From: Gonocerus acuteangulatus
Taxonomy: Eukaryota; Arthropoda; Insecta; Hemiptera; Coreidae
DNA: 64,000 nt
Direction: 5' to 3'
NCBI GenBank assembly: GCA_946811695.1
Contig: OX328130.1
Coordinates: 70,109,973 to 70,173,972 of the forward strand
Shown here: one piece after another, positions 1 to 64,000 of the stretch
How positions within the stretch are numbered: the stretch's first letter is position 1
How the letters are laid out: the number at the start of each line of letters is the position of its first letter
Translations under genes and position numbers: made by a program
Notes under the pieces: generated by a model
What the model saw: only the letters and a program-made list of their open reading frames with translations
Told to the model about the DNA's origin: nothing
Databases searched by the model: none

Positions 1-217
1 ACCTACAAACGTCTACGTCATTCTTTACATTGGCATAACCATTTTATTTATGAACCGATTGACATGAAACAAACACTAAATTTTAACTGGAGCTTACCAT
101 AATGTATTAGTGAAAACCTTATCTAAATCGGATAAGCCGTTTCTGAGATTAGCGTGCCCAAACGAAGAGACAAACAATTCTAACTATCATTGAGAGGAGA
201 CCGTTGACCGTAGATGA

Positions 218-377
218 TGCAAGGTAGGGATTGTCGGGGTTCGGTCACTGCTACTTAATAAAACTACATTTTATCATAAAAATGGTTTTATTTTACCGAC
301 GTTTCGGCTTGAACTTCAAGCCTTCATCAGGGCGGTAAAAAACAAGTAGGGCAGATGTAATACTGAAATATATATAT

Positions 378-423
<46 letters not shown>

Positions 424-990
424 ATGCCTACATACACAAATACACATACATATGTACATACATACATATATGGAAAAAGACAAAAACATAAAATACTAGA
501 ACATAATATATAGAAGAACAATGTGCTCTAGAAGTGTTTGGATTATTAGGAAAACAGATATAAGAAAAACAGATTACATATTAGATTAGATATAAGAATA
601 ACAATATGGTCTTACCGATGGGAAGATAGAGAACTATTCCTCACAAATGCGGGATCATTTCTGACAGTTAATACAGGGAAACATAGAAATAAAGGAGTTG
701 GTGAGGGGGGGGGGGTTCTGGACCACCCAATGGACAGAGAACATAGAAGATGAAAGAAAGGCCGGCGAAGTACAGTAAGGTGTCATAAAGTCATAAAATG
801 TTGTGTTAATGGAAAGGGAGGCAGGTATAAAGGGCTATATTGCAAGCGGTATAGGGGATCAGGATGGAGTTTTTAATAAATGGAAGATGTTGGAGTAGGT
901 AGAGGAGATTAACCAAAATAAAACCATTTTTATGATAAAATGTAGTTTTATTAAGTAGCAGTGACCGAACCCCGACAATCCCTGCCTTGA
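218..990 (-). repeat. Penelope-like (PLE) terminal repeats in inverted orientation
   Basis: About 74 bp at 221-294 are the near-perfect inverted complement of 915-988 (one mismatch seen). Just inside the left arm, on the minus strand, lies a hammerhead-like core. The interior has a (TA)n run near 376-415 and purine-rich sequence resembling the 3' parts of the other PLE fragments here. No reverse-transcriptase coding was found. PLEs are known to carry hammerhead motifs in their long terminal repeats, so I read this as the remains of a PLE end with an inverted partner. A TIR-type MITE is the alternative. Confidence 0.55.
291..340 (-). ncRNA. Hammerhead-ribozyme-like motif, intact core
   Basis: Read on the minus strand: CTGATGA, then a stem II hairpin of GGCTTGA and its complement TCAAGCC, then GAAAC, then GTC as cleavage triplet. 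Outer flanks TTTTACC and GGTAAAA can pair as stem I. Stem III is minimal (A-T closing a two-base loop), as in the hammerheads described in Penelope-like elements. All conserved core positions are present. Activity is inferred, not shown. Confidence 0.72.
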
Positions 991-1794
991 ATTCTAATTA
1001 TCGTTGCTTTGGGTGCTATTATGTTGAATTAAAGACCACAGCGGCTAACTATTTGCACCACATCATAAAAAAATAAAAAACGTTAATTTACCAAGCAAAA
1101 AACATTGCGCTTTAAAAAATCAGCTGTATTTTATAGTTTACATTACAAAAGTTGATTGAAAGCTGACTATGTAATGTGAGACAAGCGATGCAATCACCTC
1201 CACAAAGAGCGAGCACACATTGTACATTGATATGTATGGATGTATGTATATAGGGTTCTGCAGACAGAAGAGGAGACCCCCTAGTGATGTGGAATCCTCT
1301 GATTGACACCAATCAAGAATAGAGGTTCAATCACATACAAAGGCACAAAGCTGCTTATTGTAGATAGTTCGTAGAATATCTCGGGTAGATAGTTAGTTAC
1401 TTGATGTGGTGAATAATTTGCCTTTTTGAGTACTCATTAGGTAGAGTAATAATCACTATAATTACTCTGTAATTTTACTGTAATTAGTAAAGGAATAGAA
1501 GCATTGATAGATTTTGATCTTTAATGAAAAATATAATATAAAATTTCAAAGATTTTATTTGAAAAAAAATTAACATTTATTTTTTTTATGTTAATAAGAA
1601 TACCTCAAACTCATTGATGACTTTAGACCATTATATAATCATGTAATGCAGTTTATTTCAATTTTATATCAATAGTCACTGTCTAACTAAGGAGCGCTGG
1701 CCTTTCTTGGATAGGAGCTATCTACTCCCAGGCTGTGATGCTGGCCTCTGTCGGATGCTTCACAAATTACTTGACAGATTTTAAACTAAGTTAT
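991..1794. other. No recognisable gene or repeat
   Basis: AT-rich sequence with frequent stops in all frames. Nothing in it could be tied to a gene, SINE or transposon end. Confidence 0.5.
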
Positions 1795-1943
1795 TAGTGC
1801 CTACATCCAGGGTGCAGCGAGGAATTTTCCCAACGAGCCGTGGGTTGAGAAAATTCCTGCCGCCGCGGCGCGCCGGTAAGGATCGAACCCACCATCTCCC
1901 ACTTATGAATCTAAGGCGCTAGCCACTAGACCACGGGAGACCA
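1795..1943 (-). repeat. tRNA-derived SINE (family S1), 3' truncated
   Basis: On the minus strand it starts GGTCTCCCGTGGTCTAGTGG (tRNA-like A-box region) and has a B-box-like GGTTCGATCC after an anticodon-arm-like stretch. The body matches the other S1 copies (ATTTTCTCAACCC... CCCTGGATGTAGG). The copy stops before the shared 3' stem-loop and A tail. A real tRNA is unlikely because of the attached SINE body and the several sibling copies. Confidence 0.75.
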
Positions 1944-2068
1944 CTACTTGACAGATATATTCAAATTCACACCGTTTGACCGATTTTGACGTAACGTGGA
2001 ACACAGATCTTGATACGGGGAGTGTCATAGGCAGGAAGTAGGTGTAGCATGGCACGCCCGGGCCATAT

Positions 2069-2132
<64 letters not shown>

Positions 2133-2413
2133 CTGTTAAATAAGTAATACATTTTCGAACCCTCGGCCTCCGAACTGTGAGTCCTAGACTACTTTGACCA
2201 ATCCTAAGACACTTCCCGGATCAAGACCAACATGTGTGGCAAGTGAGATCAAAATCGGTCAAGCGGTGTTGATTTGTTTAAGAAAAACATACAGACGCAG
2301 CTGGTAGACGTTTTTCACCTAGTCTATTAAACTCCCCGTATCTAGACCTACCTGTGTGCCAAGTTTGGTCAAAATCGGTCAAACGGTGTGGATTTGTATA
2401 AGGAACAAACAGA

Positions 2414-2491
<78 letters not shown>
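1944..2491 (-). repeat. Dispersed repeat family C with two (TA)n arrays
   Basis: Modules of about 130 bp contain 'CCGATTTTGACC(A/T)AAC' and 'CCTTATACAAATCCACACCG', in minus orientation from about 2420 down, with a partial plus-strand module at 1960-2070. (TA)n arrays lie at about 2069-2126 and 2420-2491. Related copies are at 11.4, 14.6, 28.3 and 41.5 kb. See the family C finding for a possible Helitron-like reading. Confidence 0.6.
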
Positions 2492-2494
<3 letters not shown>

Positions 2495-2764
2495 CAGAAT
2501 CATGAATGGCGGAAATCTTATTGAATTGTTGCGCCAATATTCCGTGTTGTACGATCAATTCAATCGAAAATACATTGACCTGGATTTCAAGTATATTCTG
2601 GTGAGAAAACAGCATCACAAATGAAACAGCAAACAGATTTTGCTCCGTCGTTTTCCAATTCCTAAGTGTTAATCAACATTGTAAAGTGTTGAAAAATACA
2701 CTCTTGTCCCTCTCTTTTCCCATGCTTTATGAACCCACTTCCGTTGTTTTTCAAGTTCCTTTTT

Positions 2765-3953
<1,189 letters not shown>

Positions 3954-4875
3954 TTTTATTACCTTCATCTAAAATATATAAAACATTGTGATCATCCGGC
4001 GTTCATCGCCCGAAAAAGTCACGAACATTCTGGCCACTCAAGTACTCTGCGAGAGAAAATCTGACCATTGTTAATAGAAATCATTATCATTAGAATCACG
4101 TTCCGGAATCGACAATGTCTTAAAAAATTCATGCAAAATAAGTCTTATAATAACTAATATCAAATTTTCTATAAATCGTAGATCGATTCCTTAATGACTG
4201 AATCCAAAGAATTTCATCTTTCCTCAGAACCTAAATCGTTGGTGATCATTGAACTAGAATCTCTAAATGACTCCTTTTCTCTGGAGGAAACAAAGCGTTT
4301 TGTGGTAAAATAAAAAGTTTATCCCCCACCCCCCTCCCCCCATTCAAAAGACTTTCAGTTTCCCATTGATAAATTATTAATAAAATTTGTTCAGGGAAAC
4401 TTGAAAAGGAGAAACCAATGGAACATAAAAAGAATAGATGAAAAATTTATACCTTAGAAGTTTGCCTGAAAGTTTCATTCATCAAGAACACCGGTTTGGA
4501 GAAAACTGTTGGGGGAAAATTAATTCTTGGCCTTAGAGATTCTTAACTTGACTATTCTACGGGAAAACAGCTTTTCTTTACCTCCTTTCAGATAATTGAA
4601 AGGTGATCAATATTAATTAGGAATCGACCTAGTTTTTAGCAGGCTATCAAACAAGGAAAATACCCCCTCTTTCTTTCTTTCTTGGGGTTATTCTCTCTTT
4701 CTCTATCTCTACGTATTTCTTTATGCGTATATATATATATATACGTATATACAAACAAAAATTACTGCAAACATTTCGCAGTGAGTCCCATGTACTATGG
4801 GACTAGAGTCTAGACGTGGCCCTGCTAGTGGAAGGTTCTACTCCTCAAGTTGAGGCTGAAGTTATGTTTTAAGTA
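3954..4875. other. No recognisable gene; (TA)n and pyrimidine tracts
   Basis: Low-complexity CCCACC and TTTC runs (about 4321-4345 and 4665-4710) and a short (TA)n at 4730. No coding or mobile-element signature was recognised. Confidence 0.45.
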
Positions 4876-4922
4876 TAATCCCCTGAAGAGGCGCCAAAAT
4901 GGTGCGAAACATGTAGGGAAGT
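4876..4922 (+). ncRNA. Hammerhead-ribozyme-like motif, second PLE family
   Basis: CTGAAGA at 4883-4889, stem II GCGCCA/TGGTGC (one G-T pair), GAAAC at 4906-4910, and ATGTA supplying a two-pair stem III and a GTA cleavage triplet. CCC/GGG plus one T-A pair form stem I. A decayed copy of the same family lies inverted at about 5172-5212 and again at about 10340-10380. These flank the family's direct repeats. Confidence 0.62.
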
Positions 4923-5046
4923 CTAATAAAAAGTGTGAAAGTGTGTGGCGATATTTTATTGACCTTCCGCCTTATTCGCCAATTCTATATATTTGAGCTA
5001 ACGGTCATTTAATGAATAATTAAAAAGATAATAGAATCATACACAT

Positions 5047-5102
<56 letters not shown>

Positions 5103-5139
5103 GATTTTTTAAATTGAAAGCTAGGTGTCGGTAAACAAG

Positions 5140-5457
5140 TAGCATTATATTTTATTAGTTTTATTCATTTTCGCCCGACATGTATCGTACTTTTTTCACA
5201 CCTCTTCAGGGGCACTTCTTGTAAAAAAAAAGAAGAAAAAAGAGTTTTACACCAGCCTCCATAGAAATTACATGGTACCGAGAGGACTTCCTAACAAAAA
5301 GTACCCCTGGGGAGACGAGAAAAAAGGTAAAAAACATATAGAGCGTAAATCACAAATAATGCGGACATTTAGAAATTAAAAAAAAGTATGTGTTTCGTTT
5401 TTGTTTTTTTTATTTTTTTTTAGTTTGTGAAATGAATAATATTATGTTAAAAAGAGG
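5140..5457 (-). repeat. 318-bp direct repeat, left copy (PLE-terminal-like)
   Basis: Nearly identical to 10308-10640, with a handful of substitutions and small homopolymer differences. The minus strand carries a decayed hammerhead (CTGAAGA present, GAAA changed to GATA). The LINE at 5458-10307 sits exactly between the two copies. Either it is a PLE terminal repeat present twice, or an unusually long target-site duplication. Confidence 0.75.
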
Positions 5458-6052
5458 AGTCACCAACCTGACCTGGACGGGATATTATCTCTCCTAAATT
5501 GGTTTGGTGCCGAGCTGCAGGCAACCCGGCGCGTCCCCGAGGTGGTGGATAGGGGGAGGGATTGTCAGAAGTTCTGAACTCCAATTGGCCATTGGCTACG
5601 CGAACCTGCAGCGGCAGTGTTCAGAGAGAGTGCGTGGTTCACTGGTGGTGCGGTGAACCAACTGAAATGCGCACAGGCTCGATGAAGACGCTGTGTCAAA
5701 GCTATGGCGGCCGCCTTAAAAGCCAACCGGGAGGTACTGGTGACTTCTCCTCCCTTACCCAAGCGCACCCTATCCTTACCTATCCCAACCTGCATTCCTA
5801 ATTCCTTCCCAATTTCTCTCCGGGGGTGTGATTCCCATTACCCACGCTACCCGTTTTTTTTTTCTTCAGGTACACCTAATCCAAGGTCGAGGGAGCTCGT
5901 GCTGTGGGATGGATTGTACCGGGTGTAAAAACATAGGTGTTAGGAACGACCCACTTGGGGCACCAGGCGACACCCCATTAATGTAGCCTTCCGCAGGTAT
6001 AGGGGGCTCTGTCTGTGGCGACTTTTATCTCCCCCGTACTCGTGGGAACAAA

Positions 6053-6805
6053 ATGGATGATGAATCGATAACTAATACTTCGTTACTACCTGAGGAATCT
6101 AATTCCCAGGTCTCTGAACTATCAGAGGATAGCCAGGAAGCCGTGATACGGCAGATTGCAAATTTAGAGCAAGAGGGTGTGTCAGCTCAGCAAGAGGACA
6201 AGGAGTCTTGTCATAGTGAGGAATTGCCTCTACACTTAAGGAGGATTCCAACGGACGAGTGGAAGAAGATTCCACGAGTCCGGAGAAAGAATATTATGCG
6301 CCTGAGGAATAAGGCCCGCGCAGTGGCGGAAGCTGGGTCCTCTAAGGACAATGAGGGTAAGGGTAATAAGAGACCCAGGGACCAGGCCGATTTCACTCCT
6401 TCGCCAGAGAAGAAAGAGAAGAAGAGGCCAAAGATCAGGAATGTGGAGTATCCTGATGGTCCGCTGACGGAAGAGTACATGGAACGCCTACAGACAATTT
6501 TGGTGGACATGATGGCAGAATTGAAGCCGGATGTGGAGAAGTTGGTAAACTTCGACACAATAAAATTCAGAGAGGGTCCACTGATGATAAGCTGCATCAA
6601 TAAGATTTCTCAAGAGTGGCTTGAGGGGCAGGTGAAGGAGATGACTCCATTTGAGGGTATCCACCTAGAGGTATGTGATGCTGGGCTTCTAGAGGGGTAC
6701 CATATAATTGGTGTATACATGCCGAAGCCAGTGAGGAATGTTGAATGCACACTGAGGAACATAAGGGCACAAAATGCTCTTGAGACGGGAATTTTTGGTT
6801 ATTAA
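6053..6805 (+). CDS. LINE B ORF1 protein (C-terminally truncated)
   Basis: A 250-residue frame starting MDDES. The N-terminal third is acidic and Ser/Glu-rich; residues ~85-130 are basic (KRPRD, KKEKKRPK), typical of nucleic-acid-binding ORF1 proteins of LINEs. No CCHC knuckles remain: the frame runs into endonuclease-derived sequence near 6780 and stops, so its C-terminus was probably lost in an internal deletion. The start is the first ATG after the 5' UTR and the frame is open throughout. It would act as an RNA chaperone in the retrotransposition particle, by analogy. Confidence 0.6.
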   Translation: MDDESITNTSLLPEESNSQVSELSEDSQEAVIRQIANLEQEGVSAQQEDKESCHSEELPLHLRRIPTDEWKKIPRVRRKNIMRLRNKARAVAEAGSSKDNEGKGNKRPRDQADFTPSPEKKEKKRPKIRNVEYPDGPLTEEYMERLQTILVDMMAELKPDVEKLVNFDTIKFREGPLMISCINKISQEWLEGQVKEMTPFEGIHLEVCDAGLLEGYHIIGVYMPKPVRNVECTLRNIRAQNALETGIFGY

Positions 6806-7832
6806 TAACATTAATTTCAAGAATGTGGGGAATAGTCCAACGTTCGAGACAAGGAATAGACGCGCGGTTCTCGATCTGACTTTAGCTATAGAGGGCTCTG
6901 CAAGCTTCAGCCTACGAAATTGGCATGTTTCAAGGGAATTTTCAGGGTCACACCATAAATATATTAGGTTTGACATTGGGGATAGGCTGATGGAGATCCT
7001 AACATATAGAAACCCAAGAAATACCAACTGGGGAGGATATGTACAGAACCTGTACAGAGCAGGGGCTGAAAAGCTGTCCCACATCGGCAGCCAATCCACT
7101 CGAAATTGATCTTATGAATGATAAGGTCACCGAGGTTATCGTGCGGTGCTTTGAGGAGAATTGCAACATTACGGAGAAAGGGAATTTCAGAAGGGTTCCT
7201 TGGTGGAACAGAAAACTGGAAAAGGCGAGGAAACGAACTAGGTGGCTCTTCAACAAAGCGAAAAGAAATGGTGGCTGGCAGGAATATAGGAAAGCCCTAA
7301 CCGAGTATAATATGCTCATAAGTCAGTCAAAAAGACAATCATGGAGAGACTTCTGTGAACAGATTAAAGAGGTCAGTATGGGGGCGAGGGTCCCTAAAGC
7401 CCTGGCCAAAAGTGGCACGGATTGCGAATTAGGGTCCCTGAAAGGACCCGATGGGAATACTTTCATTACTCAACAAACACTCGAGGTGTTGCTGATGGCA
7501 CACTTTCCAGGGTGTGTACGATATGAAGATCAGGTTAATAGGGTTGGCTGGACAAGGAAACAACCCGATTGGAAGCAGGCCCACAGGATAATAACTCCTC
7601 AGGCAGTTAGATGGGCTATTATGTCTTTTGATCCTTTCAAATCACCTGGATGTGATAGGATATACCCGGCCTTGCTGCAGAAAGGAATGGAACTTCTGAT
7701 TACTCCAGTGATTAGGCTATTCAGGAGTAGTTTAGCCTGGGGGTATATCCCAGACAAATGGAACGAGGTAAGGGTGGTGTTTATACCAAAACCAGGGAAA
7801 CCTACGTACGAGGAGGCAAAAGCAAAGAATTT
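6780..7832 (+). pseudogene. LINE B ORF2 fragment: endonuclease C-terminus and RT N-terminus
   Basis: 6780-7090 encodes an endonuclease tail (GNSPTF, VLDLT, W-V-S, then SGSHHKYIRF where the family has SGSDH-like residues). A frameshift near 7090 moves to the next frame, which holds the pre-RT basic region (WWNRKLEKARKR) and RT motifs FDPFKSPGCD and FIPKPGKPTYEEAKA. The frame ends where repeat B is inserted. The RT palm motifs, including the catalytic YADD-type box, are absent. Confidence 0.8.
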
Positions 7833-8675
7833 TTTTAGTGTAGACTACATTACTGAATAATTTGCTGTAAATAACCTATATAAATAAAATAAAAACGTGA
7901 ATAGTTCTGTTCATTTACATTTCTTATGAGGCCTGTTCAATTATTAATTTTGTAAATAATTTGCTTCCAGAGTTTTGTTAATACAAGATACTGTACTACT
8001 TAATAAATACACAAAAACTTCGCATTCCGTCTTTTGATCTGACACAGGAACAGAATACAGTCCCCATAGTGGGAGATAGCGCTCCTTGTGGCGCCTTTCC
8101 GAACCTACGTCTGGCTGGCTAATTGTAATGAAACAGACTTTAAAGTAAACCCTCCTTTCCAATAGACCGATTTACTTAATTTTTACAACACTTCTTTCTC
8201 ATGAGATACCCACGACGCATACTGCATTTCGTTACAATACAGCAGAAATTACGACCGTTATGAGTATATTAGTACTTTAGGTCCTGAGTAAACCCCCCCC
8301 CCTCCAAATAACCCGATTTAGTTTATTTTTACAACCCATTTTTCTCTGTTGATTACCACCACAAATACCAAGTTTCGTTGAAATGTAACAAAAATTACGG
8401 CTGGCAGTGGCAAATTGGTATTGTGGGTCCGGAGTAAACCCCCCCTTCTAATGAACCGATTTAGTTTATGTTTACAACAGAATTCTCTCTTTAGATCAAA
8501 ATAACGAATACCGAGTTTCGTTGAAATATAACAAAAACTACGGCTGGTATGGTCAAATTAGTGTTTTGGGTCTGGGGTAAGCCCCCCCTCCCGGTGGACC
8601 GATTTTGGTGGTTAACGAACTCGTTCAATCGTTTGCTGTTTGAACGCTATATACCACGTTTCATGAAGAAAACAG

Positions 8676-8719
<44 letters not shown>

Positions 8720-8852
8720 TTTAACGGGGTCATTTTCGGTGTCTACTAGGTAGGATCGATAAAGATTCGAAGAAATTTTTCAAAAATTCCGTCATGAGTG
8801 CAACCTCACTAGCTACTTTCCTTCGGAGGAAAGTGCTAAAAGGAAGCTGGAT
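7833..8852 (+). repeat. Dispersed repeat family B, copy 2, inserted in LINE B
   Basis: It starts with a variant of the TTGGGTAGTGTAGAC segment and ends CTTCGGAGGAAAGTGCTAA. Three GTAAACCCCCC modules and a short (TA)n at 8683-8716 lie inside. It replaces the RT core of the LINE: RT upstream motifs stop at its left edge, and post-RT sequence (KYLGVVLDRRLNWKEH) resumes just after its right edge. The insertion is therefore associated with a deletion. Confidence 0.75.
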
Positions 8853-10161
8853 GGGCTGAGAAATCCGAGTTTCAGAAGAGAGGTGGTACCCTATAGTAAT
8901 AAGGTAAAATATTTGGGAGTGGTTCTGGACCGGCGATTAAACTGGAAGGAACATATCACTCTAGTTACAAATAGAGCCATAAGGTTATTGTGGGTATGCA
9001 AGAACCTGTGTGGAAAGAACTGGGACATTAGCCCTCGTATAACGCACTGGATCTATACAGCAATGATAAGACCGGTAATGACGTATGGGTGCGTGGTATG
9101 GTGGCATAAGTTGGCCACCAAGTCCTTCAGCGCCAAATTGAGGAAGGTACAGAGACTGGGGCGCTTATTGGTCACAGGAGCGATGAGGTCAACTCCTGTG
9201 ATAACTATGGAGGCTAGGAGACTAGGTAATCCTAAACAGGAAATAGGAAGTTCCCAGATGTTCTCAAAGATAGGGAAGAACCCTGAGTTAAGCATGCCGT
9301 CAGACATGATGAGGAGCAGGATAAGCACTGCAAGGAGGTACGGAGTGGAAATACACGACATCTGTACTGGTAAAGAGGATACCTTCAAGCCACCCAATGG
9401 CACTAATGTATACACGGACGGCTCCAAAACTATACATGGAGCAGGAGCAGGGGTCTGGAGTGGGGGAGAGGGTGGCTTAAGGCTACAAATTTCCCTGGGA
9501 AAAACCTCAACTGTCTTCCATGCGGAGATATACGCCATCATATACGGCGGCCCACAGCATGAGTGAGAAGGGAGTCTGTTGGAAGAAGATAAACATCCTT
9601 ACGGACAGTCAGGCGGGATGCAAAGCACTGAGGAGTCAGGAGATCAACTCTAGAGTGGTGGACGAGTGTCAGTCAATGCTTAATCGGTTGGCAATAAATA
9701 ATAAGGTAGTCATTTATTGGGTACCAGGGCACAGAGGCATCCCAGGTAATGAGAGGGCAGACAGGCTGGCAGGGTCAGGAGCGGTAGTGACGCCTGTGGG
9801 TCCAATGCCTTTTGTGGGATTATCAATGGCCTGTGCCAAGGAAGCAATAGCGGCAAAAGCCAGAATGGACTTTGGAAAATTATGGGAGGGCCAGAAAATA
9901 GCCCATATGATGTCCTTTATAGATCTTAACAAACTTGGTAAAAAGGAAATTTTTCTGGATATGACCAAAAGAGACCTGAGACAGACGGTCGCAACGATCT
10001 CAGGCCATTGTACGATGAACAAGCATATGTATGTTATGAAAATGAAATCCTCTCCGGTATGTAGGTGGTGCAAGGCCAAGGAGGAGACACCCAAGCATGT
10101 TATATTTGAATGTGTAACATTGGAGGCGGATCATGCATTTTGGCAGCCTTGGAGAGGATGA
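8853..10161 (+). pseudogene. LINE B ORF2 fragment: post-RT, RNase H and C-terminal zinc motif
   Basis: 8883-9545 encodes the thumb-like KYLGVVLDRRLNW region and the start of RNase H (VYTDGSK, HAEIYAI). A frameshift near 9545 leads to the rest of RNase H (ILTDSQAG, YWVPGHRGIPGNERADRLAG) and a C-terminal CRWC...H...C motif ending at 10161. All four RNase H acidic residues (D, E, D, D) are present across the two frames, so decay is by frameshift rather than active-site loss. Confidence 0.85.
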
Positions 10162-10307
10162 GATCAGGAGGTCGGCTGAAGTCTGGCATTATCTGAGATT
10201 CATCAGAAGTCTGAGAGAAGCCTAAGCAGGCACACAGGACTCGCACAATAGGACAACGGCCGAGGTGCACCCCGTGGTGGCGGGGGTCAATGAGTCACAA
10301 TCTAATC

Positions 10308-10640
10308 TAGCATTATATTTTATTAGTTTTATTCATTTTCGCCCGACATGTATCGTACTTTTTTCACACCTCTTCAGGGGCACTTCTTGTAAAAAAAAAA
10401 GAAGAAAAAAGAGTTTTACACCAGCCTCCATAGAAAGTACATGGTACCGAGAGGACTTCCTAACAAAAACTACCCCTGGGGAGGCGAGAAAAAAGGTAAA
10501 AAACATATAGGGCGTAAATCACAAATAATGCGGACATTTAGATATTAAAAAAAAAGTATAATGTTTTTCGTTTTTTTTTTTATTTTTTATTTATTTTTAT
10601 TTTTAGTTTGTGAAATGACTAATAGTATGTTAAAAAGAGG
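10308..10640 (-). repeat. Direct repeat, right copy of 5140-5457
   Basis: Starts TAGCATTATATTTTATTAG like the left copy and ends GTTAAAAAGAGG. It includes the same decayed minus-strand hammerhead remnant at about 10337-10380. It is slightly longer than the left copy because of longer T runs. Confidence 0.75.
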
Positions 10641-10648
10641 CCAGAGAC

Positions 10649-10915
10649 ATGGGCGTGTATAAGGGGGGGGGGCTGAGGGGGCTGCAGTCCCCCCCCCCCC
10701 CGAAATTTTAATTTGATGGTAAAAATGTGTCATAAAACCCTTAAAAATAAATTAAATAAAATCACATAGTTGATAAAAAATAGTTTATTTTAGGTGTAAT
10801 AGCGTTTTAGTTGCCTAAAACTATTCTAATTGTTATTATTCTATGCTCCGGAAATGTTCTCAGCCCCCCCCCCCCGAAATTTTCCCAGCCCCTCCTGAAA
10901 TTATTTCCTATATAC
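10649..10915 (+). mobile_element. MITE with CATGGGCGTRTATA end (copy 1)
   Basis: Shares its length and sequence with 42902-43169: a 5' end ACATGGGCGTGTATAAGGGG, internal C-rich blocks with CCCCCGAAATTTT, and a 3' end TTCCTATATAC. The 3' terminal inverted repeat is incomplete here. A hAT-type origin is possible, but no TSD was seen. Confidence 0.6.
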
Positions 10916-11380
10916 AAACCAAATAAACCTATTTCCAAAAAAGGAAAAAAGGAAACTAAAGAATGCTATAAAAATAAATGTAGAATTTGTTACCTCTGTT
11001 ACATGGAAACACGTTAAGATGACGCAGATCCTACGATTCAGATGTTCCTTTATAAATCCAGGAGTATAAACCCGGCAATTAGTGTTTGAAACAATCTTTG
11101 TGCTGTAACTGTGCTGTACACAAAGGGAATAGAACACAGAGTAAGGGTTGAAATAATTATAAAGACATCACTCAATGAACCTCCGGCTCTGGAAAAAGGA
11201 GAAAATTAGTGGGAGGTTTTTCATGGATTAAGCTTTATACTTTTTACAGCACTTTGCTAATCCCTTAGTCTTAGTACAGCTGTTCAGAGCTACACACATT
11301 CTTTATTTAGTGTGGCACAAACCTTACACAAGGGTCTCTTATGCATTTATCTCAGGACTAGTCGAAGTTTAATATTTATG

Positions 11381-11381
<1 letters not shown>
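10916..11381. other. No recognisable gene
   Basis: AT-rich sequence. A 'TTAAGATGACGCAGATCCT' stretch near 11013 resembles a short motif repeated near 13150, 58930 and 61295, with no other recognised content. Confidence 0.4.
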
Positions 11382-11452
<71 letters not shown>

Positions 11453-12112
11453 CACGTTTGTCTGTTTTTCTTTTTGTTTGTTCCTTATACAAATCTACAC
11501 CGTTTGACCGATTTTGACCAAACTTGGAATAATGGTAGGTCTCAATACGAGAAATCTCCTAGACTAGGTCAAAAAAATCTACCAGCTGTCTGTCTGTATG
11601 TTTGTCCCTTATACAAATCCACACCGTTCGTCCGATTTTGACTAAACTCGGTACACATGTAGATCTTAATCTGAGGAGTGTCGTAGGCTAAGTCAAAAAC
11701 GTCTACCAGCTGTCTGTCTGTATGTTTGTCCCTTATACAAATCCACACCGTTCGTCCGATTTTGACTAAACTCGGTACACAGGTAGATCTTAATCTGCGG
11801 AGTGCCGTAGGCTAGGTCAAAAAAATCTACCAGCTGTCTGTCTGTTTGTCCCATATACAAATCCACACCGTTAGACCAATTTTTACGAAACTTGGTATAC
11901 ATGTATGTCTTGATACGGGGGGTGTTAGAGGTTAGGTGAAAGTCGTCTAGGACTCACAGTTGGGAGGCCACGGGTTCATAACAGTTACAGATTCGTGTTA
12001 TTAGATTTTAATAATACTTATTTGGTTTCTAATTTATTTACGCTTTTCTATATGCAGAAAGTAGGCTTAGGATGACACGCCGGGTAACGGCTAGTATATA
12101 TATATATATATT
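11382..12112 (+). repeat. Dispersed repeat family C, copy 2
   Basis: (TA)n at about 11382-11448, then TCACGTTTGTCTG. Four tandem modules of about 120-130 bp follow (CACCGTT[TC]GACCGATTTTGA; AAACTCGGTACACA). It ends GCCGGGTAACGGCTAG followed by T and another (TA)n. The TC start, the CTAG end beside a small GCCG/CGGC hairpin, and A|T insertion inside TA arrays are compatible with a non-autonomous Helitron-like element. Confidence 0.6.
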
Positions 12113-12259
12113 GTTATGATTTTGTTTTATTAATTTTAGCCACACGTTGGTTGCGTCAAAATGTTATGATTTTATATTTTGTTATTTTTTTAATAATTTT
12201 ATTGAAATCGTATTGGGTTGTAATGTGTTATACAAATTGAGAACATTTAATTGAAATTA

Positions 12260-12906
12260 TACGACCATTCACGTCAAGCGAACAGAGAACAAGGCGTGAC
12301 GAAGTTGTGCTTACAAGACTAAGAATCGGACATACACGCCTCACTCACTCACACCTATTTACGAAAGAAGACAAGCCAAGGTGCGAAGCATGCAACGTTC
12401 CTTTGACTGTGAAACACCTACTAACAGACTGCATGAAAAGAAACAACCTACAGGCACCTCATGACCTTAGCGAGCTGTTAGCAGATAGGAACCCATATAT
12501 TGATACCATACTCACATACTTAATGACCACGAATGCATACAACGAAATATAACTGTATTACAAGTAACGCACAATTAAAATCAAAGACAAGATTTCTGAT
12601 CTCAAAATAATTTTAGAGCAATTTGTCTATATTTTTGTGTCTTTGTTTTCTTTAGGTTAGATCCTACTTACTATTTTATAAATTTTTTATTATGATTTCA
12701 ATCATACCATTATTTTATTACTTATTATTTGCTACTTATTTTGTTTTGTATACATAATAAATGTATATATTTCTTTTTGTTATAAATATGAACAATCAAT
12801 GTTAATTATGAATGTAAATTTGAAAGTTTTTCCTTATTATTTTTATTGTTAATTTTCTTTGAGCAGATCACCCCTGTTGCGAAGCTCTTCAAGCAAATTA
12901 AATAAA
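12260..12906 (+). mobile_element. 5'-truncated I-like LINE (LINE C) with 12-bp TSD
   Basis: TAATTGAAATTA occurs immediately before (12248-12259) and after (12907-12918) the element. It holds the C-terminal 96 codons of an ORF2, a roughly 350 bp AT-rich 3' UTR, and a 3' end with CCCCTGTTGCGAAGCTCTTC and a TAAATAAA-type tail. The terminus resembles that of the full-length LINE at 45.8-51.3 kb, so it is a related but distinct subfamily. Confidence 0.8.
12262..12552 (+). pseudogene. LINE C ORF2 C-terminal fragment
   Basis: An open frame RPFTSSEQRTRRDEVVLTRL running through RIGHTRLTHSHL and C-x2-C...VKHLLTDC to the stop at 12552. It aligns by eye with the C-terminus of the 1219-residue ORF2 on the minus strand (RREEVVLCRLRIGHSLLTHS; VKHLLTDC). 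Only the Cys/His end of the polyprotein survives; endonuclease, RT and RNase H are gone through 5' truncation. Confidence 0.85.
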
Positions 12907-12918
12907 TAATTGAAATTA

Positions 12919-13255
12919 AATGTATAAAACCTGGCTAGCTATACGAATCTTACTTACCTCAAAACAATATAAAAAGTACACTATATAACATAAATGACCT
13001 TACATCCAAAGGTTGTCAGGGATCCAAATAAACTCCTCTTGATTTGATTAAACTTCTTTGAAACTTCTTCAAAGCACCAACAATCTAAACCGGCTAGCAG
13101 GAGTATATGTAGCAAACTAACTCACTATATGAGAAAAAAAAGTCCGACTCGCAGGAACTGCATCATCTTAGCGCGGTTCCGTTCTTATCTCTAGACTCAT
13201 TTAAAATGATTAAAATAGAAGATGTTATTATTTTGGGTCCACATTTCTAGAAAGC
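12919..13255. other. No recognisable gene
   Basis: Unassigned AT-rich sequence. At 13138-13185 an AAAAAGTCCGACTCGCAGGA motif resembles the outer end of repeat B and sequences near 58.9 and 61.3 kb. Confidence 0.4.
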
Positions 13256-13560
13256 GTGAAGATTAGATAGTTAGGCGTCGAGGTGATAAGTAAAGATGGA
13301 ATGGTTGGGATTCGGCTAAATAAACCTCAATACGATTTTTGTTAAAAAATCTATATTTAGGACGTTTTGGCTAGTCAGTGGTAGCCTTCGTCAGCAATGA
13401 AAGTGCCGGGAGGTAGAGGAGGACCAAAGTTGAGAGTTCCATCTTTACTCTCAAGAAAGGTGTTATTTACGATCTTACCTGGGTGGGTCCCCGCCCTAGG
13501 AAGGACCCCGCTAGGCATTTGAAAAGCTATATTATCTTGGAAATCCATATCTCTAAGATT
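13256..13560 (-). repeat. PLE terminal fragment with decayed hammerhead
   Basis: Carries the family's outer arm (GATTAGATAGTTAGGCGTCG, GGTTGGGATTCGGCTAAATA) and, on the minus strand at about 13353-13394, CTGACGA plus a stem II hairpin. The GAAAC box has decayed to AAAAC. The adjoining 150 bp resemble PLE 3' sequence. Confidence 0.65.
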
Positions 13561-14297
13561 AAATTGTTTTCCTTAGTTTTCTTAACCGGTTTTATTTTCA
13601 AATACATTATCCAACAATAAGCAATTAAAAATTAACAAGGAATAAAAAACAGACAAAAAGAACAGTTCGAATAAGCGAAATCAATTACTTTAAAGTTTTA
13701 AGCTCTTATTTCTCCGATTGACATCGCCTAATCAAAACTTTCATTAGAACCTTTTTTTTAGAGCATTTAATAAGCTTTCTAATGGTATTCTTCCGTTTAC
13801 CATGATTCTCAACCTTTTTCGAGATATTAAGGAAAGTAAACAAAGTTACTAAAACTTTTTATGTCTGTTAATAAAATATTTTATTCTAACCCTTCCTTAA
13901 CTCCAAACGTAACCAAAATTTCAACATATTAGTTTTGATGAAAGTAGAACATGCAGAAAATGTTTCAACTGAATCCCATGATTCTAAGTACCCAAACCAA
14001 AAACGGTATTCAAAAAATATTTTTCCAATTTTCTCGAAAACGGTTAAAGCTATCGCCTTGAAAATGGTTTCATTCGTTTTCCTAGCCCAGGAATCATATA
14101 AAACGAGTACTTAGAAGCTTATGAACTCAAAAACGTAAGCGTTACGATTTTTTTTGCGCGAATTTCGCCCCAAACGCCATCTTCCAGTAGGCGGATTTTG
14201 CTGGTTAATGAACTTGACCTTTCAAATTGGACGAAGGATTTTTGTACCAAATTTCATCAAAATCGGACCATTCGTCTTCTGTCTAGAGAGCGAACAG

Positions 14298-14384
<87 letters not shown>

Positions 14385-14641
14385 AATTTGAACCACCGTT
14401 ATTTTCGGTCTCTAGGGGTTCTGAAACGCGAAATTTTCTAGTCGGCACTTCCGGATTGTTTCATTGTATCAACCCTATAAGCGGGGTTCCTCCCTATGGG
14501 GGAGGGAGGAACCGCGCTAAAAATAACTGACGATCTCCCGATGTCCCGGGTTGATGTTAGATTAAGGAAGTTTTTGTTAAGTAAGCCTTTTATATTACTA
14601 AGAAGTAGTAAGATATTTCTTGATGGTAGTTGCCATATCAC
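13561..14641. other. Unassigned sequence, then a (TA)n-containing dispersed repeat
   Basis: 13561-14150 shows nothing recognisable. 14150-14470 has module-like sequence (CGGACCATTCGTC, two (TA)n arrays at 14300-14384, GGCACTTCCGGATTG) that recurs in part at 28300-28350 and 28740-28830, so it is another dispersed repeat related to family C. Confidence 0.45.
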
Positions 14642-14642
14642 T

Positions 14643-14706
<64 letters not shown>

Positions 14707-15120
14707 TTGTCTGTCTGTTTTTTTTTGTTTGTTTGTTCCTTATGACACACCGTTTGACCGATTTTGATCAAACTTTGGCACACAGGTAGGTCTTGATACG
14801 AGAAATCTTTTAGGCTAAGTCAAAATAGTCAAATTTCGAAATTTGGTCAAAAGGTCAAAAGTTTTGTTCAAGAAAAATTGGCTACACTGAACCATTCAGA
14901 TTGTGACGGCCATTTTGAATCGACAGCAGGCTCTGTTACTGGCCTCTGTCGGCTGTTAGATGAAGTGCTGTCATGCTGGCCTCTGCCGGTATCATTATGA
15001 ACTAATACAAATTCACATCGTTCGACCGATTTTCGTAACTGGGTATAAACAAGGTATCGAGTAGATCTTGAAACGGGGAGACTCATAGACCAGTAGCATG
15101 GCACCCTGGGTAACAGCTAG
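14642..15120 (+). repeat. Dispersed repeat family C, copy 3
   Basis: (TA)n at 14645-14702, then TCACTTGTCTGTCTG, the CCGATTTTGATCAAAC module and a CTGGGTAACAGCTAG end followed by T. The terminal CTG/CAG pair replaces the GCCG/CGGC pair of copy 2, so the small hairpin beside CTAG is kept although its sequence differs. Confidence 0.6.
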
Positions 15121-15141
15121 TGGGGTCTTTTTGCGAAGACC

Positions 15142-15863
15142 ACATCCAGTTACTTTTGAAGTAGCAGTAGTGTATCAGTGATTCAGCGCATGCGCATAAC
15201 TCCTTTGCCTTCCTATTGAAGGATTCCGATGACCAATTGCTTTGGTTCTTGCTGGGAGTAAAGTAACCTTCAACAGTGAATTAGCTTTTGTGTATGAAAA
15301 AGCTCTGTTTATGTTAGTGAGAAAAATGAGTCTTTTAGAATTAGTTCGCGATGTTCGTGAGAAAGAAAAAGGGATTGGTTTCTTACGAAAAATTAATGGA
15401 ATCCTATTAATTTTAGCGAGTTGGATAGACTAGAGTCGGTAAAATTAATGTAATTCTATTAATTGCGAGTTGGATTTGACTAGGGTTTTGATATCTTCTT
15501 GAGCGAGCAGAAACGCATAGCATGTAATACCTAATAAATGTAAAATATCCAAAAAAGAGAGAGAAAACGATTAAAATATGTTTGTACACAAATGACGTTG
15601 TTTGTTATCCTTCATAACCTGCAAAACAGTCAACTTTAATGCTTAATAACTTATTTCATAGTTGAGAGAATTGATTTTGATCATATTAACCTTTTTATTA
15701 ATAAATATTGCTTGCCATTATCTAATATGAATTATAACCGTAGATAACGAGTCAAGAAGTAGTAGATAACCAGCAAAGAACCTATAAGCTAATCAGTAAG
15801 CTTATCAGCGAGTACGAGTAACTGTTATAAATCACTACTGCTACTTCAAAAGTAACTGGATGT
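15142..15863. mobile_element. TIR element (31-bp TIRs) containing a family D fragment
   Basis: 15142-15172 is the perfect inverted complement of 15833-15863 (starts ACATCCAGTTACTTTTGAAG). The interior (about 15390-15690) matches the family D repeat at 51.7-52.9 kb (TTTTAGCGAGTTGGAT; GAGCGAGC.GAAACGCATAGCA). No coding was seen. Class unknown. Confidence 0.6.
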
Positions 15864-16059
15864 TCAACTTCAAAAGTAACGACCGTTGTCGTTAGGATCG
15901 ATAAAGATTTGAATAAATCTTTCAAAAATTCAATTGCAATATTCTTGCTTTTCAATTATTCTATATCTTTAACGGTTTCCTCGATGATTCAATTGTTGTC
16001 CGTATTTATTTTGCGGCAGACCCTGGAGCACAATATGATTTTTGTTTTAAAAAAATCTA

Positions 16060-16107
16060 TATTTCGGACGTTTCGGCTTCTCATTGGTAGCCTTCGTCAG
16101 CTAAAAT
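16060..16107 (-). ncRNA. Hammerhead-ribozyme-like motif, intact core
   Basis: Minus strand: CTGACGA, a hairpin based on GGCT/AGCC, GAAAC, GTC. It lies downstream of, and in the same sense as, the PLE coding remnant, which is where family members carry it. Confidence 0.68.
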
Positions 16108-16379
16108 GACAAGAAAAACAGAAATTAATACAAAAAAAAAAAAAAAAAGATTATAATTGAGATAAGTAACAGAACTATAAATACACTTAACTTATTATAA
16201 AAGAACAATTTGGTCTAAAATTCTTAGAGTGAGTAGAATGAAAATCAGAAGAAACATAACAAAAAAAAAAAAAAGAAGAAAAAAGGCTATTATATTGAAG
16301 TTTATATAAGTATATAGATATATAGGTGATAATAGTAACATAAATTAATTATAACAAACAAATAAGATACTACATACCT

Positions 16380-16850
16380 ATGGAAATGCCTGGGGGCAGA
16401 GGAAGACCAATGTTGACAGTTAAGTAACCATTGTGGAAGTGTCTAAGAAAAAAGGAATCTACTAGGGTAAATGAAACGGAAACAAACCAGGTGGTGGGAG
16501 GTCGGTAGGGATCAAAGGCCTGTTTATGACATTTTATGACAGGAAAGGAGAGAAAGGTGTTAATGGAAGGATACACAAGGGGCATGGGAAAATACTGGGA
16601 GGTCGGGAGAGTTTTTGAAAAATATTAGCGTACATAGGAGAAATTCCTTGTTTGTCAGTTTTGTAGTTTATATTGTTTTTGTTTAGGTTTATGTGTACAC
16701 ATTCGGAGATCTGTATTCTTTTTTTGTTTCGTTCTTTAGAAAGAATTACCGTGTCGTCGAAGTTAAAAGAGTGTTTTTGCGTAATGGCGTGTTTAGCAAG
16801 TGCAGATTTTTCTATTTCATTGTTAGTGATGGTTTGTTTATGTTGTGTAA
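16380..16850 (-). pseudogene. PLE protein C-terminus (end of GIY-YIG endonuclease region)
   Basis: On the minus strand from about 16850 an open frame encodes NNEIEKSALAKHAITQKHSF, then NFDDT, KERNKKRIQISECVHI, NLNKNNINYKTD and SPMYANIF. The SALAKH...H...F pattern, followed by a basic (K)RxxQISE helix and an N-K-rich tail, is what follows the GIY-YIG domain in Penelope-like proteins. The RT and the GIY-YIG core are not present. Downstream frame breaks mark it as a remnant. Confidence 0.7.
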
Positions 16851-16860
16851 GACGTGAGTG

Positions 16861-16910
16861 AATTTTAGCTGACGAAGGCTACCAATGAGTAGCCGAAACG
16901 TCCAAAATAT
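16861..16910 (+). ncRNA. Hammerhead-ribozyme-like motif, plus strand partner
   Basis: CTGACGA at 16869-16875, stem II GGCTAC/GTAGCC around CAATGA, then GAAACGTCC. Core intact. It is antisense to the adjacent PLE remnant and forms the inverted partner of the motif at 16060-16107. Confidence 0.7.
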
Positions 16911-17013
16911 AGATTTTTTTAAACATAAATCATATTGAGGTTTCTTTAGCCGAATTCCAACCATTTCATCTTTACTTATCACCTCGACGGCTAACTATCT
17001 AATCATCATAAGA

Positions 17014-18384
17014 CACAAGGTTCGCATGTGGTTCCCCATGGATAGTTTTCCTGTTCAGATGATTATTGCGCATGTAGAAGCTTTCGTCAAGTGGAGAAGA
17101 AGTGGTTAGATTCCATCTCTGTACGGACACGTTCCTCATTTTCAGGTGTTGGTATGCGTTTGTTGCGACCTACTGGTTTCTTGATTTCTTATTGCCGAGC
17201 AGGACCAGGCCGGTGCAGATTTACGTAGTTGCGTCACAATGTAAGCTTCGTTTGACAACGCATCCATGTGGTACTGATTTGTTAACCATGTGGCTGTATA
17301 ATCATGTCTGATTCATGCGCGTGAGTATTTTATGTTCAACAGGAATGCCAACCTAAATTGGAAAACAGTATTTACGCAACCCTATTCTGTATATGTACCG
17401 CAAACAAACATCTACTGAATGCGTAGAAATAAGCGTAAGACAAAACTACGTAACATAAATTAAATACTGGTTGTTTCAAAATGAAAATGAAAATTAAACT
17501 CGAACAGTTTTACTTAAAAGCTTACAACTATTCTCTGAACTCTAACATACGTTGATCAGTGTCACCGAAGTAAGTGTTGCTTCAGCTTCTTCAATCTTGC
17601 TTCTTAAATAGAAGGGGTCACCTGGTTGCGTGAGGACTCACATGCACATAAACGTTTATTAGAATTTTTTACAAAAAGGTGGAAACCACACCACTTCAGG
17701 TGAAAAGACAGAGGATTCCATGCATAATTATCTTTCTGATCACCATGCACCATCTTTACGACTAGCGCTTTCTATCGGATAGCAGAGAAGATTGCGTGTA
17801 CTTGTGTACTGGTGCCAACAAACTAAACTATCTAAGTTGGTCTTTAATTTGACGTATCATTTATAACAAAGTTTTATGTCATAAATATTATAAACCCTGA
17901 TATTTTGAAACGCACTACGAAAAACAGAATAAAGTTAACAGATTGAAACAAAGTAAAAAGTACTATAGCACACAGCTGTCGGAAATCGGATGTGAAGTGG
18001 TTCTAATGAGACCCGAGAAGCTATGGAACCCTCGTAACCACCTGTCTAATCTCTTCTGGTGCTTCTTTCTTATTCTGTCCACGCTGGAGTGGTTCTTTTA
18101 GCAAATTATATCTTTTAAAAGATTCCTTTTATCTTTTCAAAGAGCGGAGAACAAAACAGACGAACTTTGGATAAATAAATTTACCTACTTATCGCTTTCA
18201 AAACCTCAAGTATCAAAGCAATCGAAGAAAGTAGCTTTTGAGATTAGTCTACACTGTATTCAATATATATATATACATATAAATATATATGTAGCTGACT
18301 AAATGTAGAGAAGCTGAATACAGCGTCCATGGCGCTCCTAGTGGTGGAGGTTACAATCAATGCTGGTGTGGCGGCAATTCGATT
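17014..18384. other. No recognisable gene
   Basis: 1.4 kb with no long open frame, splice-framed exon or repeat end that I could identify; a short (TA)n lies at 18264-18290. Confidence 0.4.
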
Positions 18385-19556
<1,172 letters not shown>

Positions 19557-19983
19557 AATAATACAGATTAAGCCCCGCATTCCCATGAACCGATTTAGTT
19601 CATTTTTATAAAACTTCTTTCTCATTAGATACCCACGAGGTATACCGAATTTCGAAACAATTCAACAGAAATTACGACCGGAGCAACTTGGTAATTTGGT
19701 TCTGGAGTAAACCCCCCCCCCCTCCTCCTAATGAGCCGATTTAGTTTATCTTTACAACGTATTTTTCTCTTTAGATGACCACAACGAATACAGACTTTCG
19801 TTTCAATATAACAAAAACTACGGCTGGTATAGTCAAATTAGTGTTTTGGGTCCAGGGTAAATCCCCCTCCCGGTGGTTCGATATTGGTGGTTAACGAACT
19901 CGTTCAATCGTTTGCTAAGAGAACGCTATATACCAAGTTTCGTGGCGAAAAAACAAAAAATGTAGCAGCTATTGTGTTAACAG

Positions 19984-20057
<74 letters not shown>

Positions 20058-20757
20058 CATATAAATTTTAACGTTGGTCATTTTCGGTGTCTACTAGGTA
20101 GGATCGATTTGAAGACATTTTTCAAAAATTCCGTCATGAGTGCAACCTACTTTTCTTCGAAGGAAAGCAGGGATCGAAACAGTTATTTTTTTATCGAAAA
20201 AGTTAAAATTTAACTGTTAAAAAAAACTTTTATTTTATAAGTTAAAAAATAACAGTTAATTAAAATTATTTAAAAGTTTTAAGAGTAAAAGTGATTTAGG
20301 AGCCTCTAAATTAGATAAATGAAAATAAAAGTTTAAAGAAATACTTTTATTTTTTTAATGTGAAATAAAAGTTTTAAGTTTGCAAAGTTTTAATCAAGAA
20401 TTTTAGGGTTGAATAAGATAAAAATAGGTGAAATGTTCTTTGTTTAAAAATTTATTTTTGTTTATTTACTGAAATATATTCGTTGATACAAAACAAAAAA
20501 TAAACATTAGTAGCTTTAATTTATTCTTTAAACTTGTTGCTATTAAATATTTTAATAACAATTATTTTAAAACTTTTATTTTTTAAGTTGAAAAATAACA
20601 GTGAACGAAAAACCATTTTTTTAAAATCATTTTAAACCTAAAAAGTTTTTTTATAACTTTTACTTTTTCAAAATGAAAATAAAAGTAAAAGTTTAATAAA
20701 TACTTTTATGAAAGAAAAGTTAACAATTATTTTCGACCTCTGGAGGAAAGTGCTAAT
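19557..20757 (+). repeat. Family B, copy 4, head-to-tail with copy 3 and split by a MITE
   Basis: Follows copy 3 directly but lacks its first ~340 bp. It has two modules, a (CA)n(TA)n array at about 19984-20054 and the family 3' end. The terminal hairpin is interrupted after CTTCGAAGGAAAG at 20167 and resumes with GAGGAAAGTGCTAA at 20743. Confidence 0.75.
20168..20742. mobile_element. hAT-like MITE inserted in family B
   Basis: Starts CAGGGATCGAAA and ends with a match to its inverted complement (TTTCGACCTCTG). The flanking 8 bp are AAGGAAAG and GAGGAAAG, one mismatch, consistent with a hAT 8-bp TSD. The interior is very AT-rich and repeats AAGTTAAAA/TTTTAACTT-type words. No coding. Confidence 0.68.
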
Positions 20758-20763
20758 AATACT

Positions 20764-21600
20764 ACAGACGCGCCTTAGATTCATAAGCGGGAGATGGGTT
20801 CGATCCCCACCGGCGCACAGTGGTCAAAAACCGCCCAAATGCGCTCAAAACTCAATAACATGTGATATTGTTGATTTAGAAACGTGAAATTAAATATTTC
20901 AAGTAGGACACGATTTTTCACTCGGATCACTTCAGACATTTTTTGCAGTCAACACTGACTTGAGTACTGCAAAATAAAAATCCATCTTCGATTTGATTCG
21001 AATGTTTACATAGGGATAACGCGCGTCTGTCTTACCGAGTTCGTTCACGTCTAGCACCGAAATAGGCAAATTTATGCAGCCAATTTCGGTCTGGGCTCTT
21101 TCTATACATGTCCACGGAAAATGTAAGCCCAAAATTAGAGAGACGCAAAAAGTATAAGACAAAACGAAATTTGATACGTGTAATTTTTCTACTTTTTAAG
21201 TATCCCCGTCCACGTCGACGATTCTAAAAATAAAAAAATATTTTTTTTAGCCTTCGAACATCCCATTAAAACAAGAAAAAAAATGCGTCAACCTTATTGG
21301 TCTGAACAAGTAGAGTTGCAGGAACGATTTTGGTACATGAGGATTTGGGAATTTTCTTCGTTTCTTGTACTTCAATGATTAACCACCGTCCTGCAATCAA
21401 CGGTGGGGGCCTAAAACTCAAGAAATGACACTCTCGGGGGGTCATTAACATATATTTAAGGCCAAAATGTTCGGAGAAAATACTTCAAAAAATCAAGTTT
21501 TGAGCGCTTTTTGACTATCCTCGCTGCACCCTGGATGTCGGCTCTAATGGCCCAGATTTTTTCGATGCGCCGTTAAAAAAAAAAAAAAAAAAAAAAAAAT
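20764..21600 (+). repeat. SINE family S1 copy interrupted by an insertion
   Basis: 20766-20818 is the tRNA-like middle (GCGCCTTAGATTCATAAGCG, GGTTCGATCC). 21525-21600 is the S1 3' end (CTCGCTGCACCCTGGATGTC, GATGCGCCGTT, A tail). Between them about 700 bp are bounded by the inverted words GCGCTCAAAACT (near 20840) and AGTTTTGAGCGC (near 21502), suggesting a TIR element landed in the SINE. A few SINE bases are missing at the junction. Confidence 0.6.
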
Positions 21601-22203
21601 ACTACAGACAAGAAACTGTAATCCTATTTTGGTCCCTCACCTCTCAAAATGTCCGCAGATGTTGGTATTAGATGGCAAATCATTCTTTATCTTTTTCGTG
21701 TTTTTTTTTTTTTTTTTTTATAAATAAAGGAATATATGTCACAAAAAAAAAAGGAAATTTAACGGAACATCTTTAGAAGTTCTGATGTCATAATGAACAG
21801 ATGGTGCTGATGACTCAAAATTCTCATGCAATCCGGAGATAAAGGGAATTACTCCTAATGGAGAACTTGGAACAATTACCAAGATGTTTAACTCTTTTCA
21901 AACTCTTCTATTTACTGGAGATTATCTTATTAAAACTTCTTTCATCGGGGGTTCCTTATCTGCGGGTTGATTACTTTTAAAGAAAAATTACCGGATAATA
22001 GCTGGATCAAGTCTGACATCTCAATCCTTTTTAAAAAGTAATAACTCTGATGCAAGCACGCAAAGTAAACTAAGAACGAGGTGCATCGTAGATAAATTAT
22101 ATCATTTGTTTATGAATTTATTTGATTCAGGTAGTAATGATAAGATAAAAATTATATATGTGAAAATACACATAAACAATAAGATTATTGAAAAAGGGAC
22201 AAA
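21601..22203. other. No recognisable gene
   Basis: Contains a T-rich block at about 21700-21720 and an A-rich one at 21743; otherwise unassigned. Confidence 0.4.
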
Positions 22204-22555
22204 CAACGAGCTATAATATTAAAACATAGAAGGGCCAACACTGCTGCTTACAGCGCCTCCAACTGAAACTTGAAGAACTACAGGCGGCCATGACAGAAAT
22301 GGGCAGCCGCTTGTTAAGGTTATGTTTTCATTGGTTTTAGGTGTATTTAAATTCGCATTCTACAGTTCAAAAGCAACTTGTGCCTTTTTTCTGCGTTTAT
22401 CTGTTGATTTATACATTAGTAGCTATTTGGATAACCGTTGATTTTTCTAAAGTACTAAAATTAAAGTAAAATTTGCCCTTAACTGTCATGGCTGCCTACT
22501 GTCACAGATTCTATGACTCCATAACCTTTCTATGTTTTAATATTATAGTTCGTTG
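22204..22555. mobile_element. 352-bp MITE with ~28-bp TIRs
   Basis: 22204-22231 (CAACGAGCTATAATATTAAA...) is the inverted complement of 22528-22555 with one difference. No open frame. No convincing TSD was seen, so the superfamily is unassigned. Confidence 0.65.
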
Positions 22556-22689
22556 GAGACAGCACTGTCTGTGCCACATGGATGAAGGCTCCAATGGTAA
22601 TTAAATAGCTTCTCTTCTTTACTACCTTTCAAAGTTACAATTCGTCAAATCCTTGGGAGTAGCATAAGTTAATTATTTGGGTGTTACAA

Positions 22690-22840
22690 TTGCCCTGTCT
22701 AAAAGCACTAGCCTAATAGGCTAACGCCTCACATTCACAGAGTACATGCTGTGAGGTTTCCTCTTCCTCGAGGCAGAAGGGTCCTATATTAGTCCCATGT
22801 TACATAGGTACTTATATAGCGGTCCATTTAGTCTGAAGAG
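22690..22840 (-). pseudogene. LINE ORF2 C-terminal remnant
   Basis: Minus strand: GLFRLNGPLYKYLCNMGLI, then a stop and a +1 shift to FCLEEEETSQHVLCECEALA. This matches the TGH-(F)RLN...C...EEE(T)-x-H-x-L-C-E-C ending of R1/Jockey-group LINEs. The hAT element at 22945 was inserted just upstream in the same old copy. Confidence 0.6.
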
Positions 22841-23512
22841 TCCACTATTTTTGTTATTGTACCTTTAATGCTGGATATATTCGGTTTAGTTTTTCGCTAA
22901 GCAGAGATGAGCAACGATTAAGTCTTCACGCTGTGTATGATGACTAGAGCCCGGAAGTTAGGCAAAATGCCTTTTTTTATCTGAATGGATATATTGAAGA
23001 ATCAGATAGAAATAAATATGTTTCAATGCATTTAGGAAGTGTAAAGACAATTTTTATTTTGCCTATTTTAAGATTTAAAGCCTTTTTTTGCCTTTTTTAC
23101 TATTTTTTTCTGGGATTTAAACATTTTAAAAAGCACCGTTCATCGAAGACAAAAAAGTTTGCACAAGTTAAATTACATATATCCGTCACAAATATCTATT
23201 CGAGAGCTCATTTTCCCAACCCATGGATTTAACCTCTATAAATAACAGATCCTTCCTTAGTAGAAGGAATGATGAAGCATAATGAATACCAGGATAGAGA
23301 CAGGATGAGAGAAGTACGTCACTTCTTCTTCCTCACACCCCTTTTGCTGTGACGATGGTTAGTTAACTGGTTCTCCGGATTTCGAAATATTAAGATATTG
23401 CAGAGGAAGGGAGGAAATAACTTCCCTCTAACAGGACAATTATAAAATAAGCTGTTAGTCTACTGTTGAACTTCTTAAAGACAGCTCGTGTGTTCGTTCT
23501 CACTTATTTATC

Positions 23513-24985
23513 ATGCCGAAAGTTTCATCGTTGCGTGGTAAATTACATAGCTATGTTCGCGAATTCGGTTCGGATTTACTTTCTACTGATGGAGCTATAC
23601 TCTTCTGCAAAGTCTGTGAAAAATCTATCAATCACGATAAAAAGTATTTTATTACTCAACATTTCGCAACAACGAAACATAAATCTAGGATAAATACTGT
23701 TGGTCCTAAGATTAATTTAATTGCAACAGCAGTTACAACATCCAGCAGGCAATCTCAGTTTTCCCTGGATCTACGCAAAGCTTTCTTGGACTCAGGAATT
23801 CCGTTCTGGAAACTGGAAAATCAATCCCTGAGGACATTACTGCAAAAGTACACTAAAGAAGAGGTTCCATCAGAATCCACGTTAAGAAAAACGTATTTAA
23901 ATATCACCTTTGAAGAGACGATGCAGAGTATTCGACTCAGAGTTGCAGAAAAGAAGATCTGGATCTCCATTGATGAAACTACGGATGCAATGGGACGTTA
24001 CATAGCCAATGTTATCATTGGAACCATGGAAGCAAAGCAAACTGACTTATCATCAGTATATCTTTTGACGACAGAGGAGATGGAGCGAGCAAATGGTACA
24101 GTGGCACAGTTGTTTACCAATTCACTAATGCTACTCTGGCCGGACGGAATACGGCATGATGATGTCCTACTTTTTGTCACAGATGCAGCACCTTACATGA
24201 AAAAAGCAGCTAAAGCCTTACGAGTTCTCTTTCCTAAAATGCTCCACCTCACTTGTCTAGCACATGGCCTCCACAGAATCGCTCAAGAGATAAGAAGTTT
24301 GTATCCTCACGTGGATAAATTAGTTTCTAACGCCAAGAAAATCTTCCTAAAATCACCCTCTCGAATCCGGGTTTTTAAGGACATAGCAACAGAGCTGGCT
24401 TTACCTCCTCAGCCAGTTCTTACCAGATGGGGAACCTGGATCTCAGCAGTAATATATTACTGCAACAACTTGGACAAGATACGTGAGGTAGTTCATGCAG
24501 TATCAGTAGACGAAGTTAGTTCAGTTCGCGAGGTAAAAAAGTTGCTGGACCAAGAAGAGCTTAGCAATGAGCTGGCATTTATAAAAGCACATTACAGTGT
24601 GGTACCGGAAGCAATCTTGAAATTAGAGAAAAGAGATGATTCGCTGGTATCATCTATGGGGATCTTCGAAGATGCTGTAAATCAACTGCTCCAAGCACCA
24701 GGAGAAAAAGGAAAGAGTGTCAGTGAAAAAGTTAAACGTGTTCTGAGTGCTAATGTGGACATCGAAAAAATTAAGAACATTCGTAATGTTCTGAAAGGCG
24801 AAAATTCTGTTTTAACTGGCATGTGTCCTTTCGATGTAGCTTGTTTCAAATTTGCGCCTATCACTTCAGTGGAAGTAGAACGTTCCTTTTCCATGATGAA
24901 AAACATTCTTTCTGACAAGCGTCTGTCTATGACAGTTGATACTTTAAAAAAGCATCTTGTTGTAGCTTGTAATCAGGGAAAGTAA
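23513..24985 (+). CDS. hAT-family transposase, 490 aa, intact
   Basis: N-terminal BED-like zinc finger: C32, C35, H50, H56 (FCKVCEK...TQHFATTKH). The RNase H-like catalytic core has D154 in SIDETTDAM and D224 in FVTDAAPYM, then the CLAH (C-x2-H) motif of the hAT insertion domain near residues 247-250. The C-terminal dimerisation region SVEVERSFSMMKNILSDKR supplies E456 as the likely third acidic residue. Shorter than typical 600-residue hAT transposases, with a reduced insertion domain, resembling the short CGGBP1-like hAT group. It would bind the TIRs and move the element. The start is the first ATG of the frame, about 550 bp from the 5' TIR. Confidence 0.88.
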   Translation: MPKVSSLRGKLHSYVREFGSDLLSTDGAILFCKVCEKSINHDKKYFITQHFATTKHKSRINTVGPKINLIATAVTTSSRQSQFSLDLRKAFLDSGIPFWKLENQSLRTLLQKYTKEEVPSESTLRKTYLNITFEETMQSIRLRVAEKKIWISIDETTDAMGRYIANVIIGTMEAKQTDLSSVYLLTTEEMERANGTVAQLFTNSLMLLWPDGIRHDDVLLFVTDAAPYMKKAAKALRVLFPKMLHLTCLAHGLHRIAQEIRSLYPHVDKLVSNAKKIFLKSPSRIRVFKDIATELALPPQPVLTRWGTWISAVIYYCNNLDKIREVVHAVSVDEVSSVREVKKLLDQEELSNELAFIKAHYSVVPEAILKLEKRDDSLVSSMGIFEDAVNQLLQAPGEKGKSVSEKVKRVLSANVDIEKIKNIRNVLKGENSVLTGMCPFDVACFKFAPITSVEVERSFSMMKNILSDKRLSMTVDTLKKHLVVACNQGK

Positions 24986-25156
24986 GAGTAAGTACAGTAT
25001 TTAAAATGCACCTTATAATTGATAATTAGGAATGAGATTCCTCTTTGCCTTCACTCCTTGTAAATACCTATTTTAATTAAAGTACTTTTATGTATTTCAA
25101 GTGCCTTTTTGCCTGCCTATTTTAACCAAAATTAAATGCCTAACTTCCGGGCTCTA

Positions 25157-26820
25157 ATAATGAGTAAGATTCATCTTTGCCTTCACTCCTAATAAATGCC
25201 TATTTTAACTAAAGTACTGCCTATTTTAACCAAAAATAAATGCCTAACTTCCGGGCTCTAATAATGAGTAAGATTCATCTTTGCCTTCACTCCTAATAAA
25301 TGCCTATTTTAACTAAAGTACTGCCTATTTTAACCAAAATTAAATGCCTAACTTCCGGGCTCTAGTAATGAGTAAGATTCATCTTTGCCTTCACTCCTAA
25401 TAAATGCCTATTTTAACTAAAGTACTGCCTATTTTAACCAAAATTAAATGCCTAACTTCCGGGCTCTATTAATGAGTAAGATTCATCTTTGCCTTCACTC
25501 CTAATAAATGCCTATTTTAACTAAAGTACTGCCTATTTTAACCAAAAATAAATGCCTAACTTCCGGGCTCCCATGATGAGTAAGAGTCATCTTTGCCTTC
25601 ACTCCTAATAAATGCCTATTTTAACTAAAGTACTGCCTATTTTAATCAAAAATAAATGCCTAACTTCCGGGCTCTAATGATGAGTAAGAGTCATCTTTGC
25701 CTTCACTCCTAATAAATGCCTATTTTAACTAAAGTACTGCCTATTTTAACCAAAAAGAAATGCCTAACTTCCGGGCTCTAATGATGAGTAAGAGTCATCT
25801 TTGCCTTCACTCCTAATAAATGCCTATTTTAACTAAAGTACTGCCTATTTTAACCAAAAATAAATGCCTAACTTCCGGGCTCTAATAATGAGTAAGATAC
25901 ATCTTTGCCTTCACTCCTAATAAATGCCTATTTTAACTAAAGTACTGCCTATTTTAACCAAAATTAAATGCCTAACTTCCGGGCTCTAGTAATGAGTAAG
26001 ATTCATCTTTGCCTTCACTCCTAATAAATGCCTATTTTAACTAAAGTACTGCCTATTTTAACCAAAATTAAATGCCTAACTTCCGGGCTCTAGTAATGAG
26101 TAAGATTCATCTTTGCCTTCACTCCTAATAAATGCCTATTTTAACTAAAGTACTGCCTATTTTAACCAAAATTAAATGCCTAACTTCCGGGCTCTAGTAA
26201 TGAGTAAGATTCATCTTTGCCTTCACTCCTAATAAATGCCTATTTTAACTAAAGTACTGCCTATTTTAACCAAAATTAAATGCCTAACTTCCGGGCTCTA
26301 GTAATGAGTAAGATTCATCTTTGCCTTCACTCCTAATAAATGCCTATTTTAACTAAAGTACTGCCTATTTTAACCAAAATTAAATGCCTAACTTCCGGGC
26401 TCTAGTAATGAGTAAGATTCATCTTTGCCTTCACTCCTAATAAATGCCTATTTTAACTAAAGTACTGCCTATTTTAACCAAAATTAAATGCCTAACTTCC
26501 GGGCTCTAGTAATGAGTAAGATTCATCTTTGCCTTCACTCCTAATAAATGCCTATTTTAACTAAAGTACTGCCTATTTTAACCAAAATTAAATGCCTAAC
26601 TTCCGGGCTCTATTAATGAGTAAGATTCATCTTTGCCTTCACTCCTAATAAATGCCTATTTTAACTAAAGTACTGCCTATTTTAACCAAAAATAAATGCC
26701 TAACTTCCGGGCTCTAATGATGAGTAAGATTCATCTTTGCCTTCACTCCTAATAAATGCCTATTTTAACTAAAGTACTGCCTATTTTAACCAAAAATAAA
26801 TGCCTAACTTCCGGGCTCTA
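25157..26820 (+). repeat. 104-bp satellite, 16 units, derived from the hAT 3' end
   Basis: GGGCTCTA recurs every 104 bp from 25149 to 26813. Units begin AT(A/G)ATGAGTAAG and end in the full 3' TIR. The parental, more divergent copy is at about 25030-25156 and has extra bases after AAAGTAC. Units differ at few positions; sites 'AATGATGA', 'AGTAATGA' and 'ATTAATGA' fall in runs, suggesting stepwise block duplication. Confidence 0.92.
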
Positions 26821-26828
26821 ATGATGAC

Positions 26829-28279
26829 CATTGAGTTTGTGACAGTAATGTTCAGAAGTAGTTCAGGCATGGAACTTACAATCTGGAAAATCTTTTTTTC
26901 CTGGGATGGTCCAAGTTAAACGGTCGATATTGAGGACATCACGGCTATAGCCACAAACAATTCAGGGAAGACTGCCTTTAAGATAGCTGCGGGATTAAAT
27001 TGTTCCTAAGCGACCGTTTTCGGACATCTGAAGGAGGTTGGATGCGCTGTCGGTAAGATGTTTGGGTTCCCCATGAAGTCAGCCTATAGGACATATTTAC
27101 GTTTGAGATTACATAAAAGATAGTATTTATGAAACGTATTGTGAGAGACGACGAAAAATAATCATAAGGTTACCAAGAACAGAATCCCAAATAACGCAAT
27201 AGGCTCTTTTGCGTTCACGGAAGACTATGCTTTGTACTTTAGGGTTCGGATCTCTTCTTCTCCGTGGGATGCCGAGGTAAGTCTCCTCTAGGAACCTACG
27301 GATAGGGGATCCATAAGAGAGAAGGTTCTCGGGCCTGATTCAAGGACCCAATGGGACATCCGTCCAGTAAAAGTACTACGGGTTGGGTTGATTGCCGGAG
27401 CCACATTGTGGTACACAGTTTACAGAAGTAGTGACGTTTTTTAGAAGATCCGTATTAGTTTTCCCAGGGTTCTGCCGACTTACTGATTCCGGGGATGTGT
27501 CTGCTTGCGACGTACGACAACAGGCGCATATGCGTGGGCTGGCGGAGTGCATCTGCATTCTTTTTTCGGTGGGATTTTGGATAGGAGATGGACGTTGCCG
27601 GAGTTGGGCAAAAATTACTAACCCACGATTAAAAATTTAATTATAATTGTGAACGCCTCCTATAGGTTATCTTATGCGGCTTGTATTTGGTGGCACTAGA
27701 AGGGTCCTACACACTTCGAGTTTGTTTCAACAGCCAAAACCATCCAAGTGATATCCAGTTTACCCAATTCGATCGAGAAATTGAACAGAAACTGTCTGAA
27801 TTGATAAAAAGGAAACTGGAACCAGCTTATCAATATCCATTAAATATTTATGCCAGCCGAGACATACAATAATAATAAGCGTTGTCTAGCTGTATGAAAG
27901 TATACAACAGGTCCCATTAGATACAAGGAGACCTACCGCAGAGCCCCCTACTGATCCCGTTTGTACTACAGGATTCAAAGCACGTAGAGAGATTTCTCAT
28001 CTAACTCTCTCTCTCATCCCAAGATCCACTTCCCATCCCGTGGGCCATTGATAAAAATATATTTCCTTCTATCTCATCCCTTAATCCGCCATATTACAGG
28101 CAGACCTCCATGCTGGGGGGAGGCAATTTAAATTTTAATATAAAGTCTGTTCTCATTCATAACCTGCCCATTCCCTCTGGACCTGATATTATCATGATCC
28201 TCTTTTCTTGTAATGGAGAGGGAACACAACTTTAGTGAATCGAGTCTTTTTAAAAAGAGTCTTCAAATATTTAAGTGTT
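26829..28279. other. No recognisable gene; one short unassigned frame
   Basis: Flanks the hAT and may include more of the decayed LINE. A frame ending at 27872 encodes about 60 residues (FTQFDREIEQKLSELIKRKL in its middle) with no family I recognise and no matching splice context; I do not call it a gene. Confidence 0.4.
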
Positions 28280-28745
28280 TCTATATTTTATTTCAAACAA
28301 ATTATTTTTATACCAAACTTCATCAAAAGCGGACCATTTTTGAGGCTGCTAGAGCGACAATATAAATCAAGTGACTGTTTGTTCCTTATAAAAAACCCCA
28401 CCGTTTGACCGATTTTGATCAAACTTGGAACACTATAAGGTCTTGATCCGGGAAGTCTCGTAGGCTAGGTCAAAAACGTCTACCAGCTTTCTGTCAGTAT
28501 GTTTGTTCCTTATACATATCCACACCGTTCGTCCGATTTTGACCAAACTTGGCACACAGGTAGATCTTGATCCGGGGAGTCATAGGCTAGCTTAAAATAG
28601 TCTTGGACTCACAGTTCAGAGGTCACGGATGCGAAACTAAAAACAGAAATAGTTACATTTTAATATTACTTATTTATTTTCTAATTTATTTTTGCTTTTC
28701 TAGATGCAGAAAGTATATATATATATAAACAAATGCTAATATTTT
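28280..28745 (+). repeat. Dispersed repeat family C, copy 4
   Basis: Two modules with CCGTTTGACCGATTTTGATC and CGTCCGATTTTGACCAAAC, preceded by a CATCAAAAGCGGACCATT segment shared with 14.2 kb. It ends near a short (TA)n. Confidence 0.6.
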
Positions 28746-29278
28746 CGTGTCCTAAGTGGTCTGAATCGTGCACATTTCTTATAGGCACTTCCGGATCGCG
28801 TCATATGGTCGACATCATAAGCTGGGTTCTTGCCTACTTATGGAATTTTAAGTGTTAGACATTATAGAATGTTGAAGATACGCGTTTCTATCCATCGTAG
28901 TTGAATTACACGTGTTTTTTTTCAAGATTTCTTATTGACAATGTAGACAAAACGCACGCAAAAAATTTAGACAGAAGGGGAGTACTACAAAACCGAATGC
29001 CATGACGCCGGCGGAGCACTGATAGTAAAGTTATTTCTGAAACAGCTGTTTCGAATATACTCAACTCTTGCCATCAATTCGCAAAATCGCGAGACCACGG
29101 TATTTTTTATACGGGAGTATTTCATCATTAGGGACAATTAATTTGCGCGATAATCAGTGGTCCCGATTACATTTAAATTTCGCCTCAATAAGTCTATCTC
29201 AGGCCAAAATCGCGGAGAATTATGCTAATAAGTCGAACTGAAAATACGGCCTCCTGGGAGGGGACTTGTAGGACTTAC
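28746..29278. other. No recognisable gene
   Basis: Apart from GGCACTTCCGGATCG (shared with 14.4 kb), unassigned. Confidence 0.4.
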
Positions 29279-29717
29279 ACTTCTATGAGTCGAATTCTAG
29301 AAGTCATCACTTCTATAACTTCTAGAAGTCATCACTTCTATAACTTCTAGAAGTCATCACTTCTATAACTTCTAGAAGTCATCACTTCTATAACTTCCAG
29401 AAGTCATCACTTCTATAACTTCTAGAAGCCGTCTCTTCTACAACTTTTAGAAGTCTTCACTTCTATAACTTCTAGAAGTCATCACTTCTATAACTTCTAG
29501 AAGCCGTCTCTATAACTTCTAGAAGTCATCGCTTCTATAACTTCCAGAAGTCATCACTTCTATAGCTTCCAGAAGTCATCACTTCTATAACTTCTAGAAG
29601 TCATCACTTCTATAACTTCTAGAAGTCATCACTTGTATAACTTCTAGAAGTCATCACTTCTATAACTTCTAAAAGCCGTCTCTTCTATAACTTCTAGAAG
29701 TCATCACTTCTATAACT
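29279..29717. repeat. 25-bp minisatellite, about 17 units
   Basis: Unit ACTTCTATAACTTCTAGAAG plus TCATC, with variants (CCGTC, CTTCCAG). Each unit contains the perfect 10-bp palindrome CTTCTAGAAG. Non-coding. Confidence 0.93.
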
Positions 29718-29823
29718 CCACCTATAATTGACACGTTCACTAATTGACTGTAAACACATTGATTCGAATTCGTGGAAGGTTACTGTGACGTTCCAGTATA
29801 TGATCCTATTTTTTTATTTTTAT

Positions 29824-30007
29824 TTATTTTTTTTTTTTTTTTACGGCGCATCTACATCTAGGTCTTTAGCGCCGACATCCAGGGTGCAGCGAGGAATTTT
29901 CCCAGCGAGCCCTGAGATGAGAAAATTCCTGCCGGAGGTGGGAGTCGAACCCACCATCTCCCGCTTATGAATCCAAGGCGCTTGCCACTGGACCACGAGA
30001 GACCCCC
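29824..30007 (-). repeat. tRNA-derived SINE S1, full length with TSD
   Basis: Minus strand: CTCTCGTGGTCCAGTGGCAA (A box region), GGGTTCGACTCCC (B box), the SINE body, then the 3' tail GATGTCGGCGCT...GATGCGCCGTAA and poly(A). TSD ATGATCCTA at 29800-29808 and 30008-30016. The 3' GGCGC...GCGCC can form a stem-loop. It is the best copy of the family here. Confidence 0.88.
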
Positions 30008-30016
30008 ATGATCCTA

Positions 30017-30530
30017 CTTCTGAGGATTAGCCAAAGTGAAACCAATAGTGGTTAACATTGAATTTGGAAGCGATGATGAACCTGAGGAAGAAGTGGTCAC
30101 AAAAGAATCTACTACTATTCGCACCTTCCTGAAAACCTGTGACAAACTAGATCCTCACATCGTCCCTACCATGCCAAACTATCGAATTTGAAAATCGACA
30201 CTTTTAAGAGAGCAAGATAAAGCTTTAATAGTGATTCCAAAATCAGTGCCTTCACAAAAGCACAATTTTACATATTTTTTCTATGTGTATTGTTAATCAT
30301 TTTAAGGTGAAATGATGAAAAAAATGTTTACTGTTTTTAATTACCAACAAATCATATTCGTGAGTTTGCTGCATCTTGGTGGTAATAAGTGATTTTTCTT
30401 GAATCGCCGTTTCAAATTGTCGAATATAGTATTTTCAATAGTTCGCTGATTTCGATTGGATAACTCTATAAATATTTACACTAACAGACTAAAGAATGTA
30501 TTAATGATATCTTCAAATCAAAGTAACGAA
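30017..30530. other. Unassigned; short acidic frame
   Basis: 30031-30191 encodes KVKPIVVNIEFGSDDEPEEE and about 30 more residues to a stop. Part of the flanking DNA ('CTACCATG.CAAACTATCGAA') recurs at 53.09 kb, so this is likely an old repeat. No family recognised. Confidence 0.4.
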
Positions 30531-31637
30531 TCTACTATATATTTGTCAAATACCACACACTCACTCAGTCACTCACTCACTCACTGACCTATCATCGCCC
30601 AGCCCAAACCGCTCGACAGAAAATTTTGAAATTTTGCATGGACACTCCCTATATAACGTAGGCACTCACTAAGAAAGGATTTTTTGATATTCGAATTTTT
30701 AAGTATTTTTAGGGGGGTTTAAAGTTTTAGTTGGTTAGAGCAGGCAAGCCAAGGCAGCATGCGTTTCTAGGACGATAACAGAACAGCTGTTACCGTACAT
30801 TATCTATTTCATAGTATTATTTTTAATTGAGGTTAATTTCCACTATGATGGCAGTCCTTGAATTACTAGAAATAAACTGTCACTCATAGAGTTTTAATTG
30901 CGTTTCTTTTCTCCCTGTTCCCGTCAGATAGGCTTGCCATATTTTTGGAGAGTTAAACCGAGACACATTAATATGGGATGGGCATACCAGGGGGGGTTGG
31001 GAAGGGGGGATCCTGAACTGTTAGTCTACCCAAACCTTAAAAATAAGAACGGAACTTTTTTTGCTACTTGATTTTCTTAAAAAAATCTCTCAGCCAAATA
31101 GTAGTGTCTGGCAGCGCTGTGCAGGTAGTTCCAGCGTTTTACAGTTAGATTACTTCTCATATATTTGACACTGTGAGCAGTAGTAAACATGTTGATTGTA
31201 GAAAAGTAACCGATTTATAAAAGATTCTTATAAACAGGAATTCATTACTTTTTACATCTTACAGCCTTTTCCGGGACATTGATAAAACCGGGCGGGACAC
31301 CGAAACAATTGCAAAATACCGGGACAGTCCCGGTCAAACCGGTATGGTAAGCCTATCCTTAGAGTTTTCTAGGTGAGGCAATAATATCCGGAACCCTTGC
31401 ACAGCCTCCTCGCCTATAACCTTGGTAATACTCGCAAATATAATGGGTGTTTCCAAATAACTTTTTGGAAACATAAACTTTTAAATTTTAACGCCCATTG
31501 AATAACATATAGTATGACGGGAACCGTGCTATAATAAACTGCACAAAATTGTATAGTAACGTAATTTTAATGAAACATTATCTATCGTAATAAAATAACT
31601 ACTTATCTGCCGTGACGAAGCACGGGTATTCAGCTAG
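30531..31637 (+). mobile_element. Non-autonomous Helitron-like element, copy 1
   Basis: 5' end TCTACTATATATTTGTC, with A before it. The 3' end has hairpin CCGTG-ACGAAG-CACGG (31610-31625), then GTATTCAGCTAG, with T after it. TC start, subterminal hairpin, CTAG end, A|T insertion and no TSD are Helitron hallmarks. A second copy lies at 40284. No Rep/helicase coding. A 429-bp TIR element is nested inside. Confidence 0.78.
30928..31356. mobile_element. TIR element nested in the Helitron-like copy
   Basis: Starts ATAGGCTTGCCATA and ends TATGGTAAGCCTAT, with one mismatch in the inverted repeat. The Helitron copy at 40.3 kb lacks this block, which largely explains the length difference (1107 vs 801 bp). 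A related fragment is at 58588. Confidence 0.7.
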
Positions 31638-32021
31638 TATACCATATTCTCGTTAGGTTGCCAAGTCAGTTTTTGGTCTCAGAAGTATAACGATTCGGAG
31701 CAAACTAGCGAAAGAACATATTCTACCATTGACAAAGTCATATATTGAAAAATGGTCTTATTCGATACTTCATTTAAGGCATTTCCGGGAATTCTAAAGA
31801 GGCTAGAGTTTTGACAATTTGCCACAAGCCGTATCGTCCGCAATGCAAGAGTAAAATATCAAATCTGAAAAACGAGATTTTTCATATACGATAGTCTGAA
31901 ATGGTAGGGACGACATGTTTACACATCGTAGTAACATTTCAAAATTGATCATGAAACCAGTTGGGAGCAATGTTAAAAAAACTATTGGATACTATTTTAC
32001 AGTTACTAAATAGTGAAGTGC
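31638..32021. other. No recognisable gene
   Basis: Unassigned AT-rich sequence. Confidence 0.4.
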
Positions 32022-34465
32022 ACATATGGAGGGTTCAGAGCACAATTAGACCAAATCCATGTTTTTTAGTTTTCAGAAAACGAGCATTATACGTATTAGT
32101 TACAGAGACGTGGTATAAATCCTAATGACCAGTAAAAGTCTTTAAGAATTTGAACTTAAACACTGCTCTTAATTTTAAATATCACAGACATTACTTACAT
32201 ATAGTTTTGTTCATAAATTAGTTATAACTTGGACTTGGATTACTGGTGATTTGAAAGCATACGAGAATGTCTTCCAGATGTGTAGCAAGAACTGCTACAA
32301 GTGGCAAAATAATGAAGTTAGGACTTAGCCTGATGTAGCACTGAAAAGAACCATTTAAGTAATACTCTTCTATGCCATTACAACATAATACCTCAAGAAT
32401 GTCTTCCAGATGTGTAGCAAGAACTGCTACAAGTGGCAAAATAATAAAGTTAGGACTTAGTCTCCTGTAGCACTGAAAAGAACCATTTTAGTAATACTCT
32501 TCTATGCCATTACAACATAATACCTCAAGAATGTCTTCCAGATGTGTAGCAAGAACTGCTACAAGTGGCAAAATAATGAAGTTAGGACTTCTGTAGCACT
32601 GAAAAGAACCATTTTAGTAATACTCTTCTATGCCATTACAACATAATACCTCAAGAATGTCTTCCAGATGTGTAGCAAGAACTGCTACAAGTGGCAAAAT
32701 AATGAAGTTAGGACTTCTGTAGCACTGAAAAGAACCATTTTAGTAATACTCTTCTATGCCATTACAACATAATACCTCAAGAATGTCTTCCAGATGTGTA
32801 GCAAGAACTGCTACAAGTGGCAAAATAATGAAGTTAGGACTTAGTCTCCTGTAGCACTGAAAAGAACCATTTTAGTAATACTCTTCTATGCCATTACAAC
32901 ATAATACCTCAAGAATGTCTTCCAGATGTGTAGCAAGAACTGCTACAAGTGGCAAAATAATGAAGTTAGGACTTCTGTAGCACTGAAAAGAACCATTTTA
33001 GTAATACTCTTCTATGCCATTACAACATAATACCTCAAGAATGTCTTCCAGATGTGTAGCAAGAACTGCTACAAGTGGCAAAATAATGAAGTTAGGACTT
33101 CTGTAGCACTGAAAAGAACCATTTTAGTAATACTCTTCTATGCCATTACAACATAATACCTCAAGAATGTCTTCCAGATGTGTAGCAAGAACTGCTACAA
33201 GTGGCAAAATAATGAAGTTAGGACTTCTGTAGCACTGAAAAGAACCATTTTAGTAATACTCTTCTATGCCATTACAACATAATACCTCAAGAATGTCTTC
33301 CAGATGTGTAGCAAGAACTGCTACAAGTGGCAAAATAATGAAGTTAGGACTTCTGTAGCACTGAAAAGAACCATTTTAGTAATACTCTTCTATGCCATTA
33401 CAACATAATACCTCAAGAATGTCTTCCAGATGTGTAGCAAGAACTGCTACAAGTGGCAAAATAATGAAGTTAGGACTTCTGTAGCACTGAAAAGAACCAT
33501 TTTAGTAATACTCTTCTATGCCATTACAACATAATACCTCAAGAATGTCTTCCAGATGTGTAGCAAGAACTGCTACAAGTGGCAAAATAATGAAGTTAGG
33601 ACTTCTGTAGCACTGAAAAGAACCATTTTAGTAATACTCTTCTATGCCATTACAACATAATACCTCAAGAATGTCTTCCAGATGTGTAGCAAGAACTGCT
33701 ACAAGTGGCAAAATAATGAAGTTAGGACTTCTGTAGCACTGAAAAGAACCATTTTAGTAATACTCTTCTATGCCATTACAACATAATACCTCAAGAATGT
33801 CTTCCAGATGTGTAGCAAGAACTGCTACAAGTGGCAAAATAATGAAGTTAGGACTTCTGTAGCACTGAAAAGAACCATTTTAGTAATACTCTTCTATGCC
33901 ATTACAACATAATACCTCAAGAATGTCTTCCAGATGTGTAGCAAGAACTGCTACAAGTGGCAAAATAATGAAGTTAGGACTTCTGTAGCACTGAAAAGAA
34001 CCATTTTAGTAATACTCTTCTATGCCATTACAACATAATACCTCAAGAATGTCTTCCAGATGTGTAGCAAGAACTGCTACAAGTGGCAAAATAATGAAGT
34101 TAGGACTTCTGTAGCACTGAAAAGAACCATTTTAGTAATACTCTTCTATGCCATTACAACATAATACCTCAAGAATGTCTTCCAGATGTGTAGCAAGAAC
34201 TGCTACAAGTGGCAAAATAATGAAGTTAGGACTTCTGTAGCACTGAAAAGAACCATTTTAGTAATACTCTTCTATGCCATTACAACATAATACCTCAAGA
34301 ATGTCTTCCAGATGTGTAGCAAGAACTGCTACAAGTGGCAAAATAATGAAGTTAGGACTTCTGTAGCACTGAAAAGAACCATTTTAGTAATACTCTTCTA
34401 TGCCATTACAACATAGAATGTCAAAAATGGACTTGGTCTAGTTGTGCTCTCAACCCTCCATATGT
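32022..34465. mobile_element. TIR-bounded element filled by a 126-bp satellite
   Basis: 32022-32060 and 34427-34465 are inverted copies (39 bp, three mismatches; ends ACATATGGAGGGTT). The bases just inside are TA/TGGAGGG, so a TA target is possible, but no longer TSD was found. The interior is almost wholly a minisatellite; no transposase frame. Confidence 0.7.
32263..34414. repeat. 126/132-bp minisatellite, 17 units
   Basis: The marker GAATGTCTTCCAGATGTG recurs at 126-bp steps from 32527 on, with 132-bp steps at the left end and once at 32779-32911, where the units keep extra bases (AGTCTC or AGCCTG). Later units are nearly identical, indicating recent homogenisation. Open frames inside are incidental. 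Confidence 0.93.
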
Positions 34466-34907
34466 AACTCAAAAAGAGTTCAATTCACCGATTCTTGGCC
34501 CTGTTTGATTTCAGTATAGAAACATAGTATGGATATTACAGAAATGACCACAGATTTATAAAAAGGTAGATTTGAAGAAATACCGAAAGGAATAAATTGA
34601 AGATAGAAAGCCAAATATTTAATCCTCAAGAAGAAGAAAAAAACAAAAGACAGACAAGTAGAAAAGCAATTTGTAAAATAAATTCTGAGCGGAGATGGTG
34701 AGAGAATACTAAAAGGTGCCTATTAAACCCCTGAGGGTGCCAAGAAGAGCTAGGCACTGTGGATTGGCTTCATCAAGAAGGCACGGAGCTCATCACGATA
34801 GCTCCTGATAGCTCTGGGAGCTAGCTCCTATTTAATCATGATAGCCTGATAGCCTTTAGGTACGATTCAATTTCGCTCAACAATCGGACCGGAATGACCG
34901 AACATAT

Positions 34908-34970
<63 letters not shown>

Positions 34971-34977
34971 AGCAAAC
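34466..34977. other. Unassigned; (TA)n at 34912-34964
   Basis: No gene recognised. The (TA)n array directly abuts the PLE end at 34978. Confidence 0.45.
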
Positions 34978-35034
34978 AGGGAATAGTTGGGATTCGACTA
35001 AAAAAACCTCAAAACGATTTTTGTAAAAAATCTA

Positions 35035-35081
35035 TATTCAGGACGTTTCGGCTACTCTTTGGTACCCTTCGTCAGCTAAAA
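35035..35081 (-). ncRNA. Hammerhead-ribozyme-like motif
   Basis: Minus strand CTGACGA, stem II GGGTAC/GTAGCC with one mismatch, GAAACGTCC. Antisense to the neighbouring PLE remnant. Confidence 0.62.
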
Positions 35082-35143
35082 CGACAAGAAACAAAGAACA
35101 AACAGAAATTAATACATAGAAAAAAGGTTTATCAGTAAGATAA

Positions 35144-35193
35144 AGTGATGGTTCGTTTATGTTGTGTAAGGCAGGAATAAACGAACCATCACT
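35144..35193. repeat. Snap-back palindrome at the truncated PLE 5' junction
   Basis: AGTGATGGTTCGTTTAT (35144-35160) is the exact inverted complement of 35177-35193, with a 16-bp spacer. The left arm and spacer hold the inverse of the sequence that normally precedes the coding remnant (compare the copy at 16.85 kb). Confidence 0.75.
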
Positions 35194-35490
35194 AACAAAG
35201 AAATATACAAATCTGCACTTGCTAAACACGCCATTACTCAAAAACATACTTTTAACTTCGATGACACAAAAATTGTTACTACAGAACGAAACAAAAAAAG
35301 ACTACAGATTTCTGAATACGTACACATTAACCTAAATAAAAACAATATAAATTACAAAACTGACAAACAAGGCGTTTCTCCTATTTACGCTAATATTTTT
35401 CACAAACTCTCCCGATCCCCACCTAGTATTTTCCCATGCCCCTTGGGTATCCTTCCATTAACACCTTTTTCTCCTTTCCTGTCATAAAAG
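35177..35490 (+). pseudogene. PLE protein C-terminal remnant
   Basis: Open frame KRTITNKEIYKSALAKHAIT, then QKHTFNFDDTKIV, RNKKRLQISEYVHINLNKNN and SPIYANIFHKLSR, closely matching the minus-strand copy at 16.4-16.85 kb. It lies after the GIY-YIG core, which is absent because of 5' truncation. Confidence 0.72.
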
Positions 35491-35788
35491 GCTTTTGATC
35501 CCTACCGACCTCCTCCCACCACTTGGTTTGTTTTCAGTTACATATACTCTAGAAGATCCCAGTTTTCTTATATACTTTCACTATGGTTACTTAAGTGTTA
35601 ACTTTTGGTCTTTCTCTGCCTCCCGGCGCTTTCATTGGTATGTAGTATCTTATTTCTCTGCCTCCCGGCGCTTTCATTGGTATGTAGTATCTTATTTCTC
35701 TGTTAAAAATTAATTAATAAAAATGTTCTTTTATGTTTCTATTGATTTTCTATACCTAATTTCTATATATATATACTAATGTTCACTT

Positions 35789-36513
35789 GGGGCTGCCTTT
35801 TGTTATTGCAAAAACCATAGCTCAGTTGAGAAATGCCAGCAACTACAATATCAAATTTTCAATAAAAAATATCCATTATTCTATTAACCCAAAGGAAATC
35901 TGCACCCTCTGTAATAATAACGTATTTGAAGACATTTTTCATTTTATCTTGCATTGTCCTATTTACTCCCCCATTAGAAGCCAATTCCTTTAGTTTATCA
36001 ACCAACCTATTGAAAATTCCCGATTACACGAAATCTTAAACAAAGCCTCAAAATTTGAATATATACACATTTATAACTATATAAAAAACTCCTTGAAATT
36101 GAGAGCTTCATTAATTTCTGATTGACACAATAATAATAATAATAAAAACACACACACAAAAAGAAATCCAACATTTAATATTAAGTAATCCATTTTTTGC
36201 ACTGTTTTCTCTATCTAAAAATAATTTTTAATAATCACTTCTTGGTTAAGAAATTGTATTTTATATTTAGTACATGTATAGAAATACTCCTTAAATTTAA
36301 TGCATAGAAGATGTAATTATTTTCATTTATTTTAAGTTAAACTTTATTATTTCACAAAGTATCTGTATGTAAATAGAACATATGTGTAAGTTTTATGTTG
36401 GGGTATGTTTATGAATATATTACTAACATAGGACTAAAAACATTATATAAGGTCAACTCCTTGCAATGGGGAAACCCTGTATGCAATAAAATAAATTGAA
36501 AATTGAAATTGAA
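35789..36513 (+). mobile_element. 5'-truncated LINE (LINE D) with 16-bp TSD
   Basis: ATACTAATGTTCACTT is present immediately before (35773-35788) and after (36514-36529). It holds the last ~68 codons of an ORF2 (to 35993) with C-x2-C...H-x4-C (CTLCNNNVFEDIFHFILHC), a ~500 bp 3' UTR, and a tail of ATTGAAA repeats. A different family from LINEs A-C. Inserted into the PLE 3' region. Confidence 0.88.
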
Positions 36514-36680
36514 ATACTAATGTTCACTTTACCTGGTTATTAATAACATCATAGTTCTAATAATTAAGCAACAAATTGTTCTTTTATAATAAGTTGATTT
36601 GTATTTATAGAACTGTCATTTATCTTACTGATAAACCTTTTTTCTGTGTATTAATTTCTGTTTTTTCTTTGTTTCTTGTC

Positions 36681-36729
36681 ATTTTAGCTGACGAAGGCTA
36701 CCAAAAAGTAGCCGAAACGTCCTGAATAT
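36681..36729 (+). ncRNA. Hammerhead-ribozyme-like motif, intact core
   Basis: CTGACGA (36688-36694), stem II GGCTAC/GTAGCC with loop CAAAAA, GAAACGTC, and stem I TTTAG/CTGAA (five pairs with one G-T). It is in sense with, and downstream of, the PLE coding remnant, the expected position. Confidence 0.75.
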
Positions 36730-37044
36730 AAATGTTTTACAAAAATCGAATTTTTTACAAATATCGTATCGTATACTACCTAATCTTCATGATATATAAT
36801 ATAATTACGCCTCGAAATATGCTCATCGCTAAGCTGGCTTAGTGACATGTGGCAAGTGATGGAAGATTAAGATAATACATTAAGGGGTAATAACACTACC
36901 TTGTGCAATCAAAATCAAAGTAATTTTCTTGAAATTATAACAAATAAATCAATATTTTTCAATTCTTTTTATACGGGATGTTAAAGTATCCAAAAAAAAT
37001 ACGTTTCAATTCTGGAGATGGAGATAGTTAGCCGTTGCAGTGAT

Positions 37045-37160
37045 ACTGAGACAAGGTATGGTTGGGATTCGGCTAGGAGAAAAAAACGTCAGACATTCAG
37101 GAAGAAATCTGTATTGGACGTTTCGGCTGCACATTGGCAGCCTTCTTCAGCTAAAAAATA
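37045..37160 (-). repeat. PLE terminal fragment with intact hammerhead core
   Basis: Outer arm GGTTGGGATTCGGCTAGGAG. Minus strand at about 37112-37157: CTGAAGA, stem II GGCTGC/GCAGCC, GAAACGTCC. The two differences from other copies in stem II (C-G for T-A type changes) are compensatory. Confidence 0.68.
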
Positions 37161-37182
37161 TATACAACGTACAAGTAAAAAA

Positions 37183-37524
37183 ACAGGCAGAAATGAGCGT
37201 AGTTTATACATCATGACAATAAATTTGAACCAATCTTATTTTTAAACAATGAAAATTCGGTAGATAGGTAGTTATTATAGAACATGTGGTTTTCGGTAAG
37301 AAACAATTACCAAAGGTGTGAAAGTATTATTTCTACTGTGTATTTTTGTACTGTTTGCTTATTTCTGTCTACATGTTGTTTACTTTCACACCTTTGGTAA
37401 TTGTTTCTTACCGAAAACCACATTTTCTATAATAACTACCTATCTACCGAATTTTCATTGCTTAAAAATAAGATTGGTTCAAATTTATTGTCATGATGTA
37501 TAAACTACGCTCATTTCTGCCTGT
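37183..37524. repeat. Long palindrome, 144-bp arms, 54-bp loop
   Basis: 37183-37326 is almost exactly the inverted complement of 37381-37524 (starts ACAGGCAGAAATGAGCGTAG). It directly follows a PLE/hammerhead end. Very few arm differences imply recent origin or ongoing correction. Confidence 0.85.
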
Positions 37525-37526
37525 GT

Positions 37527-37800
37527 ATTGCCGATTTGAAAAACATATTTTTGAGAAAACGAGTGTAAAGTTTAATGTTTGAAATGTTTATGTCTTTCCT
37601 ATTTAATTTTTTTTTTTTCATAGTTTCTTGTAATAAAGAAGAAATGAGGCGTGGAACCTAACAAATTCAGTATCCTTGCGGAATCAATCTTGATAGATTC
37701 CCTCGGGATACTGAACTACCACATATACGGGAGCTAAACAGCTGCTTATCAATCTTTCGAAATTCATTTCACCGAATTTACGTCCAGCCCTACAAAAGTA

Positions 37801-37842
<42 letters not shown>

Positions 37843-37908
37843 GTTCAAAAATTATTTTTTATTAAATTCATCGTCAAAATTTATTTTATCTGCATTAATA
37901 TTTAAACA
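37527..37908. other. Unassigned; poly(A) at 37802-37841
   Basis: No gene recognised; a pure A run of about 40 precedes the next repeat B copy. Confidence 0.45.
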
Positions 37909-38798
37909 AAAGTCCGTCACGCAGGAGCTGCATAACTAAGCACTTTCCTCAGAATTTGGGTAGTGTAGACTGCTTTCCAGAACAATTTGCTTAAAATATC
38001 CTACATAAATAAAATAAAAACATGAATAGTTCTCTTTTAATTTTGTAATGAGTAACTGATAAATTATTAACTTGCTTCCAGAGTTATGTTTACACATGGT
38101 ACCTATTACACTACGTAATAAATACAAAAAACCTCATATTATCGTATTTTGATCTAACGCAGGAACCGGATACAGTCCCTCTAGCGCTCCTTGCGGCGCC
38201 TTTGTGGACCTATGTCTGGCTGGCTTTTCAATTGAAATATATTACAAAGTAAACCCCCCTTTCCGATTGACCGATTCAGCTCATTTTTATAACACTTCTT
38301 TCTCATGAGTTACCCACGTTCACCCAGCAGAAATTACGACCAGTATGAGTATATTAGTAATTTGGGTCCGGAGTAAACCCCCCCCCCCTCCTAATAAACC
38401 GATTTAGTTTATTTTTACAACACATATTTACCTGTAGATTACCACTATGAATACCGAGTTTCGTCAAAATATACCTAAAATCACGGCTGGTAGTGGCGAA
38501 TTGGTATTGTGGGTCCGGAGTAAACCCCCCGATTATGAACCGATTTAGTTCATTTTTATATCTCACTTTTCTCTCTATATCACCACTACGAATACCAAGT
38601 TTCGTTGAAATATAACAAATATTACGGCTGAAATGGTCAAATTAGTGTTTTGGGTTCGGGGTAAACCCCCCCCCCTTCCGGTGGACCGATTTTGGTGGTT
38701 AACGAACTCGTTCAATCGTTTGCTAATTGAATGCTATATACCAAGTTTCGTGACGAAAAAACAAAAACTCTGGCCGCTATCGTGTTAACAGACACATA

Positions 38799-38866
<68 letters not shown>

Positions 38867-38998
38867 TATATATAAATTTTTTACGGGGGTCATTTTCGGT
38901 GTCTACTAGGTAGGATCGATAAAGATTTGAAGAAATTTTTCAAAAATTCCGTCATGAGTCCAACCTCAATAGCTACTTTCCTTCGGAGGAAAGTGCTA
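37909..38998 (+). repeat. Dispersed repeat family B, copy 5
   Basis: Same ends as copy 3 (GTCCGTCACGCAGGAGCTGC; TTCGGAGGAAAGTGCTAA), three to four modules, (TA)n at about 38794-38872. Confidence 0.75.
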
Positions 38999-39075
38999 AA
39001 ACAAAACAAAATAAACAACCTTTTAACCAATTGAAATGAATTTTCGAGAGATTGATAAGTAAGCTGTGTTTTTAG

Positions 39076-39494
39076 CAGTGTTGGGCATTATTCGAATAAA
39101 GTATTATTCGAATGATTATTCAAATAACTTTTTAGTGAATGATGAATAATTCACTGAATTATCTTATTCACACGGTACATCATGAATTATTCACAGAAAT
39201 ATTCGTTATTCATCATTCGTTATTATTTATTTCTAGTTGGTCTACTGATTAATCCTACTCAGACACACATATACATACATATTTCCGGCTGCCAACATCA
39301 TAATAAATCTATCATTATTCACTAAAATATGTTTATTCTGATTGATCATTCGAATAATTTGTGAATAAAACATAAACTTCATTCCCAGAATAACGAATAA
39401 TGAATAAAAGTAATTATTCTTCATTCATGAATGAAATAATACATTTATTCATTAATCTTTATTCATCATTCTGAATAATTTTTGCCCAACACTG
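39076..39494. mobile_element. hAT-like MITE with CAGTGTTGGGCA ends
   Basis: 12-bp perfect TIRs at 39076-39087 and 39483-39494. The interior is built of GAATAATTCATTATTC-like self-complementary words. Flanks share GTTT.AG but an exact 8-bp TSD is not clear. Confidence 0.7.
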
Positions 39495-39827
39495 GTTTAG
39501 CAACCCAATATATTTGGGCAGCCAACTTTGTTTTATTTTAAATAAAGAATCTCTTCTAAAAAAATGGGTTTTAATTTTGAAATGTTTGAAATGAAAGGGA
39601 TCAATCGAAGTTCGCCCAAAACTGGCACCTGGCATCGGAAAAACGTATTTTTTGCCGATTTAAAATTTTTTTCTTCACAGGAACCCTCTTGGGTATCATT
39701 TTTGATTAGTTAAGAAAGAATTTTAGCCCATAAAAAAAAAAAAATTGTAAAGAAATAAAAGTTACAAGGTCGTATTACCCCTTTATTCTATTCTAAGATT
39801 TCCAAATGACACTTTTAAAATTATTAT

Positions 39828-40030
39828 TATTATTATTTTTTTTTTTTTTTTGTTTTTTACGGCGCATCTACATCTTGGCCATTAGCGCCGGGCTATCTAT
39901 AGGTTGCCACCCTTTTATAATGCCAACAGCACGTGGTCGGTCACCCATTCAGGTACTGACCACGCTCGACGTTGCTTAACTTCGGTGATCTACGGGAACC
40001 GGTGTATTCAACGTGGCTATGGCCGTTGGC
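39828..40030 (-). repeat. 5S rRNA-derived SINE, copy 1
   Basis: Minus strand: GCCAACGGCCATAGCCACGT, TGAATACACCGGTTCCCGTA, AGATCACCGAAGTTAAGCAA and GGTCAGTACCTGAATGGGTG are clear 5S rRNA sequence with its internal promoter. An unrelated body follows, then the GGCGCTAATGGCC...GATGCGCCGTAA tail shared with S1, and poly(A). TSD TTTTAAAATTATTAT at 39813-39827 and 40031-40045. Not a functional 5S gene. Confidence 0.9.
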
Positions 40031-40051
40031 TTTTAAAATTATTATCACGAA

Positions 40052-40275
40052 GATTAGATAGTTAGCCGTCGAGGTGATAAGCAAACATGGGATACTTGGG
40101 ATTCGGCTAAAAAAAAACCTCAATACGATTTTTGTAAAAAAAAAAATCTATATTCAGGACGTTTCCCCGAAAACTAGGGAGAGTTAAAGGGAAACTTTTC
40201 AATCTAACTGAACGGGTTATAGTAAATCACCACCGTGACGGAGCTCAACCATACTTAAATCTAAATAAATAAATA
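40052..40275. repeat. PLE arm fragment next to a LINE 3' end
   Basis: 40052-40162 is the PLE outer arm (ATTAGATAGTTAGCCGTCGA) up to a truncated GGACGTTTC. 40165-40275 resembles the I-like LINE 3' end (CCGTGACGGAGCTC, then TCTAAATAAATAAATA). Confidence 0.5.
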
Positions 40276-40283
40276 GCGTAGAA

Positions 40284-41084
40284 TCTACTATATATTTGTC
40301 AAATACCACTCACTCACTCACTCAATCACTCACTGATCTATCATCGCCCAGCCCAAACCACTTAACAGAAAATATTGAAATTTTTCATAGTCACTCAGAT
40401 TTTTTGATATTCAAATTTTTAAGTATTTTTAGAGGGGTTTGAATTTTTAGCTGGTTAGTGCAGGAAGGATGGGCAGGAAGCGTTGCTAGGACGATAACAG
40501 GTCAGCTGTTACCGTATTGTATCTATTTAATAATATTATTTTTATTTGTAGTTCATTTAAACAATTACGGCAGACCTTGAATTACTAGAAATAAACTGTA
40601 ATTTTGTCCATTATAGCATTTACGCCCTGGTAGATTGACCATCCGAGGTAATAATATCCAGAACCCTTGCACAGCCTCCTCACCCATCACCATCCCCAGT
40701 CAGAGCACTTCTTGGTAATGCTCGCAAATATAATGCGTGTTTCCAAATGACATCTTGGAAACATAATTTTTTTAAATTTTAACGTACATTTATTATTGTC
40801 AAGGAATTTTAACCTGTACTGGTTAAACTGCTGTTACTAGTAGCCTATAGATAGATAACGGGTTATCTCTAGGTTATCTGTTTCTTGGCACTGGTCTGGA
40901 GCGTCCCAGTGTCAAGAAACATTATACTTTGATTACTTATCAATTGATGAATAACTTACAGTATGACGGGAACCGTGCAATAAACTGGACAAAATTATGT
41001 AGTAACTTCAATTTCGATGAAACATTATTTAACGCAATAAAATAACTACTTATCTGCCGTGACGAAGCACGGGCATTCAGCTAA
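40284..41084 (+). mobile_element. Non-autonomous Helitron-like element, copy 2
   Basis: 5' TCTACTATATATTTGTC, the same body as copy 1 (CATCGCCCAGCCCAAACC; GTTACCGTA.T.TATCTATTT), hairpin CCGTG-ACGAAG-CACGG and end GCATTCAGCTAA followed by T. CTAA fits the Helitron CTRR rule. Lacks the nested TIR element of copy 1. Flanks share an imperfect ~23-bp direct repeat (TCTAAATAAA.AAA.AGCGT), unexpected for a Helitron. Confidence 0.72.
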
Positions 41085-41469
41085 TCTAAATAAACAAACA
41101 GCGTAGAATGATAAAATTAATCTCTAAGCAATATGAATGAGTGTTCTTAAATCACTAATTGATTGTCACTACTTTAGACATTACTCGCCGGAAGTTAGTG
41201 ACCCGGAAGCCATACAGAAGTTCCCTAGCCGCTACACTAGAAATCACGGTAGCTGCTAAGCAAAAAGACCACCGCCGGACCCAGCTCGGGGCAAAACTCA
41301 ACCCTAATTTAATGTCATTATAATTCATGGTGACCAGTTTTGGCGGGGTAGGCCGAGTATGCAAAAACCCTGGAGGGTGACGCGGGCTACCGAGTTCCAC
41401 TGACCAGTTTATGGAGACCATTAGTCAACGAGAAACCTTATCATCAGCTGTTCAGCTATAATTATACTT
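41085..41469. other. No recognisable gene
   Basis: Unassigned. Confidence 0.4.
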
Positions 41470-41910
41470 AAATTTTATTATTAACTATCTGTTACCCAGT
41501 GTGCCATGCTACACCTACTTTCTGTCTATGACTCTCCCCGTATCAAGATCTACTTATACCTAGTTCTCTATACCCAGTTAAGAAAATCGGTCAAACGATG
41601 TGAATTTGTTTTAGTTCATAATGATACCGGCAGTGGCCAGCACAACAGCACTTCATCTAACAGCCGATAGAGGCCAGTAGTAGTTGATTCAAAATGGCCG
41701 TCACAAGCTGAATGGTTCAGTGTAGCCAATTTTTCTTGAACAAAACTTTTGAACTTTTGAAATTTGACTATTTTGACCTAGCCTAGGAGATTTCTCGTAT
41801 CAAGACCTACCTGTGTGCCAACTTTGGTCAATATCGGTCAAACGGTGTAGATTTGTACAAGGAACAAGCAAACAAATAAATACATAAACAGAAAAACAGA
41901 CAGACACGCG

Positions 41911-41970
<60 letters not shown>
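41470..41970 (-). repeat. Dispersed repeat family C, copy 5, with (TA)n
   Basis: Minus-strand copy: (TA)n at 41915-41970, then TCGCGTGTCTGTCTG, modules with ACCGATATTGACCAAAG, and an end CTGGGTAACAG (as +strand CTGTTACCCAG) near 41490. It shares with copy 3 the AATGGTTCAGTGTAGCCAAT segment. Confidence 0.6.
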
Positions 41971-41972
<2 letters not shown>

Positions 41973-42303
41973 GGACGAGGTTAGCTCAGTGGTAGGGCAC
42001 TCGACTAATGAACTGGAGGACTAGGTTCAAAACCCGAGCGCGGACTAAAGATTTTTTTCTTCTAGTGCTGCCGTTCGAGGGTTGGATTTGGGGCCCCATA
42101 TCGTCCCTAGGCTCACCCAGCCTTTAATTAATAATGGGTACCTTGGGTGCTAATGACCCTAGCAGTCGAAGCAGCCAAAGGGAAAATCAGGCGGCCGGAG
42201 CTTAGTGTTGACCACATTATCTCCCTAGTGTGCCGTATGGTCATGAATCAGATACCTCTACAGTATCTGCCTCTCTGGGCCCTTGTGGCCTGTTACGGGA
42301 CTG

Positions 42304-42305
<2 letters not shown>
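41971..42305 (+). repeat. tRNA-derived SINE, family S2
   Basis: tRNA-like head with A box TAGCTCAGTGGTAGGGCA and B box GGTTCAAAACCC, then ~230 bp unrelated to tRNA ending CCTTGTGGCCTGTTACGGGA before (TA)n (42306-42374). The body length and microsatellite tail argue against a genuine tRNA gene. Confidence 0.65.
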
Positions 42306-42375
<70 letters not shown>

Positions 42376-42376
<1 letters not shown>

Positions 42377-42728
42377 TAAAACAATCAAATGTGCTGCTTG
42401 AACTGAGCACATCCTGCGGCAAAACAACCACTACATTAAATATAACAAGATTTTATTCTCACTATCAGTTGACTCAAAATGTATTTTATATCAATATAAA
42501 TTTTATAAAAAGAAGAATACTATTTTAAAAGAGCAAGGAACATATAATCGGTGGGCTCTAACTGAGATTTTGCAAGCGGACACATTTTCAAGATAGTCAG
42601 CGATAATTCTTCAGAGCTGCCACAATCGCAGCGGTTACTTTGCAACGTCTGGTATTTCTAAACTCAACCATTACATTACTACATATATTCCAAAAGAATA
42701 TAGGTTCATGTGTGTATATATATATATG

Positions 42729-42775
<47 letters not shown>

Positions 42776-42901
42776 TATTATTGAATTACGGACCGGCAAC
42801 CAAGCGAATTACAATTAACGCAGTTTTAACAAGTTTCATTTTCTTTGAGACCAAACTTGTTTTATTATTCTTGAGCTTATATATATTATGATAGGTATAT
42901 A
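42376..42901. other. No recognisable gene; (TA)n at 42714-42772
   Basis: Unassigned. Confidence 0.4.
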
Positions 42902-43165
42902 TCATGGGCGTATATAAGGGGGGCTGCATACCCCCCCCCCCCGACATTTTGACTTGTAAAATTTGTCATAAACCCTTTAAAAATAAATTTAATAACATCA
43001 CTTAGTACATGAAAAATATTTTATTTTAGGTGTGATAGCGTATTAGTTGTCTAAAACTATTCCAAGTTCTAGATTGTTAGTATTCCATTCCCCGGAAATG
43101 GTCCCAGCCCCCCCCCCCCCGAAATTTTACCAGCCCCCCACGAAATGATTTTCTATATACCCCCA

Positions 43166-43169
<4 letters not shown>
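42902..43169. mobile_element. MITE with ATCATGGGCGTATATA ends (copy 2)
   Basis: Left end ATCATGGGCGTATATAAGGG and right end CTATATACCCCCATGAT form an imperfect TIR. It carries two runs of 13-14 C residues. Nearly the same as 10649-10915 but with both ends kept. It lies in TA-rich DNA, so a TSD cannot be told apart. Confidence 0.68.
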
Positions 43170-43224
<55 letters not shown>

Positions 43225-43226
<2 letters not shown>

Positions 43227-43420
43227 GGAGGCCCGGTGGCCGTGAGTGTTAATGCTTGAGTACTTAACATTCCGTGCTAAGGGTCGTGGGTTCGATTCCC
43301 ACTATGGGGTGGCGGCTATTCTTTAGGAAAAAGAAAAGGCATTAGCCCTATCCTGGTTAGAAATGTTGTTGAAATTTGTGAAAGGTCCCTATGTATTCCC
43401 GCAATATTCAATACATTGTA
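43225..43420 (+). repeat. tRNA-derived SINE-like head, family S3
   Basis: GGCCGTGAGTGTTAATGC and GGTTCGATTCCC match tRNA A and B boxes with a long variable-arm-like insert, as in Ser/Leu tRNAs. The following ~100 bp are not tRNA. Single copy here, so a degenerate tRNA pseudogene is possible. Confidence 0.55.
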
Positions 43421-43423
43421 AAA

Positions 43424-44594
43424 AGTCCGTCACGCAGGAGCTGCATAAGTAAGCACTTTCCTCAGAATTTGGGTAGTGTAGACTGATTTCCAGAACAATT
43501 TGCTTAAAATATCCTACATAAATAAAATAAAAACATGAATAGTTCTCTTTTAAATTTGTAATGAGTAACTGATCAATTATTAATTTGCTTCCAGAGTTAT
43601 GTTTACACCTATTACACTACGTAATAAATACAAAAAACCTCATATTATCGTATTTTGATCTAACGCAGGAACAGGATACAGTCACTCTAGTGGTAGAAAG
43701 CGCTCCTTGCGGCGGCTTTGTGAACCTACGTCTGACGGGCTTTTCTATTGAAATATATTACAAATTAAACCCCCGCTTTCCGATTGACCGATTCAGCTCA
43801 TTTTTACAACACTTCTTTCTCATGCGGTACCCACGACGTATACCGCGTTTCGTTACATTACAGCAGAAATTACGACCGGTATGAGTATATTAGGAATTTT
43901 TATTACAACACATTTTTATTTTTTTACAACACATATTTACCTGTAGATTACCACTACGAATGCCGAGTTTCGTCGAAATATACCAAAAATCATGGCTGGT
44001 AGTGGCGAATTGGTATTGTGGGTCCGGAGTAAACCCCCCCCCCTCCTAATGAACCGATTTAGTTTATTTTTACAACACGTGTTTACCTGTGGATTACCAC
44101 TACGAATACCGAGTTTCGTCGAAATATACCACAAATCACGGCTGGTAGTGGCGAATTGGTATTGTGGGTCCGGAGTAAACCCCCCACCCTTCTAATGAAC
44201 CGATTTAGTTCATTTTTATATCTCACTTTTCTCTCTATATTACCACTACGAATACCAAGTTTCGTTGAAATATAACAAATATTACGGCTGACATAGTCAA
44301 ATTAGTGTTTTGGGTTCGGGGTAAACCCCCCCTTCCGGTGGACCGACTTTGGTGGTTAACGAACTCGTTCAATCGTTTGCTAATTGAATGCTATATACCA
44401 AGTTTCATGACGAAAAAACAAAAACTCTGGCCGCTATCGTGTTAACAGACATATATATAGATATATATAAATTTTAACGGGGGTCATTTTCGGTGTCTAC
44501 GAGGTAGGATCGATAAAGATTTGAAGAAATTTTTCAAAAATTCCGTCATGAGTCCAACCTCAAAAGCTACTTTCCTTCGGAGGAAAGTGCTAAA
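43424..44594 (+). repeat. Dispersed repeat family B, copy 6
   Basis: Full set of family features, but the usual long (TA)n is reduced to a short TATATATAGATATATATA at about 44450-44469. The right end hairpin CTTCGGAGGAAAGTGCTAA abuts the piggyBac fragment. Confidence 0.75.
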
Positions 44595-44842
44595 AGAAAA
44601 CATAAATACCAGTGATGAGTCTTACGGGAGCAGTTATTATCGGAGAGCATTCTGTCAAAAACATTAACTCCACCTTTATTACTGTTATATAGAGTCAGAA
44701 TGTCTGCTTTATGGCTTTGGTCCTCTAATGAAGCGTTTTGATGTATACAAGAAACTAGTAACACTGTTTCATTTCCTTTGGTTTCAAGGAAATGAAATTG
44801 CATGGCATGAAGAATTGCTCCCACAGGTAAAATTAGCATTTA
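44595..44842 (-). pseudogene. piggyBac-like transposase fragment
   Basis: Minus strand frame: ETKGNETVLLVSCIHQNAS, then TLYNSNKGGVNVFDRMLSDN and CSRKTHHWYLCFLLAL. This is the (Y)N-x-x-KGGVD-x-x-D...R(R/K)T-x-x-W region of piggyBac (DDE_Tnp_1_7) transposases. The first D of GGVD is N here. Truncated by repeat B on one side and a PLE end on the other. Confidence 0.8.
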
Positions 44843-44937
44843 ACATGATGATTAGATAGTTAGCCGTCGAGGTGATAAGTAAAGATGGAATGGTTGGGAT
44901 TCGGCTAAATAAACCTCAATATGATTTAAAAAAATCT

Positions 44938-44986
44938 ATATTTCGGACGTTTCGGCTACTCATTGGTAGCCTTCGTCAGCTAAAAT
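44938..44986 (-). ncRNA. Hammerhead-ribozyme-like motif, intact core
   Basis: Minus strand CTGACGA, stem II GGCTAC/GTAGCC around CAATGA, GAAACGTCC. In sense with the PLE remnant and at its 3' side. Confidence 0.7.
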
Positions 44987-45249
44987 GACAAAAAATAAAT
45001 TAATACAGAAACAAACAAAAAAAATTTATAATTGTGATAGGTAACAGAACTATAGATACAATTTAACTTATAACAGAACATATCGTCTTAAATTCTTAGA
45101 ATGAGTAGAATGAAAAAGAAAATAGGTACAGTAATTGATTTTAATAGTAATTAGTAACATTAATTGATTTTACAAAGAAATAAGAAAACTATATACCAAT
45201 GACAAATATAGTAGCTAATAGTAACATTAATTAATTTTACAAAGAAATA

Positions 45250-45622
45250 AGACACTACATACCAATGGAAATGCCGAGCGGCAGAGGAAGACCAAGGTTG
45301 GCAATTAAGTAACCATTGTGAAAGTGTCTAAGGAAAAAAGGAATCTGCAAGGGGTATATGTAACTGGAAACAGCAAGAGGTGGGGGAAACGGGCGGTAAG
45401 GATCAAACAGATGTTTATGACATTTTATGACAGGAAAGGAGAAAAAGGTGTTAATGGAAGGATACCCAAGGGGCAAGGTAAAAATCTAGGTAGGTGGTCG
45501 GGAGAGTATTTGGAAAATATTAGCGTACATAGGAGAAATGCCTTGTTGGTCAGTTTTGTAATTTATATTGTTTTTGTTTAAGTTTATGTGTACACATTCC
45601 GAGATCTGTAGTCTTTTTTTGT
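45250..45622 (-). pseudogene. PLE protein C-terminal remnant
   Basis: Minus strand NKKRLQISECVHINLNKNNI, NYKTDQQGISPMYANIFQ, then a stop; the following frame resembles the downstream region of the other two copies. Only the tail after the GIY-YIG region remains. Confidence 0.68.
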
Positions 45623-45658
45623 TTCTACACAACGAAACAAAAAAAGACTACAGATCTC
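45601..45658. repeat. Perfect 25-bp-arm palindrome at the PLE 5' junction
   Basis: 45601-45625 (GAGATCTGTAGTCTTTTTTT...) is the exact inverted complement of 45634-45658, with an 8-bp loop. Confidence 0.85.
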
Positions 45659-45692
45659 GGCTTCTAAAGGTAGCACTTTCCAAGACTAACGG

Positions 45693-45744
<52 letters not shown>

Positions 45745-46106
45745 GTAGAGTTGGTCTTGCCGACGTCGTTGCTTGAGAATATTTATTTATTTATTAATTA
45801 AGCTTATCGCAACTCAGGCGACGAAACTGCAGCTTGAAAGAATTGAGGTAAGTAGAAGAAAGTCAATTGTATAGTCAGTGATAAATTGTAAAGTAAATTA
45901 AAAGTACGAGTCGTAAGTAAAGTAGTACGTATTAGCTGATAGAAGTAACTTAATGCTGTGTTGATATTTCAGTGTCTCACTCAGTGATATTTACTTCCAG
46001 AAATAAAAAGGGGGGAAGGAAAACAAGAGGGGAGAAAAGGCAAAAATAAGACAATAAATAGACAGATACAAGAAGGAAGGGAAGAATAAATTTATATTAT
46101 ATATAA

Positions 46107-46174
<68 letters not shown>

Positions 46175-46225
46175 AATAAACAATTGAAACAAGGGGAGAA
46201 AAAAAAAAAAAAAGAAAGGGCGTAG

Positions 46226-49200
46226 CTAGATTTTATCCAGAGTTTTGATGTTGGAAAGGAATTGGAATATGTCTGAAATATGTTTGCTGTCATCTGAAAG
46301 TAATTCATGCATGTTTGATGGTAAGTCAGTGTTTAACCTGAGTCTACAGTCTGTCAGTAAGTGTTTAACAGTAAGTGTTGTATTGCAGTACTGGCATATT
46401 GGTCTGTCTTGTCGTGTCATAAGGTATGAGTGAGTCAGTAGGGAATGGCCTATCCTCAGCCGGCAGAGGACGACTTCTTCTCGTCTATTACTTCTGCTAC
46501 TTGAAGGCCATTCCCGAACTGTATACTTAATCTCCCTTAATTTATTATCTGTAACTTTAAACCAGGTATCCTGCCAAATTTGCATTATTCTCTCTTTACC
46601 CTCAGAGTGCAAGTCTTGGTACGTCAAACTGTCAATGTCCTGTTGTTCTTTTCGCCCTGCAAGTTTTGCTAGTAAGTCAACGTTGGTACTTGGTCCGATG
46701 TCTTCGTGGCCTGGTAGCCAATACAGAGTAACTGTGTTGTTCAGTAATGATATTTTATAGTGTATCTCTTGTATTAAAGGATTAGTACTGTAAATGTCCT
46801 GTAATGTAAGAAGTGCGCTCAGTGAGTCAGTACATATAGTAATGTTTCTGTGTTCAGTGTTAGGTATGTTGTCCAGTGCTAGTATAACAGCATGTAGTTC
46901 GGCTGAGTAGGAGCTTGTTATGTTTGGTAGCTTTAGCAACTTGATTACATCTCCAACTACAGCAGCCGCTCCTACACCTTCAGCTGTTTTCGACCCGTCA
47001 GTGTAGATGAACAGTGTTCCAGTGTTTTCAGTCAGTCGTGAATAAAAAATATTTTTATATAGTTCTCTGGATGTAGGGTTAGTTTTTTTGAATTTTGTAA
47101 GTTCGAGGTCCATTTTTAAATTTCTTGTTGTCCACGGTATACAAGTCAAGTCTGGAGTTTGTAGAGGTATGCTATATTGTAGATCCGAGTTTTGTGTGTA
47201 TGTTAAGTATCTCATGTGCAGGGGACGTTGTCTTTTCGTATGATATTGAAATAGTTCGAGGTATGTTTGTTCTAAGGAATTTGGAGTACATGGACTATGT
47301 AGGAACTTACTTTTCAGCACAAATTTTATACAGTTGAACATACGTCTGAGCTCCAATGGTGGTTCTCCGCTTTCAGCATAGAGACTTACGGCTGGGCTTG
47401 ATCTGAAGGCACCAGTTGCAAGACGTAGACCTGTTGTATGTATTGGGTCCAGTATTTTCAGTGTGCTGGTTCTGGCAGACGAATACACTACACTCCCATA
47501 ATCCAGTAGAGACCTGGTATATGCTCGGTAGAATGTAAGCATTAGACGTCTGTCTGCTCCCCATTTAGTATTACTAAGAATCCTTAGTAGATGCAGAGAT
47601 TTCTTACATCTATTAACGAGTTCCTTCAGATGGGGCACCCAAGTGAGTCGGGAGTCAAATTGTAGTCCTAAAAATTTAAGCGTATTTGTGGAATTGATTA
47701 ATTCATTAGATAAATATAAGTCGAGTTTTGGTATCTGTCTCTTTTTGGTAAAAATTATATAGTGTGTTTTTATTGTTGAAAAGTGTAGTCCGTTAGTAAC
47801 GCTCCATTTTTCGAGACTTGCTATGTTTTGTTGTATCATATCCTTAGCATAGTCTATATTTCTTCCTTTAACATAAATAAGCAAATCATCTACGTAAAGG
47901 CAATAACGCACTGGTGCAGAGATATGTTCTCGTACAGTGTCCATAGCTATTTTAAAGAATGTCGTACTTAGTACACTTCCTTGTGGTACACCATTTTCTT
48001 GCAGGAATTCATTAGATAATGTGACACCAATTTGCACTCTGAATGTCCTATTTGATAGGAAATTAATTACGAAGTTCAAGAAATTTCCATGAATATTCCA
48101 TTCAGATAATTTTGAAAGGATAGTCCTACGCCACACTGTATCATAAGCTTTTTCAATGTCAAAGGATACGGCTAGTATAGATTCTTTTTTAACAAATGCT
48201 TTTAGAATTTCACTTTCTAATCTCACAATGTGGTCCATGGTTGAGTGATTTTGCCTGAATCCACACTGATAGTTAGACAGAAGTTGATTCTTTTCAAGAA
48301 ACCATAGTAGCCTTTTATTCAATATTCTTTCAAATAGCTTACAGATACAGTTGGTGAGTGCTATCGGTCGATAGTTGCTGGTTAGCGTATTATCTTGCTT
48401 AGGTTTTAGGATAGGCACAATAATTGACTCTTTCCAATTTTCTGGATAAGATCCTGTAACATAGGCTTTGTTGAATAATTTTAACAAGATCGACAGTCCA
48501 GTAGGTGGTAGATTTTTCAACATCTGATTACAGATTCCATCGTTGCCAGGAGCTGTGTACTTAATACTCGATAAAATTAATGTTAATTCTGCCATCGTGA
48601 GAGGTTCATTAAGAGGGTGAATTTGATGGGCTATTATATTGAGGGGTATTTTTTCAAGACTATGTTTGTAATTTAGAGATTCACCGGATAACTTAGAATT
48701 TCCAGAAATTTGACTAAAATGTTGGCCGAAAATATTACTAATTTCTACTGGAGACGTTATTATAGTATTATTGTACTTTAGTGCTGTAATTGGAGCTCTG
48801 TACCTTTTATGTAGTATTTTATTAATGTTAGCCCAGATAATGTTTTGAGGCGTGCTTTTGTTAATGGATGTTAAAAAATCTATCCAACATTTCTTTTTGC
48901 TAGACCGTATAATATATTGTGCTTTTGCCTTTTTACGCTTATACTCCTGCAAGAAAGTGTGGCATGGGTTATTATTAAACTGGCGAAGTGCTTTTCTACG
49001 TTCAGAGACTGCCCTTTGGCATTCATCGTTCCACCAGGGAACTGGTTTTTTCTTGTAAGTGCCCGGAGTCTTAGGTATTGACGCATCTGCTGCTGTTCGA
49101 ATTAATTTTGAAAATTGATCAATGTCATTTAAACACGAATTTCCTAATTGATCTAATATTAAATTTTGAAATTTTTCCCATTCTGCACGTTTGAAGTTGT

Positions 49201-49885
49201 AACGGGGTATGGATTGAAAATATCTTTGTATCATATTGGGGGTTATCATAATGGGGAAGTGGTCGCTTCCAAAAGAATCAGAACTGACTTCCCAAGAAAA
49301 ATTTGTAAATATTCTTGGTGAGCAGACAGATACGTCAATATTAGTGTACGTTCCTGTTCGGGGACATAAATGTGTTGGTCGGTTTGTGTTAAGGGGAAGA
49401 AGATCGTTTTGTTCGAATATACTTTCTATTGTACGTCCTCTAGTGTTAGTGGTCTGTGCTCCCCATATTCTGCTCTCAGAATTAATATCTCCTACCAAGA
49501 GCAGAGGTTGCGGGAGTTGTGTTATGAGATCGTGTAATGCATGTACATCAATAGGTTCACCTGGTGGAAGATAAATGCTACAGACAGTAACTTTGAACGG
49601 TATGTATACTATTGCAGCAACTGCTTGAAGTGTAGTCAGCAGCCGTACAGGTTCGCTGTGAATACAATCTTTAACATAGATACAGACACCGCCGCATGCT
49701 CTACCTCCTTGCGTATAGTCCTTGAAATAGGAATTATAGCCTCGTAAGGTGATTTGCTTACCTGGAGCGGTGTGTGTTTCTTGTAGTGCAATTATGTTGA
49801 ACGTCTTGGTCTCGTCTTGCATTAGATTCTGGAGATCAGCAAAGTGCCTTTTGATACCGTTAATATTCCATTGGAGCACCGACAT
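46226..49885 (-). CDS. LINE A ORF2: endonuclease, reverse transcriptase, RNase H polyprotein
   Basis: 1219 residues. APE-type endonuclease, residues ~1-215: QWNINGI, E in LQETH (~36), GDINSE, and SDHFP (~208). Reverse transcriptase ~430-720: YRPIALTN, FDIEKAYDTVW, GVPQGSVLS, and the catalytic YVDD at ~664-667. RNase H ~957-1090: TDGSK (~961), SAELHA, CTDSLSA, and GHEDIGPSTNVDLLAK, so all four acidic residues are present. C-terminal CQYC...VKHLLTDC near 1160-1180. It nicks target DNA, copies element RNA at the nick and removes RNA. The start is the first ATG, at the usual position before QWNING. No frame break seen. Confidence 0.92.
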   Translation of the reverse strand: MSVLQWNINGIKRHFADLQNLMQDETKTFNIIALQETHTAPGKQITLRGYNSYFKDYTQGGRACGGVCIYVKDCIHSEPVRLLTTLQAVAAIVYIPFKVTVCSIYLPPGEPIDVHALHDLITQLPQPLLLVGDINSESRIWGAQTTNTRGRTIESIFEQNDLLPLNTNRPTHLCPRTGTYTNIDVSVCSPRIFTNFSWEVSSDSFGSDHFPIMITPNMIQRYFQSIPRYNFKRAEWEKFQNLILDQLGNSCLNDIDQFSKLIRTAADASIPKTPGTYKKKPVPWWNDECQRAVSERRKALRQFNNNPCHTFLQEYKRKKAKAQYIIRSSKKKCWIDFLTSINKSTPQNIIWANINKILHKRYRAPITALKYNNTIITSPVEISNIFGQHFSQISGNSKLSGESLNYKHSLEKIPLNIIAHQIHPLNEPLTMAELTLILSSIKYTAPGNDGICNQMLKNLPPTGLSILLKLFNKAYVTGSYPENWKESIIVPILKPKQDNTLTSNYRPIALTNCICKLFERILNKRLLWFLEKNQLLSNYQCGFRQNHSTMDHIVRLESEILKAFVKKESILAVSFDIEKAYDTVWRRTILSKLSEWNIHGNFLNFVINFLSNRTFRVQIGVTLSNEFLQENGVPQGSVLSTTFFKIAMDTVREHISAPVRYCLYVDDLLIYVKGRNIDYAKDMIQQNIASLEKWSVTNGLHFSTIKTHYIIFTKKRQIPKLDLYLSNELINSTNTLKFLGLQFDSRLTWVPHLKELVNRCKKSLHLLRILSNTKWGADRRLMLTFYRAYTRSLLDYGSVVYSSARTSTLKILDPIHTTGLRLATGAFRSSPAVSLYAESGEPPLELRRMFNCIKFVLKSKFLHSPCTPNSLEQTYLELFQYHTKRQRPLHMRYLTYTQNSDLQYSIPLQTPDLTCIPWTTRNLKMDLELTKFKKTNPTSRELYKNIFYSRLTENTGTLFIYTDGSKTAEGVGAAAVVGDVIKLLKLPNITSSYSAELHAVILALDNIPNTEHRNITICTDSLSALLTLQDIYSTNPLIQEIHYKISLLNNTVTLYWLPGHEDIGPSTNVDLLAKLAGRKEQQDIDSLTYQDLHSEGKERIMQIWQDTWFKVTDNKLREIKYTVREWPSSSRSNRREEVVLCRLRIGHSLLTHSYLMTRQDRPICQYCNTTLTVKHLLTDCRLRLNTDLPSNMHELLSDDSKHISDIFQFLSNIKTLDKI

Positions 49886-49981
49886 AGTTATCTAAAAAAT
49901 ATAAATACCAATGAGTGAGAACTGGCTTTGCATGTACAAAATGGAAAGTTAAAGAAGTGTTTGCTGTAGAGTGGTTTGGAT

Positions 49982-51214
49982 TCATGGCTTCTTTTTATTC
50001 CGACTTCCTCTTCCTCCAGTTTCAGGAATTTGTGTTCTCCCGCCGGCAGTCGTTCCATCCTTCGATTGGCTGTTGGATCCTTGTTGAGTTCCTGGAGATA
50101 GGACAGTGCTAGAAGTGGTTTTTTTACCCTTTCCTTTAGGGTGTAATTTTGTTAGAGTCTCTTCTAGCGACTTCAATCTTTCTTCTACTCCAGCAAGGAC
50201 ATAATTGATCTGGCAGTCACAAGATTTTTTATCGGAGTCTTCAGCCGAATCTGATATCACTTCCCGGCTTGGTAAATTTTGAGCCCCTTGCAGAAATGAT
50301 TCCATTTTATTAAGAACCTCGAAGATTCTCTTAAATAAATTATTTTCGCTATTAGGCTCAGTCTTCTTGGCGTAGCTAGTTTCCCTTAGATTTATGCGCC
50401 GTTTAGCCTCACCGTAGCTAATCTTCTCTATAGCCATATTTTTCACTATTATGGCTTCTTTTTGGTAAACTGCACATTTTTTGTCCCAGGAGACGTGTTC
50501 CAGGCCACAGTTGCAGCATTTTAAATTCTCACAGGGGCCTTCGTGATTGTCTTTTGAACATCTGCCACAAACATCTACTTTTCTACGACAAGTTTGGACA
50601 GTATGGTTCAGCTGATGACATCTGTAGCAGCGTAATGGTTGAGGAATGTATAGGCTGATAGGGATGGACATGTAGCCAATGCGAATTTTTTCGGGAAGAG
50701 ATGTAGTCATGAATGTCACAACAAATAACGTACGCCCTGATTTCGGAGATATTCGACGAATATGCGTGACGTTTTGGTCTTGTAATTCCGAAATAATTTC
50801 GCTATTGGTTAGATTCTCCAATTCAGAACATCTAAAAACTCCTCTACAAAAATTCAAGGTCTTATGTGGTAGGACTTTAATTTTGTAATTCTGAAATTGG
50901 GTTAGCTTCAGTAATTTTGTGCATATGGTGAGGTTATGGCAATTAATGGTTAGGGTTCCATCTTTTCTATTTTTATTAACTGCAACTTCCTTACCTATGC
51001 TCGTTATCCATCTGGAGATGATAAAAGGGCTAATCTTGTTGAAATCAATGCCTTCGTCAAGAATTGTAATGGTTAAATATCTTGGCGAGTTATTTAAACA
51101 TTCTTCAGTCAAGGTTTGGGTAAACCAAGACTTATACAATTCTTCGTTGTTAGCAGTCTTCAATACTTCATTTTCAGAGTGAGATTTCCCATCAGTCGTA
51201 GAGAAATCAGTCAT
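49982..51214 (-). CDS. LINE A ORF1: CCHC zinc-knuckle RNA-binding protein
   Basis: 410 residues. Three zinc knuckles in a row from about residue 195: CYRCHQLNHTVQTC, CGRCSKDNHEGPC, CCNCGLEHVSWDKKC. An RRM-like fold may precede them (KIRIGYMSIPISLYIPQPLR leads into the knuckles). The C-terminus is basic and Ser/Thr/Gly-rich (KGKGKKTTSS; GRGSRNKKKP). It would coat the element RNA. It begins 57 nt from the element's 5' end; the ORF2 start follows 96 nt after its stop, so ORF2 is probably translated by reinitiation or a similar route. Confidence 0.88.
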   Translation of the reverse strand: MTDFSTTDGKSHSENEVLKTANNEELYKSWFTQTLTEECLNNSPRYLTITILDEGIDFNKISPFIISRWITSIGKEVAVNKNRKDGTLTINCHNLTICTKLLKLTQFQNYKIKVLPHKTLNFCRGVFRCSELENLTNSEIISELQDQNVTHIRRISPKSGRTLFVVTFMTTSLPEKIRIGYMSIPISLYIPQPLRCYRCHQLNHTVQTCRRKVDVCGRCSKDNHEGPCENLKCCNCGLEHVSWDKKCAVYQKEAIIVKNMAIEKISYGEAKRRINLRETSYAKKTEPNSENNLFKRIFEVLNKMESFLQGAQNLPSREVISDSAEDSDKKSCDCQINYVLAGVEERLKSLEETLTKLHPKGKGKKTTSSTVLSPGTQQGSNSQSKDGTTAGGRTQIPETGGRGSRNKKKP

Positions 51215-51283
51215 TTTTCGGAGTAGTTAATTTATACGTCTATCTACTCGAAGTTAGCACATATGTTTTTGTGCTTGAGAATA

Positions 51284-51661
51284 ATAAATCGAATAATTGA
51301 CTTCCCTATGAAAACAGACCTTGACCTTACAGCATCTAGTGTGTTACCAAGAGGTGGTAGAACTCCTAGTAATTGGGCAATCTAGTGGTGGGGGGGTAGT
51401 CTGTAAATCACACAAGTATGCGGACTCCTCGTCGCCCCGACGAGTGCTACCTTTCCCGGGTTAAGCTCTGGCTATAACACATATTTACCCAATGTATCAT
51501 TAATCCTCGTTCATGTAGGTTTTTCCTTTCATGTCTTCTATATATAAATTAGTATTAACTCTGTCCTCCTTATTTTACGGCCCCGACGAAAGCTTGAATT
51601 TCAGGCCGAAATGTCGGCAGAACTAAAACGTATTTTCTTATGAAAAATTCGGTAAAAATTT
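51284..51661 (+). other. Unassigned flank with a degenerate hammerhead-like motif
   Basis: 51589-51625 reads CCGACGA, a hairpin GAAAGCTT...AGGCC-type stem, then GAAATGTCGG: a decayed hammerhead relative. A CGTCGGGGCGACGAGG-like hairpin lies near 51430-51445. No gene. Confidence 0.45.
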
Positions 51662-52968
51662 ATGGTAAAAATGGAGTTTCCAGCCCTCCAAACCGATTTC
51701 TTTCAGACTTTGCACAATAACGTACTTTGATGCACTAAACACGAATACGATAAAAGAAAACGTCGGATTTAACTAGGAAAGAAGTTATTAAGCACTTAAG
51801 TTCACTGTTGTGCAGGTTATGAGAGCTAATGTAAACAACTAAATTTGTCAACATACGCATGCGCGGGTATGGAAAAGTTCGTAATAAGGAAGTTTAATTG
51901 AAATTTACCATAAATTATCGAAATTCATCAGCAGTTATTTATTTACAATCATTTTTTTAAATAATGAAACACTCTTCACATTTCTTGTTTCGTTCATGAA
52001 AAGTATTATATATCAGAAATCCCTTAATAATTAGCTAATGCCTTTATAATTATCGTTCTAATTCACGCCTACCGAACTTCAATTGTCTACTGTTATTTTA
52101 TAAAAAAAAACAAAAAAAAAAAAACAAAAACAATAAGTATGAAATTGCACAAATTTATAATTCTTGTTGATAATAGACAAGAATTACTCAAATGTTTGAC
52201 AAGAATTACTCAAATTGGGGATTTGTATCCACCGAACATCCAGTCTCAAGAAGAAGAAGAAGAAGAAAGCTAAGAGAGATGTCTTGGAGGATTAGAAGAA
52301 TGTCTAGGACGACTTTAAGGGCATACATGCTATGCGTTTCCGCTCGCTCTAGAAGATAACAAAACCCCAGTCAATCCAACTCGCTAAAATTAATAGAATT
52401 CTATTAATTTTAGCGAGTTGGATTGACTGGGGTTTTGTTATTTTCTTGAGCGAGCGGAAACGCATAGCACGTATGCCCTTAAGCGACAGGTGACGACGGG
52501 TGAGGATGCCCTTAAAATTAACAATATCTTTGAATAAATGGTTTCTGAACATTTCAAATGAGAGTTCTCTGTTTCCCAATGTTACATATCTGCGCATGCG
52601 CGTGTCTACAAATACGCTGATGACGCCTAGTTTTATAACCTTCCTCACTTTAGTGTTTAATATTATAGTCTATTAATTTTAGCGAGTTGGATTGACTGGG
52701 GTTTTGTTATCTTTTTGAGCGAGCGTAGCGAGCGGAAACGCATAGCATGTATGCCTTAAAGTCGTCACAAAGTTAGTTGTTTACATTAGCTCTCATAACC
52801 TGCACAACAGTGAACTTAAGTGCTTAATAACTTCTTTCCTAGTTAAATCCGACGTTTTTTTTTTTTTTTTTTTATCGTATTCGTGTTTAGTGCATCAAAA
52901 TACGTTATTGTGCAAAGTTTGAAAGAAATCGGTTTGGAGGGCTGGAAACTGCATTTTTACCGAAAAAT
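51662..52968. repeat. Family D repeat: long TIRs around a central palindrome
   Basis: Outer arms 51680-51850 and 52767-52945 are inverted copies (~170-180 bp; e.g. GGTTATGAGAGCTAATGTAA). The centre is a palindrome with almost no spacer at 52315-52482. A GCGAGTTGGATTGACTGGGG module occurs three times in all. Related copies are at 15.4 and 61.8-62.3 kb. Coding absent. Confidence 0.75.
52315..52482. repeat. 84-bp-arm palindrome with no spacer
   Basis: Symmetric about 52398/52399 (AATAGAATTCTATT at the centre). Arms run out to TTAAGGGCATAC/GTATGCCCTTAA with only a few mismatches and no indels. Confidence 0.85.
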
Positions 52969-52969
52969 T

Positions 52970-53679
52970 CAGTGTTATTAATATAACCATATATATTCCT
53001 AATTCATTGTAAAAATTTTAATTTCTTACAAATTGTCCTGAAAAAATTGAGAATTGGCTCAGTAAGGAATGCCTGAGTTCATATCCTCCCTACCATGTCA
53101 AACTATCGAATATGAAAATCAATACTTTTCAAGAGAGCAAGATAAAGCTTTTAAAACCCATTTTCTTATAAAAAAATCAGTGTTATTAATATACCTGACG
53201 ATATCTACCTTCGTATAAAAATTTTGAATTAGATTTATTTAGTAATTTAACTTTACATATTTAAACAATTACAACACTGCATTTGCTAGAACTTCTAGCC
53301 TAGAAGGCTAATTTGTAAAACGCCATATCAACGGAAATGCTGAACATCTAATCACTATGCCTTTGCGGTCCTACACAGCTGTTGTAGTCATTGATAAAGT
53401 TCATAATAATGCTGCACCCCTCTCCAACCTAAACTTGTTACATTAATTAATTCACTAATTTAAACAATCACTTGTGATAATTTAACTTTTTAAATACTTA
53501 AAAATTATTTGATATGCATAAATAATAATACAACTTTTTTATTTCAATTAGTTGAAAGAATTATTGTCTCATTGTTTTGTTTTTTTCAGTTTCTTGCTGA
53601 AACTGTTATGGCAGCACTGCATTATTGGCGGTGTTAGATTAATTGGACTTCGAGCTGTCAACAGTTATCAAGAGATAAA
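52970..53679. other. Upstream region of the PC-esterase gene
   Basis: AT-rich; no clear TATA or initiator was chosen. A TTTTTTTCAG at about 53583-53590 could be a splice acceptor for a leader exon running to the ATG at 53680. The segment near 53088-53155 recurs at 30165-30225. Confidence 0.35.
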
Positions 53680-56600
53680 ATGGCTGATATATTTGTTAGA
53701 GAAGACGCTATTTCTCTTTTAAAAGATAAACATGTACTCTTCATCGGAGATTCAAGTCTGTAATAAGTGAACTGTTAATTCTTTATGTGCTGAGTACGTT
53801 TTTTTGCATTTTTTCCTGTTTCAGATGTGCGCGCCCTTTACAAAGATCTTGTCTGGTTGTACAGAAGTAACACACTCATTGATGTCGGAATCCTGAAGAG
53901 AAGGGTGAGTAATGTACGTATTATAACTAATGATATATGCTGGAATTATTGACCGTATATTGTAATGAAATATGCTTGTAATTTTCCAGACATGCAAGAC
54001 TATTGTACAATCTTTCTTTAATAGCAGATAAGGTAAGGTTTTTATTTCAGAAAAACTCTGAAATGTGGGCTCACTGGTTTAACTGGACGTTTTTTTCTTC
54101 TGCTTAGAATTTAACTAAACCGGTTATTACATAGTCTTTAACTTCTGTTTGTTTGTAATATATTCTTGACTGTTAGTTTGAAATTTTTGTTTTAATATCT
54201 CACTCATTTTTTACCTAATGGTAGTGTAAACACTTCTTTTCTTTACTAGTATTCACTATTTAGTAGTTCTCTCAATAGTTCTATTTCCTTTTGTTTTTAT
54301 TAGTTTTACATTCAGGTTTCTTAATATGTAGAATGTTTTCTTTACATGACAGTGTGTTTATAAAAGACCAACCGCATGTGTCAATTGACAGAGTAATTTT
54401 TATCTATCTTTGGATAAGGTTCTGCTATTTAGAAACTTGTTCGGTCAAAAATTAAGGATAAATTTGTTTATTCTGAGAATTGCACAAAGTGAAATGACCA
54501 TGAGCTAAGTTTACGATAGAAATAAAATTCATTTAGTTAATAATTTCAATTAAAAACCTGTATAGTGCCCCTCTTTTTAAAAACAATGAATATATTGTAG
54601 GCATGCAGGTGAAACAAATTACATCAAATTTTGCTAATTCTATTTATTTGGTTTTTCTTGCATAAGATTTTTATATCTTGGTCTTATTTGGTAGAAATAC
54701 TTTTCTTATAAACCATATATATGAATCAATAATCGACATTTTGAAGTTAAACCTTAAAAATGATATTATTCAAAAGTTCAAAGTTTACATGTAGGCCCCA
54801 ATATTTTGAATATTTAAATTTTTTTACATAGAAAACGCATGCAAAACAGATTTCAAGAGATTAAAAATTATATATTTGAAGAACCAAGTTAAACTCTATT
54901 CATAAATATTAAAATCAACACTACAAGCAATTCCAAGAAAATTGAGATATAAAGCCTCATTTACTTTAACCTTTATAGAAAACACTCATATTCATTACAG
55001 ATTCTACAGCAGAAAAATTCTCAGAAAATGTAATGCATTATTTTATTAAGAATTCTTTAGATGCCTAAGGGATAAGACAGTGATCTCTGACATGGATTTA
55101 ATGAAGCTGAGAACGCTCTTTATTGTCGCTAGGTCTCAATGATTTTATACTAGTTAATAGCACTAGGCCAGAGAAGCCTTAACTCGTGTGGAGCGTCAGG
55201 GTTACCCAGAGTGGAACACAAGTTATCTTGTGTCGAGCGTCTGGGGTACTCCAATCCGAACACGAGCTAACTCGTTCAGAGCAATGAAAGAGTTAATACT
55301 TAACAGGGAATTCGGTTTTAGAAGTTAGTAGAAAGGTTTTAGGTTTTAGTTGTTGGTAGTTGCTTGGTATCACATTAGAAAGTATGATTTCACACATTTT
55401 TATATTTAGATTTATTAAATTGCCTTTTGTACTGTAGCATTTGCAATTTCCCCTCCTCTTACTCCTGAAATTGAAATTTCTGTAGTATTTTGTAGCTTTA
55501 TTTTGTTTTTAACAATATGTATTTTGACTCGGCGCTAATGGCCTAGACGTCGAAGTGCCGTAAAACAAAACAAAAAAAAAAATGTATTTTTACTTTTTAA
55601 AACAGACTTTTCATCAGTTCTTTCTCATTGATAAATAATTTTCTATTTTTAGCTTGAACTTAGTTTCTTGGGCGACAAACTTCTGGAGCGCAGCGCACTG
55701 ACTAGAGGACGAGATTTTACGGAGCATAGGCTTTTTGAGGTTTGTTAAGTATTTTTAAACAAATATATATTAAACATTATCTAATTAATTCAAGTAAATT
55801 TATATATATTATATTTATAGCAACTTTATCCCCCAGAAGGGAACTAAATTCATGCATGTTTGTGTCTTTCAGAGTATGAAAATTTAAGCATCCATGATAA
55901 TGAAGTCAACCTATTATAACTTATAGCCCAAGAGATGGTAACCGAACGTTTCATGAAGTGTTTTATACTTCTTGAAATTTTGCTAAAGTGCATCTCTTGG
56001 GTAAATAAGAAGGTATGTATGTGTTGGCTAGACTAACCATGGAAAACCAGCTACTGCACTTAGGGGAGTGTATAAAAATATTGCCCAAAAGTATACTGTT
56101 CTATTCAGAAGCCACCTTTTTTTTAATGTAAAATCAAGACAATTTTACAATGAATAATAAATAAAGCAGACACCTTTAAGGGGGAGAACATTGAAAAAAA
56201 AAAACTAAGTTTTTGTTCTAATATTAAATGAGATGGCCCCCCACTAGACCACGGGAGACCCCTGTCTGCCCTTTTGTTATTATTTTCAATTATGTTTATT
56301 GAAGATGCTGTTTAAATCGCAGCATGAATAAAGTACTGCATTTAATATTAAAAAAAACTAGGTACTTTCGTATTTTTTATTTATTTAAATTTTAAACCCC
56401 TTAAAAGTGTCTGACTTATTTATTATTCATTGTAAAATTGCCTTAATTTGCAGTTTTGTTTTACATTAATGATGACTTCTGAATAAAACACTATTTTTTT
56501 TTTTTTTTTTTTTTGCACCTTTTCCCTAAGCGCAGTACCTGGTGCTCCACGGTAAGTCTAGCAATATTTACCTTCTTATCTACCCAAGAGGTACATTATA

Positions 56601-57393
56601 GCAAAATTTCAAGGTGCATAAAACACTTCATGAAAAGTACGTTACCAGCTCTCCAACTATTAAGTCTATTTAATTTGTTATCTTTAATTTAATCAAAAGG
56701 AAAATGACATGATAACAAAAAAAAAAAAAAAAAAAAAAAAAAATATCATTATACCAAAGTAATATTGATGATTTGAAAAATCACAAAGACGTTATACCAG
56801 TGTTGGGGGATACTCTTTATTTAAATTATTTCATATCATATTTTTTATTATTTTAGGATGGAAATATTAAAATAGAATTCCTTTTCGTTACACGATGTTA
56901 TTCGAAAAAAATTGAGACGGTCTTCTTGGAAATAAAAGAAAACAAAAGAAAAGCACCGGATGTAATTTACATGAATTCTTGTTTGTGGGATGTTTGCAGG
57001 TATTTATTTCATTTATTTGTATAATAAGATTTGAAAATAAGCCATAAACTAACTTTCATGAAATTATCTGCTATGGATTACTATCCAAATAAATAATCAA
57101 AGTTAAAAAGTTTGGTACTTGTTAATTATAGTATCGGCACTAGTTATAAATTAAATTTTTTAAAAGAAATTTATAAAAACACTTGTGTTTACGCAAAAAA
57201 TAAAATAATTGTTTCCGCAAACATTATGTGCTTCGGGTATTGTCCGTGTCACCTTCCTCGGGGTTAAGTCTGAGACTTAGGGTTTAATACTTCCTTGTGT
57301 GATAAAAATCAGTCATTTTCTCCAAATTAGGAATAACAAATAAATCAATATTTTTCATTTCTTTATGTCATAAGCTTTGTGTTGGATGTTAAA

Positions 57394-57457
<64 letters not shown>

Positions 57458-60400
57458 AAAAAATAAATAAATTAATTCTTTGAAAACAAAATGGTGCTGC
57501 TGTGTCAGACGAAGGGAAACACTCTTTTTTCACGGGTGATAGTCTGCAGGCGGCAATTTCTAATCTAAAGCAAAAACCTAAAATTATTTTGAAAAAAGAA
57601 GGAAAAATCTATTAAAGTACGTGGGATTAATTCGAAAATGGTGAACAATTCTTTATTTTCTATTAAACAACCCGTCGAAAATTGGTCATAAAATCGTTAT
57701 AATTCAATGAATTGAAAAAAATCCTACCTACTTTACCAGCAAAAATCATTAGGAAGCTGCAGTTAAAATTTTAAGCTGTTTGGGAGAAAATTGAAAGCTC
57801 TAGCTTGTTGCCCGATTCGGAAAACTTAGTTTTAAGGTTTGATCTGCCACCGCCAACGGGAGTTGGATAAAATATTAATAAATAAATAGTTTAATGTACT
57901 GAAATGTTCATTTTTTTCTTTTTAATTTTTTAATGTGGTATTTATGGTTAACAGTTTGATGTCTGTAGCTCATTTCTATAAATTCTTGTATTCTTTCCAT
58001 GAATCTGATACAATAACATTAAAAATAGGCCTTCCCTGTGGACTAGTGGCTAATGCCTTAGATTCTCATGTGGGAGATGGAGGTTCGAGTCCCGTCTGCA
58101 GCAGGGATTTTACTCATTTCAACGTCTGTTGAGACACCGGCTGCACCACAGATGTCGGTTCGCTGTCAATCCTTTTCGAAAATTCCTGTGAAAAGTCATT
58201 GTTGAGGAATGGCAAACATTCTTCTATTTTCAAATCTTTATCCTCTCACCAAAAGTATGAAAAGAAAAAACGAATATATTCGAGCGTAGCAACAAGCACA
58301 TGGTCTCAGCTGCTTGAATATATTTGTCTGTAGCTTCTGGAGCAAGTTTTGGGGGCACAAATATATTTGTTCAAAGCATTCTAAGGGTTAATGGTTCACG
58401 TATCCGAGCAATACATCAACATTGTTTGTATGAGGGTTTTGTTACTCAGAATTAGACATGCGCGCCGAGGCTGAATTTTCCGGTGGCGGCGCGCTGGACT
58501 AAAATGGTCGGCGGGTGGCGGCGGGCGCGCTGCGTGGGCTATTTTTTTAACCCCCTAGGGAGACGTTACAATTTAAATATATAAATATATATAGGCTTGC
58601 CATATTTTTGGTGAGTGAAACCGGGACACATACCGGGGGGGGGGGGGGATGAAAATGGAGCGAGTAACAGGAGTGGGGGATCTAGATTAATTAAGTTGAA
58701 ACTTGGTCCAGACGTTTGATATTCATCTAAACTAAGGTAGATACATTTTGGTTCCGTTTGGAGTTAAGGAAGTACAAGTAATAAAATATTTCATTGGTCG
58801 GCGAAAATAAGGTATGAAAATGAGAAATGTATTGGTAATAGTGTTTCCCTTGGCAAACCTTGAGAAAACCTACCAATAAATGCTTCTACTACTTAGCTAA
58901 TACCACTAGGGATATGGATGGAACCCCGCTAAGACGACTTCGCAGGAACTGCGAGTCAGACTTTTCTTTTTCTCTTCAATTGCGAGGTTTTCAAAATATC
59001 TCCCACAAAAGCTGGATTTATTTTTTGAGTTAAATAGCATGTTTATATACCTAAAATTCTTGTATTTTATGCTGTTTTCCAATCAAATAGCACAACACAC
59101 AAGCGTTTACTCGAAGAGAAGGTAAGCCAAAAATGGCGGCAGGTCACCACGCAGTACACTCGCTGTTTTCCTACCCTAACCCACCTACTACACCCTTTCG
59201 TCCAGTATTGCCAACGAAATCGGTCCGCCCACTGACTAGGCTCGGCGGCGGCGCGCCACTCAAAACCCGGCATGGCGTAGCGGCGCCGGCGCGGCGCGCA
59301 TGTCTACTCAGAATTATGTTAACTTGTTGCTCATCATAGTCCTGAGAATATAGGATGATCAGCAAATAAACAAAAATATGGTAAATTTATATGGAAATGG
59401 CAAAATATGGCTAAATAAAATTTGCAGGTCTATTTTCTATCTCAAATAGACGTAGTTCTTCTGCCTTTATCCATAAAACCTTGCTTGAGTCAACATCCTT
59501 GCCATGTACATGTGGTGTTTTATGCTTTATTTAGGTGGGGCCCAAATGGTGTAAAGGAATACAAGACCAATATGGTGATGCTTATGAAGCTTTTAACATC
59601 TAGTCTTCCGGCTAGAACACTTTTTATATGGGGCACAGCATTACCCACAGCTTCAACGACTTCAGGTGGCCTTATAATAAAACAGGTATATATTTAATTG
59701 AATTATATTCCATTCCATATTTTGAATTCTACATGTAATAAAACGACAACTGTTTATACCTGTCAGGTTAATGTTTTAGAGGGAAGAATTGAACCTCATT
59801 TGATCCAAAATTGGACTTCGGAAGTTATTTCACAATCTAAGATCTTTTACAAAGATCTTATATTTGAAAGTCCGTCATGCAGGAGCATTATAACAGCACA
59901 TTCCATTCATTAGCAAGGAGGTTAGGTTAAGCCACATTGTTGACAAATGTGACCTAATTCAGGGTGTCTACTACACGAAAAAGTCAGGAAAATCATGAAA
60001 ATGTCACGAATATTGAAACCATGACACAAAATTTTAGTTTTAGCGGAGGCTAACGTAATCCTGGGACTTCTATGGAGTCGTAATTGTTGCCGTTTTTGTA
60101 TGGCAACGTAATTTTATTTGCCTCTCCCACCCCTTTCCTCTGTTAGATTCCTTTGTTGTAGCATTTACACATCAATTATCCATTATTTTTATATATTTAG
60201 ACTTAAATATTCAAATTCTGAACACATTAATTTACTAAATTATGTACATTGACAATAAATATTCAGTTAGTAATATTTTTAGAAATTTTGACTTCTGCTA
60301 TCATTGTTCAATATTTTTGAGGCTGCTAATTCCATATTCATTTTAAAATTTTTAGTATCATCGTTTCTTCACTTTTAAAATTAATTTGACTATCCTCTTT

Positions 60401-61613
60401 AACATATGATGTACATTTTATACAGTTTTATTTTTTTTATTTATTTATTTATTTTTTTTTTTTTATGGCATATCTACAACTTGGCCATCAGCGCCGGGCT
60501 ATCTACAGGTTGCCACCCTTTTATAATGCCTATAGCACGTGGTTGGTCACACATTCAGGTACTGGCCACGCCCGACGTTGCTTAACTTCGTTGATCTAAG
60601 GGAACCGGTGTATTCAACGTGGCTAAGGCCGTTGGCTACAGTTTTATTGTTTTAAATCCATGTATAATTGTAAGTTTATAGATATCACGGCAATCTGTAT
60701 AAGGTTACAAATAATTTAAGTTAATAGTTAAGGCTTTTTATTTTTAAGTGAAATTATTTTCTTTTTAAAGGTCATGAAATTTGCTTTGCAAATCATGGAA
60801 ATGTCACATAAAAGTCCTGAAATTGGGTTTGACAAAAGTAGACACCCTGTAATTAAATTTAATATAACTATAAATAGTGGGATCTCCCCATGGTCTAGTG
60901 GCTCGCGCCTTGGATTCATAAGCGGCAGGCATTTTCTCATCCCACGGCTCCTTGAGAAAATTCCTCGCTGTACCCTGGATGTCGGCGCTAATGGCCTAAA
61001 TGTCGATGCGACGTAAAAAAAAAAAGAAAAAAAAAAAAAACTATAAATAGTTATAACAGAGGTAAAAATGATTGGGGTTCGGTTGAGGATAATAAAACTA
61101 AATTCCTTAGATAAAAAATGTGCTATATTTTGCCAATAATTTGTCTTGAAGTTCGAGCCTTCATCAGAGTGATAAGATAAAGGCGAACTGCGGCTCATGA
61201 ACATTCAATAATTTCTGCCCTGAATCTCAAGCCAAAACATTGGCAACATCTTTTATCTAAAAAATGTAGCTTTATTCACCAGAACGGAACCTCGCTAAGA
61301 TGACGCAGTTCCTGAGATTGGACTTTTTTGTGAGTTTAATGTGATAAATATAAGAAAGCATTAAAACCCGGGTTTTCAATATAAAACCCTATCATATAAA
61401 TGCATTTAAAGCTGTAAAGAAATAATGTCATAACATTACAGTAACATCATACAGATTACTAATAACTTTATATTTTAATGTTTAGATTGAATTTATACAA
61501 GCAGCATTAAGAATTCACGTCATTGAAGCTAACAAATTTACGTCATCGTTAGTTTCATCTTATGGATATGATGTTTTGGATTTTCACCATTATATGCATT
61601 ATCAAATTACAAG
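53680..61613 (+). CDS. PCED1: PC-esterase domain-containing protein (PCED1/FAM113-like), 3' partial
   Basis: Six coding exons, all GT/AG: 53680-53755, 53825-53904, 55653-55739, 56857-56999, 59535-59685, 61486-61613 (665 nt, 221 codons plus two bases; phases 1, 0, 0, 2, 0, 2). Residues 20-34 read LFIGDSNVRALYKDL: the GDS nucleophile block (S25) followed by the family's RA-YKDL. Later blocks: FLFVTRCYS, VIYMNSCLWDVCR (~118-129), LFIWGTALP (~160), YDVLDFHHYMHY. Animal PCED1 proteins have this order; they are SGNH/GDSL-like predicted acyl-esterases whose substrate is unknown. The final D-x-x-H block is missing and must be encoded past 64 kb. The start is chosen because it gives the usual short N-terminus. 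The mobile DNA noted inside the span lies wholly in introns. Confidence 0.88.
55525..55582 (+). repeat. SINE 3' tail fragment (S1/5S type), intronic
   Basis: CTCGGCGCTAATGGCCTAGA, then GAAGTGCCGTAAAA and an A-rich tail. 5' parts are absent. Confidence 0.7.
55930..56655. repeat. Foldback element (~250-bp inverted arms) in intron 3
   Basis: About 55930-56195 and 56395-56655 are inverted copies, e.g. TTCATGAAGTGTTTTAT versus ATAAAACACTTCATGAA, and AAGTGCATCTCTTGGGTA. Arms have diverged by many substitutions. A short S1 SINE head fragment (CCACTAGACCACGGGAGACC) lies between the arms at about 56240-56262. Confidence 0.72.
57397..57457. repeat. (TA)n microsatellite in intron 4
   Basis: About 60 bp of alternating TA with one break near the end. 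Confidence 0.9.
58026..58262 (+). repeat. tRNA-derived SINE, family S4, in intron 4
   Basis: CCTGTGGACTAGTGGCTAAT (A box region) and GGTTCGAGTCCC (B box), then ~150 bp of non-tRNA body (CGGTTCGCTGTCAATCC). Distinct from S1 in its body. Confidence 0.68.
58453..59306. mobile_element. GC-rich hAT-like MITE with 8-bp TSD, intron 4
   Basis: TIR TAGACATGCGCGCC at both ends (58453-58466; complement 59293-59306). TSD CTCAGAAT at 58445-58452 and 59307-59314. Terminal ~100 bp are strikingly GC-rich (GGCGGCGCGC). The interior contains part of the ATAGGCTTGCCATA element seen at 30.9 kb and a G run at ~58619-58639. Confidence 0.8.
59960..60849. mobile_element. MITE with CAGGGTGTCTACT ends, intron 5
   Basis: Ends CAGGGTGTCTACT (59960) and AGTAGACACCCTG (60849), with further imperfect inverted similarity inside (TCATGAAA.T / A.TTTCATGA words). 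A 5S-derived SINE was inserted at 60433-60636. A second, partial copy without the SINE is at 62855-63173. Confidence 0.75.
60433..60636 (-). repeat. 5S rRNA-derived SINE, copy 2
   Basis: Minus strand: GCCAACGGCCTTAGCCACGT through CACCGGTTCCC and GGCCAGTACCTGAATGTGTG, the body, GGCGCTGATGGCC tail and poly(A). TSD TACAGTTTTATT at 60421-60432 and 60637-60648. Confidence 0.9.
60879..61038 (+). repeat. tRNA-derived SINE S1, intron 5, B box deleted
   Basis: ATCTCCCCATGGTCTAGTGG, then a jump from CATAAGCGGCAGG straight into the body (the GGTTCGA segment is missing), CCCTGGATGTCGGCGCTAAT, tail and poly(A). TSD AACTATAAATAGT at 60866-60878 and 61039-61051. Confidence 0.85.
61072..61285. repeat. Degenerate PLE ends (hammerhead relatives), intron 6 side
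   Basis: Just upstream of exon 6: GGGGTTCGGTTGAGGATAAT, CTTGAAGTTCGAGCCTTCATCAG (minus-strand CTGATGA kept, GAAAC lost) and an inverted second arm at 61205-61260. Confidence 0.5.
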
Positions 61614-61769
61614 GTAAAATGTGTTCTTCTATTTTTTGACACAACGTTCACCATTTTGACAAAATTCTAATTTTTTTTTTATGATGGAAGAGAAGCTGGC
61701 TTGTGAGGTTGATCTTTTAATTATATACTGATTAAATTATGATAAGTTGTAAATAGAGTATAACTGCAA

Positions 61770-62310
61770 GAGAGCGTCCTCAGCACCAATTGTTTTCAAA
61801 TTTTGCACTGTAACATATTTTGAGGCACTAAACACAAATCCGCTATAAAAAAAAGGTGCTCTCAACTATGGAAGAAGTTGTTAAGCACTGAAGTTCACTG
61901 TTATGGAGGCTAAAGTATGCGTAAACATGCGCATGCGCAGACATCTATCGTTGGGAAACCAGGAACTCTCATTTTAAATGTTGATAAACTATTTAAAACC
62001 TCCATAACATCGGAATTCTATCCGTAACAGCGAGCTGGATTGACTAGAGTTTTGATATCTTCTTGAGCGAGCATAGCAAGCGGAAATGCATAGCACGTCT
62101 GTCCAAAAGTCATCCTACACATTCTCCTTAATATGCATGTTTATTAATATGCTGTTTATGCCAACTTTTATAGCCTTCATGCAGTGAACTTTAGTGCTTA
62201 ATAACTTCTTTCCTAGTTGAGAGCAACTTTTTTTTAACGGATTCGTGTTAAGTGCATCAAAATATGTTATAGTGCAAAATTTGAAATATCTTTCTCAGGA
62301 CCCTCTTGTT
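61770..62310. repeat. Family D repeat, copy 3
   Basis: Inverted arms with AACTTC.TAAGCACT.AAG and CACTAAACACAAATCCG versus the right-hand arm (GTGCTTAATAACTTC), and a central GAGCTGGATTGACTAGAGTT module. More diverged than the copy at 51.7 kb and lacks the central perfect palindrome. Confidence 0.6.
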
Positions 62311-62321
62311 CAGTTTTACCG

Positions 62322-62660
62322 TAGATAGTTAGCTGTCGAGATGATAAGCAATCAGGGAATAGTTGGGATCGGCTTGGAAAACATCATTACGATTTTTGTA
62401 AAAATCTGTATTAAGGAAGTTTCGGCTACTCTTTGGTAGCCTATGCAGCTAAAAGACAAAACAATTGCGGAATTTGTGTTAACAAAACATTTTCTTATAA
62501 GTGATTTTTATTTTTAGATCTACCTTAGAAATAGTTCTTTTTTGGCTTAATTATTCTGTTTATTAATTCTGTATTTGTGTTTTGTCTTTTAGGTAACAAA
62601 GGCTACTAACGAGTAACCGAAACATTCTTAATTCAATTTTTACAATGATCGTATTGATAT
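62322..62660. repeat. Decayed PLE ends in inverted pair
   Basis: Left arm TAGATAGTTAGCTGTCGAGA with a broken minus-strand hammerhead (CTGCATAGGC for CTGACGAAGGC). Right arm at ~62593-62640 with GGCTACTAACGAGTAACCGAAAC, its CTGANGA box lost. Confidence 0.6.
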
Positions 62661-62854
62661 TTTTCCTAGCTGAATACCATCTATTCCCTGGCTGCATGAT
62701 AAATTATGGTCTTTCCTCACAAAAATGTTTTCTTTTATTTATTTTTTTTTTGCTAACATTATTATCTAATCTAGATGTCGTTTTTTGTTATTTTATCTTC
62801 TTTGTCAAAATTGGTATTTCAGTTTTATATATATATGACCTTCCGCCTATTATT

Positions 62855-63173
62855 AAATAATAAATATTTAGTTAGTAATATTTTTAGAAATTATGAATTC
62901 CGCTACCATTGTTCAACATTTTTAAGGCTGCTAATTCCATAATCATTCTAAAATTTTTAGTATCCTCTTTAACATATGATTTACATTTTTAGCAGTTTTT
63001 ATTAATTGTTTTAAATGTATATAAAATTTTAAGTTTATAGAGAATCTGTGTATCATTTTAAGCTAAAAGTTAAGGCTTTTTCTTTTCAAGTTAAATTATT
63101 TTCTTTTTAATGAGCATGAAATTCACATTCAAGTCATGAAATTGGCTTTCACAAAAGTAGTTGACACCCTGAT
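62855..63173 (+). mobile_element. Partial copy of the CAGGGTGTC MITE without SINE
   Basis: Matches ~60270-60849 (CATTGTTCAACATTTTTAAGG; AAGTTAAATTATTTTC) and ends AGTAGTTGACACCCTG. At 62985-63010 it has AGCAGTTTTTATTAATTGTT where the other copy carries the 5S SINE, so it is a related empty site. Confidence 0.72.
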
Positions 63174-63584
63174 ATAAGACTTAAACTCTTTAATGCTCCG
63201 ATTCCACTGGCAATAAAACGTTTAATGAAAACTTGTACGGTTCACAATAAACTGAAAGAAAATGAAAGACAAGTAAAAGAGACTTTTTATATTTTCAAAA
63301 CCAATATTTAACCTTATTACCTCTGGGTGGTACAAGTATAGCCAATGATGTGAAGGGTGGGCTCGCGTTATACGTACACCGTAGCTGTGCGATAAGATCA
63401 GGGCACTCTCGGTCTCGGTGGCCCTCATCGTTCCCTTCTATACCTTTTTTCCTGTCTTAAAGTTGTTTAAAAATTTTTTTTTCTCTCTTTGTATGCTTCT
63501 TCAACCATTCGGCTTTTTTGGAGGGAAGGACCATGAAAAACCATGAGTCAAGCCGATCATGGTGAGTGCTGAACCCAGATTGCA
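63174..63584. other. No exon recognised
   Basis: Intron or flank of the PC-esterase gene; I searched for a D-x-x-H-W-type exon in all forward frames and saw none. Confidence 0.4.
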
Positions 63585-64000
63585 TATATAAGTCTAGAGC
63601 GCTGGGAAACTGCTTTTTATCTCTGCTTATAAGCGTCTAGAGTGCTGAGGGAACTGTTTTTCATTCCCACGTATATGTGACGAGAGCGCTGGGGGAACTG
63701 CTTTTCAGACCCGCTTATATACGTCTAGAATGCTGGGGGAACTGCTTTTCAGGACCACTTATATGAGCCTAGAGTGCTGGGGAACTGCTTTTCACACCCA
63801 TATATATATAAGCGTCTCCAGCGCTGGGGATGCTGCTTTCCACGCCTGCATATAAGCATCTAGAGCGTGAGGGGCACTGCTTTTTTCACCTGCATATAAG
63901 CATCTAGAGCGCTGCAGGAGCTACTTTCCACGCCTGCATATAAGTGTCTAGAGCGTGAGGGGCACTGCTTTTTTCACCTGCATATAAGCATCTAGAGCGC
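63585..64000. repeat. ~45-50-bp minisatellite running off the window
   Basis: Repeated CATATAAGCATCTAGAGCGC and GGGGAACTGCTTTTCA words. Spacing is about 43-50 bp, with diverged units at the left and more regular ones to the right edge. Confidence 0.8.

Follow-up and report, generated by a model that had tools for sequence, protein, structure and literature searches.

A hAT transposon of Gonocerus acuteangulatus with a tandem array of 3' ends inside its target site duplication, and its possible origin by insertion into a relative

The change of a transposon into tandem repeats has often been inferred from end products. The hAT superfamily includes hobo, and hAT elements with short terminal inverted repeats (TIRs) have the end consensus YARNG; elements of the Mutator superfamily make target site duplications (TSDs) of about 9 bp. 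In the available parts of the sources, the systems closest to the locus described here include the following three. Plant Mutator-like elements with tandem TIRs inside one TSD have been amplified (Ferguson and Jiang 2012, PMC3310237). Tandem transposon dimers and an array in which hobo is repeated 16 times were described by McGurk and Barbash, as cited in a review (PMC12628747). Tetris / TIR-220 of Drosophila virilis is a foldback element with complete copies that lack conserved ORFs (PMC4079207). Among the literature matches listed, which were judged by titles and abstract openings and included few subscription journals, none concerned a hAT family in which 3' ends are multiplied, and the available part of PMC9659126 held nothing on hAT ends.

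The element and its array of 3' ends

The window (the whole stretch of 64,000 nucleotides that was analyzed) contains a hAT element of 3,876 bp (22945-26820) with an intact ORF, flanked by an 8-bp TSD (Table 1). Pfam detected DUF659 in the 490-aa product (59.2 bits; cut-off, 34.7) and the C-terminal hAT dimerisation domain, Dimer_Tnp_hAT, which passed narrowly over positions 45 to 79 of 84 (22.2 bits; cut-off, 21.4). No Mutator domain was found by Pfam, and a search of solved-structure sequences with this ORF returned no transposase, only five chains with E values of 0.27 or more. The ORF looks full length because most listed relatives are similar in length. Both ends of the element read TAGAG, which fits the YARNG consensus, and the TIRs are short (20 bp). 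On the basis of the 8-bp TSD, target pattern, Pfam domains, and TIR ends, the element is classed in the hAT superfamily; the long TIRs, TSD of about 9 bp, and Mutator-type transposase of Mutator-like elements were not found in it.

Table 1. Features of the element and its array in the window
Feature	Position	Strand	Evidence
5' TSD, ATGATGAC	22937..22944	+	Sequence match with 3' copy
5' TIR, TAGAGCCCGGAAGTTAGGCA	22945..22964	+	TIR comparison
hAT transposase ORF, uninterrupted, 490 aa, DUF659 and Dimer_Tnp_hAT	23513..24985	+	ORF and Pfam
u0, inner 3' end block, 135 bp; begins with ATAATTAG (25022-25029), which corresponds by homology to the array unit start, and ends in the first 3' TIR (25137-25156)	25022..25156	+	Alignment
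Array, 16 units of 104 bp, each the 138-bp u1 block minus 34 bp, with a 3' TIR as its last part (that of unit 4 is degenerate)	25157..26820	+	TRF, alignment
First fossil-TSD-like 8-mer, ATAATGAG, directly 3' of the first 3' TIR	25157..25164	+	Motif, junction comparison
Degenerate TIR end of unit 4, CTCCC in place of CTCTA; within the change cluster at TIR junctions	25568..25572	+	Sequence
Outermost 3' TIR, partner of the TSD	26801..26820	+	TIR comparison
3' TSD, ATGATGAC	26821..26828	+	Sequence match with 5' copy

The TIR core AACTTCCGGGCTC occurs 17 times in the element, from 25142 to 26806, and each of the 16 spacings is exactly 104 bp. TRF reported a period of 104 with 98% matches, 0% indels, and a score of 3227; such exact periodicity excludes a chance origin of the array. 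Units start with ATAATGAG or its variants GTAATGAG, TTAATGAG, and ATGATGAG. Units 9 to 14 (6 of the 16) are identical, and the array units otherwise have distinct, ordered variants. Relative to the 138-bp block, the 104-bp unit lacks exactly 34 bp between 11-bp direct repeats (CTGCCTATTTT). The exact word made by this deletion had 15 matches in the genome with no mismatches allowed, all in the window array, and by this measure the 104-bp version appears private to the locus. The word TGCC is present 4 times in the first unit and 64 times in the whole array. A plasmid collection searched with the array gave no match.

Changes among the units may cluster at the TIR junctions, where 4 of the 8 variants counted as independent fell within a 5-bp span (scan p 0.018). 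The lower value of p 0.00025 is valid only for a span named beforehand, and this span was chosen afterwards; the grouping into eight events was our own and left out the T/A site described below. The cluster is suggestive only.

Both the intact hAT element and the 8-bp TSD enclosing it together with an array built from its 3' end had been described in an initial sequence-only reading, and both held up. The same reading counted 16 perfect-period repeats, each with a complete 3' TIR; the period is exact throughout, but the TIR of unit 4 reads GGGCTCCC, so that 16 of the 17 are complete. It further saw a transposon-to-satellite transition. The array does derive from a transposon end within the TSD, but satellite DNA forms long arrays independent of the parent, whereas this one is 1,664 bp, lies inside its parent element, and was found at one locus by exact word. 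It is a minisatellite-scale seed (1.66 kb) and not an established satellite.

Other copies in the genome

Copies were surveyed in the window's own 1.1-Gb genome, and the 3' end was readable in 38 of the 40 best-scoring copies. Two 3' TIRs were present in 31, one in 4, and the others had 4, 5, and 17. The TIRs of the two-ended copies were 138 bp apart in 30 cases and 134 bp apart in one. Outer TSDs in the 32 multi-ended copies with both flanks read were exact in 24, with one mismatch in 6, two in 1, and three in 1; over all 36 copies with both flanks read, 8-bp TSDs typical of hAT elements were exact in 27, with one mismatch in 7, two in 1, and three in 1. Together with the counts of 3' TIRs, exact TSDs outside the outermost TIR demonstrate that the doubled 3' end moves and is a family-level trait. 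The copies read also suggest that the transposase chose the outermost 3' end.

The genome thus holds intermediates side by side, in one-, two-, four-, five-, and seventeen-ended copies, and provides a small, traceable case of mobile DNA becoming tandem repeats. At one diagnostic site, two-ended copies have T in the inner end and A in the outermost end. L027 reads T,T,T,A here and L043 reads T,A,A,A,A; both orders are product types that would be expected from exchange before or after this site. Single-ended copies L017, L021, L036, and L088 (the last outside the 40) have a u0 body with the A state, and only L039, among the 38, has the T state expected from use of the inner 3' end. Such use was rejected as the source of the single-ended copies and is at most rare. 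The A-state copies may be ancestral or exchange products, two origins that their element bodies do not separate. A tree of 21 bodies had no starred fork; a branching order among copies was rejected, and independent gains and losses are therefore uncountable from it.

A 921-bp relative, L077, likewise has a pair of 3' TIRs at a distance of 138 bp, with the same junction. Neither a single clade of its inner and outer blocks (p 0.109) nor a tie between its outer block and u1 (p 0.082) was rejected, and with these alternatives standing L077 was not accepted as proof of a second self-insertion.

The sequence-only reading would have been undone had all other copies had one 3' end and the array been an assembly artefact confined to this locus; most of the other copies read have two. 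The varied end numbers with matched TSDs that it named as a check do exist, but the inner-end use that it would read from them fits L039 only. A doubled 3' end is not special to the window copy; only the 104-bp version appears to be, by exact word. The multi-ended copies are natural substrates on which the choice of 3' end by a hAT transposase could be studied.

Origin of the second 3' end

At the inner junction, the TIR is preserved to its last base and a target-like 8 bp follows. This 8-mer is ATAATGAG in 32 of the 33 other multi-ended copies, whatever their own TSD, and it differs from the window-locus TSD ATGATGAC; the hint in the sequence-only reading that unit starts were captured from the window's target sequence is thereby contradicted. 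A target motif, nTnATnAn, was built from 35 TSDs, of which 32 have T at position 2 and 33 have A at position 7, in line with an nTnnnnAn preference. ATAATGAG ranks in the top 0.26% of background 8-mers for this motif. The TIR followed directly by ATAATGAG had 148 genome-wide matches, compared to 0 for the reversed control; part of the 148 are plain insertions with that TSD. When the 90 bp upstream was compared at nine loci with ATAATGAG directly before a TIR, eight proved to lie in DNA unrelated to the element and one in another array, and ATAATGAG is therefore an accepted target. The founding filled site (recipient sequence, ATAATGAG, and 5' TIR) was not among these nine loci with an exact 5' junction over the same 90 bp.

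Single-ended relatives were drawn from the first 100 matches listed on one contig (C1), of 2127 TIR matches. At the homologous place, the 22 sampled relatives had ATAATGAG exactly (7), TTAATGAG (12), a one-base variant (2), or nothing alignable (1). An 8-mer that stands once, uninterrupted, in relatives and directly follows a complete TIR at the junction is the pattern that a nested insertion leaves. In these comparisons, ATAATGAG after the inner TIR behaves like a fossil TSD, left when an element earlier inserted into a relative.

We consider such an insertion, followed by unequal exchange or slippage, a 34-bp deletion, and amplification, to be the probable, though by no means secure, origin of the array. 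The transposase of a hAT element would have placed that element near the 3' end of a related copy, in the subterminal region, with ATAATGAG as the target-like site. The inserted element would then have had its 3' TIR next to the 8-bp TSD and the last 130 bp of the recipient, ending in a second 3' TIR, and its 5' end and the outer 3' end of the recipient could have moved as one unit. This two-ended form may then have become the commonest among the autonomous-type copies examined, and unequal exchange or slippage between the two tandem 3' blocks could have altered block number in single copies. In the window copy, deletion between the 11-bp direct repeats would have removed 34 of the 138 bp of the outer block, and the resulting 104-bp version would have been amplified to 16 units within the outer TSD. 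We infer that transposition made the first junction, and the identity of the recipient and the mechanism of exchange are likewise deduced from the present structures.

It is also possible, but fairly unlikely, that the second 3' end arose in cis, when slippage or end joining duplicated the terminal ~135 bp of the element in tandem, with the target-like 8-mer a coincidence. Homology between u0 and u1 extends along the whole block, with 90.9% identity over 132 columns, and u1 is therefore only slightly nearer to the relatives than to u0: the tails of six of the seven relatives compared are 88.4 to 93.8% identical to u1 (L083, 74.6%), and of the two blocks u1 is not the closer to L080. u0 and u1 share AAAGTAC, which is absent from all seven relatives and from L077; this sharing would fit a recipient close to the autonomous family as well as a cis duplication. 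In an AU test with 35 rows, a single clade of u0 and u1 was not rejected (p 0.146). A cis duplication does not, however, account readily for a junction that coincides exactly with the end of the TIR and a following 8-mer that ranks so high for the target motif. In the tree, u0 and u1 each formed a clade of their own (100/99 and 99/97), and single-ended relatives separated the two, although the intervening forks were weak (80/77, 87/83, and 84/73) and the bootstrap was unsettled.

Other routes fit the junction less well than insertion into a relative. Elsewhere in the family, TSD and flank have been captured, which is a second route to multiplied ends: the L137/L138 locus carries 7 TIRs at a spacing of 48 bp, of which six precede the TSD of that element, CTCATTAC, and the other precedes CTCATTAT, with flank next, and a 9-bp word ATAAATGCC is shared. 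For the window locus, in situ duplication of TIR, TSD, and flank is extremely improbable, given that the 8-mers resemble ATAATGAG and not ATGATGAC, that copies with different TSDs have the same 8-mer, and that the remainder of the unit is element 3' end and not flank. Two whole elements might instead have shared one TSD, the second then being mostly lost. Double insertions are known for transposable elements, with up to 16 tandem copies of hobo according to the available part of a review (PMC12628747). Here this is quite improbable: in u1, ATAATGAG and the homologous sequence 3' of it align within the 3' ends of the relatives, at an internal position, so that the 8-mer looks like internal sequence of the recipient and not like a host target, and the junction does not show the start of a second element. 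An artefact of assembly, or an incorrect unit count, seems very improbable. The count of 16 rests on the genome assembly, in which six units are identical, but the ordered variants of the other units and the confinement of the exact deletion word to one place argue against an artefact, as do the like but shorter arrays at L027, L043, and L138, albeit from the same assembly.

Extra 3' ends might even be favored and self-propagating, with the TGCC words as possible transposase sites, multi-ended copies outcompeting single-ended ones, and cuts at inner ends causing breaks that enlarge the array and leave repair scars at TIR junctions. We regard this as quite doubtful. If true, the family would be a hAT lineage that turns self-insertion into end multiplication and repeatedly seeds satellites.

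Comparison with known systems

The comparisons below draw on the available parts of the cited papers. Mutator-like elements resemble the window family in having extra TIRs in tandem within one TSD and amplified copies of this form, and in one of their families, too, tandem-TIR copies outnumber single-TIR copies (PMC3310237). They belong to another superfamily with long TIRs, in contrast to the 20-bp TIRs, 8-bp TSD, and hAT domain of the window element. Amplification there involved forms with both ends doubled, and a single one-sided form had an extra copy, whereas doubling of only the 3' end predominates among the copies read here. The available part of that paper reports no recognizable TSD at the internal TIR, where the window family has a target-like 8-mer, and mentions no many-unit arrays.

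In Tetris / TIR-220, as in the window, tandem, satellite-like arrays are built from the end region of a DNA transposon, and complete copies have TSDs of 8 to 9 bp, akin to the 8 bp found here (PMC4079207). Its repeats lie in the outer domain of long TIRs (610 in 69 contigs), and, unlike those of the window array, its units are not each closed by a complete terminus in the available text. Galileo also has ends lengthened by direct repeats of ~140 bp, but it belongs to the P superfamily, and the repeats, in a single Drosophila willistoni copy, lie ~1.7 kb inside long TIRs and not at the termini (PMC4168063). Coral CMITE-IN, like the window element under our model, is a new mobile element formed when one element inserted into another; it is piggyBac-related (TTAA), with no doubled end or array described in the available text (PMC2872659).

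Among hAT elements, Hermes shares the 8-bp TSD and nTnnnnAn target pattern, and its subterminal repeats were counted as a further likeness; it has one left and one right end, unlike the multi-ended window element (PMC10368747). In hobo, as here, a hAT element feeds tandem arrays with junctions at target duplications, but those are whole-element tandems made by insertion at a shared TSD, whereas in the window family one end is multiplied, with a putative fossil TSD from inside a relative (PMC12628747).

The window element and its 104-bp array

The sequence-only reading of this locus, a hAT transposon with an intact ORF and a 104-bp array inside its TSD, was borne out by the TSD on both sides, the 490-aa ORF and the 16 exact units. 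The ORF scored above Pfam cut-offs for DUF659 and, narrowly, for Dimer_Tnp_hAT. Named transposase relatives among the matches listed include those of Blattella, Cryptotermes, aphids and Galendromus, and also of Trichinella and the skate Leucoraja. The closest listed match, outside this named set, was 88% over 87%. The body of the window copy was 0.63% off the majority of the copies, the least among 21 (range, 0.63 to 1.53%).

Every 104-bp unit closes with a 3' TIR. The 17 3' termini that had been proposed were all counted, although only 16 of the 17 are complete. The unit corresponds to the 138-bp outer block, which ends in the second 3' TIR of two-ended copies, less exactly 34 bp deleted between two copies of CTGCCTATTTT. 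Because the word spanning this deletion, searched by exact match only, had 15 genome matches, all within the window array (1 of the 16 units has a one-base difference in it), the deletion and the 16-fold amplification are, as far as this shows, private to the window copy. Whichever came first, these two changes or the insertion, the TSD would lie outside the array. Among the other window repeats, the arrays with 141- to 146-bp units are perhaps part of another dispersed element.

Locations of the window features and of selected loci (L handles denote other copies or relatives in the same genome)
Feature	Location	Description
Window	C26:70,109,973-70,173,972	
hAT element	window 22945-26820	20-bp 5' TIR, 8-bp TSD
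TSD	window 22937-22944 and 26821-26828	ATGATGAC, 8 bp
Transposase ORF	window 23513-24985	uninterrupted, 490 aa; DUF659 and Dimer_Tnp_hAT
First 3' TIR	ends at window 25156	followed by 16 units of exactly 104 bp
126-bp tandem array	window 32264-34415	16.9 copies, 98%; unrelated-looking; a few units with about 8 extra bases
25-bp tandem array	window 29295-29717	17 copies, 90%
Short arrays, unit 141-146 bp	window 3146-3583, 8268-8605, 18866-19178, 38353-38679, 43921-44332	consensuses have in common a stretch resembling GGGTCCGGAGTAAACCCCCCC, on one strand (complement at 3146); several near AT-dinucleotide runs
44/88-bp repeats	window 63585-64000	reach window end
L138 with L137	C31:19649000-19653571 (element at C31:19,651,890)	1.1-kb element, TSD CTCATTAC
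L009	C1:92803175-92812088, about 690-1205	two-ended copy with an in-situ duplication of its 5' end plus 5' flank; two 5' TIRs, spacing 505 bp
L132	C15:91578319-91578695	about 26 bp of 5' TIR tip, target-like CTGATAAC, then a further 5' TIR; resembles an insertion of one element into the 5' end of another
L077	C1:45456846-45457806	921-bp relative; two 3' TIRs 138 bp apart; same ATAATGAG junction

Number of 3' ends across the genome

The genome (1.106 Gb, 135 contigs) was searched with 22945-25156, and the best 40 of 2223 first-look candidates were scored, which makes the counts lower bounds. The 3' ends were read in 38 of these; in L042 and L047 no 3' TIR was recognisable within the piece fetched. 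One 3' TIR was found in 4 of the 38 copies (L017, L021, L036, L039) and two in 31, spaced 138 bp apart in all but L031 (134 bp), while L027 carried four, L043 with L067 five and the window copy 17. Both flanks were read in 32 multi-ended copies; the 8-mers beyond the outermost ends were identical in 24 of these and differed at one base in six, at two in one and at three in one. Thus, two-ended elements transposed as such, via the outermost 3' end, and copies that differ in end number (1, 2, 4, 5 or 17) within matched 8-bp TSDs, for which the sequence-only reading had proposed a search, are present.

The exact TIR had 2127 genome matches (1077 + 1050), and the junction of TIR and ATAATGAG had 148 (69 + 79), including plain insertions whose own TSD is ATAATGAG; each reversed control had 0. 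The first 100 junction matches listed fell into 92 loci, 7 of them with at least two junctions. One, at C1:129254520, is probably a two-ended element with ATAATGAG as its own TSD, because ATAATGAG also occurs at a 5' TIR 3.3 kb away. The remaining six would have at least three ends, as read directly in L027 and judged from spacing in the others.

The junction 8-mer and the origin of the doubled 3' end

The sequence-only reading had suggested that the 8-mers starting the units were captured from the target at the window locus. This was not the case, since ATAATGAG follows the inner TIR in 32 of the 33 other multi-ended copies regardless of their TSD (L030 has ATAATGAC). The TSD motif from 35 copies was nTnATnAn. 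Scored against background 8-mers of assumed composition, ATAATGAG ranked in the top 0.26%, TTAATGAG, also target-like, in the top 0.47% and ATAATTAG, which occupies the homologous position of the inner block, in the top 0.64%. ATAATGAG lies immediately 5' of a TIR at nine loci; the upstream 90 bp are other DNA at eight (among them L132, with its nested 5' tip), and the ninth is another array. It is therefore an accepted target.

Our preferred account is that ATAATGAG at the junction is the fossil TSD of an insertion into a relative's 3' end. One element would have landed in a related copy's 3' end, leaving the 8-bp TSD after its 3' TIR, and its 5' end and the recipient's 3' end would then have travelled jointly. 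Among 22 single-ended relatives, drawn from the first TIR matches listed on contig C1, the homologous site was uninterrupted, with ATAATGAG exact in 7, a one-base variant in 2 and TTAATGAG in 12; 1 had nothing alignable there. Seven relatives compared in detail had 74.6 to 93.8% identity to the outer block (six at least 88.4%), and inner versus outer block identity was 90.9%. The founding site was absent among the nine loci with ATAATGAG directly before a TIR.

The second 3' end might instead have arisen by duplication in cis. A short stretch is common to the inner and outer blocks and absent from the seven relatives and L077, which suggests either such a duplication or a recipient more closely related to the autonomous family. 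A tree resolved the inner and the outer blocks as two clades (100/99 and 99/97); relatives lay between them on weak forks, and the bootstrap was unsettled; one clade of both blocks was not rejected by the AU test (p = 0.146; 35 rows, without L083, L081 and window rows). L077 may descend from one old event or reflect a second one at that same preferred site.

Change in end number and comparison with known systems

In two-ended copies, a site just inside the TIR is T in the inner end and A in the outermost end. Its order is T,T,T,A in L027 and T,A,A,A,A in L043, matching the two product types that exchange to one side of this site or the other should yield. The window array mixes both states, units 9 to 14 are a run of six identical units and the order of unit types is repeated, as unequal exchange would give; slippage could also have done so. 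Single-ended copies in the A state could be reciprocal exchange products or ancestors, and L039, in the T state, is the only candidate for inner-end use.

A second route within this family was found at L138 with L137, where seven 3' TIRs are spaced 48 bp apart and followed by CTCATTAC (six) or CTCATTAT (one) and then by the same flank stretch each time. Capture of TSD and flank happened in situ here, the process that the sequence-only reading had hinted at for the window. A 9-bp word common to the flank and the subterminal region, ATAAATGCC, can explain this duplication.

TGCC was enriched in the terminal 180 bp of both ends (3 and 5, versus letter-shuffle means of 0.14 and 0.29), whereas the 1.85-kb middle has 1 on this strand and 5 on the other; the first window unit has 4. 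For Hermes, binding has been proposed to start at the left end, with the TIR then serving to recognise the right end (PMC10368747); by analogy with this order, spare right ends would leave assembly undisturbed. The elements may tolerate additional 3' ends or even profit from them. Of eight unit variants, four fall in a 5-bp span at the TIR junction (scan p 0.018), which hints at recurrent cutting and repair in this place.

Among plant Mutator-like elements, tandem TIRs have been described (PMC3310237). Tetris (PMC4079207) and Galileo (PMC4168063) have tandem repeats inside their TIRs, and a review reports hobo copies in tandem (PMC12628747). Judged by titles and abstract openings, with few subscription journals covered, no report was found of a hAT family with only the 3' end multiplied and a target-like 8-mer in each unit.
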